Source of the DNA: an uncultured Bacteroidota bacterium
Lineage (GTDB): Bacteria > Bacteroidota > Bacteroidia > Flavobacteriales_D > Crocinitomicaceae
NCBI GenBank assembly: GCA_937899625.1
Contig: CALCCB010000028.1
Span: forward strand, 1 to 45,522
Direction of reading: 5' to 3'
Length of the DNA stretch: 45,522 nucleotides
The notes beneath the pieces were generated by a model. It was not told the origin of the DNA. It did not search any database and was given only the letters and a program-made list of their open reading frames with translations. Below, in pieces: positions 1-45,522 of the stretch (position 1 is the stretch's first letter; the number at the start of each line of letters is the position of its first letter). The position numbers were made by a program, and so were the translations under genes.

Positions 1-1403
1 CTCAAATGCTGACCCGATCTAAAGCTTATTCTTCCGATTTGAATGAGTACGGATCACATCCAAATTCCAATGTGACTGTCATCAGTCTTGGACATCCGGG
101 TACCTTACCAAGGATGAACAAAAAGACAGTTGAATATGCGATCAAACTTGGATTGGCATGTGGATGTACTATCGCGAGAGAACAGCATTTTGCCCGAAAG
201 AATTATTTCTATCCCGATCTTCCAAAAGGATATCAGATTACCCAGGATACCACTCCCATCTGCACAGGTGGATCAATTCATATTAAAACTGAAAATGGAG
301 ACGATAAGGAGATCCATTTGACGCGTATTCATATGGAAGAGGATGCTGGAAAAAGTATTCACGATGTCGATGTTTACGATACACTTGTTGATCTGAACAG
401 GGCAGGCGTGCCTTTGTTGGAGATCGTTTCAGAACCAGACATCAGAAGCTCTCAAGAAGCATATAATTATGTTTCAGAAGTCCGTAAGCTTGTCAGATAC
501 CTTGACATTTGTGATGGGAATATGGAGGAAGGATCATTAAGATGTGATGCCAATATATCGGTGCGTTTGAAGGGTGTTAGTGAATTTGGAACAAAGGTGG
601 AAGTGAAGAATATGAACTCGATCCGAAATGTCCAGAGAGCAATTGAATTTGAGATTTCCAGACAGATCGAAGCTATCGAGAAAGGTGAGAAATTGACACA
701 AGAAACAAGATCATTTGACGCGTTGAAAGGCATTACGATCTCAATGAGAACGAAGGAGGCAGCAAATGATTACCGCTATTTTCCTGAACCGGATCTGCAG
801 CCATTAAAGATTAATGATGAACAGATCAATAAGGTGCATGCAATGATGCCGGCTTTGCCGCGTGAGTTGTTCCTGAAATATACTCAGGAGCTTGGACTTT
901 CTTCCTATGATGCATACAACCTGACTGAAAATAAAGGAATCGCTTTGTATTATGAAGAGCTGATCAAATTGTCTGCTAATTACAAAGCAGCTGCAAACTG
1001 GATGATGGGGGATGTGAAGTCTTACCTGAATGAATTCGGAGTGGAGATTGAAGATTTCCAGGTAAAGCCCAATATGATCGCTGAGTTAATAAAGATCATT
1101 GATGAAGGTAAAGTGAGCACATCTGTTGCCTCTCAGAAGATCTTCCCAGTGATGCTTAAGGAACTTGACAAAGAACCTATTAAGATAGCAGAAGAGCTTG
1201 ATTTGATTCAGGAATCCAACGAAGACTCAATTTTAGAATACATTAACGAAGTGATAAGGCAACATCCATCGGAGGTTGAACGTTATAGAAATGGCGAAAA
1301 GCAATTGGTCGGATTTTTCATGGGTCAGCTGATGAAGGTCTCGCAAGGTAAAGCAGATCCTAAGGCTTCAAATGCATTACTTCGTAAAAAACTGGAAGAA
1401 TGA
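1..1403 (+). CDS. gatB: Asp/Glu-tRNA amidotransferase subunit B (5' end cut by window)
   Basis: GatB is the subunit of GatCAB that binds misacylated tRNA and activates the carboxylate, converting Glu-tRNA(Gln) or Asp-tRNA(Asn) to the amide. The reading frame is open to the left edge, where a Gln codon precedes the first Met, so that Met is internal. GatB normally begins about 15-20 residues earlier with a GLEVHVQL-type strand. Visible family blocks include YSSDLNEYG, HPGTLPRMNK, ARKNYFYPDLPKGYQITQ, TRIHMEEDAGK, DLNRAGVPLLEIVSEPD, GSLRCDANIS and EVKNMNSIRNVQRAI, followed by DYRYFPEPDL. The last 150 or so residues are the helical YqeY-like tRNA-binding tail. The stop overlaps the next start by 4 bases (ATGA), so the two are probably co-transcribed. 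Identity is secure. Confidence 0.96.
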   Translation, partial: QMLTRSKAYSSDLNEYGSHPNSNVTVISLGHPGTLPRMNKKTVEYAIKLGLACGCTIAREQHFARKNYFYPDLPKGYQITQDTTPICTGGSIHIKTENGDDKEIHLTRIHMEEDAGKSIHDVDVYDTLVDLNRAGVPLLEIVSEPDIRSSQEAYNYVSEVRKLVRYLDICDGNMEEGSLRCDANISVRLKGVSEFGTKVEVKNMNSIRNVQRAIEFEISRQIEAIEKGEKLTQETRSFDALKGITISMRTKEAANDYRYFPEPDLQPLKINDEQINKVHAMMPALPRELFLKYTQELGLSSYDAYNLTENKGIALYYEELIKLSANYKAAANWMMGDVKSYLNEFGVEIEDFQVKPNMIAELIKIIDEGKVSTSVASQKIFPVMLKELDKEPIKIAEELDLIQESNEDSILEYINEVIRQHPSEVERYRNGEKQLVGFFMGQLMKVSQGKADPKASNALLRKKLEE

Positions 1404-2566
1404 AAAAACTTTGGTTATTACTGATTTTACCTGTTATTCTCAACTCTTGTGGAACCGATTCTAATGAAGTTGACAATGAGGATCTTGAAGACAATTTTAA
1501 AGTGAGCGGGTTGATCGAAGGAGCTTCGAACATGACTCTTTATGTTGAGGCGCTCAGTCAAAACGGCGCAATTCAATTAGCCACAGGAAAAACGGATGCC
1601 AAAGGAAATTTCGAATTGAAAGGAAACATCCCTGGAATGGGACTTTACCAGTTGAGGGTGGGAGAGGCACAGGATAAAGCCATCCCTTTGACTTTAGTTC
1701 CGGAAGACCATGTCAAGATCAATTCAACATTCAATGAATTTACGGTTAAGCCAAATGTTTCCAATACCAGCTGGTCTCCTGTAATGAACCGATATCTGGA
1801 GATGTTTGCAACGTTTGCAGAAGCTCAACAAGGTCTGTCTGCAATGCAGAATCAAATGTCCCAGGACGAGATGATGGGAAAATATGCTGAGCTAAGAAAA
1901 CCCATTGATGAGTTCTGCGCAAAAGAAATGTCAAAGGACCCAGGGAATCCGTTCAATATTGTATTATCGACGTCCTTGTCGCCTACATCAGGGTTTAAAT
2001 ACTGGAATCCAGAATATTTGGATGTTCTTAAGGAGGTAGCAGAAGAATATTTGCAGAAGTATGAGGGGAATCCAATTGCTGCAGCTATGGATAATCAGGT
2101 GTATCAGATCGAAATGGCATACCAGGAATATCAGAACAGTGCAAGCGGTGGAAAAACTGCTCCTGAGATCTCTCTTAAGAACCCAATGGGAATTACATTA
2201 AAGCTATCTTCCCTAAGAGGTAAGTACGTTTTAATTGATTTCTGGGCATCCTGGTGTGGACCTTGCAGAAAGGAAAATCCCAATGTGGTAAGGTTGTATA
2301 AAAAATATAAAGACAAAGGATTCACAATTTTCTCTGTTTCGCTGGATCAAGATCCACAAGCATGGAAAGCTGCCATAGGGGCTGACGGTTTGGAGTGGCC
2401 CAATCATGTGAGTGATTTATTAGGATGGAATTCTTCGATGCCTGCATTATATGGTTTTAACGGAATACCTCATACCGTTCTTATCGATAAAGAGGGAAAA
2501 ATTATTGCTACCGGTTTAAGAGGACCAACTTTGGAACAGAAATTGGTTGAACTGTTCGGCAAATAA
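1400..2566 (+). CDS. TlpA/ResA-type thioredoxin lipoprotein with DUF4369-like N-terminus
   Basis: This is a 388-residue predicted lipoprotein. A short hydrophobic leader ends in the lipobox LNSC, with Cys17 as the acylation site. The N-terminal half (about 35-240) resembles the DUF4369-type beta domain that precedes TlpA modules in Bacteroidota. The C-terminal part (about 255-388) is a TlpA/AhpC-TSA thioredoxin fold with active site WCGPC (Cys286, Cys289), a following RKENPNVV helix and the cis-Pro region GIPHTVLID. Such proteins reduce or exchange disulfides in the periplasm. It overlaps gatB by 4 bases and lies 9 bases before a paralogue with the same C-terminal domain. The physiological substrate cannot be read from sequence. 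Confidence 0.88.
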   Translation: MKKLWLLLILPVILNSCGTDSNEVDNEDLEDNFKVSGLIEGASNMTLYVEALSQNGAIQLATGKTDAKGNFELKGNIPGMGLYQLRVGEAQDKAIPLTLVPEDHVKINSTFNEFTVKPNVSNTSWSPVMNRYLEMFATFAEAQQGLSAMQNQMSQDEMMGKYAELRKPIDEFCAKEMSKDPGNPFNIVLSTSLSPTSGFKYWNPEYLDVLKEVAEEYLQKYEGNPIAAAMDNQVYQIEMAYQEYQNSASGGKTAPEISLKNPMGITLKLSSLRGKYVLIDFWASWCGPCRKENPNVVRLYKKYKDKGFTIFSVSLDQDPQAWKAAIGADGLEWPNHVSDLLGWNSSMPALYGFNGIPHTVLIDKEGKIIATGLRGPTLEQKLVELFGK

Positions 2567-2575
2567 AAAAGAATT

Positions 2576-3691
2576 ATGAAAAAATTGACTTTACTATTTA
2601 CTTTCTTTCTTTCCTTGAGCCTTGTAGCTCAAGAGATTTCGGTTAGTGTGTCTGGAAATATTTTCAATACGAAGGAAGATACGATCATGTTATCTCAGTA
2701 TTTCGGAGCTAACGGTTACCATGATTACTACAAGATACCCTTGAAAAAAGGAGGAGATTTTTCATTAAAGGATGCAAAGCTTCCTTACCCAGATTATTAC
2801 GTTATCAGAGTAGGGGGTACACACATTAATCTGATCATGAAAGATGGTGCCGACATTAAGCTTTATGGAGACGGTAATGATATTTTCAATTTTTGTAACA
2901 TCGTGGGTTCTGATGAAAGTGCCAACATGAATGAGTTTATTAAAGAGATGACGCTTTACAATGTTAAACGTGATTCAGCAATGACTCAAATGCGTCGTTT
3001 TCCAGATAAGAAGGATGAGATCAGTAGTGCGATGACTAACGATTATTACAACTTCCAGTCTGCATTACAGCGTTTTATCTCAAATAATCAAAATTCTCCC
3101 GCCTTGATTCCTGTGATCAGCCTTTTGGACAGAGAAAATGATTTTGCCACTTATGAGTCAATTGTGAATCAGTTGAGTGCGTCTTTCCCATTATCGCCTG
3201 CAGTAAGAGAGACGTACAGACAGTTTGAACAGGCTAAAATGAAAAGGGAAGCTGATAATTTACTGGCACCTGGAAAACCCGCTCCTGATTTTGAAGAATT
3301 GATGCTGGATCGAAAAACGACAATGAAACTTTCTGACTTAAAAGGTAAGGTTGTGTTAATTGACTTTTGGGCATCCTGGTGCGGACCTTGTCGAAAGGAA
3401 AATCCGAATGTAGTTGCTAGTTATAATAAATACAAAGATGCAGGTTTTACTGTGATGAGTGTTTCATTGGATCGCGATCTTAATGCCTGGAAAATGGCAA
3501 TTGAAAAAGATGGTTTGACTTGGCCAAATCATGTGAGTGACCTTGGACATTGGGCAAGTAAAGTTCCTCAGATCTATGGAGTTAAAGGAATTCCATTTAC
3601 CGTATTAGTTGATCAGCAAGGAAACATTGTAAAAACGAATCTTCGCGGTCCAGCTCTTGAAGCTGAGTTGCAAAGGATCTTCGGATTCTGA
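2576..3691 (+). CDS. TlpA-type thioredoxin, secreted paralogue
   Basis: This 371-residue protein is the tandem paralogue of the preceding gene. It has a cleavable signal peptide (MKKLTLLFTFFLSLSLVAQ) rather than a lipobox, so it should be soluble in the periplasm or exported. The thioredoxin domain has WCGPC at Cys269 and Cys272 and shares long blocks with its neighbour: LIDFWASWCGPCRKENPNVV, SVSLD, WPNHVSDL and the final LRGP-LE-L segment. The N-terminal DUF4369-like region is far more diverged. The pattern suggests tandem duplication followed by divergence in localisation and partner choice. It is followed 3 bases later by lpxH. Confidence 0.88.
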   Translation: MKKLTLLFTFFLSLSLVAQEISVSVSGNIFNTKEDTIMLSQYFGANGYHDYYKIPLKKGGDFSLKDAKLPYPDYYVIRVGGTHINLIMKDGADIKLYGDGNDIFNFCNIVGSDESANMNEFIKEMTLYNVKRDSAMTQMRRFPDKKDEISSAMTNDYYNFQSALQRFISNNQNSPALIPVISLLDRENDFATYESIVNQLSASFPLSPAVRETYRQFEQAKMKREADNLLAPGKPAPDFEELMLDRKTTMKLSDLKGKVVLIDFWASWCGPCRKENPNVVASYNKYKDAGFTVMSVSLDRDLNAWKMAIEKDGLTWPNHVSDLGHWASKVPQIYGVKGIPFTVLVDQQGNIVKTNLRGPALEAELQRIFGF

Positions 3692-3694
3692 TCA

Positions 3695-4492
3695 ATGGAC
3701 AACAAAGACAAATCGAACATATATTTTGCGTCCGATTTTCATTTAGGTGTGCCTACCTATGAAAAGAGTCTGGAACGAGAAAAGGATCTTGTGCGATGGT
3801 TGGATCATATTAAATCGGATGCTTTAGAGATCTTTCTTGTAGGAGACATTTTTGATTTCTGGTTTGAATACAAACATGCTATTCCTAAAGGTTTTGTTAG
3901 GTTACAGGGAAAGATTGCTGAGCTAACAGATTCAGGTATAAAAATTCATGTTTTTACAGGGAATCACGATATGTGGATCTTTGATTATATCCCAAAAGAA
4001 TTAGGAGTCACATTATACAGGGAGCCTCAAATCTTCAATTTTGGTACTAAACGATTTTTAATTGGTCACGGCGACGGCTTAGGACCTGGTGATAAAGGTT
4101 ATAAGTTTATAAAAAAGGTATTTGAAAATAAATTATCTCAATGGGCCTTTGCCCGATTACATCCGAATTTCGGGATCTGGTTAGCGAACTACTCCTCAAG
4201 GACCAGTAGAGCAGCTACAGGGCATGAGGACGAAGTCTTCAAGGGTGTAGCCAATGAATGGCTTTACCAGTACTGTCAAGAGAAATTGAAATCGGAACAT
4301 TTTGATTATTTCGTTTTCGGTCATCGTCATCTGCCCTTAAATCTGCCAATAGGCGAATCCAGATATATCAATTTGGGAGATTGGCTCAAGTATATGACCT
4401 ACGCTGTATTCGACGGAGAACAAGTACATATGAAACGTTGGGAAAATAATACCGGCGTGGACGCAAAAGTCATTGATCAGGTCAATTCCTGA
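3695..4492 (+). CDS. lpxH: UDP-2,3-diacylglucosamine diphosphatase (LpxH-type)
   Basis: This 265-residue calcineurin-like metallophosphoesterase hydrolyses UDP-2,3-diacylglucosamine to lipid X in lipid A synthesis at the inner membrane. The metal-binding series is complete and in order: DFHLG (Asp15, His17), VGDIFDFWFEY, GNHDMW, GHGDGLGPGDKGYKF and FGHRHLP near the C-terminus. Length fits LpxH (about 240-265). It starts 3 bases after the thioredoxin gene, so it probably shares that transcript, although no functional link is obvious. Its 3' end overlaps the convergent DUF4301 gene by 16 bases, and no terminator hairpin fits there. A less specific UDP-diacylglucosamine phosphohydrolase name is the only real alternative. 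Confidence 0.9.
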   Translation: MDNKDKSNIYFASDFHLGVPTYEKSLEREKDLVRWLDHIKSDALEIFLVGDIFDFWFEYKHAIPKGFVRLQGKIAELTDSGIKIHVFTGNHDMWIFDYIPKELGVTLYREPQIFNFGTKRFLIGHGDGLGPGDKGYKFIKKVFENKLSQWAFARLHPNFGIWLANYSSRTSRAATGHEDEVFKGVANEWLYQYCQEKLKSEHFDYFVFGHRHLPLNLPIGESRYINLGDWLKYMTYAVFDGEQVHMKRWENNTGVDAKVIDQVNS

Positions 4493-5865
4493 TGTGCTTC
4501 ATTCATCAAATCCGTTATTGACTTTACCGGGCTAAAAATATTCGACGGTATTTCTACGAAAACAGTAATCCAATCGCTCATACTTCCATTCCAAAGCCCA
4601 GGTTGTTCCAAGTAGCTAATATCTGATCCTTCCTGACTTTTTCGAGTAATAAAAAAGGCATCATCATCCCTGTGGTCAAATAGATCAACTCTTTTTCCAG
4701 AAGCTGAATAAGGAGATGCTGCGATCATTACGGGATTAAAATGCGTACTAGAATTCAGTATGTATTGTTGATCAGAACTATTGCTTATCTCAGCTTTTTC
4801 AACTATCTGCTTGGTTATTCTTCCATTTCTCGATACCCAGAAAGGTCCTCCTCCAGGTTGTCCTTCATTTTTGACCATACCGCAAACTCGCATTGGCTTA
4901 TTGAAAAGTTCTGAAAGTTGCTCCACAGACGTTGGCATCATTGACTTGTCAATTAAATGATACTTTTCGTTGAGCTTTTCAAATTCCACTATAGAAGGAG
5001 ACTCAGAAAGTGATCGAAGTCTGTTTTTAAGATCGATCAAAATACCTGAAAGTACCTTCCAGTAGGTGTTACTTTGATCTTTTCTTGAGTAATGCTGCAC
5101 ATTATCAATGTTCTTAATCAAGATCAACTCACTATTCATGTAGTTCAATGACCCCAAAAGTGCCCCATGACCTGAAGGTCGGGTAATAAGCGTACCTTTT
5201 TCTTCTAATGGTTCCTTATTTTTCTGATCGAAGGCAATCGAGTTCGTTGCCGGGTCTTGTTCTGAAAAAGTAACGTTGATACTTTTCTCAATTACCTTTT
5301 CGATACTTGAGCATTCCTGAATGAAAAAGTCTTCAAATTCCTTTTGGATCGTGAAGTGAAATTCATTGATCGAACTTTTTAAATCGTTTCCTTGAAGCAG
5401 GTGTTCCTGAAAAGCAGTGATCGTAAGGTTGTTGAAACGATGAAAAGGAACCAAGCCCTTTGGTAGCTTGGAAAGACCTAGTCCACTCTCAAAAAGTAAA
5501 TATTCAATTATTTTCTTTTTATCTTTTTTTTGAGAACTAATCTCCGTTTTTATGATCTCCGACAAAGAGTCGTAAAAAGAATACTTGTTTAATTGATCGA
5601 TGAAGGCATCAATTTCATTTTCTTGTTTGCTGTCTGACAGAAATTCAAACATAAATTGAAACATTCTTGATCCTGCGCCAGATGCTGGAATGAAAAATGA
5701 AAAGGTTCCATTGTATTGATCGAAGATCTTTGCGTATTCTTCTATTTCGTTAGCAGACAACTTGACAATACCATCACTGATCGTACATGGACGATTTAAC
5801 TCCATGTAGTTTGGTTCTCCAAAAACTTTCTTTCTTTGTATTTCTATCTGATCTCTTGAGAACAT
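4477..5865 (-). CDS. DUF4301 family protein, nucleotidyltransferase-like
   Basis: This is a 462-residue cytoplasmic protein without signal peptide or membrane segment, recognised as DUF4301, a family of unknown function in Bacteroidota. Landmarks are FIPASGAGSRMF (about 58-69), LPKGLVPFH (about 134-142), TRPSGHGALLGSLN (about 228-241), LILIKNIDNV (about 247-256) and VCGMVKNEGQPGGGPFWV in the C-terminal third. The first motif looks like the glycine-rich GxGSRM loop of sugar-nucleotide pyrophosphorylases. The PSGHG and IDN blocks recall UDP-GlcNAc/UDP-glucose pyrophosphorylases, so I infer a GT-A nucleotidyltransferase-like fold. Activity is unproven. The gene is single, convergent with lpxH and divergent from the methyltransferase gene with only 15 bases between starts. 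Confidence 0.75.
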   Translation of the reverse strand: MFSRDQIEIQRKKVFGEPNYMELNRPCTISDGIVKLSANEIEEYAKIFDQYNGTFSFFIPASGAGSRMFQFMFEFLSDSKQENEIDAFIDQLNKYSFYDSLSEIIKTEISSQKKDKKKIIEYLLFESGLGLSKLPKGLVPFHRFNNLTITAFQEHLLQGNDLKSSINEFHFTIQKEFEDFFIQECSSIEKVIEKSINVTFSEQDPATNSIAFDQKNKEPLEEKGTLITRPSGHGALLGSLNYMNSELILIKNIDNVQHYSRKDQSNTYWKVLSGILIDLKNRLRSLSESPSIVEFEKLNEKYHLIDKSMMPTSVEQLSELFNKPMRVCGMVKNEGQPGGGPFWVSRNGRITKQIVEKAEISNSSDQQYILNSSTHFNPVMIAASPYSASGKRVDLFDHRDDDAFFITRKSQEGSDISYLEQPGLWNGSMSDWITVFVEIPSNIFSPVKSITDLMNEAHQELT

Positions 5866-5880
5866 TGCAAATAATCGTCA

Positions 5881-6651
5881 GTGAATAAGGTTAGCGAATT
5901 TATAAAATATAAAGTTAAGGCGAAAGGAAGACATGGAGTCCATTCTCCTTTTGTTTATGACCTTGTTGACAAGTGTTTCAAAGTAACTTTTGATGAAAAT
6001 GTATTAAAAGACAGAAAATCATTCTATGACTCCATTTCCTCCGATGATCGAAAGATTCAAATTGAAGATCACGGGGTGGGGTCACACCGTCTTGGACGAC
6101 AACGAATAATTAAAGACATATTCAAGACAAGTTCATCCAGAGGAAAATATGGTGACCTCCTCTATAAGTTATCTAAATTCTATCAACCTAAAAGGATACT
6201 GGAATTAGGTACTTCAATTGGGGTAGGAACTTTTCATTTGTCAAAAGGAAATCCATCTGCAGAAGTGATCACGGTTGAGGGATGTTCAGAAACAGCGAGG
6301 ATCGCAAGTGAGAATATGCAGAAAATGGACTTGAAGAATGTCAAATTAATTCAATCGACTTTTGACAAGTACATATCGACCCTACCCGAAGAGACTCGTT
6401 TTGATTTGGTGTTTATTGATGGTCACCACGATGGCCATGCATTGTTGAACTATTTAAATGCTTTAAATCCTTTTACAACGGATGATACGCTTTTTGTACT
6501 TGACGATATTCGATGGTCTGATTCAATGCTAAAGGCATTTCATGAAATTATCCAAAGCGAAGTGTATCATTTGACGATTGACCTTTATCGGATTGCCATT
6601 GTTTCAAGAAAACCAGGGCAGCACAAGGAGCACTTTGCTATGAAGTACTAA
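5881..6651 (+). CDS. Class I SAM-dependent methyltransferase
   Basis: This 256-residue Rossmann methyltransferase has a SAM-binding motif I at about 106-121 (ILELGTSIGVGTFHLS). It is followed by the acidic ribose-binding end of strand 2 (VITVEG) and FIDGHHDGHALLNY, a motif typical of O-methyltransferases of the caffeoyl-CoA/Methyltransf_24 type. The N-terminal KAKGRHGVHSPFVYDLV block is characteristic of a Bacteroidota subfamily. The start codon is GTG, and no in-frame ATG precedes that conserved block. The start lies 15 bases from the divergent DUF4301 start, so promoters must overlap the coding ends. The 3' end overlaps the opposing transporter gene by 14 bases. Substrate unknown. Confidence 0.82.
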   Translation: MNKVSEFIKYKVKAKGRHGVHSPFVYDLVDKCFKVTFDENVLKDRKSFYDSISSDDRKIQIEDHGVGSHRLGRQRIIKDIFKTSSSRGKYGDLLYKLSKFYQPKRILELGTSIGVGTFHLSKGNPSAEVITVEGCSETARIASENMQKMDLKNVKLIQSTFDKYISTLPEETRFDLVFIDGHHDGHALLNYLNALNPFTTDDTLFVLDDIRWSDSMLKAFHEIIQSEVYHLTIDLYRIAIVSRKPGQHKEHFAMKY

Positions 6652-7969
6652 CGACTGTATCGACTTCCTTTTTAGGGACGAAGAACAGTGCGATCATACC
6701 AATAACGAAAAAGAAGGCTACCGCACTTATCGAATAGCGAATTGATCCAAAAAGCACCTCCATCAGACCAAAGCTGAATGTTCCTAAGACGATACCGATC
6801 TTCTCAGTTACATCATAAAACGAAAAATAGGATGCGTGATCCTGTGTTTCAGGTAGAAATTTTGAATAGGTACTGCGACCAACTGCCTGTACACCACCCA
6901 TTACTAGTCCTACAGCAGCCGCTAAAGCATAAAATTCAGCCGGTGAATGGATGAAATAAGCAGCGACACATATTCCGATCCAGATCGAAACGGAAATCAT
7001 TAGTGTGTATATATTTCCAATTTTACTCGATAACCTAGACATGATAAATGCTCCGACTGCACCTAGGATTTGAATAAGGAGAATGGCAATTATTAATCCG
7101 GAGTCTCCACCATCTGACGGCCAATCTATTTCCTTTTTCGCGAAATAAACTGCCATTAACATAACGGTCTGTATTCCAGTGTTAAAGAAAAAGAAGGATA
7201 AAAGGTATCTCTTCAATCTACGTGTCTTGATGAATTCCTTTAAGACATTTCTGAGCTCCTTGAAACCATTTAGTAAAACTCCTTTTTGCTTGGGCCTGTT
7301 ATGAACATTTACAGGAAGGACTCTGAACGTAAATTGACTAAAGAACATCCACCAAACACCAACTAATAAAAAGCTCAATGATGTGTATTTTGGATCAATT
7401 TTCATGATGATCAATAAACAGATCACGAGAAGGATCATACTACCAAAATACCCCATAGAAAAACCTCTCGCTGAAATTTTATCATGATCTTCAGGTTCGG
7501 CGATCTCTGGTAAAAAGGCATTGTAGAATACGAGACTGTTCCAGAATCCTATACTTCCAAGAAAGATCGAGAGCATTCCTACTTCGTACGGAACATCTTC
7601 GAAAAAATATAGGCTCATACAAGATAAAGCACCCAGATAACAAAAGAACTGCATAAATCGTTTTTTGTTACCCGTTAAATCAGCTACACCGGAAAGCATT
7701 GGTGATAATACAGACACAACAAGAAAGCTTGCTGAAAGAACATATGAAATAAGAACAGAAGAAGAAAACTCGTGACCGAAGAAGTCTACAGTAACCTGCA
7801 TTCCTTCAGGAAGCTCTTGAAGATTGTGTTTCTCTAAAAACCTCGAAGTACTTACATTTTCGTAAAAAATAGGGAAGATCGCTGAGGAAATAACAAGATT
7901 GTAAACCGAATTAGCCCAATCATAAAATACCCATCCTCTGATTATTTTTTTATCTCCTTTTACTAGCAT
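6638..7969 (-). CDS. MFS transporter, UMF1 (Atg22-like) family
   Basis: This 443-residue integral membrane protein has about 12 hydrophobic segments. The N-terminal block RGWVFYDWANSVYNLVISSAIFP (about 11-33) is the hallmark of the UMF1/Atg22-like branch of the major facilitator superfamily. Later family features include FYNAFLPEIAEPEDHDKISARGFSMGYFGS and the second-half GGVQAVGRSTYSKFLPE loop. Substrates of bacterial UMF1 proteins are not known; the yeast homologue exports amino acids from the vacuole. It is the last gene of the leftward unit, 5 bases after the dehydrogenase gene. A role in exporting or importing the unit's product is inference. Confidence 0.87.
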   Translation of the reverse strand: MLVKGDKKIIRGWVFYDWANSVYNLVISSAIFPIFYENVSTSRFLEKHNLQELPEGMQVTVDFFGHEFSSSVLISYVLSASFLVVSVLSPMLSGVADLTGNKKRFMQFFCYLGALSCMSLYFFEDVPYEVGMLSIFLGSIGFWNSLVFYNAFLPEIAEPEDHDKISARGFSMGYFGSMILLVICLLIIMKIDPKYTSLSFLLVGVWWMFFSQFTFRVLPVNVHNRPKQKGVLLNGFKELRNVLKEFIKTRRLKRYLLSFFFFNTGIQTVMLMAVYFAKKEIDWPSDGGDSGLIIAILLIQILGAVGAFIMSRLSSKIGNIYTLMISVSIWIGICVAAYFIHSPAEFYALAAAVGLVMGGVQAVGRSTYSKFLPETQDHASYFSFYDVTEKIGIVLGTFSFGLMEVLFGSIRYSISAVAFFFVIGMIALFFVPKKEVDTVVSTS

Positions 7970-7974
7970 TATTT

Positions 7975-9192
7975 CTATTCTTCACCATTAACGAATGGCT
8001 GAAGATAGTTAAAATAATTTGTCAGCTGGCCCTCCTTGTTTGTTTCAGTCGCTCGCTCAATGATCTTATCAGGGTCATCCTTTATTAAATAAGGAATGAC
8101 ATGTTTTAGCATTTCGTTGCCAAAATCTTCTGAAGCATCAAGCGGTAATTCGCAAGGTAAGTTGTCCACAGCCATTACAGCAATGGCTCCTTTATTCATG
8201 AAGTCCGTCTCAGATTCAGTCATCGGATCATACCCATAAATAGGATCTGAAATTTTACTTGGGCGTATTGTACATGCAATTGGACCATCAATATCACAGC
8301 TAATGTCTGCTACCACACTCAATCTGATCTCTTTTTTAAGATCATCTCTCGTAATGATAAAAGGAGATTTACTATTCCAATAGTGACATGGAATGTACAT
8401 ATCTGTTTCCGGTAAGAAACGACTGAATATTGATTTGTAAAGCTCAGGGTTACTATAGAATTCTCCTTTATCGAATTCTTTGCCATCCTTTCTTCCGAAA
8501 TAATCCTCCGCTTCCAGATGGGTGAAAACGGGCTGATCGAAACTTTTTGAAAGGTATTCTTCCGGACCTACTTCCTTGATCGGCAAAAGATCAATGATTT
8601 CACGAGCGCCATGACCTACGCGCCCAAAACCAGTTAAAGCGATTTTTGTATTGGAAGGCAGTTTAACTTTTTGCAATTCAAGCTCAAGCTCTTTTCGGTC
8701 AGCACAAAGATGAGCCGGTTTTAAATCGTACAATCCATGTTTCTTCCCGAAGGCAAGGAATCCATTATAACATCCTACAATACCAGCATATCTACCGAAT
8801 CCGATTAGTCTTTTGTTATGTCGGTCTTTGATCACCTCATAATCGATCAATTCGATCTTCCTTTTGAGTATTTCTCTTAGTAATTCTCTATTGTACGGTT
8901 GTTTCTTGATCGTATGAGAAAAGAATAGATAGGTTTTATTTGGGATCAGATCGTCTATTTTAACTTCCTTTACCCCAAGGATGATGTCACAGTTTTCAAG
9001 GCTATTAACGATCTTGACTCCTTGAGCTTCATATTCTTCATCCTTATATGCCCTTATCGGACTCGTTTGAGCAACAACTTCCACGTTAGGATACAACGTC
9101 ATCACCTTTTTGCATTGCTGCGGTGTTAACGGTACACGATGATCAGGTGGAACTTTTCCTTCTCTAATTAATCCGATAATAATTTTTTCCAT
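7975..9192 (-). CDS. AlaDH/PNT-fold dehydrogenase resembling lysine-forming saccharopine dehydrogenase
   Basis: This 405-residue two-domain NAD(P)-dependent oxidoreductase has an N-terminal AlaDh_PNT-type domain (GLIREGKVPPDHRVPLTP, EYEAQGVKIV, DIILGVKEV, YLFFSHTIKKQ). The block LIGFGRYAGIVGCYNGFLAFG resembles yeast LYS1-type saccharopine dehydrogenase, and a Rossmann glycine motif (TGFGRVGHGA) sits at about 187-196. The C-terminal half has VVADISCDIDGPIACTIRPS and DPIYGYDP, signatures of a Bacteroidota subgroup usually named simply NAD(P)-dependent oxidoreductase or alanine dehydrogenase. I am confident of the fold but not of the substrate: saccharopine, alanine or another amino/keto acid is possible. 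It lies 17 bases after the KdsC-like gene and 5 bases before the UMF1 gene. Confidence 0.78.
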   Translation of the reverse strand: MEKIIIGLIREGKVPPDHRVPLTPQQCKKVMTLYPNVEVVAQTSPIRAYKDEEYEAQGVKIVNSLENCDIILGVKEVKIDDLIPNKTYLFFSHTIKKQPYNRELLREILKRKIELIDYEVIKDRHNKRLIGFGRYAGIVGCYNGFLAFGKKHGLYDLKPAHLCADRKELELELQKVKLPSNTKIALTGFGRVGHGAREIIDLLPIKEVGPEEYLSKSFDQPVFTHLEAEDYFGRKDGKEFDKGEFYSNPELYKSIFSRFLPETDMYIPCHYWNSKSPFIITRDDLKKEIRLSVVADISCDIDGPIACTIRPSKISDPIYGYDPMTESETDFMNKGAIAVMAVDNLPCELPLDASEDFGNEMLKHVIPYLIKDDPDKIIERATETNKEGQLTNYFNYLQPFVNGEE

Positions 9193-9209
9193 TCGCGTGA
9201 ACTAGTGTT

Positions 9210-9890
9210 TTATTCAATTGGGGATTTCATGAGATATGCATCGATAAATTCTCGAACACATCCTTGTCCACCCTTGGTATTTAATATAATATCAACCTGA
9301 CTTTTGACTACAGGAACAGCATCCACAGGTGCAGCAGAAACCCCAACATTTCTCATCACTTCAAGATCATTAATGTCGTCTCCAATGATTGCCACCTCAT
9401 CAAGTGTAATAGATAATTCTTTGCATAGACCTCGTAACAAGTCGATTTTTGGATCTCTGCTCACAATACAGTGTTGTATTCCAAGCATGCTTGCCCGTGC
9501 TTTCACCATTTCCGCCTTGAATCCTGAGGAGATGATGGCAACCTGATAGCCATTTTTAATAAGGTGTTGGATGCCCATACCATCCTTGGTATTGTATTTC
9601 TTGAACTGGTCTCCATTCTCAGTGAAATACATCCCACCATCAGTCATTACACCGTCTACATCCAGTACAATTAACTTTATCTTGCTCAGCTTTTTCCCAT
9701 AAAGGTCATTTCTGAACATTGGTTTGAACATGAGACTTTGAAAGTCAGTTTCGTATTCTTCACAAACAGCCTGAAGGTCAAAAATTGATAGCTCATGAAC
9801 GTTATCAGCATCCATGTCATTCAGGAAGTCGTCAAATTCGATCCCGTTTCTCTTGCAAAGTGCTTTTATGTTCTGTTCTAAGTAGATCAT
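9210..9890 (-). CDS. KdsC-like HAD phosphatase with HTH-like N-terminal extension
   Basis: This 226-residue HAD-superfamily phosphatase has a KdsC-type cap-less core at about 68-226. Nucleophile and acid are Asp77 and Asp79 (LDVDGVMTDG); motif II is replaced by IISSG (about 119-123) where KdsC has ITGRxS. Motif III Lys148 is in DPKIDLL, motif IV is GDDINDLEVM (Asp171, Asp172, Asp175), and the family tail GGQGCVREF is present. KdsC dephosphorylates Kdo-8-phosphate; related enzymes act on KDN- or Neu5Ac-9-phosphate. KdsC is normally 170-190 residues. The extra first 60 residues look like a shortened XRE helix-turn-helix (NIKALCKRNGIEFDDFL, then LSIFDLQAVCEEYETDFQSLMF). The start overlaps the stop of the DAHP synthase gene by one base (TGATG). 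Exact substrate uncertain. Confidence 0.82.
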   Translation of the reverse strand: MIYLEQNIKALCKRNGIEFDDFLNDMDADNVHELSIFDLQAVCEEYETDFQSLMFKPMFRNDLYGKKLSKIKLIVLDVDGVMTDGGMYFTENGDQFKKYNTKDGMGIQHLIKNGYQVAIISSGFKAEMVKARASMLGIQHCIVSRDPKIDLLRGLCKELSITLDEVAIIGDDINDLEVMRNVGVSAAPVDAVPVVKSQVDIILNTKGGQGCVREFIDAYLMKSPIE

Positions 9891-10888
9891 CAGATAATGT
9901 TATAACCGACACTATTTGCTACTGGCTTTAATTCGGCCAGTAATTTTTCGAACTGTGCATGATCCAATTGCTGAGAAGCATCAGATTTGGCTACGCTTGG
10001 ATCCGGATGAACTTCAATTAAAAGTCCGTCAATTCCCATCGCGGTGCAAGCTTTAGATAGAGCAGGGACACCATACGCATACCCCATGGCATGAGATGGA
10101 TCCAGTATGATCGGTAAATTAGTGTGTTCCTGCAACCAGGCTACTCCACAAAGGTCTAAGGTGAATCTCGTTCCTGTTTCAAAGGTTCTTAAACCTCGTT
10201 CACAAAGGATTACGTTTTCATTTCCTCCTGAAAGAACGAATTCAGCCGATTGAACGAATTCCTGAAGAGTCGTTCCAAAACCTCTTTTGATCAGTACCGG
10301 TTTTTTGATTTTCGAACAAGCTCTAAGAATTCCCTGGTCGTACATCGCCTTGGCTCCAACCTGAATTACATCAGTATACTCTATGATTTCATCAATATGT
10401 GTAGCGTCTCTGGCTTCAGTGATCACTGTAAGACCAAATTCTTCACGCATTTTAGCAAGTAGTTTCAAACCATCAAGACCCATTCCCTGAAAAGAATATG
10501 GACTCGTTCTGGGTTTATAGCAACCTCCTCTCAGTGTCGTAAGTCCATTTTTGATCAGTAGTTGAGAAGACATTCTAATCTGCTCCTCGGATTCCACTGA
10601 ACAGGGTCCCGCAATAACGATCGTATTATTATTTGTTCCTCCAATCTTTATATTTCCGATAGATACTTCTCTCTTTTCATTCTGATATTTCCTTGAAGAC
10701 AATTGCATATCGTTCGGGAATACCCAATATTGATCCGTATGTTCGACTAAAGATTGAGGAACTTCCTTAACACCTGATCCGGTTACAAGGATTTGAATGT
10801 CACCATTGGTAACGTGAAATGCTTTATTTTCCTTAGCCAGTTGAGATGCTCTATCTACACTGACATTGGGCTTCAAATGAATGATCAT
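9890..10888 (-). CDS. aroF: 3-deoxy-7-phosphoheptulonate (DAHP) synthase, type I-beta
   Basis: This 332-residue enzyme condenses PEP and erythrose-4-phosphate, the first step of the shikimate pathway. Residues 1-70 form a ferredoxin-like regulatory domain as in Thermotoga DAHP synthase, and about 75-332 is the TIM barrel. Visible sites are GPCSVES (metal ligand Cys96), RGGCYKPRTSPYSFQG (about 120-135), LIKRGF, ILCERGLRTFE, LDPSHAMG (metal-binding His) and EVHPDP. The block that usually reads GARNMQNF is here GAKAMYDQ (about 178-185), replacing the usual Arg with Lys. KPRTSPYSFQG separates it from Kdo-8-P synthase. It overlaps its upstream gene by 4 bases and its downstream gene by 1. Confidence 0.88.
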   Translation of the reverse strand: MIIHLKPNVSVDRASQLAKENKAFHVTNGDIQILVTGSGVKEVPQSLVEHTDQYWVFPNDMQLSSRKYQNEKREVSIGNIKIGGTNNNTIVIAGPCSVESEEQIRMSSQLLIKNGLTTLRGGCYKPRTSPYSFQGMGLDGLKLLAKMREEFGLTVITEARDATHIDEIIEYTDVIQVGAKAMYDQGILRACSKIKKPVLIKRGFGTTLQEFVQSAEFVLSGGNENVILCERGLRTFETGTRFTLDLCGVAWLQEHTNLPIILDPSHAMGYAYGVPALSKACTAMGIDGLLIEVHPDPSVAKSDASQQLDHAQFEKLLAELKPVANSVGYNII

Positions 10889-11889
10889 ATTTCTCCTTTG
10901 ATGAGGTTGGCAAAGTTAACAATTCCCGCCGTTTTTCTATCTTTTTTTAACACCGGAAGATACATCACCGGAAATTTACACAACTTGATCGTTTTCAGCA
11001 TCTCAAAGACCGTATCAGAGTCTTTAATAGCAACAGGTTGAGTATTCAACATTTCCGTGACATTAATTTTATTCAAGTCGTCGAGATGTCTTAAAAGAGA
11101 TTTTCGGATGTCTGCGCTGGATATCAATCCATAAAAAGTGTGATCCGACTTAAGGACCAGGCAAAAACCAATGTTTCCTTTTTCAATCGTTTGTAGAACG
11201 TTTTCGAGCGTTAATTCTTTCTCGTAAACGATTGGACATTCCTCCAGAGGTGTCATAAAATCCTCCACATGGAAGTTTGATTCGATATTGCGCTTTGTGA
11301 GATTCATGAGCGCATGTCCGATACTTGGTGCGTTAAAGAGATACGATCCGGATACAGAAGATGATACTCCCATATTCCTCAATATGAATGATACCTCCCC
11401 GTTTACTCCGCCATCAACATGAATTGATTTGTCGGGATAATTTTTTCTGAATTGACGGATCTTAGAGAAATTTAGCTTGTCAAAAACGCCTCCACTTTGT
11501 CCTGGGATAGTTGCCATGATCAGGATAAAATCAAATCCTTTATAGTCTTCAAATATTGTAATAGGTGTAGGAGTGATTATTGCGATTCCTTTTTTACCAA
11601 TGATATCATCTGGTAGGATCAGTGGGTGAGAAAGGTCTTCGTGTTGAAAGGTCAGATATTCTACAGGGTGCTTTCTCAATAACTCAAAATACTTTTCAGG
11701 AGCATCTGTAATAATGTGAAGATCGATCGGTAGGTCACACCATTCCCTGATCAAGACAATGTCGTTAAAAACGCTTAAGTCATCGTTGCAATCGACGTGT
11801 AAAAGATCTACTTGATGATCGACAAGGTCAGTTATAACTTCCTTCAGATTCCTTTTCTTGTCACTGTATATTGATGCAGAGATCTTCAT
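10885..11889 (-). CDS. Ribulose-phosphate 3-epimerase-like barrel fused to two CBS domains
   Basis: This 334-residue fusion has an RPE-like TIM barrel at about 1-200. The four metal-ligand positions of ribulose-phosphate 3-epimerase can be matched: His31 and Asp33 (LLHVDCNDD), His58 (DLHIIT) and Asp159 (HVDGGV). The NPGFGGQ loop reads IPGQSGG, and the phosphate site is SGSYLF. Residues about 205-334 are two CBS motifs; the GLISSADIRKSLL and VTEMLNTQPVAI blocks closely resemble the CBS pair of arabinose-5-phosphate isomerases (KpsF/KdsD). The CBS part probably binds a nucleotide and controls the barrel. Standard RPE is about 220 residues without CBS. It is coupled on both sides (TAATG upstream, ATGA downstream). 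Activity and the ligand are inference. Confidence 0.8.
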   Translation of the reverse strand: MKISASIYSDKKRNLKEVITDLVDHQVDLLHVDCNDDLSVFNDIVLIREWCDLPIDLHIITDAPEKYFELLRKHPVEYLTFQHEDLSHPLILPDDIIGKKGIAIITPTPITIFEDYKGFDFILIMATIPGQSGGVFDKLNFSKIRQFRKNYPDKSIHVDGGVNGEVSFILRNMGVSSSVSGSYLFNAPSIGHALMNLTKRNIESNFHVEDFMTPLEECPIVYEKELTLENVLQTIEKGNIGFCLVLKSDHTFYGLISSADIRKSLLRHLDDLNKINVTEMLNTQPVAIKDSDTVFEMLKTIKLCKFPVMYLPVLKKDRKTAGIVNFANLIKGEI

Positions 11890-12278
11890 TATTGATTGAT
11901 ATTGTAAAGTGGTTCGAATTGGTTGTCACAAATTACGATCTGACACCTTTTTTCTTCATTGAAAATAATCGAATCCATTTTGTGCTGAAGATCTAAAAGT
12001 AATTTCCTCTCAGGAATGGGAAGTTCATTTAGACCGGTTTTTTCGTTCGCAATAAGTTGAATGTAATAGAAATCATCGTCTTTGGTTAATCTGATCGATT
12101 GTTTGACACTTCCTGTTAGTCCTTCTTTGATCCAGAATTTCCCTAATTCCTCAGCGATCATTTCGTCATTTTTGAATTCAAAATATACGTCAACAGATTC
12201 ATGTTCAAGTTTGTTTCCAAAACCTTGGGAACAGGCTGAAAATAAAAGGATCAATGAGAATAGTACAATCCGATTCAT
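11889..12278 (-). CDS. Small lipoprotein of unknown function
   Basis: This 129-residue protein has a short leader and a lipobox (LFSAC, Cys at about 16), so it is probably anchored in a membrane facing the periplasm. The mature part is acidic to mixed, with no domain I recognise; DDDFYYIQLIANEKTG and PERKLLLDLQHKMDSIIF are its most structured-looking segments. It is the first gene of the leftward unit, and its stop overlaps the start of the RPE-CBS gene by one base (TAATG). A lipoprotein leading a set of cytoplasmic enzymes may be present only for operon reasons. A near-consensus -7 element (TATCTTTA) lies just before the start. Confidence 0.7.
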   Translation of the reverse strand: MNRIVLFSLILLFSACSQGFGNKLEHESVDVYFEFKNDEMIAEELGKFWIKEGLTGSVKQSIRLTKDDDFYYIQLIANEKTGLNELPIPERKLLLDLQHKMDSIIFNEEKRCQIVICDNQFEPLYNINQ

Positions 12279-12282
12279 GGCC

Positions 12283-12290
12283 TAAAGATA
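12283..12290 (-). promoter_or_regulatory. Possible -7 element (TATCTTTA) of the leftward operon
   Basis: On the minus strand this reads TATCTTTA, one base off the Bacteroidota TAnnTTTG -7 consensus. It lies only a few bases before the ATG of the lipoprotein gene, so a transcript from it would have almost no leader. No good -33 element is visible. Confidence 0.25.
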
Positions 12291-12352
12291 CTTGTAATCG
12301 AGTGGATATGGAAGTTTGTTTTGATCATTTCATAAATCTTTATTTTTAACTC

Positions 12353-13180
12353 ATGAAAAAAATGGAAGGAACCTTCGTTGGTGCTGATGGAAGAATTTCA
12401 GGTTACGATTTAAAATTGACGAACGAACAACCGAGCGATCTGGTCGTCTTTGCGCATGGATTTATGGGATTCAAAGACTGGGGATGCTGGAATTTGGTTC
12501 AGGATTACTTTGTGAAAAATGGGATGAGTTTTTTGAAATACAATGTTAGTCACAATGGAGTAACACTTGAGCAACCTACTGACTTTGCCGATCTGAATGC
12601 TTTTGGTTCGAATAATTATTCGAAAGAAAAAGATGATCTGCGCTGCATAATCGCTCAGATAAAGGATGAATTAGGTGATCAAATTAAGATTCATTTGATC
12701 GGGCATTCCAGAGGGGGTGGGATTGTTTTATTGATGGCCGATGAGCTTAAGGTTACTTCAGTGACCACTTGGGCTGGTATATCCGACATTGGAAAACGAT
12801 TTCCTTTGGGGTCTGAATTAGAAAATTGGAAGCAAAATGGTAGCAGGACTATTCTTAATGGTAGAACTCATCAGGAAATGCCTTTGAATTACACTCAATA
12901 TTTGGATTTTGTAGAAAATCGGCAAGAACTGGATATTAAGGAAAGTTGTCAAAAGCTGAAAATTCCTGTTTGTGCGATTCATGGTGATGCCGATACAAGT
13001 GTTGAATTGAAGGAAGGGCTTCAGATCGCCGAATGGACCAAAACATCACTTCATATTATTTCTGATGGAAACCACACTTTTGACGCCACTCAACCATGGA
13101 ACAGCGATGTTCTTCCTCATCAATTGAAAGAGGTATGTGACATGACTATTCAATTCATTCATGAAACAATTCAATTGTAA
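12353..13180 (+). CDS. Alpha/beta hydrolase
   Basis: This is a 275-residue serine hydrolase with no signal peptide. The oxyanion-hole region is VVFAHGFMGFKDWG (about 31-44). The nucleophile elbow is GHSRGGG with Ser119, the acid is probably Asp212 or Asp214 in HGDADTSV, and the catalytic histidine is His241 in DGNHTF. This layout fits the dienelactone hydrolase/acyl-peptidase-like group of alpha/beta hydrolases. The substrate is not predictable. Two starts three codons apart are possible (12353 and 12362). The gene stands alone, divergent from the lipoprotein-led unit and 18 bases from the convergent DCC gene. Confidence 0.85.
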   Translation: MKKMEGTFVGADGRISGYDLKLTNEQPSDLVVFAHGFMGFKDWGCWNLVQDYFVKNGMSFLKYNVSHNGVTLEQPTDFADLNAFGSNNYSKEKDDLRCIIAQIKDELGDQIKIHLIGHSRGGGIVLLMADELKVTSVTTWAGISDIGKRFPLGSELENWKQNGSRTILNGRTHQEMPLNYTQYLDFVENRQELDIKESCQKLKIPVCAIHGDADTSVELKEGLQIAEWTKTSLHIISDGNHTFDATQPWNSDVLPHQLKEVCDMTIQFIHETIQL

Positions 13181-13198
13181 GTCTTCTGAAGAGTCCTT

Positions 13199-13603
13199 CT
13201 AATTAATCGAATCGATAAATCGATGACGGGTTTTCGCATCAGGGAGATAGCATTTCTGCCCGAAAAAAGTTAATCTCCTTTTGGCAATAAATTGGTAAGC
13301 CCAGTCTCGGAGAGGCCTTGGAATAACAAAAGTGATCAACAAGATCCTGAAAGGCAGTTTTAGATGCGTTATGGTTTTTAAGATAGCGTCACTCTTTGTA
13401 TAGGCCTTTTCATTTTTGAAGAACACGACAGTGTCCATAGAATATGACCCTAATTTTTCTGTTAAAAACCGTCGAGAAAACTCATTTTGCAAGGGAATGA
13501 AATAAATGGAAGCATCTCGTTCATGACGCAGTATCCATTGCACAGTTTCGCTGCATAGGCCACAGTCACCATCGTAAAAAAGATATGATCTAGAATCTGT
13601 CAT
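13199..13603 (-). CDS. Thiol-disulfide oxidoreductase DCC family protein (DUF393)
   Basis: This 134-residue protein has the family-defining N-terminal block FYDGDCGLCSETVQW, giving a CxxC pair at Cys14 and Cys17 in a thioredoxin-like fold. Later family blocks are IYFIPLQ, the SDAIL helix and the C-terminal WAYQFIAKRRLTFFG. DCC proteins are predicted redox proteins whose partners are unknown. No signal peptide is present. It stands alone, divergent from radC with about 45 bases between the starts. Confidence 0.85.
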   Translation of the reverse strand: MTDSRSYLFYDGDCGLCSETVQWILRHERDASIYFIPLQNEFSRRFLTEKLGSYSMDTVVFFKNEKAYTKSDAILKTITHLKLPFRILLITFVIPRPLRDWAYQFIAKRRLTFFGQKCYLPDAKTRHRFIDSIN

Positions 13604-13649
13604 TTGTTGCTCAAGACAAAAATCATTAATTTAAATGTAAATAAGAGTG

Positions 13650-14318
13650 ATGGAGGGGATAAAGTGTTGGATGCCTGATGAAAGGCCAAGAGAAAGAATG
13701 ATCAACCATGGGAAAAGATCACTTTCGGATGCAGAGCTATTAGCAATAATTCTGGGTTCAGGAGCAGGAGAGAAGAATGCATTGGATTTGGGGAGAGAAG
13801 TATTGAAAGTTTCCGGTGGAATTTCTGGGTTGAAACGATTTGAGGTAAGTGACCTGTGTAAAATAAAGGGAATAGGCAATGCAAAAGCAACAGGAATCCT
13901 GGCAAGTGTAGAATTGGCTTCACGGATTAAAGTAGAAAAGACGGATGAGTTTATTAGATCTTCTTCAGATGCTTTTAAGCATTTTGCCTGGTTGGGAGAT
14001 CTGGATCATGAGGAATTTCATGTCATCTTTTTGAATAGAGCGAATTCGGTAATCAGTAAGCAATGTATTTCGAAAGGAGGGATGTCTGGAACTGTTGCAG
14101 ATGGAAAGATCATATTTAAAAAGGCACTTGACCTGAAATCTCATGCCTTGATCCTTGTGCATAATCATCCCAGCGGACAGCTTAAACCAAGCACAGCGGA
14201 TCTTCAGTTGACGAAAAGATTGAAAGAATTTGGACGATGTATAGATTTGGAGATACTAGACCATCTAATAATATCAAATACAGGTTATTATAGCTTTTCA
14301 GATGAAGCAATTATTTAA
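13650..14318 (+). CDS. radC: RadC family JAB/MPN domain protein
   Basis: This 222-residue protein begins with the family opening MPDERPRERM (about residues 8-17), then GKRSLSDAELLAIILGSG and a helix-hairpin-helix-like segment (LCKIKGIGNAKATGIL). The JAB/MPN metalloprotease-like half ends with LVHNHPSGQLKPSTADLQLT, carrying the HxH...SxxD zinc signature, and LDHLIIS. The protein is historically called a DNA repair protein, but its real role is unsettled; related copies occur on mobile elements. An in-frame GTG sits immediately before the chosen ATG. I see no mobile-element context, so this is probably the chromosomal copy. Confidence 0.93.
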   Translation: MEGIKCWMPDERPRERMINHGKRSLSDAELLAIILGSGAGEKNALDLGREVLKVSGGISGLKRFEVSDLCKIKGIGNAKATGILASVELASRIKVEKTDEFIRSSSDAFKHFAWLGDLDHEEFHVIFLNRANSVISKQCISKGGMSGTVADGKIIFKKALDLKSHALILVHNHPSGQLKPSTADLQLTKRLKEFGRCIDLEILDHLIISNTGYYSFSDEAII

Positions 14319-14430
14319 TGTAATCGTAAGATGTGTTGCTGGTATTTTCACATGTGTCAACGGTAAAATCTTTTCTTTTTAAGCATTGCTATCAATTCAC
14401 AAAAAGGTTAGATTATTTGTGTCGAATCGT

Positions 14431-14438
14431 TAAATTTG
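14431..14438 (+). promoter_or_regulatory. Candidate -7 element TAAATTTG upstream of wecB
   Basis: TAAATTTG matches the Bacteroidota TAnnTTTG -7 consensus exactly and lies 16 bases before the wecB ATG, in a 136-base intergenic region that otherwise shows nothing clear. No convincing TTTG lies at the usual -33 distance; a TTG occurs 11 bases upstream. Confidence 0.4.
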
Positions 14439-14454
14439 AGGCTGAACTCATTGG

Positions 14455-15603
14455 ATGAAAAAAATCGTTACCATTATCGGTGCTCGCCCTCAGATCATTA
14501 AGTCGTCTGCCATAAATCGAGCAATTACTTCAAAATATGCTGACCAACTTCAAGAGGTGATAGTTCATACGGGCCAGCACTATGATGAAAACATGTCCAA
14601 TGTCTTTTTTGATGAAATGTCCATACCGAGACCAGATTATAACCTGGAAGTAGGTAGCGGCTCTCATGGTCAAATGACTGCTAAAATGATCGCAGGATTG
14701 GAGGAGATCTTTTTGAAAGAAAAACCGAATGCTGTTCTGATCTACGGAGATACCAATTCAACGATAGCAGGGGCTCTTGCTGCAGCGAAAATTCATATTC
14801 CGGTGATACACGTAGAAGCTGGGTTAAGAAGTTTCAATAAATCAATGCCTGAAGAGATCAACAGGATCAGCTCTGATCATATGAGTACTATGTTGTTCAC
14901 TCCTACGAAAACTGGTATCCTGAATCTATCTAAAGAGGGATTTGACTTGATTTACGAGAGCAAGGCAACAATTGATCATCCAAGAATTTACTTATGTGGA
15001 GATGTGATGTTCGATAACAGTCTGTATTTCTCTGAGATCTCGGATAAAAACTCTGAGATTTTGCAGGATAATGATCTGGAGTCTGATAAATACATTCTGG
15101 TTACTATTCATAGAGATTCAAATACAGACGATCCTGTTAAGTTAAATTCCATTTTTAAAGCTTTGTTGGAGTTAAGGAATGAATTTAATCTCAAATTGGT
15201 ATTGCCAATTCATCCCAGAACAAATGCAAGATTAGAAAGCATGCTTGATCCTGAAGTGCTGGATCGATTAAGGGAGGATGAGGATTTTCTTATTATCCCT
15301 CCGGCTGGATTCATTGATATCATAGCTTTGGAGAAGAATGCGCGTATTATTGTTACCGACAGTGGAGGTCTCCAGAAGGAAGCCTTTTTCTTTAAGAAGC
15401 CTTGTGTTATCCTTAGACCGCAGACGGAATGGGTGGAGATCGTAGAGAATGGAAATGCGCTTTTAGCCGATGCTGATTATAATAGAATTCAATTGGCATT
15501 CAGAGAATTAATGGCGAAAGAGGAGTTTACATATCCCGATTTTTACGGTGATGGCAAAGCTGCAGAGTTCATTTGTGAAAAAATTATTAGTGACTTGGGA
15601 TGA
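14455..15603 (+). CDS. wecB: UDP-N-acetylglucosamine 2-epimerase (non-hydrolysing)
   Basis: This 382-residue GT-B-fold enzyme interconverts UDP-GlcNAc and UDP-ManNAc, a precursor for surface polysaccharides. Diagnostic blocks are GARPQIIKSSAI (2-epimerases start GTRPE/GARPQ), TGQHYDENMS, YGDTNSTIAGALAAAK, HVEAGLRSFNKSMPEEINRISSDH, TIHRDSNTD, HPRT and TDSGGLQKEAFF. Length is typical. It heads a rightward five-gene unit, overlapping the next gene by 4 bases (ATGA). The neighbouring polysaccharide deacetylase-like protein supports a role in a surface glycan. Confidence 0.94.
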   Translation: MKKIVTIIGARPQIIKSSAINRAITSKYADQLQEVIVHTGQHYDENMSNVFFDEMSIPRPDYNLEVGSGSHGQMTAKMIAGLEEIFLKEKPNAVLIYGDTNSTIAGALAAAKIHIPVIHVEAGLRSFNKSMPEEINRISSDHMSTMLFTPTKTGILNLSKEGFDLIYESKATIDHPRIYLCGDVMFDNSLYFSEISDKNSEILQDNDLESDKYILVTIHRDSNTDDPVKLNSIFKALLELRNEFNLKLVLPIHPRTNARLESMLDPEVLDRLREDEDFLIIPPAGFIDIIALEKNARIIVTDSGGLQKEAFFFKKPCVILRPQTEWVEIVENGNALLADADYNRIQLAFRELMAKEEFTYPDFYGDGKAAEFICEKIISDLG

Positions 15604-16889
15604 TCCAGATTTTTGTTGAGCAAATCACTGAAAGACTAATTTATACTCTCGATTTTGTGTTCAAAGAGAGGGGGGGTGATTATGTGCTCAACAATGATCC
15701 GCATTCGTTTGGAAATTTTCAGGGGGCTAAGTTGAATTATTCGAGTCGTCACTTTGACGATGTAGTTCAGCTTATTCCGGCAAGTGTGCTTTTTGATGAA
15801 GAAATTATCGTTTACGGTATCCATTCCGGGCAATTTGAGAACGTTGATTGTTTGTCGTTCAATAAAAACCCCGATCCTCTTGCGAGTATTTTTTATGTTT
15901 TGTCCAGGATGGAAGAGTATACCTCTACGATAGAGGATGATCATGGAAGGTTTGAGTCGAAGAATAGTGTCTTACATCGTTTTGGATGGCTCCAGAAAGC
16001 AATGTGTGATCGATGGGCTGTGGCTTTTCTGAAATTCCTGACTAGTCGTGGACTTTATGATTTTAAAAAGAAAAAACATGAGGTGGCAATTATTCCAACT
16101 TTCGATGTGGACAATGCTTTTGCTTATCAGTGGAAGGATGGATTAAGAAAATGGATGTCAACCGCTCGGGATATGATCTCCGGGAACAGGATCAGGATGA
16201 ATGAGCGTGAGCAAGTTTTGAAAGGTGTAAGGGTTGATCCTTACGATACGTATGATTATATCTTATCAATTGCAGAAAGAGGGTTTGACGTTAAAATGTT
16301 CTGGTTGCTAGGGGATTATGCCAAATACGACAAAAATATCTCCTTCAAAGACGTGCGTCATCAACGATTGATCAGGAAAATGGCTTCAAAGGTTTCTGTA
16401 GGGATCCACCCAAGCTATAAATCCAACAGTTATGAGTATTACCTGTTGAATGAAAAGGAGAGATTAGAAAATATCTTGAATAAAACCGTTGAGAATTCAA
16501 GGCAACATTTTCTGAAAATGAAGATTTCCAAAACTTATCCGGTGCTTAAAACAATGGGGATCAAGCATGAATACACAATGGGCTACGCAGATATTGTTGG
16601 CTTCAGAGCCGGAACAGCTAGGCCGCACAGGTGGTTTGATCTAAATAAAAATGCGATTACAAGCCTTATTGTGCATCCTTTTTCATACATGGATGGAACC
16701 TTAAATGAATATCTGAAATTATCCATTGAGGAAGCAAAAGAAAAGATCTCAAATCTGTATCGGGAATTAGAGGAGTTTGGTGGAGATTTTATATTTATCT
16801 GGCACAACGAAACCATTGGGAATTATGGAAAGTGGGAAGGTTGGAAAGTGGTTCTGGAGTATTCATTGAGTTTAAAAAACAAGTCATGA
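15600..16889 (+). CDS. Polysaccharide deacetylase-like protein (NodB-type barrel, Bacteroidota subfamily)
   Basis: This 429-residue protein has no signal peptide. After an N-terminal domain of about 150 residues that includes FYVLSRMEEYTS, a region beginning PTFDVDNAFAYQWK (about 166-179) matches the TFD-D motif of NodB-type deacetylases, where Asp is the base. HPSYKSNS (about 276-283), GFRAGTARPHRWFD and the late IFIWHNETIGNYGKWEGW supply the barrel His and Arg residues expected in the family. It follows wecB with a 4-base overlap, so action on a ManNAc/GlcNAc-containing precursor is plausible but inferred. The distal cell-wall hydrolase names of the family are less likely because the protein is apparently cytoplasmic. 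Confidence 0.75.
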   Translation: MIQIFVEQITERLIYTLDFVFKERGGDYVLNNDPHSFGNFQGAKLNYSSRHFDDVVQLIPASVLFDEEIIVYGIHSGQFENVDCLSFNKNPDPLASIFYVLSRMEEYTSTIEDDHGRFESKNSVLHRFGWLQKAMCDRWAVAFLKFLTSRGLYDFKKKKHEVAIIPTFDVDNAFAYQWKDGLRKWMSTARDMISGNRIRMNEREQVLKGVRVDPYDTYDYILSIAERGFDVKMFWLLGDYAKYDKNISFKDVRHQRLIRKMASKVSVGIHPSYKSNSYEYYLLNEKERLENILNKTVENSRQHFLKMKISKTYPVLKTMGIKHEYTMGYADIVGFRAGTARPHRWFDLNKNAITSLIVHPFSYMDGTLNEYLKLSIEEAKEKISNLYRELEEFGGDFIFIWHNETIGNYGKWEGWKVVLEYSLSLKNKS

Positions 16890-17275
16890 AGAACTATTTG
16901 ATTATTGGCGTCATTTTAATGCTGACCGGTGTACTTTTAGGTGCTTTTGGTGCGCATAGCCTGAAGGAAGTAATCTCTGAGGAAAAGTTGATTTCGTTCG
17001 AAACAGGCGTTCGTTATCAAATGATTCATGGAATTGCTTTCTTGGTACTTGTTGGATTGAATAAGGCACTCGAAGGATTTCAGGTCAAGAATTCTACCTT
17101 GTTTTTAATGACATTAGGTGTATTGCTTTTTTCCGGTTCGATCTATTTACTTGCACTACAAGAGGTTTTTGGAGTCGGCCTCACTTTCTTATGGCCGATC
17201 ACGCCTCTTGGGGGATTGATGATCATTGTTAGTTGGGGGTTAGTTTTGTATTCAGTGATAAGATGGAAGGAATAG
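16886..17275 (+). CDS. DUF423 family membrane protein
   Basis: This 129-residue protein has four predicted membrane helices. The N-terminal block MLTGVLLGAFGAHSLK and RYQMIHGIAFLVL are hallmarks of the DUF423 family, and PITPLGGLMIIVSW closes the last loop. Function unknown. I use the ATG at 16886, which overlaps the previous stop by 4 bases and places the start at the first helix; an upstream in-frame GTG would add an implausible polar segment. It overlaps the next gene by 13 bases. Confidence 0.88.
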   Translation: MKNYLIIGVILMLTGVLLGAFGAHSLKEVISEEKLISFETGVRYQMIHGIAFLVLVGLNKALEGFQVKNSTLFLMTLGVLLFSGSIYLLALQEVFGVGLTFLWPITPLGGLMIIVSWGLVLYSVIRWKE

Positions 17276-18069
17276 ATTCACATGATGTCAAAATTACGGT
17301 TCTTGGATCAGGTACTTCACAGGGAATACCTGTAATAGCATGTGATTGCCATGTTTGCGCATCCAAAAGCCCAAAAGACGATCGGTTAAGATCTTCCATA
17401 ATGATCTCTGTAAACGGGGAAAACTTTGTGATCGATAGTGGACCTGATTTCAGGCAGCAAATGTTGCAACACAATGTAAAAACGTTGAGGGCTGTTGTGT
17501 TTACCCATGAACATAAGGATCATGTGGCAGGCATGGATGACGTTAGGGCCTTTAATTACAGGGAGCAGAGGGATATGGAGATTTTCTGCACGGAAAGGGT
17601 CTTAGAAGCTTTAAAACGCGAGTTTAGTTATGTTTTTGCACATGAAAAATATCCTGGTATACCGGAGATCAATGTCAATCTGATCGGGAAGGATCAATTT
17701 AAATTACCGGGTGGTCCTTGGCTGCAACCGATTGAAGTGATGCATTATCGAATGCCGGTATTGGGATTTAGGGTTGGCGATTTCGCATATGTCACGGATG
17801 CTAAAACTATTTCAGATCAAGAAATGGTTAAGTTAAAAGGTGTTAAAATAATAATAGTTAATGCATTAAGAGTTTCGAATCATATCTCACATTTTAATCT
17901 TGAAGAGGCGTTGGAATTCATTCAAAAGGTGAATCCTAAGAAGGCCTATTTAACGCACATTTCGCATCTTTTTGGTACACATGAAGAGATTACAGCGATG
18001 CTTCCTGAAGGAGTAAGTGTGGCTTACGATGGTCTTGAGATTCACTTTGCTTATAATCGGGAAATCTGA
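17263..18069 (+). CDS. MBL-fold metallo-hydrolase, PhnP-like
   Basis: This 268-residue metallo-beta-lactamase-fold hydrolase begins with GSGTSQGIPVIACDCHVCAS, with a paired-Cys arrangement like the zinc site of PhnP. The active-site motif is THEHKDHVAGMDD, followed by VTDAKT, NALR and the C-terminal THISH block. PhnP hydrolyses cyclic ribose phosphates; other members of this branch have unknown substrates. The first ATG giving a normal N-terminus is at 17263, inside the end of the DUF423 gene. The stop overlaps the transporter start by one base (TGATG). Confidence 0.85.
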   Translation: MEGIDSHDVKITVLGSGTSQGIPVIACDCHVCASKSPKDDRLRSSIMISVNGENFVIDSGPDFRQQMLQHNVKTLRAVVFTHEHKDHVAGMDDVRAFNYREQRDMEIFCTERVLEALKREFSYVFAHEKYPGIPEINVNLIGKDQFKLPGGPWLQPIEVMHYRMPVLGFRVGDFAYVTDAKTISDQEMVKLKGVKIIIVNALRVSNHISHFNLEEALEFIQKVNPKKAYLTHISHLFGTHEEITAMLPEGVSVAYDGLEIHFAYNREI

Positions 18070-19649
18070 TGAAGTTTGAACAGATCGACATATGGTTGTT
18101 ATTAGCGGGATTAGGATTATTCCTTTATGGGATGAATATGCTCGAGCAATCTTTACAGGCTTTTGCCGGTCGATCGTTTAAAAAATTCATTCGAAGATTT
18201 ACCAAAGGAAAGATTCAATCCGTTTTGGCGGGGGCTGGGGTTACAACGATCATGCAAAGCAGCTCAATGGTTGTCCTTTTGGTGATGTCATTTGCAGGGG
18301 CAGGTATCATTCAGCTATCAAGTGGGATTGGAATGATCATGGGAGCCAATTTGGGAACGACCATTACCGGATGGATCGTGTCCTTACTTGGATTCAAGCT
18401 GGATCTTGGTCAGATCATTTTACCGTTTCTTGCTTTGGGTGGTTTGGGTGTTATATTTTTGAAATCTGAAAAATGGTCGAACCTCAGTAAGTTTCTGATG
18501 GGGTTCTCATTAATGTTCCTGGGATTGGATTACATGAAGGATGGGTTTGCTTATTTCGCTGCAAATATGGATCTATCATTCTTAAAAGGACAACCGGGCA
18601 TTGTTTTCTTGATCATCGGATTGTTGCTTACTGCCGCGATTCAGTCAAGTTCAGCAGCTATGCTGATCTTTCTATCTTCTTTGGCTGCAGGAATCATTAC
18701 ACTTGAACAAGGTTTTTATCTTGTGATTGGAGCAGATGTAGGAACTACCGTAACAGCACTTCTTGGTACAGTGAACGGTAATTCGATCAAGAAGAAAGTA
18801 GGATATGCACAGGTATTTTTTAATGTGATCAATGGAATCCTTGCAGTTCTTCTCATTCACCCTTTAGGTTGGTTCGTACAGGATGTTATTGGGATGACAG
18901 ATCCTTTAATCGCTTTAGTCGGATTTCATAGCTCAATGAATCTTCTTGGGATCTTGGCGATGCTGCCTTTAATTGGCTATTTAACAACAATTCTCGATAA
19001 AAAATTTCTTAGCAAATCGGATACTTCACTCAAATACTTAACGCTCGCAAATCCGGAAGAGATCCATTCAGCTATTGAAGGGTTGAAAAAAGAAGCGTTA
19101 TGTTTTTTAGAAGAAACCATAAAGATCAATAAAGAACTTGTTACAGCGAACGAGTTGAACATCACCGGGAATTATTTCAAGCTGAAACAACACGAGAGTG
19201 AGGTTATCCCATTCTACCGAACAATGCTGAGCCAGCGTTTAGAGGAGGATGAAATAAAAATGGTAAATCATCTGGTGGCAGTGTTCCGGAATTCGACTCA
19301 TTCGGCGAAGGATATGAAAGATATAAAGCATAACCTGATCGAATTAAGCAATTCAGCTTCTGATCATATTTTCGGTTTTTATAAAAAGATGATTGAGAAT
19401 CAGGATAAGTTTTATCGTGAGTGTTCAACTATTATAGAATACATTGACAAGGCAGGGCATTCAGAATTGCAGCAATTAGATCATTTATTAATAGGAATGC
19501 ATAATGAACAGCAGGAATTGTTATTCAAAGTGCTATCGGTTCATCATTCAGAAATGGACGTTGCGACCCATCTGAATATTTTGAAAGAAGTCAATAACTC
19601 AAACGAAGCACTGCTTCTTGCGATCCAGAGTTACATGCAGATTGACTAG
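18069..19649 (+). CDS. Na/Pi cotransporter family protein with PhoU-like C-terminus
   Basis: This 526-residue transporter has two inverted repeats of the NptA/SLC34 family, each with the QSSS substrate-binding motif: TTIMQSSSMVVLLVMSFAGAG and TAAIQSSSAAMLIFLSSLAAG. It has the associated GANLGTTITG and GADVGTTVTALLG blocks. About eight hydrophobic segments end near residue 315. The remaining 200 residues are helical and polar like a PhoU regulatory domain. The family moves phosphate or other anions with sodium. It is the last gene of the wecB unit and overlaps the convergent glycosidase gene by 4 bases without a visible terminator. Confidence 0.9.
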   Translation: MKFEQIDIWLLLAGLGLFLYGMNMLEQSLQAFAGRSFKKFIRRFTKGKIQSVLAGAGVTTIMQSSSMVVLLVMSFAGAGIIQLSSGIGMIMGANLGTTITGWIVSLLGFKLDLGQIILPFLALGGLGVIFLKSEKWSNLSKFLMGFSLMFLGLDYMKDGFAYFAANMDLSFLKGQPGIVFLIIGLLLTAAIQSSSAAMLIFLSSLAAGIITLEQGFYLVIGADVGTTVTALLGTVNGNSIKKKVGYAQVFFNVINGILAVLLIHPLGWFVQDVIGMTDPLIALVGFHSSMNLLGILAMLPLIGYLTTILDKKFLSKSDTSLKYLTLANPEEIHSAIEGLKKEALCFLEETIKINKELVTANELNITGNYFKLKQHESEVIPFYRTMLSQRLEEDEIKMVNHLVAVFRNSTHSAKDMKDIKHNLIELSNSASDHIFGFYKKMIENQDKFYRECSTIIEYIDKAGHSELQQLDHLLIGMHNEQQELLFKVLSVHHSEMDVATHLNILKEVNNSNEALLLAIQSYMQID

Positions 19650-20518
19650 ATCTTTTTCCTGATGCCAATCACATTTGGAATAGGCCAGAAATTAGGATTA
19701 TCGTCATTAGCGAATGTTTGCGTAACATAGCTTCCGAATCTTTTGATCAGAATGTCATTTGTTTTAATGAACAGGCTTGTTTCGGGGCCTCCTTCAAGAT
19801 AGATCGCGTTACTCAATTTATAAGGCATATCTTTCATGAAGCCGATCATTTGATTGTGTGTATAGGGAGATCTGGTAAATAGGAGGTAGATTCTTCCTTG
19901 AGGGTCTTTTGCAGCAACTAACATACTGCATGATTGCTTTTTCTTGTTCCAGCTAAGAGGTTCACTATTGCAATCGATCATTCTCATTCCCTGAGCGTAG
20001 CAGTTAAAATCGTTTTTAATTGATTTCCAGGGTTGGCACTCCAGATCGAAAATATCAAAATTGCTGTTCAGAGAGTCTTTTGGTTGAAAAGCGATCATCG
20101 AGTTACAATGGGGTTCCAGTTTACGGTTGTTCAAATGCCTGTTGTTTTTCAAATAACCTCTGTGGATCATTCCATTAGCCATATCATACATTCCTGCGTT
20201 AAAGACCACGTCCAAATCGTATTTTTCAGCCCATTGATAAGCTTTTAAAGGTTTTCTTCCTCTCTGGCTCGCATTGTGCATTTCAAACTCGAAATATTCC
20301 GGTTCAATTCTTAAGATACTGATGATCGAATTATTGATTTCTGATTTTACAGGAGCATCAATTTCGATAAATTCCATTCCCTTTTCAAGGGTAGTCCATT
20401 GTTTGTAAGGGTTGATGGTGACGGCTTTGATTTCGACTTTCTTTTTAGGTTCTTTTTCTTGTTGACAAGAAATGAACAGAGTCCCCAGGAACAGGAAATG
20501 AATTGGCTTATATTTCAT
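19646..20518 (-). CDS. Phosphodiester glycosidase (NAGPA-type) lipoprotein
   Basis: This 290-residue protein starts at MKYKPIHFLFLGTLFISC, with a lipobox LFISC. An upstream in-frame start would put a polar stretch before the leader. The mature domain has DVVFNAGMYD (about 107-116), MIHRGYLKN, CYAQGMRMIDC, LLVFTRSPYTH-like LLFTRSPYTHNQM and AIYLEGGPETSLFI. These are signatures of the NAGPA/DUF2233 phosphodiester glycosidase fold that removes phosphate-linked sugars. A cell-envelope sugar phosphodiester is the likely target. The start lies within the end of the lysozyme-like gene (11-base overlap), so the two are translated from one message. Confidence 0.82.
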   Translation of the reverse strand: MKYKPIHFLFLGTLFISCQQEKEPKKKVEIKAVTINPYKQWTTLEKGMEFIEIDAPVKSEINNSIISILRIEPEYFEFEMHNASQRGRKPLKAYQWAEKYDLDVVFNAGMYDMANGMIHRGYLKNNRHLNNRKLEPHCNSMIAFQPKDSLNSNFDIFDLECQPWKSIKNDFNCYAQGMRMIDCNSEPLSWNKKKQSCSMLVAAKDPQGRIYLLFTRSPYTHNQMIGFMKDMPYKLSNAIYLEGGPETSLFIKTNDILIKRFGSYVTQTFANDDNPNFWPIPNVIGIRKKI

Positions 20519-21683
20519 TTTCGATCCAGTCGAATTTTTTTGACTGTATGGGGAAAAGATCAAACAGTTCTCCAGAATAATAGAATTGGTAGGCTATTGC
20601 TCCGAAGGTATAGGGTTTTTCGTAGATCTTGATCGTTGAACCACCAACTCTTGGGTTAGATTTTGGTTTAGATTGAGGAAAACCTACATTAAACAATGTC
20701 GCAAGGATCTCTGGGCGATCATCGATAGGGAATTCGGCTCTTTCCCATTGATGTTTTACCTGCTTGAGAAACACAGCTGCGTATAAATAAGAATAATAAT
20801 GATTTCTATAAGAGGTCAGTCGGTCCAGTCGCTCCTGAGTGGTATCTTCAGTAGCAAAGTCGAGTAGGTTTTCATAGCGCTCTCCCAAGTAATATTCGCT
20901 ATCAGGAGTTTTCAAAAGGCGCTCGATCTTCATCGCTGTATGCTCTTTGATGCCAGTTACGCCAAAAGAAAACTGCGATTCAACGCTCAGGATCTTCAAT
21001 GGTCCGATCCATTTTTTATACGCCTCTCGATTCGAGTTGAAAAGCCGTATTTGCTCACCCACCAAACATGCAACGATTAATCTTGATTCGACACCTGTTA
21101 CTCTTGCCGCAGAATCGATCAATTCCTTATCCTTTGCGACCGCAATTTTGAAATCCTGCCATTCAGAAATGTTCATCCATTCATAAACACTGATGGATCT
21201 GTATTTTTTCTTTCGTTTGAGACTTGCCTTTAATTTACGAAGTTGTTGATTGTAATACTTGTTGTCTTTCAATTGAATATCTGCAGCATCCAACATTCGC
21301 AGGATTTCCTTTTTATCATCTGACTTCTCATAGGCGTTCATGATGAATTGAGCATTAACAGGATAGAATTTGTTCAAAAGTACTATGCGCTGAACAGCTT
21401 CATAATCGTTGAATTGAACGGAAGAGGTGTCCAGTTCAAACGATTGGTTGTATTTATCTTTGATCTCCTGAAAGTATCTGTTATTTACGTCAACGGAACC
21501 GGAATCATCTGTTAGCCTCAATTTGATTGCAGCGTAACTGGCAGTTAGGAAAAATCCGATCAGTGCAAATCCCACCAGTAAGGTGTAAAAGGGGATTTTG
21601 AACCATTTACTTTTGAAGACCTTTTTCACTTTTGACGTTAAAAATTCAGTTGCGAAATTAGGAAAGTAATATTGATCCCGCAA
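20508..21683 (-). CDS. Membrane-anchored, divergent lysozyme-like protein
   Basis: This protein of about 391 residues has one transmembrane helix near residues 31-50 and a large periplasmic part. From about 195 the pattern resembles lysozyme/transglycosylase folds: GVESRLIVACLVGEQIRLF (candidate catalytic Glu210), SVESQFSFGVTGIKEHTA, then SYLYAAVFLKQVKHQWE and EILATLFNVGFPQSKP...NPRVGG, where SLT enzymes have the LAAYNAG motif and DUF1402 proteins have TLYNVG. I infer peptidoglycan cleavage, but no exact family is recognised. The start is uncertain: 21683 is TTG, and a GTG at 21629 just before the TM helix is an alternative. It is coupled to the phosphodiester glycosidase gene. Confidence 0.6.
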   Translation of the reverse strand: MRDQYYFPNFATEFLTSKVKKVFKSKWFKIPFYTLLVGFALIGFFLTASYAAIKLRLTDDSGSVDVNNRYFQEIKDKYNQSFELDTSSVQFNDYEAVQRIVLLNKFYPVNAQFIMNAYEKSDDKKEILRMLDAADIQLKDNKYYNQQLRKLKASLKRKKKYRSISVYEWMNISEWQDFKIAVAKDKELIDSAARVTGVESRLIVACLVGEQIRLFNSNREAYKKWIGPLKILSVESQFSFGVTGIKEHTAMKIERLLKTPDSEYYLGERYENLLDFATEDTTQERLDRLTSYRNHYYSYLYAAVFLKQVKHQWERAEFPIDDRPEILATLFNVGFPQSKPKSNPRVGGSTIKIYEKPYTFGAIAYQFYYSGELFDLFPIQSKKFDWIENEI

Positions 21684-21753
21684 TAGTGCATGTGCTCATA
21701 CCTTACTGTATTTCAATACTTTTTGTAATCAATTCTGAGTTGAAGAAATTAGC

Positions 21754-21761
21754 TATCTTTG
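21754..21761 (+). promoter_or_regulatory. -7 element TATCTTTG upstream of fabI
   Basis: TATCTTTG is an exact TAnnTTTG match and lies 18 bases before the fabI ATG. The predicted leader is therefore very short. A TTG occurs 11 bases upstream, but no clear -33 TTTG is seen. Confidence 0.5.
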
Positions 21762-21779
21762 ACCTCAAAATATTGCAAA

Positions 21780-22592
21780 ATGGCAAAAGGATTATTAGAA
21801 GGAAAAAGAGGGATTATTTTCGGTGCACTAAACAATCAGTCAATAGCATGGCATGTTGCTGAAAAGGCTCATGAGCATGGTGCAAAGTTCGTTTTAACAA
21901 ATGCGCCGATCGCAATGAGAATGGGTGAGATCAATGAACTGGCTTCAAAGACCGGCTCTAAAATCATTCCTGCAGACGCAACGAGTGTTGAAGATCTTGA
22001 AAAGTTGATTTCTCAGTCTATGGAGATCCTTGGTGGTAAGATCGATTTTATTCTACATTCTATTGGAATGTCAGTAAACGTTAGAAAAGGAAACCACTAT
22101 ACTAGTGAGAACTATGATTATACAATGAAGGGACTTGACGTTTCTGCATTGTCCTTTCACAAAGTAATGCAAACGGCAATGAAGTTGGATGCAATGAATG
22201 AATGGGGATCGATAGTGGCGCTTTCGTATATCGCTGCTCAACGTGTTTTCCCTGATTACAATGATATGGCAGATAACAAAGCATATCTGGAATCGATTGC
22301 AAGAAGTTTCGGATACCATTATGGGGTACAGAAAAAAGTGAGAGTAAATACGATCTCTCAATCGCCAACGATGACAACTGCTGGTAGCGGTGTTAAAGGT
22401 TTTTCTGAGTTCATCAGTTTCTCAGAAAAGATGTCGCCTCTAGGTAATGCTGATGCGGAATCTTGTGCTGATTACTGTGTTACTTTGTTCTCGGATCTGA
22501 CAAGATATGTGACTATGCAGAACCTTTTCCATGATGGTGGTTTTTCAAATACAGGTGTCACGACCGAAGTGATAGAGAAATTCTCAAACTAA
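21780..22592 (+). CDS. fabI: Enoyl-[acyl-carrier-protein] reductase (NADH), FabI type
   Basis: This 270-residue short-chain dehydrogenase catalyses the last reduction in each fatty-acid elongation cycle. It begins MAKGLLEGKRG; an earlier in-frame TTG is rejected because it precedes this conserved start. It carries the FabI-specific cofactor loop GALNNQSIAWHVA, then DFILHSIG and the atypical SDR active site (Tyr-x6-Lys in YNDMADNK) with the preceding LSYIAAQRVFPDYN segment. VNTISQSPTMTTAGSG and the final MQNLFHDGGFSNTG are also family-typical. A strong hairpin terminator follows, so it is probably monocistronic. Confidence 0.95.
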   Translation: MAKGLLEGKRGIIFGALNNQSIAWHVAEKAHEHGAKFVLTNAPIAMRMGEINELASKTGSKIIPADATSVEDLEKLISQSMEILGGKIDFILHSIGMSVNVRKGNHYTSENYDYTMKGLDVSALSFHKVMQTAMKLDAMNEWGSIVALSYIAAQRVFPDYNDMADNKAYLESIARSFGYHYGVQKKVRVNTISQSPTMTTAGSGVKGFSEFISFSEKMSPLGNADAESCADYCVTLFSDLTRYVTMQNLFHDGGFSNTGVTTEVIEKFSN

Positions 22593-22596
22593 ATAG

Positions 22597-22622
22597 AAAA
22601 TGCAGCTTTGGCTGCATTTTTT
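22597..22622 (+). terminator. Rho-independent terminator after fabI
   Basis: A perfect hairpin AAAATGCAGC-TTTG-GCTGCATTTT is followed by more T residues and begins 4 bases after the fabI stop. Confidence 0.85.
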
Positions 22623-22681
22623 GTATATACGAAATGAGAAATAATCGCGTTTTTAGGGTAAGGACCAAAAACCAGATCAAC

Positions 22682-23296
22682 ATGAAATCACTACTCATTT
22701 TTGTGTTTGCTTTACATATTGGAGCAATAGTAGCACAACCTTTAGACATCAAAGGAAATGATGGAGGAATGTTCAGCTTAGGAGCCAGAACGACCATCAG
22801 CACATTTAATCATGGTGAATTCGCTAATACCGGGACTGGAATAGGAGGGCAGTTCAGACTTCAGTTCGCTGATCGTGTGAATTCAGATTGGTTTTTCGAT
22901 TATATCACGGGAGATATTGAGGATTTTGCTCATCGAACTGATTATCATATTGGTTGGAGCGTGTTGTTTTATCCTACGGAGGGAGGAAAGTTGTTTCGTC
23001 CGTATGTATTAGCTGGACACTGTTTTGACTATACAAGATTAGTGGATAATTCGAATTCATTGAATTATTTGGAACGATGGAGTTCTGCTGTTCAAGGTGG
23101 AGCTGGAGTTCATGTGAATCTTTCACCTCGTCTTGATCTTTCTGTTGTTGGTCAATACATGATCCATTTGGGTAATCATGTGGATGCTGAGCAATTGAAT
23201 GGCACAGTCGAGTTTCGATCAGAAGGAGGAGGTAGTCTGGAAGGACATTTGCTCTTCCATGTAGGGATCAATTACAAAATTGCTGACTTATGGTAA
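22682..23296 (+). CDS. Outer-membrane beta-barrel-like protein
   Basis: This 204-residue protein has a signal peptide (MKSLLIFVFALHIGAIVAQ). The mature part alternates aromatic and polar strands (FSLGARTTISTFNHGEF, GGQFRLQFADRV, WFFDYITGDIED, HIGWSVLFYPTEGG, FRPYVLAGHCFDYTR, QGGAGVHVNLSPRLDLSVVGQYMIHLG) and ends HVGINYKIADLW, with a terminal aromatic as in 8-strand barrels. An upstream in-frame ATG at 22634 exists but would precede the leader with polar residues. It overlaps the next barrel-like gene by 7 bases. No specific function recognised. Confidence 0.72.
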   Translation: MKSLLIFVFALHIGAIVAQPLDIKGNDGGMFSLGARTTISTFNHGEFANTGTGIGGQFRLQFADRVNSDWFFDYITGDIEDFAHRTDYHIGWSVLFYPTEGGKLFRPYVLAGHCFDYTRLVDNSNSLNYLERWSSAVQGGAGVHVNLSPRLDLSVVGQYMIHLGNHVDAEQLNGTVEFRSEGGGSLEGHLLFHVGINYKIADLW

Positions 23297-23850
23297 GAAT
23301 AATTCTTTTTTCAGCAGCTGTTCTGTTTGCGCATTATTCCATAGGACAGCAGGAGCAGTATATTCGTCAAGGTACTTTAAAGGCATCAGCCACAATAGCT
23401 CCTTCAAAAATGTTGAATCGCGATGTTCAGAATATATACATCCATGGTTTTCTGGCCTATCAACTGGATGAGAAGTTGAGTTTGAGGGGAGAGTCTTTTT
23501 TCTATATTCCGGGTGCAGAGTCTTCAAGTAGTGTAAATATGTATACTAGCGCCTTGAATGCGAGCTTTGGTGCCTTTTATCATGAAACGAAAAATAACTG
23601 GGATAATTATTTAGGATTTCAGCCGGGACTGTCCATTATTCAGTCTCCTTTGAAATCCGGAACTTCTTTTAATCCTACTTTCTCGTTGAAGATAGGTACG
23701 GCTTATTATGTATGGAAATACTTTCATTTTTTCGCGGAATTGACATACATGAATTCGACGATAAGAGGTTTTGAAAAAGGTTCTTTAAGGGCCGACGAAT
23801 TGATCTTTTCGGCCGGACTTGGATTTCAGATCAACACAAAAAAGGACTAG
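23290..23850 (+). CDS. Second small outer-membrane beta-barrel-like protein
   Basis: This 186-residue protein has a signal peptide (MVRIILFSAAVLFAHYSIGQ). Repeated amphipathic strands such as GFLAYQLDEKLSLRGESFFYIPG, ALNASFGAFYHETK, NYLGFQPGLSII, FSLKIGTAYYVWKYFHFFAELTYMNS and LIFSAGLGFQI suggest an 8-10 strand barrel. It begins inside the end of the preceding gene and overlaps the opposing glycosyltransferase gene by 4 bases. The two barrel-like genes probably form a pair of envelope proteins; ligand or role unknown. Confidence 0.7.
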   Translation: MVRIILFSAAVLFAHYSIGQQEQYIRQGTLKASATIAPSKMLNRDVQNIYIHGFLAYQLDEKLSLRGESFFYIPGAESSSSVNMYTSALNASFGAFYHETKNNWDNYLGFQPGLSIIQSPLKSGTSFNPTFSLKIGTAYYVWKYFHFFAELTYMNSTIRGFEKGSLRADELIFSAGLGFQINTKKD

Positions 23851-24569
23851 CTAAATCGGTATTTGACGATGCAATACATCACTCTAAAACCGTCTTTGTA
23901 GTTGATCTTTTTGCCTTCCTCACGTTTTCTTGCTGAATACGAAATAGGAATCTCTTTAAAGGATGTGTTTTTTAATTTGGCCAACTTCACGGTAACCTCT
24001 GGTTCAAAACCAAATCTTTTTTCTTTAAGATTCAGCTGCTTGAGAATATCGGCAGGCACAAGTTTATAGCAGGTCATCATGTCTGTCAAACGCACTCCCG
24101 TGAATAGATTTGAGAGCTTGGTAAGAAAGCCATTCCCCATGATGTGCCACATAAAATTGGTGTTCTCATGTTTCTGTTCAAGAAAACGAGATCCATAAAT
24201 GACATTGTGCTCACCTTTTAACCATTCTGACAAAAGAAGATTGATGTCATTGGGATCAAGTTCCAAGTCAGCATCCTGAATAATGATGAGGTCACCGGTC
24301 GCGAGCTCTATCCCTTTGTGAAGAGCCGCTCCTTTACCGGAATTTACTTCCTGATGATGAACAATAATCCTGGAATCCCCATGCTTCTGCGCAAATTCGT
24401 CAGCAAGGTTACCTGTACTATCTGATGAACGATCGTTGATAACGATGATCTCTTTTTCCAGATCTCCTGCAAGAGGGAGCTCCAATACCTTTTCCAGGAT
24501 CTGAGAAATCGTTTCCTCTTCATTGTATGCTGGAATTAATATTGAAAGTCTGCTTGCCTTGTTGTTCAT
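23847..24569 (-). CDS. Glycosyltransferase family 2 (polyprenyl-phosphate sugar transferase-like)
   Basis: This GT-A enzyme of 240 residues begins MNNKASRLSILIPAYNEEETISQIL. IIVINDRSSDSTGN, NSGKGAALHKGI and the DXD-like IIIQDADLELDP are the nucleotide-sugar and metal sites, and IYGSRFL with a later EPEVTVKLAK segment resemble dolichyl/undecaprenyl-phosphate mannosyl or glucosyl transferases. There are no C-terminal membrane helices, so it is probably peripheral to the inner membrane. An in-frame TTG three codons upstream is less likely than the ATG. It is divergent from the GT-C-like membrane protein gene, an obvious candidate user of its lipid-linked sugar. Confidence 0.86.
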   Translation of the reverse strand: MNNKASRLSILIPAYNEEETISQILEKVLELPLAGDLEKEIIVINDRSSDSTGNLADEFAQKHGDSRIIVHHQEVNSGKGAALHKGIELATGDLIIIQDADLELDPNDINLLLSEWLKGEHNVIYGSRFLEQKHENTNFMWHIMGNGFLTKLSNLFTGVRLTDMMTCYKLVPADILKQLNLKEKRFGFEPEVTVKLAKLKNTSFKEIPISYSARKREEGKKINYKDGFRVMYCIVKYRFS

Positions 24570-24614
24570 GCACCCCAAAGATAATTGATTTCAAAAGTGC
24601 CATAGGATTATTCT

Positions 24615-24622
24615 TATTTTTG
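24615..24622 (+). promoter_or_regulatory. Candidate -7 element TATTTTTG
   Basis: TATTTTTG matches TAnnTTTG and ends only 8 bases before the ATG at 24631, implying an almost leaderless message. It lies in a T-rich stretch, so chance is a real alternative. Confidence 0.3.
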
Positions 24623-24630
24623 TTTGAACA

Positions 24631-26304
24631 ATGATCTCTGAAAAGAAATACTTCCTGCTTCTGTTGAGTCTGCTTATGGCAGCATTTTTTCTGTATCGAG
24701 ATGTCAATTCACCTTATTTAAGATCTATTAATGCCGATGGTAAAGGATATTATGCCTACTTGCCTGCATTATTCCTGTATCAGGATCCATCGTTCAATTT
24801 CATTTATGATGCTGAAAAGAATTATTATCCTGAGGATGGATCACACTTTAAGGATTTCCTAAATGAACAGCCAAATGGCACAAAAGTGAATAAGACATTC
24901 CCGGGTTTGAGTATTCTATATGCTCCTTTTTTCTTTCTTGGTTGTCTAGTTGCCTTCGTCTTTGGTTATCCTGTGGATGGATATTCCATGCCTTTTCAAC
25001 TCATGATAGGCTTATCACACATTGTTTATTTGTTACTTGGATTTCGATTTTTGTGGGGGCTTCTTAAAAATTTGAATGTTAGTGAAGTAAAGATTGCGGC
25101 ATTATTGTCACTGTTGTTGTTTGGAACCAATTTGTGGTATTATGTGATCTATGATCACACAGTAAGTCATGTGTTCAGTTTCTTTCTGGCGTCTGTTTTA
25201 TTATGGGCTGGGGAAAGGTGGTTTTCTGAACGAAAGCAACTGGGATTGATCTTTATTCTTTTGGCTTTGATCGTGATCATTCGTCCTACAAATGCGATTA
25301 TGGTTCTTTGTCTATTGTATTTCCCATTCTTGACGGCTAATCGCTTGAAGAATATTCTGCCTGATCTCAAAGAACTTTTGGGTGTATGGAAATCATTGAT
25401 CATTTCTGTGATGATCCTGATCATTCCTCCATTAATGTGGAAATGGCAGACTGGGAATTGGATCGTCTATTCCTACAAAGATGAAGGATTTGACTTCTTG
25501 CATCCACATTGGATTGAATTTATGTTTAGTCCGGAGAAGGGCTGGTTATTCTGGAGTCCGGTTATGCTTCTGTTACTCTTTATTGGTGTCTTGTATTCTT
25601 TCAGAAGAAATGGTTGGCTTGGTGTAGTCTATTTACTGCCGCTGGTTCTCATAACTTATGTACTTTCTTCTTGGTGGTGCTGGACTTTCGGGGCGGGAAT
25701 GGGCCAAAGAGTAATGGTTGAGTATTATCCATTTATTGTGGTTTCTGCAGCGCTTTTCTTGAATGAAAGATCACGAAGATGGGTGTATCCGGTGCTTTTT
25801 GTTTTTATTCCGCTTAATTTATTTCAAGCCTATCAGGTGGTGAAGAGCGTGCATGTTGGAGGGCAGACGACATGGGATTCGTACAAAACGAATTTCTTCA
25901 GATTGAAACCTGCTCCTCAAAAAGTGATGATACCTGAAAATTGGAAGTTGATAAAAATAGAAAGTTTTGATAAAACAGAGATTCTTAATGAATCACATCC
26001 GTTTTCTGCGTCTATCGAAACCATGGTAGATGTCGAATCTGCAGGTGTTAAAATTTTGATAGAAACCAAAGCTATATCTTCCATTCGAGAATCAAGAGTT
26101 GTCATTTCTGATGTAGAAGGAAAGTACTACAAAGCCCTTTTTCTGAAAGAGATGATCAGCTCTGATGTTGAGGAGTTTGAATTCTTGATCGATGATGTGC
26201 CCCAGGATGTGAACGGACTCAAAGTTTATGTATGGAATGGTGATACAAAAGAACAACTTGAGTTGAATTCAATTCGGATGCTTATCTTCCACATAAATGA
26301 ATAA
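24631..26304 (+). CDS. Multi-pass membrane protein, possible GT-C glycosyltransferase
   Basis: This 557-residue protein has roughly ten hydrophobic helices up to about residue 410 and a C-terminal extramembrane beta-type domain of about 130 residues. The first periplasmic loop contains INADGKGYYAYLPALF, with an acidic residue followed by aromatic residues. GT-C (ArnT/PMT-type) transferases also carry an acidic catalytic residue in this loop. The segment SWWCWTFGAGMGQRVMVEYYP occurs in a Bacteroidota family of undescribed membrane proteins. The adjacent GT2 gene supports use of a lipid-linked sugar. The assignment is an inference from topology; no donor or acceptor can be named. It overlaps the PI-PLC gene by 8 bases. 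Confidence 0.6.
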   Translation: MISEKKYFLLLLSLLMAAFFLYRDVNSPYLRSINADGKGYYAYLPALFLYQDPSFNFIYDAEKNYYPEDGSHFKDFLNEQPNGTKVNKTFPGLSILYAPFFFLGCLVAFVFGYPVDGYSMPFQLMIGLSHIVYLLLGFRFLWGLLKNLNVSEVKIAALLSLLLFGTNLWYYVIYDHTVSHVFSFFLASVLLWAGERWFSERKQLGLIFILLALIVIIRPTNAIMVLCLLYFPFLTANRLKNILPDLKELLGVWKSLIISVMILIIPPLMWKWQTGNWIVYSYKDEGFDFLHPHWIEFMFSPEKGWLFWSPVMLLLLFIGVLYSFRRNGWLGVVYLLPLVLITYVLSSWWCWTFGAGMGQRVMVEYYPFIVVSAALFLNERSRRWVYPVLFVFIPLNLFQAYQVVKSVHVGGQTTWDSYKTNFFRLKPAPQKVMIPENWKLIKIESFDKTEILNESHPFSASIETMVDVESAGVKILIETKAISSIRESRVVISDVEGKYYKALFLKEMISSDVEEFEFLIDDVPQDVNGLKVYVWNGDTKEQLELNSIRMLIFHINE

Positions 26305-27412
26305 GATGAAGATACTTTTAGCCTTTACTTTTCTGATACTAGTTCAAATTGGTTTTTCTCAGGAAGATACCGTCCGATTAAATGAGCTAAGATTTCTGGC
26401 CTCGCACAACAGCTATAAAAGAAAACCAGATCCAAAGGTGATTCGGTTTTTATCACGCTTCAAAAAGAGACTTGGAGGGGATTTGGATCCAATTCAGCTG
26501 GATTATGGTCATTTACCCATACCCGTTCAACTGAATGATTACAACATAAGAGGTTTTGAATTGGATGTGTACAACGATCCAAAAGGAGGGCATTACAGGA
26601 AACGCAGGGTGAATATGTTTCTTTCCGGAAGAAGACAAAAGATCAAGAATGAAACGATGCGTCAGCCTGGGTTCAAGATCCTTCACATTGCAGATGTAGA
26701 TTTTGAAACCAATTATTTGACAATTGAAGAAGCGTTTTCTGAATTGAGTCAATGGAGCCTAACTCATCCTACACATGAACCCATATTTATTAATATCGAA
26801 GCCAAAGGGTCATCACCGGGTGATTACAGCGGGTTTTTAAGGTTTCTTGGGTTCAAGCGGGCGATACCTTTTGATAGTATTGCAGTTGAATTGCTGGATC
26901 AAAAGATCAGAAAATGGTTCGGCACAGATTCATTACTTTTTTCACCAAAGGATCTTCAAGGTGAATATTCTTCAATTAAGGAACGATTGGAGGATGCTGG
27001 CTGGCCAACACTTGAGGAGGTTAGAGGGAAGATTTTATTCTTGTACGATAGTGATCATGATGGACTATACAATTTATCGCTGAACAACGGGGAAGACAAA
27101 CCAATGTTTGCTTATGGCGAAATAGGAGGGGAGTCCACTGCGTTTGTGATGAGGAATGATCCGATCGGAAAAGAGGAGGAGATCAACGAGCTTTCGCGAA
27201 AATATATGGTAAGGACCCGAACGGACGCCGGTTCACTGGAAGCCAGGGCACATGATTATACAAGGTATCAAGCGGCAATGAAGAGCAATGCTCAGATCAT
27301 TTCTACTGATTATTATGAAAAGGATCCTGAAATTTCAGACTTTCAAATAGGTTTAGTTGAAGCCGGAAAAATAAATTCGGTGCCCTTCATCCTGAAGACT
27401 TCATTTAAATAA
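26297..27412 (+). CDS. Secreted Ca2+-dependent phosphoinositide phospholipase C-like protein
   Basis: This 371-residue protein has a signal peptide (MKILLAFTFLILVQIGFSQ). The PLC-like TIM barrel has first catalytic His37 in FLASHNSYK, Glu88 and Asp90 in RGFELDVYND as calcium ligands, and second catalytic His130 in ILHIADVDFETNY. NIEAKG, ILFLYDSDHDG and a late RTRTDA block are typical of the PI-PLC-C1-like family (PF16670). Members cleave phosphatidylinositol or related phosphodiester lipids. The start may be 26297 or 26306; the latter follows the previous stop by one base and gives a cleaner leader. The substrate here, own inositol lipid or exogenous, is open. Confidence 0.85.
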   Translation: MNKMKILLAFTFLILVQIGFSQEDTVRLNELRFLASHNSYKRKPDPKVIRFLSRFKKRLGGDLDPIQLDYGHLPIPVQLNDYNIRGFELDVYNDPKGGHYRKRRVNMFLSGRRQKIKNETMRQPGFKILHIADVDFETNYLTIEEAFSELSQWSLTHPTHEPIFINIEAKGSSPGDYSGFLRFLGFKRAIPFDSIAVELLDQKIRKWFGTDSLLFSPKDLQGEYSSIKERLEDAGWPTLEEVRGKILFLYDSDHDGLYNLSLNNGEDKPMFAYGEIGGESTAFVMRNDPIGKEEEINELSRKYMVRTRTDAGSLEARAHDYTRYQAAMKSNAQIISTDYYEKDPEISDFQIGLVEAGKINSVPFILKTSFK

Positions 27413-27793
27413 CCTCAAGGCAAGAACGGAAGCGAAGGTCATCAAAGAAATTTCATAGATCACAAACCAAGTAGGCAACGGCAACTGAGCGATTTCTGTG
27501 ATCGTTCGGATTCCAAATAATGCGATGATCACGATGATTCCCGTGCTGCTTTCTGGATTGATCTTTTTAGAGATAAATCCACCCGTAAAAATGGCAATTG
27601 AATGAGCGAAACCTACAATAAGTAGAGTCATTAAGGGGATACTTTCAAACAAAGCGATCAGTTCCTCCTTTGTTTTTGGTGTCGGCCTTGAAGCTACTGG
27701 AAACAGCTGAGAAGCCCCCATTTCAAGGACATAGTCAAGAAAGAAGGCAACGAAAAGTCCGACTGCTATTGCAATAAAATTTCTTGCTGTCAC
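27401..27793 (-). CDS. Small integral membrane protein, unknown
   Basis: This 130-residue protein has four hydrophobic segments (about 5-30, 54-74, 84-100, 106-127). The start codon is GTG and overlaps the stop of the M14 peptidase gene by 4 bases (GTGA), indicating coupling. I recognise no family. Its 3' end overlaps the convergent PI-PLC gene by 12 bases. Function unknown. Confidence 0.7.
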   Translation of the reverse strand: MTARNFIAIAVGLFVAFFLDYVLEMGASQLFPVASRPTPKTKEELIALFESIPLMTLLIVGFAHSIAIFTGGFISKKINPESSTGIIVIIALFGIRTITEIAQLPLPTWFVIYEISLMTFASVLALRLFK

Positions 27794-30240
27794 TTATTTA
27801 CGAAGAAGATGGCATTTGCAAAAAACAACTTTCCGTTTTCCCAGAATCCTCTGAATAACGGATTGTCAACCATATATACCACTGACCCTGCTCCAATCGA
27901 TTCTACTCCGAAGATCAGACTTTCTGATTGCTTATCTTTTACGTTGCATCCAACGAATCCAGAAACGGCTGAGCTGTTGGCTTCCGTATAAACTACATTT
28001 CCGCCATCTTCCAGCCATTCGTAAGCACTTGCATCAAGTCGTAGGGTAAAGTAATGTTGGGGGTATCCGAATGCCAGAGGGTTCGTATTTTCAACCGTGC
28101 ACTTGTAGATCGCTCCGGTGATCATATCCTTAATTGCCTCTCTTTCCTCAGCTTCATAAGCGATATGTTGGTGTTCATGACGATCTTCCTCTTCCTCTTC
28201 TTCCTCATCTTCTTCTTCGTCTTTCATTTTCACCGAATATCCCTCCTGACCTGCAAAATTTGATAATGCACCACCCATTGCAATCACTTTTCCTCCTTTG
28301 GAAATGAAGGAAGAAAGCACAGAAGAACTGATCGAGTAGTATCCATCTGGCAAGATCAATACATCAATACCTTTTAATCCATAGTCGCTGATTGAAGATG
28401 ACTGAAGTACCGTTAGCGGATAATTTAATTCCTGCTCGAAGTAATACCATACCTCACCAACCATCAATGAGCTCGTCCCCTCTCCACTTACGAGACCAAC
28501 AGTAGGTCCATCGATCAGCTTAACTGAACTCGATCCAAAGTCTTTTCCAGTATCAACCATACCAGTAAAGGAAATCGTATACTCAACTTTGTGCTTTTTC
28601 GCCATGTCTTTAATGATCCTGTCAATTTCCAGGTGATCATTTTCAGGCTTGACAACGATCAATGTGCCCGGTAAATATTCTTCTTTTCCAAAAGTGAATT
28701 TCTGCTCTGAGAAACGAACTCTTACACCAAGACTTATAAGATTTGCGAGAAGTTTCGCATCCGACATGCTATTCCATCTGAACAAATAAGCGTATGTGTC
28801 CTTTGGATGTGCTACTTCATTTTCAGCTGTTTTAAAAGTTGTTCCTTTGATCAATGATTCTGAAGCGATGCAGCTAAGTCCGTATGCATAAGGTAATGAC
28901 CAGGCGGTTATGTCATACGTGAGTGAATCAGATAGTTTTGTTTTTGGTTCAAACAACACATTGATCAAGGTTCCTTTTTTCTGGTCAGTACTAACGATCA
29001 AATGCTTATCTGATGCTTTAGCGGATCCTGACTTCTGCGTTTCAAAATCAAATCCTTTTACAGACTCTCCGTTACCTTGTTGGTATTTGATCCCGTGAGC
29101 ATCAAGTAGTTTGACCAATGCATTCAACTGCTCAGGGTTTCCTGAAAGAACGTAGGATTTGTATTTGAAATTATTTTTTGTTCCGAATGCTTTGAATTCA
29201 CTGATCAACTTGTCACGGTTCATGAAAGAGAATTCTACCGTAGAGATACCTGTCGTATGGTGATGTGCAATACGATCGTATAAGGTTAGCGTATCACCTT
29301 CATCGTTTATCGCAGCAAGACCACATTGACCGCTTCCTCCTTGCTCATAGGTCATTCCGATTGCACCATTGTAGGTAGGGTAGGTGTCTCCGTAGCTCGG
29401 ATATAAAAGGTCAAAGATTTCACGAGTGAAGTAAAACCATCCGTTTTTGTCAAAGTACTTAGCGTGATTTCTTCCTAAACCATTCTGAAATTCTCTTTGC
29501 CAGTCAGTAATAACCTCATGGAATGGTTCAGCAGCAGGAGCGAAATAATAAGGGTCATCGATCCCTTGTTCGTGGAAATCAACATGTACATGAGGCAGCC
29601 ATTCATTGTAAAGTGGGATTCGTTGTCTTGTTTCAACCTGGGTCATCCATGCCCAATCTCTGTTCAGGTCGAATAAATAGTGATTTGGTCTTCCACTTGG
29701 CCATGGTTCATCATGTTCTGCGGCCACTACATTCGGGTTAGGAATTGCGTTGTGCTGTTGGTTGTACCAGTTTACATATCGGTCTCTACCATCTGGGTTG
29801 ATGCATGGATCAATAATGATCAATACATTTTTTAACCAATCATTGTGCTCGGTGACCAATTCATATGCAGTTTGCATTGATGCTTCGGTTCCTGCACTTT
29901 CGTTTCCATGGACATTATAACTCAACCAAACAATTGCTACATCTTCATTTTCACCCTTCTCATGTTTTGCTTGGATTTCGTCTCTTCTCGAAATGTTTTC
30001 AGGAGATGAAATGTATGCAACGACCAATTCCCTTCTCTCATTGGTAATTCCATATTCTTCAACATACATTTTACCACTGCTATTTCGCTCGATCTGACGG
30101 AAATAGTTGATCACTTGATGATGTCTGGTGAAATAGGATCCAAGTGGGTATCCGAAAAATTCTTCCGGAGACATTACTTTTTGTGAGGATGCATTGAAAA
30201 ATGTGATCAGCGCAGCGAAAAGTATAATGTGTTTGATCAT
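27790..30240 (-). CDS. Secreted M14-family zinc carboxypeptidase
   Basis: This 816-residue protein has a signal peptide (about 1-19). The M14 domain spans about 30-340. Zinc ligands are His111 and Glu114 (NVHGNESAG) and His223 (HVDFHEQG). The substrate-side block is DPCINPDGRDRYVNWYN, LFDLNRDWAW supports binding, and the catalytic Glu is probably Glu299 in GMTYEQGGSG. Beyond about 350 is a long C-terminal region with a Rossmann-like DVLILPDGYYSIS and GKVIAMGGALSNF segment, as in Bacteroidota secreted M14 enzymes. An unusual acidic run of about 15 residues followed by a His-rich RHEHQH sits at about 672-692. It probably trims peptides outside the cytoplasm. Confidence 0.9.
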   Translation of the reverse strand: MIKHIILFAALITFFNASSQKVMSPEEFFGYPLGSYFTRHHQVINYFRQIERNSSGKMYVEEYGITNERRELVVAYISSPENISRRDEIQAKHEKGENEDVAIVWLSYNVHGNESAGTEASMQTAYELVTEHNDWLKNVLIIIDPCINPDGRDRYVNWYNQQHNAIPNPNVVAAEHDEPWPSGRPNHYLFDLNRDWAWMTQVETRQRIPLYNEWLPHVHVDFHEQGIDDPYYFAPAAEPFHEVITDWQREFQNGLGRNHAKYFDKNGWFYFTREIFDLLYPSYGDTYPTYNGAIGMTYEQGGSGQCGLAAINDEGDTLTLYDRIAHHHTTGISTVEFSFMNRDKLISEFKAFGTKNNFKYKSYVLSGNPEQLNALVKLLDAHGIKYQQGNGESVKGFDFETQKSGSAKASDKHLIVSTDQKKGTLINVLFEPKTKLSDSLTYDITAWSLPYAYGLSCIASESLIKGTTFKTAENEVAHPKDTYAYLFRWNSMSDAKLLANLISLGVRVRFSEQKFTFGKEEYLPGTLIVVKPENDHLEIDRIIKDMAKKHKVEYTISFTGMVDTGKDFGSSSVKLIDGPTVGLVSGEGTSSLMVGEVWYYFEQELNYPLTVLQSSSISDYGLKGIDVLILPDGYYSISSSVLSSFISKGGKVIAMGGALSNFAGQEGYSVKMKDEEEDEEEEEEEDRHEHQHIAYEAEEREAIKDMITGAIYKCTVENTNPLAFGYPQHYFTLRLDASAYEWLEDGGNVVYTEANSSAVSGFVGCNVKDKQSESLIFGVESIGAGSVVYMVDNPLFRGFWENGKLFFANAIFFVNK

Positions 30241-30259
30241 TCGTCAAAATTTAGAATGT

Positions 30260-30267
30260 CAAATCTA
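30260..30267 (-). promoter_or_regulatory. Candidate -7 element TAGATTTG of the M14 peptidase gene
   Basis: On the minus strand TAGATTTG matches TAnnTTTG and lies about 20 bases before the ATG at 30240. A TTG sits 12 bases upstream of it; no standard -33 box is seen. Confidence 0.38.
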
Positions 30268-30312
30268 AGGATGTTTTTTCAATTATTGTTGAGATGAAGA
30301 AGATGTAAGATA

Positions 30313-30681
30313 TCAGTCAATTGAAAGCGGAATAGTATAAAAAGGTAAGACTTTGATCAACTCCTGCATGTAGGTCGAATTAGTGTAGATCAAAAATTCA
30401 CATTCGCTTATATTTTCCAGCTCATTCAAGCGTTTCAAGACTTTATCATTCCATTCATTCAGGTATTCTTTTGAGGCGTGGTTCAAATTGAAATCATAGG
30501 GTTCGATGATCTCATCAGGCTTAAGTAAACCATATTTTCCCGAAAGGATATAGAACTGTTCTGCTTTAAGGTGTTCGCCATGTTGCAGCCAGGATGGAAA
30601 GAGTCCTTCGTACATTTCGATCGCTGTGGAAGGGTAGTCCTTCTTTTCCTTAACGCATGCGATCAACGCGACACGTTTCAT
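30313..30681 (-). CDS. DUF6884-like protein
   Basis: This 122-residue protein opens with VALIACVKEKKDYPSTAIEMYEGLFP, then QFYILSGKYGLLKPDEIIEPYDFNL. Both blocks are typical of DUF6884, which shares its ACxKxK and LSAxYGLL layout with nucleic-acid or base-acting YaaA-like proteins. The protein is shorter than many family members and ends soon after YTNSTYMQELIKVL. The start overlaps the FtsK stop by one base (TGATG), so translation is coupled. Function unknown; a link to DNA or nucleotide metabolism is inference. Confidence 0.7.
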   Translation of the reverse strand: MKRVALIACVKEKKDYPSTAIEMYEGLFPSWLQHGEHLKAEQFYILSGKYGLLKPDEIIEPYDFNLNHASKEYLNEWNDKVLKRLNELENISECEFLIYTNSTYMQELIKVLPFYTIPLSID

Positions 30682-33212
30682 CAGATAATACCTTTGGTTT
30701 TCAGGAATTCATCAAGTGACTCTATATCGCTAAATAGTACTTCTCTTGCTTTTGACCCCTGGAATGAGCCAATGATACCCATGCCTTCTAACTGATCCAC
30801 GATTCTTCCTGCGCGATTGTATCCAAGTTTCAATTTACGTTGCAAAAGACTTGCAGATCCCTGTTGGTTGATAACAACAATGCGAGCAGCTTCAGCAAAC
30901 ATGGAATCGATTTCGTCCATGTCAATATCACCATTTCCTTCACCACTTTCTCCAACATATTCAGGAAGCAAGAACGCTTCAGGATAGCCCCTTTGATCAC
31001 CAATGTAACTACAGATCGCTTCCACTTCAGGGGTATCAACAAAACCACATTGTAAACGTTTCAAGTCTGATCCCGTAGAGATCAACATGTCACCTCGTCC
31101 GATCAGCTGATCGGCACCTGATGAGTCAAGAATGGTTCGTGAATCAATTTTAGAGAGTACTCTAAATCCAATACGCGCAGGGAAGTTGGCTTTGATCATA
31201 CCTGTAATCACATTTACGGAAGGTCGCTGAGTGGCTACGATGAGGTGAATTCCAATTGCTCTGGCTAACTGTGCAAGACGTGCAATCGGATGTTCAACTT
31301 CTTTTCCTGCTGTCATGATAAGGTCAGCAAACTCATCGATCAACACTACTATGTACGGAAGGAATCGATGACCCTTTTCAGGGTTTAGTTTTCGTGCAAT
31401 GAATTTTGCATTGTACTCAATGATCGTTCGGACACCTGCATCTTTCAATAATTCATAGCGCTCGTCCATTTCAATGCATAGGGAATTCAAAGTATTGACA
31501 ACCTTGGTAACATCCGTGATGATGGCGTCTGCTTCACCCGGTAGTTTAGCAAGGAAATGGCGTTCGATCTTATTGTATAGGGTTAGTTCAACCTTTTTTG
31601 GATCAACTAGAACGAACTTGACTTGAGCAGGATGCTTTTTGTACAGAATGGAAATTAATATGGCATTCAATCCTACTGATTTTCCTTGACCTGTTGCACC
31701 CGCAACTAAAAGGTGAGGCATTTTTGTAAGGTCAAATGTGAACGTCTCATTCGTGATGGTTTTTCCCATTACGATTGGCAATTCTGCATCCGAAGTCTGG
31801 AATTTCTCCGAAGCGATCAAGGATCTCATTGATACCATTTCAGGTTTTGAGTTTGGCACCTCAATACCTATGGTTCCTTTACCAGGAATAGGGGCTATGA
31901 TACGAATTCCCAGAGCACTCAAGCTTAATGCAATGTCGTCTTCAAGGTTCTTGATCTTGGAAATTCTAACACCAGGAGCAGGAACGATCTCGTATAATGT
32001 AACGGTTGGTCCGACTGTGGCTTTGATCTTTGCAATATCGATCTTATAGTGAGAAAGTGTTTCAACGATCCTATTCTTGTTGTCTTCAAGCTCTTGCTTA
32101 TCTACTGAAACACCTCCTGAACCGTACTCTTTTAGTAATTCTATCGGAGGGAGTTTATATGACGAAAGATCGAGTGTTGGATCATAATCACCATATTCTT
32201 CACGTAAAGAGTTCAACTCTGATTCGTCAAGTGAGTCATCTGACTCGGCAATATCTACAGAGAAGTCATCGTCAACTTTGGTCGAAGTGGGTTCTTCTTT
32301 TTCCGGGATCTCAACCTCAAAATCGTCATCGGTTTCTTTGTAGGTTACTTCGAGTTCAGATTCAAAATCGTCTTCTGCTTCGTCGAAATTGATTGTTTCA
32401 GCGACTTCATCCTGTTTGATTTCGTCCTCTTTTATTGTGTTGACCACACTAAAGTCGTTGTAAGGATCTTCTTTGAATAAATTTTCCTCGGTTTCTTCTT
32501 CCGGTTCTATGTTTTTGCCTGAAAAACGATCGAATAAAGCACTGAAATTAGGATTGAATAGTAAAACCATCCCGACATAGCCCATAACGAGAATTGTAAT
32601 TATTGCTCCAAAGCTCCCGAGTGTAATGCTTAGCCAATCATTGATATAAAATCCGAATGAACCCCCAAGATAATTTACTTTATCAGCGAAAAACCCAAGG
32701 AACATGGAAGCCCAGACCATAATACTGATCGTTCTCAGGTAAGTAGGTTTAATGGGCAGAAGGGTAGTGTTGAATAATCGTTTGACAGCTGAAAGAAAAA
32801 GTAAGAAAGGTATTCCAAACGAAGCTAGTCCAAACCATTTGAAAATGAGAAGATGCGAAAACCATGCTCCGAATTTCCCTAACCAGTTTTCAGCCGGCAC
32901 ATCATCGGAAGAGAAAATGTATTCAAAAAAGCCTTTGTTCAGGATCTGATCCTGATCTTCTTTCCAGGTAAAAATGTATGAAAAGCTAGCCAGAAAAAGA
33001 AAGAGCGACAACAACAATAAAGTCGAGCCAAGGGTCGTGTTTAGTTTCTTTTCATCAACGTTCAACTTGAAGATCGATAAGAAGTCCGCCGAAGTTTTGC
33101 CAGATGTGCTTTGACTTTTTTTAGAGCGCGCCTCCTTCTTCGCAGTTTTCCCGGTCTTACCCTCGATAACTGGTTCTTCCTTCTCCTTATATTCGTTTTC
33201 TGCCATTAGCAT
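30681..33212 (-). CDS. ftsK: DNA translocase FtsK
   Basis: This 843-residue septal DNA pump moves and resolves chromosomes at division. The N-terminal 250 residues hold about four to five membrane helices. A very acidic linker follows (about 250-340, rich in Asp/Glu), then the alpha and beta motor domains with Walker A GATGQGKSVGLN (about 500-510) and Walker B IVVLIDEFADLIM. LIVATQRPSVNVITG and GRGDML are further motor motifs. The C-terminal gamma winged helix (about 775-843) has INQQGSASLLQRKLKLGYNRAGRIVDQLE. Two starts are possible, 33212 (MLMAEN) and 33206 (MAEN). The gene precedes and is coupled to a DUF6884 gene. Confidence 0.95.
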   Translation of the reverse strand: MLMAENEYKEKEEPVIEGKTGKTAKKEARSKKSQSTSGKTSADFLSIFKLNVDEKKLNTTLGSTLLLLSLFLFLASFSYIFTWKEDQDQILNKGFFEYIFSSDDVPAENWLGKFGAWFSHLLIFKWFGLASFGIPFLLFLSAVKRLFNTTLLPIKPTYLRTISIMVWASMFLGFFADKVNYLGGSFGFYINDWLSITLGSFGAIITILVMGYVGMVLLFNPNFSALFDRFSGKNIEPEEETEENLFKEDPYNDFSVVNTIKEDEIKQDEVAETINFDEAEDDFESELEVTYKETDDDFEVEIPEKEEPTSTKVDDDFSVDIAESDDSLDESELNSLREEYGDYDPTLDLSSYKLPPIELLKEYGSGGVSVDKQELEDNKNRIVETLSHYKIDIAKIKATVGPTVTLYEIVPAPGVRISKIKNLEDDIALSLSALGIRIIAPIPGKGTIGIEVPNSKPEMVSMRSLIASEKFQTSDAELPIVMGKTITNETFTFDLTKMPHLLVAGATGQGKSVGLNAILISILYKKHPAQVKFVLVDPKKVELTLYNKIERHFLAKLPGEADAIITDVTKVVNTLNSLCIEMDERYELLKDAGVRTIIEYNAKFIARKLNPEKGHRFLPYIVVLIDEFADLIMTAGKEVEHPIARLAQLARAIGIHLIVATQRPSVNVITGMIKANFPARIGFRVLSKIDSRTILDSSGADQLIGRGDMLISTGSDLKRLQCGFVDTPEVEAICSYIGDQRGYPEAFLLPEYVGESGEGNGDIDMDEIDSMFAEAARIVVINQQGSASLLQRKLKLGYNRAGRIVDQLEGMGIIGSFQGSKAREVLFSDIESLDEFLKTKGII

Positions 33213-33224
33213 TTGATTATCCTA

Positions 33225-33232
33225 CGAAGATA
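33225..33232 (-). promoter_or_regulatory. Candidate -7 element TATCTTCG of ftsK
   Basis: On the minus strand TATCTTCG differs from TAnnTTTG at one position and lies 12 bases before the ftsK start. A similar TACTTTCG lies upstream of the next minus-strand gene (33970-33977). Confidence 0.33.
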
Positions 33233-33292
33233 ATTGACAGTTGGGCTCCGAAAACGAGAGGGGGAAGTAACTATAAACAGCAGAATGTTAGT

Positions 33293-33952
33293 TTAATCTT
33301 CTTTTTCAGGAGGGCCATTTTGCTCATATTGCAGAATGATCTCTAGAAATTCTGCAAAATCCACTTTCTTGTAGTCTGATGGTACGCCAAATAGATCTTT
33401 TTCTGGAAGATACTCTTCTAAATTCTGAAGCTCATACTTGTAAACCCCATCGACAGTGATGATGTAGAACAATACTGGTAGTCCCGGGAAATCAAGGAAA
33501 TTATTCAGGTATTTCGGACTGTATTTTTTTAGATATAAATACTCTTTAGGTTCTTTAAAATCAGGATGATTTACCTCGAGTCTTCTTGCTTTTAAACCTG
33601 CAATTTTTCTTTTGAAGTGCTTCTTCTTGAACGTATATTTTGAATCACTTTCTTCAACTTTGTTCAGATCTGTCTTAATGGCGAAATTGTCAATAGGTGT
33701 TTCGATAAGTAAGTAAGACTTATTGAGCTCCATGTGCTTGATCAACGCCTGCTTTCCGAGTTGATCTGTTTCATTTTCGATCCTTGTAACTGTATCGTTG
33801 GTTAAAATGGTCATATAGGAAGTAGGAACAAGTTCTGCAAATGCTGTATCAGCAATAGTGATTTTGTAAACAAGCTTACCAGTGAAAGGAACACGTTTTT
33901 GTGCGTAAAGAGCTACCGGAAAAAGTACAATAAAAATGAGGTGTCTGAGCAT
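33293..33952 (-). CDS. Secreted protein of unknown function
   Basis: This 219-residue protein has a signal peptide (MLRHLIFIVLFPVALYAQ). The mature part starts FTGKLVYKITIADT, a strand pattern like the GLPGLI/DUF4412-type beta-sheet proteins of Bacteroidota, and contains a Lys/Arg-rich segment TFKKKHFKRKIAGLKARRLEV. I do not recognise a family with confidence; the position next to ftsK is where many Bacteroidota keep lolA, but LolA motifs are not evident. It is 80 bases upstream of ftsK in the same direction. Confidence 0.65.
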   Translation of the reverse strand: MLRHLIFIVLFPVALYAQKRVPFTGKLVYKITIADTAFAELVPTSYMTILTNDTVTRIENETDQLGKQALIKHMELNKSYLLIETPIDNFAIKTDLNKVEESDSKYTFKKKHFKRKIAGLKARRLEVNHPDFKEPKEYLYLKKYSPKYLNNFLDFPGLPVLFYIITVDGVYKYELQNLEEYLPEKDLFGVPSDYKKVDFAEFLEIILQYEQNGPPEKED

Positions 33953-34046
33953 CGTTTAATAGCTTTGAGCGAAAGTAACAAAGTTTTCTTGTTAACGGAG
34001 AGATGATCCTAAGGTTACTTTGCATAAATTACTTGATCAATTATTC

Positions 34047-34054
34047 TAATTTTG
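34047..34054 (+). promoter_or_regulatory. Candidate -7 element TAATTTTG upstream of the arginase gene
   Basis: TAATTTTG matches TAnnTTTG and ends 16 bases before the ATG at 34071. A TTG lies 11 bases upstream. Confidence 0.42.
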
Positions 34055-34070
34055 CAGCTCATTCGACTTT

Positions 34071-35018
34071 ATGAGGAAAGTACATTTCATAATAAATCCA
34101 TCGGAGATCACTGCGGGAACAAGAGGTGCGTCACTAGGTCCAGCGGCAATTATGGCTGCGGCAAGAAAGCAAGGTTCGACTATTTTTAATCAATATCTAA
34201 AATCCAGGATTATCGATCATAATGATCTATTGGATCAACCGACTCCTTATCCCTATGCCAAAAGAATCGATGGTTTACTTGATATTTTCAAGGATCTCAA
34301 TGAAAAGGTTTCAGGTGCATTGAAGAATGGAGAATTCCCATTTGTGTTGGCGGGTGATCATGGTTCAGCAGCTGGAACGATAGCGGGGATCAAGAATGCT
34401 TATCCTGATAAGAGACTTGGTGTGATCTGGATCGATGCTCATAAAGATCTACATACACCATACACAACGCCAAGTGGTAATATTCACGGTATGCCGTTGG
34501 CAATTGCATTGTCTGAAGATAATCTAGAATGTAAAATAAACGATGTTCGTCCTGAATCCATTGAAAAATGGGAGGAATTGAAGAATATTGGGTTCAATGG
34601 CGCTAAATTCGATCCTCAGGACCTCTATTTTATTGCAGTCAGAGACACAGAAGAACAAGAGAATAAACTTACGGATCGATTAAAGATCAAAAATTATACT
34701 GTAGCGGAAGTTAGGGAGTCAGGTGTTGAAACGGTGGTGAAGGAGATTCAGGATAAATTGTCACATTGTGATATGGTCTATGTTTCATTCGATGTGGATT
34801 CAATGGATCCGGATCAAACTTCATACGGAACAGGAACTCCGGTTTCAAATGGACTTTCAATTGATGAAGCCCAAGAGATACTGGCAATGTTTGCTGCATT
34901 TCCAAAAACAGTATGTATAGAGTTTGTTGAGGTTAATCCTTGTCTTGACGATAAAAAGAACACAATGGCCGAAGTGGCATTTTCACTTATGGTCAATACA
35001 ATTGAAGCATTGAATTAA
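34071..35018 (+). CDS. Arginase/agmatinase (ureohydrolase) family protein
   Basis: This 315-residue ureohydrolase has the binuclear manganese site in order: LAGDHGSAAG with His97 (the usual GGDHS varies to GDHG), WIDAHKDLHTP with Asp122, His124 and Asp126, and VSFDVDSMDPD with two further Asp ligands. SGNIHGMPLA and the late IEFVEVNPCLD are typical of arginase. It hydrolyses arginine to ornithine and urea if it is an arginase; agmatinase or formimidoylglutamase are alternatives I cannot exclude. Only one base separates its stop from argS, so both genes acting on arginine share a transcript. Confidence 0.86.
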   Translation: MRKVHFIINPSEITAGTRGASLGPAAIMAAARKQGSTIFNQYLKSRIIDHNDLLDQPTPYPYAKRIDGLLDIFKDLNEKVSGALKNGEFPFVLAGDHGSAAGTIAGIKNAYPDKRLGVIWIDAHKDLHTPYTTPSGNIHGMPLAIALSEDNLECKINDVRPESIEKWEELKNIGFNGAKFDPQDLYFIAVRDTEEQENKLTDRLKIKNYTVAEVRESGVETVVKEIQDKLSHCDMVYVSFDVDSMDPDQTSYGTGTPVSNGLSIDEAQEILAMFAAFPKTVCIEFVEVNPCLDDKKNTMAEVAFSLMVNTIEALN

Positions 35019-35019
35019 A

Positions 35020-36924
35020 ATGGAATCTCAAATAAAAAAGTACCTGATCGAAAATGCAGTAGAAGTTTTTGGTCAGCAGATCGAATCATCTTTGATCCAG
35101 TTTCAAAAAACAAGAAAAGATGTCGAAGGGGATCTTACTTTGGTGTTATTTCCATTTGTCAAGATCTTAAAAAAATCACCTCAGGAGGTAGGGAATCACG
35201 TTTCAGCGATTTTGAGTGCAAAATTTCCTGAGATTTCTAAATCAATTGTTGTTAATGGGTTTCTAAACATTGTTTTGTCTCCTGAATTTTGGGTCAAAGC
35301 TTTGAACCAAATGAACTCGGAAGAAAAGTTTGGTTATCAACCTGAAAACTCAGGGAATACTGTAATGGTGGAGTATTCGTCTCCAAACACCAACAAGCCC
35401 TTGCATTTAGGTCACCTTAGAAATAATTTCCTTGGATATTCCGTAGCTGAAATTCTTAAAGCCAATGGAAATAAGGTTATAAAGACACAGGTAATCAACG
35501 ACCGAGGGATCCACATTTGTAAGAGCATGCTTGCCTGGGAAAGATTCTCTCCTTTAAATGCAAGAGGGGAGAGAGAAACTCCACAGAATACCGGAATGAA
35601 AGGGGATAAGTTGGTGGGGAAGTATTATGTGGAATTTGACAAGCAGTTCATTTCAGAAGCGAAATCATTCATTCAGAAATGGGAGAAAGGAGATTTTTCT
35701 GGCGTAAGTGAAGAGGTAAAGTCCGAGTTTTTAAGACTTTCAGCAGCGAAAGAAGGGAAGGATGAAAAAGCAGTAAAAGGATTGGACGATAAGATCAAGG
35801 ATCTTGCGAAGAATCAAACTTCTATTCTAAGAGATGCGAAAGAAATGCTGATCAAATGGGAGGCAAGAGATCCTGAGACATATTTGTTGTGGACTACGAT
35901 GAACGGTTGGGTGTATGAAGGATTTGAGTCGACCTACAAAGCAATGGGTGTCGATTTCGATAAGCTGTACTATGAATCAGATACCTATTTACTTGGTAAA
36001 GATATCGTTGTGGAGGGTCTGGAAAAGGGTATTTTCTATCAAAAAGAGGATGGGTCGGTTTGGATCGATCTGACAAACGAAGGTCTGGATGAGAAACTCG
36101 TACTTAGATCTGATGGAACCGCAGTGTACATGACTCAGGATATCGGTACTGCAGTTGATCGATTCAAAGATTATCCGGATCTCAATGGTATCATTTATAC
36201 AGTAGGGAACGAACAGGACTATCACTTTAAAGTGTTGTTTTTGATCCTTAAGAAAATGGGTTATGCCTGGGCGGACAACTGTATGCACTTGTCATACGGA
36301 ATGGTAGACTTACCGACCGGTAAAATGAAATCAAGAGAAGGTACTGTCGTTGATGCAGATGATCTTATGGCGGAAGTCGTGGATAAGGCTACAGAAATGA
36401 CCAAAGAGAGAGGTCATCTCGATGGAATGACAGAGCAGGAGAAGGAGCATCTGTATGCGTTGATTGGAATGGGTGGATTGAAGTACTACCTACTGAAAGT
36501 CGACCCGAAGAAAAGGATGATGTTCAATCCGGAGGAATCTATTGAGTTGAATGGGAATACAGGACCATTTATTCAGTATGCTCATGCTCGAATCCAGAGC
36601 CTTTTATCAAAATCAGGTGTCAAGGATTTTAATTCTAAGATCAATGTTCGAACGATTGGACATGAAGAACAGGAATTAATCAAGCAATTGGAAGAATTTC
36701 CTTCTGTTATTAGTGAGGCAGCCGATACTATGTCGCCGGCTTTAATTGCGAATTATACTTTTGAATTGGTTAAGTTGTATAATAGCTTTTATCAAAGTGT
36801 ATACATCTTGAACGAGACGGATGAAGATGTTCGTTATATGCGATTGGTATTGAGCAGAAACGTAGCAAAGGTGATCAGACTGGGAATGGTTTTATTAGGG
36901 ATTCAGGTGCCTGACAGGATGTGA
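35020..36924 (+). CDS. argS: Arginyl-tRNA synthetase
   Basis: This 634-residue class I synthetase charges tRNA(Arg). The N-terminal Arg-tRNA additional domain is followed by VEYSSPNTNKPLHLGHLRNN, the HIGH-type motif. IYTVGNEQDYHFKVLF precedes the second signature, here GKMKSREGTVV (a common KMSKS variant in ArgS). The DALR anticodon-binding domain at the end contains FIQYAHARIQSL and LYNSFYQSVYIL. Length is at the larger end of the family because of a Lys/Glu-rich insertion near 200-265. It is tightly coupled to the arginase gene. Confidence 0.96.
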   Translation: MESQIKKYLIENAVEVFGQQIESSLIQFQKTRKDVEGDLTLVLFPFVKILKKSPQEVGNHVSAILSAKFPEISKSIVVNGFLNIVLSPEFWVKALNQMNSEEKFGYQPENSGNTVMVEYSSPNTNKPLHLGHLRNNFLGYSVAEILKANGNKVIKTQVINDRGIHICKSMLAWERFSPLNARGERETPQNTGMKGDKLVGKYYVEFDKQFISEAKSFIQKWEKGDFSGVSEEVKSEFLRLSAAKEGKDEKAVKGLDDKIKDLAKNQTSILRDAKEMLIKWEARDPETYLLWTTMNGWVYEGFESTYKAMGVDFDKLYYESDTYLLGKDIVVEGLEKGIFYQKEDGSVWIDLTNEGLDEKLVLRSDGTAVYMTQDIGTAVDRFKDYPDLNGIIYTVGNEQDYHFKVLFLILKKMGYAWADNCMHLSYGMVDLPTGKMKSREGTVVDADDLMAEVVDKATEMTKERGHLDGMTEQEKEHLYALIGMGGLKYYLLKVDPKKRMMFNPEESIELNGNTGPFIQYAHARIQSLLSKSGVKDFNSKINVRTIGHEEQELIKQLEEFPSVISEAADTMSPALIANYTFELVKLYNSFYQSVYILNETDEDVRYMRLVLSRNVAKVIRLGMVLLGIQVPDRM

Positions 36925-36976
36925 TCAATAAAAGATTAAAATTCCGACACTTTTTTACCTGATCCAAATTTATTGC

Positions 36977-36984
36977 TATCTTTG
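36977..36984 (+). promoter_or_regulatory. -7 element TATCTTTG of rpsO
   Basis: The sequence TATCTTTGCAC upstream of rpsO fits the Bacteroidota -7 consensus exactly. Transcription from it would start near 36990, leaving a leader of about 40 bases that begins with a small hairpin (36989-37001). Confidence 0.52.
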
Positions 36985-36988
36985 CACC

Positions 36989-37001
36989 GTCGAAAGTCGA
37001 C
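36989..37001 (+). promoter_or_regulatory. Short hairpin in the rpsO leader
   Basis: GTCGA-AAG-TCGAC is a perfect 5-bp stem with a 3-base loop at the probable 5' end of the rpsO mRNA. It might protect the transcript end or take part in S15 autoregulation; neither is shown by sequence alone. Confidence 0.35.
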
Positions 37002-37031
37002 TACATAAAAATGATTTAACAGAATATTGGC

Positions 37032-37301
37032 ATGTATTTAAATTCAGAAAAGAAAAAAGAGATCTTCGCAAAGCACGGTGGAGCTGCAACGAACACAGGT
37101 TCATCTGAAGCGCAGATCGCATTGTTCTCTTACAGAATCAGTCACTTGACTGAGCACCTTAAGAAGAACAGAAAAGATTACGGTACTCAAAGAGCTCTTC
37201 AATTGTTGGTGGGTAAGCGTAGAAGCTTGCTTGACTATTTGAAGAATAAAGATATCGAGCGATACAGAGCGATCGTGAAGGAATTAGGACTACGTCGTTA
37301 A
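37032..37301 (+). CDS. rpsO: 30S ribosomal protein S15
   Basis: This 89-residue primary 16S rRNA-binding protein has its canonical length. Diagnostic blocks are EIFAKHGGAATNTGSSEAQIALFSYRI, HLKKNRKDYGTQRALQLLVGKRRSLLDYL and the final RYRAIVKELGLRR. It is followed by a hairpin terminator and then pnp, the same order as in many bacteria including E. coli. S15 often represses its own mRNA by binding the leader; a short hairpin is present here but no recognised S15-site could be confirmed. Confidence 0.97.
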   Translation: MYLNSEKKKEIFAKHGGAATNTGSSEAQIALFSYRISHLTEHLKKNRKDYGTQRALQLLVGKRRSLLDYLKNKDIERYRAIVKELGLRR

Positions 37302-37320
37302 TTCGTTCAAATTTTATTGG

Positions 37321-37360
37321 AGGGGGCAATCGAACAAGTTCGGCTGTCCCTTTCTTTTTT
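37321..37360 (+). terminator. Hairpin terminator between rpsO and pnp
   Basis: An inner stem CGAAC-AA-GTTCG (37331-37342) stacks on an outer stem in which GGGGCA (37323-37328) pairs with TGTCCC (37345-37350), with one G-T pair. A T-rich run TTTCTTTTTT follows. It could end rpsO transcripts and allow partial read-through into pnp. Confidence 0.75.
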
Positions 37361-37399
37361 AAAAAGTTCGGGTAACTTAAAATTGGAATTAGTAAGAAT

Positions 37400-39553
37400 A
37401 TGAATATAGGAACAAGAAAGTCAATTATTACCGGAGGTAAAGAAATTACCGTTGAGACAGGTAAATTGGCAAAACAGGCAGATGGGTCTGTTGTAGTAAG
37501 AATGGGGGATACAATGTTGCTAGCGACAGTAGTATCAGCTCCAGATGCAAAGGAAGGAGTAGATTTTCTTCCGTTAACAGTTGATTACAGAGAAAAGTAT
37601 GCTGCGGCAGGACGTTTTCCTGGAGGTTTTTTCAGAAGAGAGGCTAGACCTTCAGAATCTGAAATTTTAGTAATGCGATTAGTAGACAGAGCGCTTCGTC
37701 CATTATTTCCGGATGATTACCATGCGGAAGTACAGTTGATGATCCAGTTATTGTCTTATGATGGCGTGAACAATCCGGATGCCCTTTGTGGTTTAGCTGC
37801 ATCTGCGGCGATCGCAGTTTCAGACATTCCATTCAATGGACCAATGTCAGAAGTACGTGTAGGTAGAGTAAATGGTCAGTGGATCGTTAACCCTACAATG
37901 CAGGAAATGGAAAATGCGGATGCTGACATGATGATCGCAGGTACTGCGAAAGACATCAACATGTTGGAAGGCGAGTTCAAAGAAATCTCTGAGGAGGAAA
38001 TGGTTGAGGCGATCAAGATCGCACATACTGCAATTAAAGAACAGTGTCAGTTCCAGTTGGATTTGGCAGCTGAGATTCCAACAGCAAATCCAAAGAGAGA
38101 ATACAGCCATGAAGTTCACAATGATGAAGTGAAGGCGAAAGTATACGAACTTGCAATGGAAAAATGCAAGGATGTTGCTAGAATGGGACTTGCGAATAAG
38201 TCTAAGCGATCTGAATTATTTGATGCGATCAAAGAAGAGGTGAAGGCTAATTTCACGGAAGAGGAACTAGCAGAAGTTGGTGGATTCATTTCTGTTTACT
38301 TTTCAGAAGTTAAGAAGAAGGCAGTTCGTTGGGTGATGCTTCATGAAGGGAAACGTCTTGACGGAAGAAAGTTCGAAGAAATTCGTCCTATCTGGTCTGA
38401 GATCGATTACCTACCATGTGTTCACGGTTCTTCGATCTTCACGAGAGGTGAAACTCAATCTTTGACAACACTTACGTTGGGAGGTAAAATGGATGAGCAG
38501 TTGATCGATGGAGCAACTTTCCAGGGAACTGAAAAGTTTATGCTGCATTACAATTTCCCTCCATTCTCTACAGGAGAGGCGAAGCCACTAAGAGGTACTT
38601 CAAGAAGAGAAATTGGTCACGGAAACTTAGCGTTGAGAGCGATCAAGCCGGTTCTTCCTGAGAATTATCCATATACGATACGTTTGGTTTCAGATGTTCT
38701 TGAATCAAATGGTTCATCTTCAATGGCAACAGTTTGTGCTGGTACTTTAGCGTTAATGGACGGTGGTGTTCCAATCACTGCGCCAGTTTCGGGTATTGCC
38801 ATGGGATTGGTTGCTGATGAGGGTAAATTTGCCGTATTGTCTGATATCTTGGGTGATGAAGATCATTTGGGAGATATGGACTTCAAAGTAACAGGTACTG
38901 CGAAAGGAATCACTGCATGTCAGATGGATATCAAGGTAGACGGTCTTCCATACGAAGTTTTAATGCAAGCATTGAATCAGGCGAAGGCTGGTAGAATTCA
39001 CATCTTAGGAAAGATTACAGAAACGATAGCTCAACCAAACAGCGATCTTAAGTCATTTGTTCCTAGAATTGAGGCGTTTGAAGTTCCTAATGAAGTGATC
39101 GGTGCGATCATCGGGCCTGGTGGAAAGATCATTCAGACTTTACAGAAGGAAACGAAGACAACGATCACGATTGAAGAGCTTCCTAGTGGAAACGGAAATG
39201 TACAGGTGATGTCGAATAACGCTGATGATATGAAAGAAGCGATTCGAAGAATCAAAATGATCGCATTCCCTCCACAAGTTGAAGAAGGTGTTGAATACGA
39301 AGGAAAGGTGAAATCTGTTAAAGATTTCGGATGTTTCGTAGAGATTCTTCCTGGTACAGACGGATTGATCCATATTTCAGAATTTTCTTGGGAGAAAGTG
39401 GCAAAAATGGAAGACGTTTGTAAAGAAGGAGATGTGCTGAAGTTCAAAGTAGTTGGTAAAGATCCAAAAACGAAAAAATGGAAGCTTTCAAGAAAAGTTC
39501 TTCTTCCAAGACCGGAAAGACAGGAGAACGTTGAAGCTCCAAAAGAATCATAA
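37400..39553 (+). CDS. pnp: Polyribonucleotide nucleotidyltransferase (PNPase)
   Basis: This 717-residue phosphorolytic 3'-5' exoribonuclease has two RNase PH domains (about 1-215 and 310-540; blocks [31 protein letters not shown] and THGSS-type [15 protein letters not shown]) joined by a helical linker. A KH domain follows with [17 protein letters not shown], then an S1 domain with [23 protein letters not shown] and [11 protein letters not shown]. Length and order are typical. It starts 98 bases after rpsO, beyond a terminator hairpin. Its own strong terminator follows. Confidence 0.97.
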
Positions 39554-39557
39554 GTAG

Positions 39558-39586
39558 AATGGGCGACTTTTTGTCGCCCATTTTGT
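39558..39586 (+). terminator. Rho-independent terminator after pnp
   Basis: The stem AATGGGCGAC pairs with GTCGCCCATT around a TTTTT loop and is followed by a T-rich tract; it lies 4 bases after the pnp stop. Confidence 0.85.
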
Positions 39587-39667
39587 TTTCACAATTCGTC
39601 GTTTAAATCTTTGAGAATGAAGATTCAAGAACGATGCACAATTTTTTAATTTTAATAAAAAAAAGAT

Positions 39668-39925
39668 ATGGCAAGTAAACGATCAATCAAGAGAGATCTG
39701 AATAATATGGTTTTCGATGTTGTGGACGAGTGTTTCATGGCAATGATGATGAATGATAAGAACAATGCTGATGCAGATAAGCTAATTGATGAGGCAGCGG
39801 ATTTTCAAGACGATATGCTGGCAAAGATCAATGGAGCAAAGTCAAAAGCAGATTATAAAGTGATTAGAGAAAAGATGGAAGAAGCTGCGATCGATTTCGT
39901 GAAGAAATTGAACAAGATGGCGTAA
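39668..39925 (+). CDS. Small conserved protein of unknown function
   Basis: This 85-residue, mostly helical, soluble protein begins MASKRSIKRDLNNMVFDVVDECFMAM and continues with a charged helix DADKLIDEAADFQDD and KADYKVIREKMEEAAIDFVKKL. No motif is recognised. Its own terminator downstream and one after pnp upstream show it is transcribed alone. It looks like a real small gene because codon use and helical periodicity match its neighbours. Function unknown. Confidence 0.78.
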   Translation: MASKRSIKRDLNNMVFDVVDECFMAMMMNDKNNADADKLIDEAADFQDDMLAKINGAKSKADYKVIREKMEEAAIDFVKKLNKMA

Positions 39926-39943
39926 TTTCAATCTAATTTATCT

Positions 39944-39968
39944 AAAGCGGACATTGTCCGCTTTTTTT
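39944..39968 (+). terminator. Rho-independent terminator after the small 85-residue gene
   Basis: AAAGCGGAC-ATT-GTCCGCTTT is a perfect hairpin followed by a run of T. Confidence 0.85.
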
Positions 39969-39982
39969 ATAACCTTTAAGCT

Positions 39983-41350
39983 ATGAATAACTGGAAATCC
40001 CTTTTACTAGGAGCAAGTGTCTTTATCTTTCTTCTGATTCTGTTTTTAACAGGAGGAAAAAACCCAATGTGGAGCTCAATTGCATTGGGAGGACTGATGA
40101 TCTTTCTATGGGTTTTCGAATTGATTCCAATCTATGTGACAGCACTTTTGCCTATGGTACTTGCAGTGCCTTTAGGCGTATTGGAAACCGGCGATCTTGC
40201 TAAAGCATACGGAAACAATAATGTGTATTTGTTCTTCGGAGGGTTTGTTCTGGCTTTAGCACTGGAGAAATGGAATATTCACGAGCAGATCGCCAGAGGA
40301 ATTATCAATTTTGTCGGAAAATCTAAGAGTAGAATCCTTTTTGGTTTTCTGATCAGTACGGGAGTTTTAAGTATGTGGATCTCAAATACCGCCACGGCTT
40401 TGATGATGCTACCTATGGCAACTGCCGTTATTCACTCTATGCCTTCAGATGAACGTAAAGGGAAATTCTCTCTTTTCTTGCTTTTAAGTGTAGCATATGC
40501 GGCGAGTGTGGGAGGGATGGCAACCTTAGTGGGGTCACCGCCAAATATGCAAATGAAGAGTATTCTTGAACAGAATTATGGCTTGAATATCGATTTCTTT
40601 CATTGGATGAAAATTGCACTTCCAATAAGTCTACTCATGTTATTAGCTATTTACGTCTTCTTTTATTTCATTATGGGATCAGAAAGAAAAAGCAATTCAC
40701 ATTCGTTTGAGATCCACAAGCAAAAATGGACAAGGGATCAGATCATCGTGCTGGTTGTTTTTCTTGGTGTTGTAATTATGTGGTCGTTTAAAGATCTTAT
40801 CGAAGATTTTGGACTCAAGTATAAGGATGAAGGTCCTGCAATTTTAGGAGCGATTTTGTTATTCATCCTTCCTTCTTCGAATAAAAAACCATTTCTTGTC
40901 TGGAAAGACACGGAAAAATTGCCTTGGGGGATTCTTCTCTTATTCGGTGGTGGATTAGCTCTGGCTGCTATGCTGGAGCAAAATGGGGTGATCACAGAAT
41001 TGACGACTACCTTTAGACAATTCAGTGATTATCCGGTCTGGATACTAATTGGGATACTTGTGACCATAGCCATTTTTGCCACTGAGATCATGTCAAATTT
41101 GGCCTTGGTAACGATCTTTATTCCATTGATCGCAGCTTTTGCAACTGAATCCAATATTGATATCCTACAGCTGTGTTTACCGATAACTATGGCCGCAAGT
41201 TGTGCATTTATGTTGCCTGTAGGGACTCCTCCAAATGCAATCGTATTTTCGTCCGGTCAAGTAAAGATCAGTGATATGGCGAAGTATGGATTCGTATTAA
41301 ATGTGATAGGTGTACTGCTGGTCAGTGTGATCAGTATCTTATTTCTATAA
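39983..41350 (+). CDS. SLC13/DASS family sodium-anion symporter
   Basis: This 455-residue transporter has about 11-12 membrane segments. SNTATALMMLPMATAV matches the SNT motif of DASS transporters in the first half. The second half has a repeat-related segment with ATEIMSNLALVTIFIPLIAAFA and LPVGTPPNAIVFSSG, where the TPPNA loop is the family signature. SVGGMATLVGSPPNMQMKSI gives the equivalent SPPN loop of the first repeat. Substrates are usually di- or tricarboxylates or sulfate with Na+; the specific anion is not readable. It stands alone and ends at a bidirectional terminator. Confidence 0.9.
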   Translation: MNNWKSLLLGASVFIFLLILFLTGGKNPMWSSIALGGLMIFLWVFELIPIYVTALLPMVLAVPLGVLETGDLAKAYGNNNVYLFFGGFVLALALEKWNIHEQIARGIINFVGKSKSRILFGFLISTGVLSMWISNTATALMMLPMATAVIHSMPSDERKGKFSLFLLLSVAYAASVGGMATLVGSPPNMQMKSILEQNYGLNIDFFHWMKIALPISLLMLLAIYVFFYFIMGSERKSNSHSFEIHKQKWTRDQIIVLVVFLGVVIMWSFKDLIEDFGLKYKDEGPAILGAILLFILPSSNKKPFLVWKDTEKLPWGILLLFGGGLALAAMLEQNGVITELTTTFRQFSDYPVWILIGILVTIAIFATEIMSNLALVTIFIPLIAAFATESNIDILQLCLPITMAASCAFMLPVGTPPNAIVFSSGQVKISDMAKYGFVLNVIGVLLVSVISILFL

Positions 41351-41352
41351 AA

Positions 41353-41385
41353 GAGAAAGGCTGACCACTGGTCAGCCTTTCTTTT
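41353..41385. terminator. Bidirectional terminator between transporter and T9SS protein genes
   Basis: GAAAGGCTGACC-ACT-GGTCAGCCTTTC is a perfect 12-bp stem flanked by A-rich and T-rich sides, so it can serve both convergent genes. Confidence 0.85.
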
Positions 41386-41397
41386 GTTTATTAAACT

Positions 41398-44300
41398 TTA
41401 CTTCTTGACGAATTGCGTTACTATTGGTAATGCTACTGCATCATAGAATCCAATATAGTAATTACCTGCGGCTATCTTTTTACTCAAAGAAACTTGATGA
41501 TCAACTTTGCCATTCACGACAGGTAAATTGAATTCTGAAACGACTTGTCCAGCCATGTTAAAGATCTTTGCATTGACGCTTACTCCTATAACGCCATCGA
41601 TAACGATGTTCAACTCTCCATCAGTAGGGTTAGGGTACAGTGAAACCAAAAGCAGAGATTGTTCTTCCAGTCCTGTTGTTGAAGCAACAACCACACTTGT
41701 TTGGCTAATACATCCATTATTGTCCTGAACATATGCTGTATAAGTCCCTGGAGTTAATCCGGTAAACAAAGCACCACTTTGATAGTTCGTTCCATCGATG
41801 CTATACTGATATGGGGAGTTACCACCAGTTCCTGTGATTGTTATCGTACCATCGTTACCACTTGATGGAGTACCCGCTGCACTGGCGTTTACTTGTGTAG
41901 GTTCAGTAATCGTTGTGTTGAAAGTAGATACACATCCATTATTATCCTGAACATATACTGTGTAAGAACCAGGAGCTAATCCGGTAATCAGGTTATTTGA
42001 TGAATAGTTCGTTCCATCAATACTATAATTGTATCCAGGTATCCCACCTGAAACAGAAATAGTGATCTGACCGTCATTTGCTCCCTTGCAATTCACTGCA
42101 ATTGGTATTGCATTCACATTTAGAGATGCCGGTTCATTCAATGCAATAGATGTAGATCCTTCACAACCGTTTTGATCTTTTACAATTACGTTATACGTAT
42201 TCGCAGAAAGACCATTAAAAACGTTGCTGGACTGGAAGTTTGTTCCATCTATTGAATAGGTGTAAGATGGCGATCCACCTGACGCCGCGATTGAGAAACT
42301 CCCGTTTGAATCTCCATTACATAAAATTGGAGAAGCGAGTCCAGCTATCGCATTGACAGTTGTACTATTGCTCAATGCAACAGAACCTGAACCAGCGCAT
42401 CCTGATCCATCCGTTACAGTGTAGTTATACGTCCCTACCGATATGCCAGTAAAAATTCCAGTTGATTGTGGAGCGCCTCCGTCAAAAGTGAAAGTGTAAG
42501 GTGCTGTACCTCCTGTAGGTACAACGGTGATTTGACCGTCATTACCTGGCGAGCAAGAAGGTTCATTATTAATATTTGCAGTTACTGATAAACTTCCCGA
42601 ACCTGTGGTGATCGTTAAAGAAGCTAGATCGTTGCAGGTCACATCGTCTGGCACTGTACCGTTAACCCCTGTTGAATTGAAATTGACCGTATTGGCTCCA
42701 ACTCCAAGTCCTGATACGTTGATATAGATTGTGTCAATATCTCCCGTGCCTGAGAGTTGCGAAGAGGTGTAGTTTTCAGTAGAAGCTGTTCCACCGTCAA
42801 CATCCCATTCAATTGTTCCTGAATTGATCGAACCTGTTCCCTTATTTTGAATAACAACTCCAACGATTGTTGCTGATCCACAGATCGTTCCAGGTGTTTG
42901 CTGGAAAACTTCTATGATTCCGGCGTCCGATGCTGCTGGGTCCATCTGAAAAGAGCTGATGTTTGTGCGGATGGCATTCGATGCTTCCATGTAAACACCA
43001 GTGAAATAAAATACACTGTCATTGTACGGATCAATAGATAGATGATGGTAATCACCCCATCGTGTATTGGATGTTCTTGAAGATAATCCTTGCTTAATGG
43101 TCGTCTCAGGAACAGTCATTTCTCCTAACGGGTCACATGCTCTTCTTCCTGTAAACTTGATCGATGGAAAGTCTCCTGCATTTTGGCTTGAAGTAGAGTA
43201 GGCCATCATTATATTTCCGTCCTCATCCATGTTAATCCCTGGCATCCATCTGTTAGTAGTGCCTGGAGCATATGTACCTTCCTGATACAATGACCAGTTT
43301 CCTAATGATCCTGCATCTCTTCTGATCTCAGCCCATCGAATACCTGCTCGGTTTGTTCCGGACACGTCAGTGGCCCAAGCAAGCACAATTGCTTGATGAT
43401 CAGTAAATACTCTCATTGGCGCTTTGTACATAACAGTCTCTCTTAAAGGATCAAGATCCTGGTTCGGACTTGCAGTAGGCTGCTGGATACAAGAGAAAGA
43501 AACTAGACCACATAGATCAGAATCAAATTCCGTGACAGCAATATCTTGTATTTTAGCTACGGTTGCTGAGTTGCCTCCCCAGTTGATGGTCATTTCCCAT
43601 AATTCGATCCAGTCATTTGAAGCACTATCAGGGGATCCATTTGAATGAGATTCATCGTCGCGATGTCTCACAAACAAAGGTTTCATTCCGGTTGGTGCAG
43701 CATTATCTCCTTCAAGATCGACAGGTGTTATGGATTGAAAACCAAATCCATTCAACGAATAACCAATATCAACTCCAATAAATGGAGAGGTAGTTCCAGC
43801 GAGCAGACTACTTAATCTCATAGCATACAATGTGGGAGGTCCTCCCTCATTCGTAGAAACAACTAACGCATCATTCGATTCTACAATCGAGTATTTAGGG
43901 TAATCAGGGAAGCTTGGACACGTAAATTGGTAAGTGTAATAAGCACCTTGTGGATTACTGGATTGAGAAACATGTACTAACAATTTGTTACCACTGGAGG
44001 AGAATTCAGTAAGAAACCAACGTTGCGCTGGTTTGTGATAAAGTACGATTGGATCTCCTAATCCAGATGGACCGCCGAGCGATTGCATGGTTAATGTACC
44101 AGTGATCGCTGCTCCGGTGTTTTTATTGAAGATCTTGTATGTTCCACCTCCACCACTGTTGGTTCCCTGGATGTAATATTGGTTATCGGCATCACCTGAA
44201 GGGTCGGGAGGGGAAATACTTGCTCCAACTCCTTGAACTTGCCAGTTTAGCGTTGCTGTGGATACTTTTTCCTGATTTTCGTGTTGTTGCCACACCCAGT

Positions 44301-44508
44301 CAGGGTAATGAGTTGGTTGAATATCTACCTCATACAATTCTTTCCCTTTGAAATTGGGTTTGATCATATCCTTTGATCCTTTAGGTTCAATGTGAGGGAC
44401 CAATTTACTTCCGGTTGGGGAGAAATAACCGTAGAAAGTAGAAGTTTGAGCCTGGGCCAAAAAGGAAAAGCCCATAGCCATAACGGCTAGTGTCAAGTTC
44501 TTTTTCAT
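41398..44508 (-). CDS. T9SS cargo protein with beta-propeller-like region and four SprB-type repeats
   Basis: This 1036-residue exported protein has a signal peptide (about 1-20). About 90-535 is a region with propeller-like strands (DPIVLYHKPAQRWFLTEFSS, MPGINMDEDGNIMMAYSTSSQ, WGDYHHLSIDPYNDSVFYFTG). A CARDB-like segment follows (about 540-635: IVGVVIQNKGTGSINSGTIEW). Four SprB-type repeats of 70-78 residues span about 641-943, each with a Cys or Ser near the start, SIDGTN and a late DxNGC block (DGSGC in the first). The C-terminal 84 residues (SLYPNPTDGELNIVI ... GNYYIGFY) are a type A T9SS sorting domain. It is secreted through the type IX system and probably attached to the surface; adhesion is a reasonable inference. 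Strong terminators flank it. Confidence 0.85.
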   Translation of the reverse strand: MKKNLTLAVMAMGFSFLAQAQTSTFYGYFSPTGSKLVPHIEPKGSKDMIKPNFKGKELYEVDIQPTHYPDWVWQQHENQEKVSTATLNWQVQGVGASISPPDPSGDADNQYYIQGTNSGGGGTYKIFNKNTGAAITGTLTMQSLGGPSGLGDPIVLYHKPAQRWFLTEFSSSGNKLLVHVSQSSNPQGAYYTYQFTCPSFPDYPKYSIVESNDALVVSTNEGGPPTLYAMRLSSLLAGTTSPFIGVDIGYSLNGFGFQSITPVDLEGDNAAPTGMKPLFVRHRDDESHSNGSPDSASNDWIELWEMTINWGGNSATVAKIQDIAVTEFDSDLCGLVSFSCIQQPTASPNQDLDPLRETVMYKAPMRVFTDHQAIVLAWATDVSGTNRAGIRWAEIRRDAGSLGNWSLYQEGTYAPGTTNRWMPGINMDEDGNIMMAYSTSSQNAGDFPSIKFTGRRACDPLGEMTVPETTIKQGLSSRTSNTRWGDYHHLSIDPYNDSVFYFTGVYMEASNAIRTNISSFQMDPAASDAGIIEVFQQTPGTICGSATIVGVVIQNKGTGSINSGTIEWDVDGGTASTENYTSSQLSGTGDIDTIYINVSGLGVGANTVNFNSTGVNGTVPDDVTCNDLASLTITTGSGSLSVTANINNEPSCSPGNDGQITVVPTGGTAPYTFTFDGGAPQSTGIFTGISVGTYNYTVTDGSGCAGSGSVALSNSTTVNAIAGLASPILCNGDSNGSFSIAASGGSPSYTYSIDGTNFQSSNVFNGLSANTYNVIVKDQNGCEGSTSIALNEPASLNVNAIPIAVNCKGANDGQITISVSGGIPGYNYSIDGTNYSSNNLITGLAPGSYTVYVQDNNGCVSTFNTTITEPTQVNASAAGTPSSGNDGTITITGTGGNSPYQYSIDGTNYQSGALFTGLTPGTYTAYVQDNNGCISQTSVVVASTTGLEEQSLLLVSLYPNPTDGELNIVIDGVIGVSVNAKIFNMAGQVVSEFNLPVVNGKVDHQVSLSKKIAAGNYYIGFYDAVALPIVTQFVKK
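41680..42588 (-). repeat. Four tandem SprB-type coding repeats
   Basis: Inside the T9SS gene, four units of about 210-235 bases encode residues about 641-718, 719-796, 797-873 and 874-943. The last three are closest to each other (shared SIDGTNY/F and DxNGC blocks); the first is most diverged. Similar runs on the opposite strand such as catccattat(t)-tcctgaacatat(a)c recur twice. This is domain repetition in a coding gene, not a CRISPR array. Confidence 0.8.
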
Positions 44509-44541
44509 TGTTTGATTTTACAGTTTAGCAAACCAATTTAC

Positions 44542-44577
44542 AAAAAAAAAGGCTGACCCAATAGGCCAGCCTTTTTT
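44542..44577 (-). terminator. Terminator after the right-edge T9SS gene
   Basis: In the minus-strand transcript GGCUGGCC pairs with GGUCAGCC around UAUUG (one G-U pair) and is followed by a run of U. Read on the plus strand the same pair would be an A-C mismatch, so the hairpin is oriented for the minus-strand gene that ends at 44592. Confidence 0.8.
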
Positions 44578-44591
44578 AGTTCAAAATTGTT

Positions 44592-45522
44592 TTAATGCTT
44601 GACAACCAACTTACGAGTTGTCTCGAATGATCCATCCTTTAGGATAACATTATATAATCCGTTTGCAGGATCCTTGATTGTGATCTCTTTGCTTGTTTCA
44701 CCTGATTGATTAGACACCTTTTCTTCATGAACCAGTCTACCTGCTTCATCATAAACTTTGATCTCGTAATCCTTTGTGATTACAGCGTTAAACGAAATGA
44801 AGAAAGTACCATTATTCGGATTAGGATAAATATTGAATGGAAGGTTTTCCAATTCATTGATTCCAAGACCACTAACTGTATATGCCGCCGATGAAGCCGA
44901 AGGACAACCATCAACAGTAGTTACAACAGTGTAATTACCATTTGCTGTAGGAACATAAGTTTGACTTGTTGCTCCTGTGATTATCGAACCGTTATAGTAC
45001 CACTGATTACTAGAAGTTGCACTTGAGGTCAGCGTACCAGCGTTATTCGTTATGGTTGGTGCTGTAGGTGCTAGTGTTACCGTAATTGTTACTGGTGAAG
45101 AAGTTACTGTCGCAGGATTCGCACAGTTTGCATTTGACGTAAGCGTAACTGTAACAACACTCCCATCGGTCAATGCCGAAGTTACCAGGGAAGAAGAGTT
45201 TGTTCCAACGTTATTTCCATCAATTTGCCATTGATAAACAGGACTTGTACCGGCATTTGTAGAGGCTGCTATGAAAGCCGCATTGGATCCTTCGCATACG
45301 GTAGTTGTTCCTGAAACAGAAACTGCAGGTGAGGAAAATTGCGTAACAGTTGTAGTAATACTGTTTGATGATGCTGGATTATTAGTAGCATCTGGCAAAT
45401 TCGATGTCATTTGACATGAAACAATATCCCCAGTGCTCAAAGTTGTTGTTGTGTATGTCTCCATAGTTTCACCTGGGATAAGGGAACCATTTAAATACCA
45501 TTGATAGGTAGGCGCTGATCCG
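44592..45522 (-). CDS. T9SS cargo protein with Ig-like repeats (N-terminal part outside window)
   Basis: The reading frame is open to the right edge, where it encodes GSAPTYQWYLNGSLIPGE, so the first Met inside the window is not the start. About 309 C-terminal residues are visible. Ig/PKD-like repeats carry VCEGSNAAFIA, PVYQWQIDGNNVG and SNQWYYNGSIITGATSQTYVPT. An ending of about 85 residues (NLPFNIYPNPNNGTFFISF ... GLYNVILKDG) is a T9SS type A sorting domain. The Cys-containing Ig-like units resemble those of long gliding or adhesion proteins. The full size and any catalytic domain cannot be judged. Confidence 0.85.
   Translation of the reverse strand, partial: GSAPTYQWYLNGSLIPGETMETYTTTTLSTGDIVSCQMTSNLPDATNNPASSNSITTTVTQFSSPAVSVSGTTTVCEGSNAAFIAASTNAGTSPVYQWQIDGNNVGTNSSSLVTSALTDGSVVTVTLTSNANCANPATVTSSPVTITVTLAPTAPTITNNAGTLTSSATSSNQWYYNGSIITGATSQTYVPTANGNYTVVTTVDGCPSASSAAYTVSGLGINELENLPFNIYPNPNNGTFFISFNAVITKDYEIKVYDEAGRLVHEEKVSNQSGETSKEITIKDPANGLYNVILKDGSFETTRKLVVKH

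What the first reader, a model, noticed from the sequence alone, without database searches (positions are those of the whole stretch)
10885..11889. RPE-type epimerase barrel fused to a KpsF/KdsD-like CBS pair
The barrel keeps the four ribulose-phosphate epimerase metal-ligand positions (His31, Asp33, His58, Asp159) and a phosphate loop, so it may be active. The C-terminal CBS pair resembles that of arabinose-5-phosphate isomerase, the enzyme that supplies the Kdo pathway. Ordinary RPE has no CBS domain. The VMDG motif of RPE is CNDD here, which suggests a shifted specificity. A nucleotide-gated pentose-phosphate epimerase would be a new control point.
Basis: partly seen in the sequence, partly recalled or inferred. 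Interest (0 to 1): 0.7.

Follow-up and report, generated by a model that had tools for sequence, protein, structure and literature searches.

The report
Replacement enzyme module for Kdo synthesis
Many Bacteroidota seem to lack the two standard enzymes that start the synthesis of Kdo, a core sugar of their outer membrane, and carry in their place a conserved gene set led by this unusual epimerase-plus-sensor fusion, which points to an unrecognised second way of making the sugar.

Summary
The fusion is real: window 10885-11889 (minus strand, 334 aa) is a ribulose-phosphate-epimerase barrel plus a CBS pair, and S6, H31, D33, H58 and D159 are unchanged in 33 of 33 diverse sequences. It is not a valve on ordinary RPE: a canonical RPE lies elsewhere in the genome. 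The gene overlaps a DAHP-synthase-like gene, then a KdsC-like phosphatase; this order recurs across Bacteroidota. The module excludes the standard Kdo enzymes. In 120 Crocinitomicaceae-level genomes KdsB is over cut-off in 114 and WaaA in 118, but KdsA in 2 and KdsD in 0; those two are the only good-quality genomes without the fusion. In 295 class-level genomes 0 of 66 fusion carriers have KdsA or KdsD over cut-off, against 201 and 154 of 229 others; both states occur within 12 families. Best reading: the fusion supplies arabinose-5-phosphate from an RPE barrel (perhaps as a ribose-5-phosphate 2-epimerase), the DAHP-synthase-like protein makes Kdo-8-phosphate, and the CBS pair, most like that of KdsD, senses a pathway product such as CMP-Kdo. 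Replacement is strongly supported; the reactions are inferred, and the partner still carries DAHP-synthase signatures.

The parts
10885..11889 (-). RPE-barrel/CBS fusion protein (334 aa), lead gene of the module; proposed arabinose-5-phosphate supplier
11335..11886 (-). RPE-type barrel (PF00834), residues 2-185
10888..11280 (-). CBS pair, residues 204-334; most like the CBS pair of KdsD
11872..11874 (-). S6, invariant active-site serine position
   Evidence: 33 of 33
11797..11799 (-). H31, metal-ligand position
   Evidence: 33 of 33
11791..11793 (-). D33, metal-ligand / catalytic acid-base position
   Evidence: 33 of 33
11716..11718 (-). H58, metal-ligand position
   Evidence: 33 of 33
11413..11415 (-). 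D159, metal-ligand / catalytic acid-base position
   Evidence: 33 of 33
10885..10888 (-). 4-base ATGA overlap of the fusion gene's stop and the next gene's start (translational coupling is inferred)
9890..10888 (-). DAHP-synthase-like protein (332 aa), second gene of the module; proposed Kdo-8-phosphate synthase
9210..9890 (-). KdsC-family HAD phosphatase (226 aa, with N-terminal extension); proposed Kdo-8-phosphate phosphatase
7975..9192 (-). AlaDH/PNT-N-type dehydrogenase (405 aa); found next in Crocinitomicaceae loci, not in the distant loci; probably not part of the core
6638..7969 (-). 443-aa membrane protein (transporter-like by eye, no family scan); found next in many Crocinitomicaceae loci; probably not part of the core

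Best explanation
The gene leads a three-gene module (RPE-CBS fusion, DAHP-synthase-like, KdsC-like) that replaces arabinose-5-phosphate isomerase KdsD and Kdo-8-phosphate synthase KdsA in the Kdo pathway. SHOWN: the fusion, the operon, its conservation, the invariant active-site residues, and the mutual exclusion with KdsD and KdsA while KdsB and WaaA stay (KdsB and WaaA tested in the window's family only). INFERRED: the barrel makes D-arabinose 5-phosphate. I slightly favour C2-epimerisation of D-ribose 5-phosphate, because both catalytic Asp positions and all four metal-ligand positions are kept and the chemistry is RPE's moved by one carbon; metal-dependent isomerisation of D-ribulose 5-phosphate, the reaction of KdsD, is the alternative. 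INFERRED: the partner condenses arabinose 5-phosphate with PEP to Kdo-8-phosphate, and KdsC dephosphorylates it. INFERRED: the CBS pair gives feedback control by a pathway product such as CMP-Kdo.
For: (1) Order fusion then DAHPS-like in 79 of 80 near loci, KdsC-like also in 79 of 80 (the miss for both is L068, whose contig ends just downstream), and in 32 of 33 distant loci, KdsC-like in 25 of 33 (the DAHPS miss L145 is at a contig end); KdsB 1.3 kb away in L132. (2) Family, 120 genomes: KdsD TIGR00393 over cut-off 0, KdsA TIGR01362 2, KdsB 114, WaaA 118, fusion 112 (E < 1e-80). Of the 95 genomes at least 90% complete and at most 5% contaminated, 93 have the fusion; the other two, G038 and G052, are the two with KdsA, each beside a SIS-only KdsD-like gene. 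(3) Class, 295 genomes: among 66 fusion carriers (A1 E < 1e-45, 23 family codes) KdsA 0 and KdsD 0 over cut-off; among 229 others 201 and 154. Both states occur in 12 families and in genera g18, g41, g45 and g70. (4) This DAHPS-like type (E < 1e-140) is in 65 of 66 carriers and 2 of 229 others, next best E 6.9e-97. (5) Of 51 listed CBS-only matches of the fusion profile in the class survey, 44 fall on the KdsD protein; best structural match of the CBS part is 4o9k, CBS pair of a putative arabinose-5-phosphate isomerase. (6) Distances of the two proteins are correlated (Mantel r 0.53, 0 of 2000 permutations; shared species history alone would also give this).
Against: No activity has been measured. 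The DAHPS-like protein is over the curated DAHPS cut-offs (PRK08673 360.7 against 335, TIGR01361 318 against 268) and far under KdsA (123 against 314), keeps the KPRTS motif (its link to erythrose-4-phosphate is recalled), while the genome's other DAHPS-like protein is under those cut-offs (185 and 169 bits), so an aromatic-pathway role of the module gene is not excluded. Exceptions: G141 has the DAHPS-like gene and KdsA but no fusion; carriers G267 and G017 also have SIS matches to the KpsF model (E 1.5e-44 and 3e-26). 19 of 229 non-carriers have no KdsA at E < 1e-50 either (read off), many incomplete or reduced genomes. The Fisher p-values ignore shared descent. Reverse test of CBS kinship fails: the KpsF model scores IMPDH-sized proteins as high as or higher than the fusion, and the CBS tree leaves KdsD and IMPDH unresolved. 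KdsB and WaaA were not surveyed at class level.
Confidence: 0.75

Rival explanations
1. The module makes a different 3-deoxy-ulosonic acid (for instance a 7-carbon sugar from a tetrose phosphate, or a Kdo epimer), which KdsB and WaaA of these lineages accept in place of Kdo; the barrel epimerises the matching aldose or ketose phosphate.
For: The partner keeps DAHPS signatures rather than KdsA ones; KdsC-family phosphatases act on several ulosonate phosphates, and the window's one also matches the KDN-9-phosphatase model (149 bits, under its cut-off of 180).
Against: KdsB of the same family is over the CMP-Kdo synthetase cut-off in 114 of 120 genomes and the module alternates with KdsD-KdsA within genera, which is simplest if the product is the same.
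Confidence: 0.12
2. The fusion is a real ribulose-phosphate 3-epimerase (or a close relative) that steers pentose phosphates toward erythrose 4-phosphate for a true DAHP synthase; Kdo precursors come from elsewhere. This is nearest to the first reader's idea.
For: RPE barrel with intact ligand positions; neighbour over DAHPS cut-offs; the other DAHPS-like protein of this genome is under them.
Against: Canonical RPE elsewhere; fusion far under the RPE equivalog; at least 11 carriers have a further, canonical-type DAHPS match (capped list); leaves 66 of 66 class carriers without KdsA or KdsD over cut-off; the KdsC-like gene would be unexplained.
Confidence: 0.07
3. Arabinose 5-phosphate is made by another, unrecognised enzyme (for instance a diverged SIS protein), and the fusion has an accessory or regulatory role in the same pathway.
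For: SIS proteins other than KdsD exist in the genome; two carriers have extra SIS matches to the KpsF model.
Against: The SIS proteins of the window's genome are accounted for: a 621-aa two-SIS protein (GlmS by size, not scanned), GmhA (over cut-off), a phosphoglucose/phosphomannose isomerase (over the TIGR02128 cut-off) and an N-acetylmuramate-6-phosphate etherase; the fusion's active-site set is invariant; it leads the operon and stands where KdsD stands beside KdsA in other members of the same genus (L163, L164).
Confidence: 0.06

Closest known systems
Ribulose-phosphate 3-epimerase (Rpe, TIGR01163, PF00834)
   Same: Barrel fold, the four metal-ligand positions, two catalytic Asp positions, phosphate-loop glycines
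   Different: About 26% identity, 70 bits against a 213-bit cut-off, VMDG loop replaced, His before the conserved Glu replaced by invariant Q82, added CBS pair, separate canonical RPE in the genome
KdsD/KpsF/GutQ D-arabinose-5-phosphate isomerase (TIGR00393)
   Same: Proposed product, CBS pair, place in front of the ulosonate synthase gene, presence pattern complementary
   Different: KdsD has a SIS catalytic domain and no metal barrel (recalled; SIS+2 CBS also in passages of PMC10448790); here the SIS domain is absent and an RPE barrel stands in its place
Type I-beta DAHP synthase (TIGR01361; PDB 1rzm, 1zco, 1vs1)
   Same: Fold and most signatures of the second gene, over the curated cut-offs
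   Different: Forms a separate, clearly bounded group confined to carriers, with module-specific invariant stretches such as AKxMYD, KRGFG, DLCG and DPSHA...YG where 1vs1 and 1zco read otherwise
KdsA Kdo-8-phosphate synthase (TIGR01362)
   Same: Proposed reaction; superfamily
   Different: 123 bits against a 314-bit cut-off; KdsA and this protein almost never occur together (G141 is the one seen)
NanE, HisA and TrpF (recalled, not tested)
   Same: Phosphate-binding barrels in which aldose 2-epimerisation or aldose-ketose isomerisation has evolved, so either proposed reaction has a precedent in the wider fold class
   Different: Other substrates, other families, no CBS pair; no comparison was run here

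Membership tests
Ribulose-phosphate 3-epimerase (Rpe equivalog) | Score over the curated equivalog cut-off TIGR01163 | tested here: not met
   69.8 bits against 212.6
Ribulose-phosphate 3-epimerase (Rpe equivalog) | RPE barrel with His/Asp/His/Asp metal site | tested here: met
   PF00834 77 bits; H31, D33, H58, D159 in 33 of 33; fold match to 3ovp. Geometry of the site not measured
Ribulose-phosphate 3-epimerase (Rpe equivalog) | Ru5P/Xu5P 3-epimerase activity | not testable with these tools
   needs an assay; a canonical RPE is present elsewhere
D-allulose-6-phosphate 3-epimerase AlsE | Score over NF007266 cut-off | tested here: not met
   38.2 bits against 271
KdsD/KpsF/GutQ arabinose-5-phosphate isomerase | SIS catalytic domain | tested here: not met
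   no SIS match in the fusion; TIGR00393 21.5 bits, CBS part only, against 203.7
KdsD/KpsF/GutQ arabinose-5-phosphate isomerase | C-terminal CBS pair | tested here: met
KdsD/KpsF/GutQ arabinose-5-phosphate isomerase | Makes arabinose 5-phosphate for Kdo | not testable with these tools
   inferred from exclusion and operon
Type I-beta DAHP synthase (second gene) | Score over TIGR01361 / PRK08673 cut-offs and KPRTS motif | tested here: met
   318.3 against 267.75; 360.7 against 335; motif
KdsA Kdo-8-phosphate synthase (second gene) | Score over TIGR01362 cut-off | tested here: not met
   123.4 against 314
KdsC family phosphatase (third gene) | Score over the TIGR01670 subfamily cut-off | tested here: met
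   142.5 against 106.95; the KdsC equivalog NF007019 is not reached, 143.8 against 208

The most novel reading that the evidence does not exclude
A second, independently recruited start of Kdo biosynthesis: a metal-dependent D-ribose-5-phosphate 2-epimerase (or D-ribulose-5-phosphate isomerase) built on an RPE barrel, which would be the first arabinose-5-phosphate-forming enzyme outside the SIS fold, feedback-gated by a KdsD-type CBS pair, feeding a Kdo-8-phosphate synthase recruited from DAHP synthase. It has replaced KdsD-KdsA repeatedly across Bacteroidota.
Probability: 0.62. Interest if true: 0.87.

Novelty: new variant of a known kind. Interest (0 to 1): 0.76.

Why it matters
[quoted passage not shown] Here many species across 23 family-level groups have neither KdsA nor KdsD over cut-off, and in the window's family the downstream enzymes are there. 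If the module is the substitute, genome annotation now hides a pathway step under the names 'ribulose-phosphate 3-epimerase' and 'DAHP synthase', inhibitors aimed at KdsA or KdsD would not reach these bacteria, and the RPE barrel would have gained a new reaction, a clean case for studying how a barrel enzyme changes its reaction and how a CBS pair is carried from one catalytic domain to another. The question is directly testable by complementation in E. coli K-12.

Tried and rejected
Rejected: a gated form of ordinary RPE (canonical RPE elsewhere, fusion under the equivalog cut-off). Rejected: chance or annotation artefact (80 kept loci of 148 found; 112 of 120 family genomes). Rejected: a hidden KdsD among the SIS proteins of the own genome, with the caveat that the assembly is 94.6% complete.

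Led to little: the origin of the CBS pair. Forward test favours KdsD (44 of 51 listed rows on KdsD, 3 elsewhere, 4 without a KdsD place in the capped list; profile scores KdsD 31-60 bits, IMPDH 22-29). The reverse test with the KpsF model does not favour the fusion over IMPDH, the PDB profile search ranks an archaeal CBS protein (2yzq) first and 4o9k second, and the tree shows the fusion's CBS pairs as one group (SH-aLRT 93) without resolving KdsD from IMPDH. Whether the active-site changes fix the substrate could not be decided from sequence.

Paper searches showed no report of this fusion or of an alternative to KdsD/KdsA in what was listed; these are full-text word searches of an open-access library, listings mostly cut at 20, so absence from print is not shown. 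Passages only were seen of PMC3402364, PMC3087551, PMC9478572 and PMC10448790; every other paper was seen as a listing with the start of its abstract.

Limits of counts: the sets were read off the tables and typed into; the exclusion of the 66 from the KdsA and KdsD positives was checked by eye on the rows. All three class searches and name the same 295-genome draw.
Full report
What is there. The reported ORF is confirmed at window 10885-11889 on the minus strand (334 aa). Pfam finds a ribulose-phosphate 3-epimerase barrel (residues 2-185) and a CBS domain; NCBIfam models of KpsF, KdsD and CbpB cover the length of a CBS pair. The window lies in a 2.93-Mb draft genome, 94.6% complete, 0.8% contaminated. 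The named relatives are mostly labelled Crocinitomicaceae, Fluviicola or Flavobacteriales; some record titles (Actinomyces, Candidatus Kuenenia) look like mislabelled metagenome bins. The AlphaFold model has mean pLDDT 87.7 and pTM 0.85. Foldseek's best barrel matches are RPE structures (3ovp, E 5.6e-11) and the best CBS match is 4o9k, the CBS pair of a putative D-arabinose 5-phosphate isomerase (E 1.7e-8), with 3k2v, the same from Klebsiella, also listed. I recall that both were solved with CMP-Kdo; the listing cuts the titles.

It is not ordinary RPE. A canonical RPE with 256 bits lies on contig C151 of the same genome, against 79 bits for the fusion. The fusion reaches 69.8 bits of the 212.6 required for the RPE equivalog and 38.2 of 271 for allulose-6-phosphate epimerase. 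Nevertheless S6, H31, D33, H58, M125, G130, S132, G134, D159, G160, G161 and G181 are the same in 33 of 33 diverse sequences from 22 family codes, and Q82, where RPE of 1tqj has His, is also invariant. An active enzyme with a changed substrate is the plain reading.

The operon. The stop codon of the fusion overlaps the start codon of the next gene by four bases (ATGA). That gene encodes a 332-aa DAHP-synthase-like protein; it is followed, with a one-base overlap, by a 226-aa KdsC-family phosphatase. In the 80 loci kept the DAHPS-like gene follows in 79 and the KdsC-like gene in 79 (matches at contig ends included; L068 lacks both because its contig ends). In 33 loci of other families the DAHPS-like gene is beside the fusion in 32 and a KdsC-like gene is within the fetched stretch in 25. 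In L132 a KdsB gene is 1.3 kb away.

What is missing. In 120 genomes of the window's family, KdsB is over its cut-off in 114 and the Kdo transferase domain PF04413 in 118, so Kdo is transferred there. KdsA is over its cut-off in only 2 and KdsD in none. The two genomes with KdsA, G038 and G052, have a SIS-only KdsD-like gene directly beside it (174 bits, under the 203.7 cut-off). The fusion is found at E < 1e-80 in 112 of 120 genomes, three of these as partial matches (G021, G076, G105). The eight without are G038, G052 and six genomes that are 67-84% complete (G016, G068, G073, G089, G097, G101). Among the 95 good genomes the split is 93 with the fusion and 2 with KdsA, with no overlap.

The class survey. 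Of 295 genomes, 66 (23 family codes) have the fusion at E < 1e-45, the next genome being at 2.2e-22. Of these 66, none has KdsA or KdsD over cut-off; of the other 229, 201 and 154 do (Fisher p 9e-44 and 2e-26, not corrected for shared descent). Families f1, f6, f12, f17, f21, f24, f28, f29, f34, f38, f46 and f62 contain both states, and so do genera g18, g41, g45 and g70, so the replacement, in one direction or the other, happened many times. The DAHPS-like type of the module is at E <= 5.5e-148 in 65 of the 66 and in 2 of the other 229, the next best match being 6.9e-97. One of the two, G350, has a fragment of the fusion beside it on the same contig. The other, G141, has KdsA and no fusion and is a true exception or a mixed bin. 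The carrier without the DAHPS-like gene, G353, has its fusion gene at a contig start. Other exceptions: G267 and G017 carry the fusion and an extra SIS match to the KpsF model (E 1.5e-44 and 3e-26). Nineteen non-carriers lack KdsA at E < 1e-50 (read off); some of these have KdsD.

How it most likely works. The product needed upstream of KdsB is Kdo, made from arabinose 5-phosphate. An RPE barrel abstracts the proton next to a carbonyl with the help of a metal and two Asp residues and gives it back from the other side (recalled). Doing this at C2 of open-chain ribose 5-phosphate gives arabinose 5-phosphate; doing a 1,2 shift on ribulose 5-phosphate gives the same product by KdsD's net reaction. 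NanE, HisA and TrpF (recalled, not compared here) show that barrels of this kind can do either type of chemistry. I favour the 2-epimerase because both Asp positions are kept, at about 55 to 45. The DAHPS-like partner would then condense arabinose 5-phosphate with PEP. Against this, it is over the DAHPS cut-offs and keeps KPRTS, and the genome's only other PF00793 protein, a 354-aa one, is under those cut-offs. For it, its type is confined to carriers, at least 11 carriers hold a second, canonical-type DAHPS (capped list), and it has its own invariant stretches where the solved DAHP synthases differ. That a DAHP synthase of this type, that of Pyrococcus furiosus (1zco), accepts pentose phosphates is recalled.

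The CBS pair. Of 51 CBS-only matches of the fusion profile listed in the class survey, 44 lie on the KdsD protein, and a CBS-only profile scores 13 KdsD proteins at 31-60 bits and 7 IMPDH-type proteins at 22-29 (two of the seven were checked by family scan). The reverse comparison does not single out the fusion and the tree does not resolve the question. In family f4 Pfam finds no CBS domain (4 of 4 scanned), but a profile comparison still sees a decayed pair (probability 93.7, E 1.9e-7). Control by a Kdo product is therefore plausible but not universal.

Verdict. The replacement of KdsD-KdsA by this module is strongly supported by presence, absence and position; the reactions are inferred. 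It is a new variant of a known pathway, with an enzyme type that I found described in none of the searches made, which cover an open-access library only.

Noticed in passing
window 6638-9192, minus strand: In Crocinitomicaceae the module is followed by an AlaDH/PNT-N-type dehydrogenase and a 443-aa membrane protein (73 and 59 of the 80 loci L003-L082, contig ends included), not seen beside it in the distant loci apart from one separate match in L141.
   Followed up: partly
window 9210-9890, minus strand: The KdsC-like protein has an N-terminal extension of about 65 residues before the phosphatase domain (domain from residue 66-71); many members in other families are only 156-169 aa.
   Followed up: no
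L154-L159 (family code f4): Fusion proteins whose CBS pair has decayed beyond Pfam recognition (4 of 4 scanned) while the barrel's ligand positions are kept; profile comparison still detects it.
   Followed up: yes
L160 7337-8729 and L161 6587-7964: Two Crocinitomicaceae genomes (same genus code g18 as several carriers) with a SIS-only KdsD-like gene overlapping KdsA and no fusion: a natural swap to compare.
   Followed up: partly
window 11889-12278, minus strand: 129-aa protein with no Pfam or NCBIfam match, directly upstream of the fusion gene and present in 31 of the 82 loci searched (the window's own copy included).
   Followed up: no
G141 (class survey): The one genome with both the module's DAHPS-like gene and KdsA, without the fusion: mixed bin or a transitional state.
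   Followed up: no
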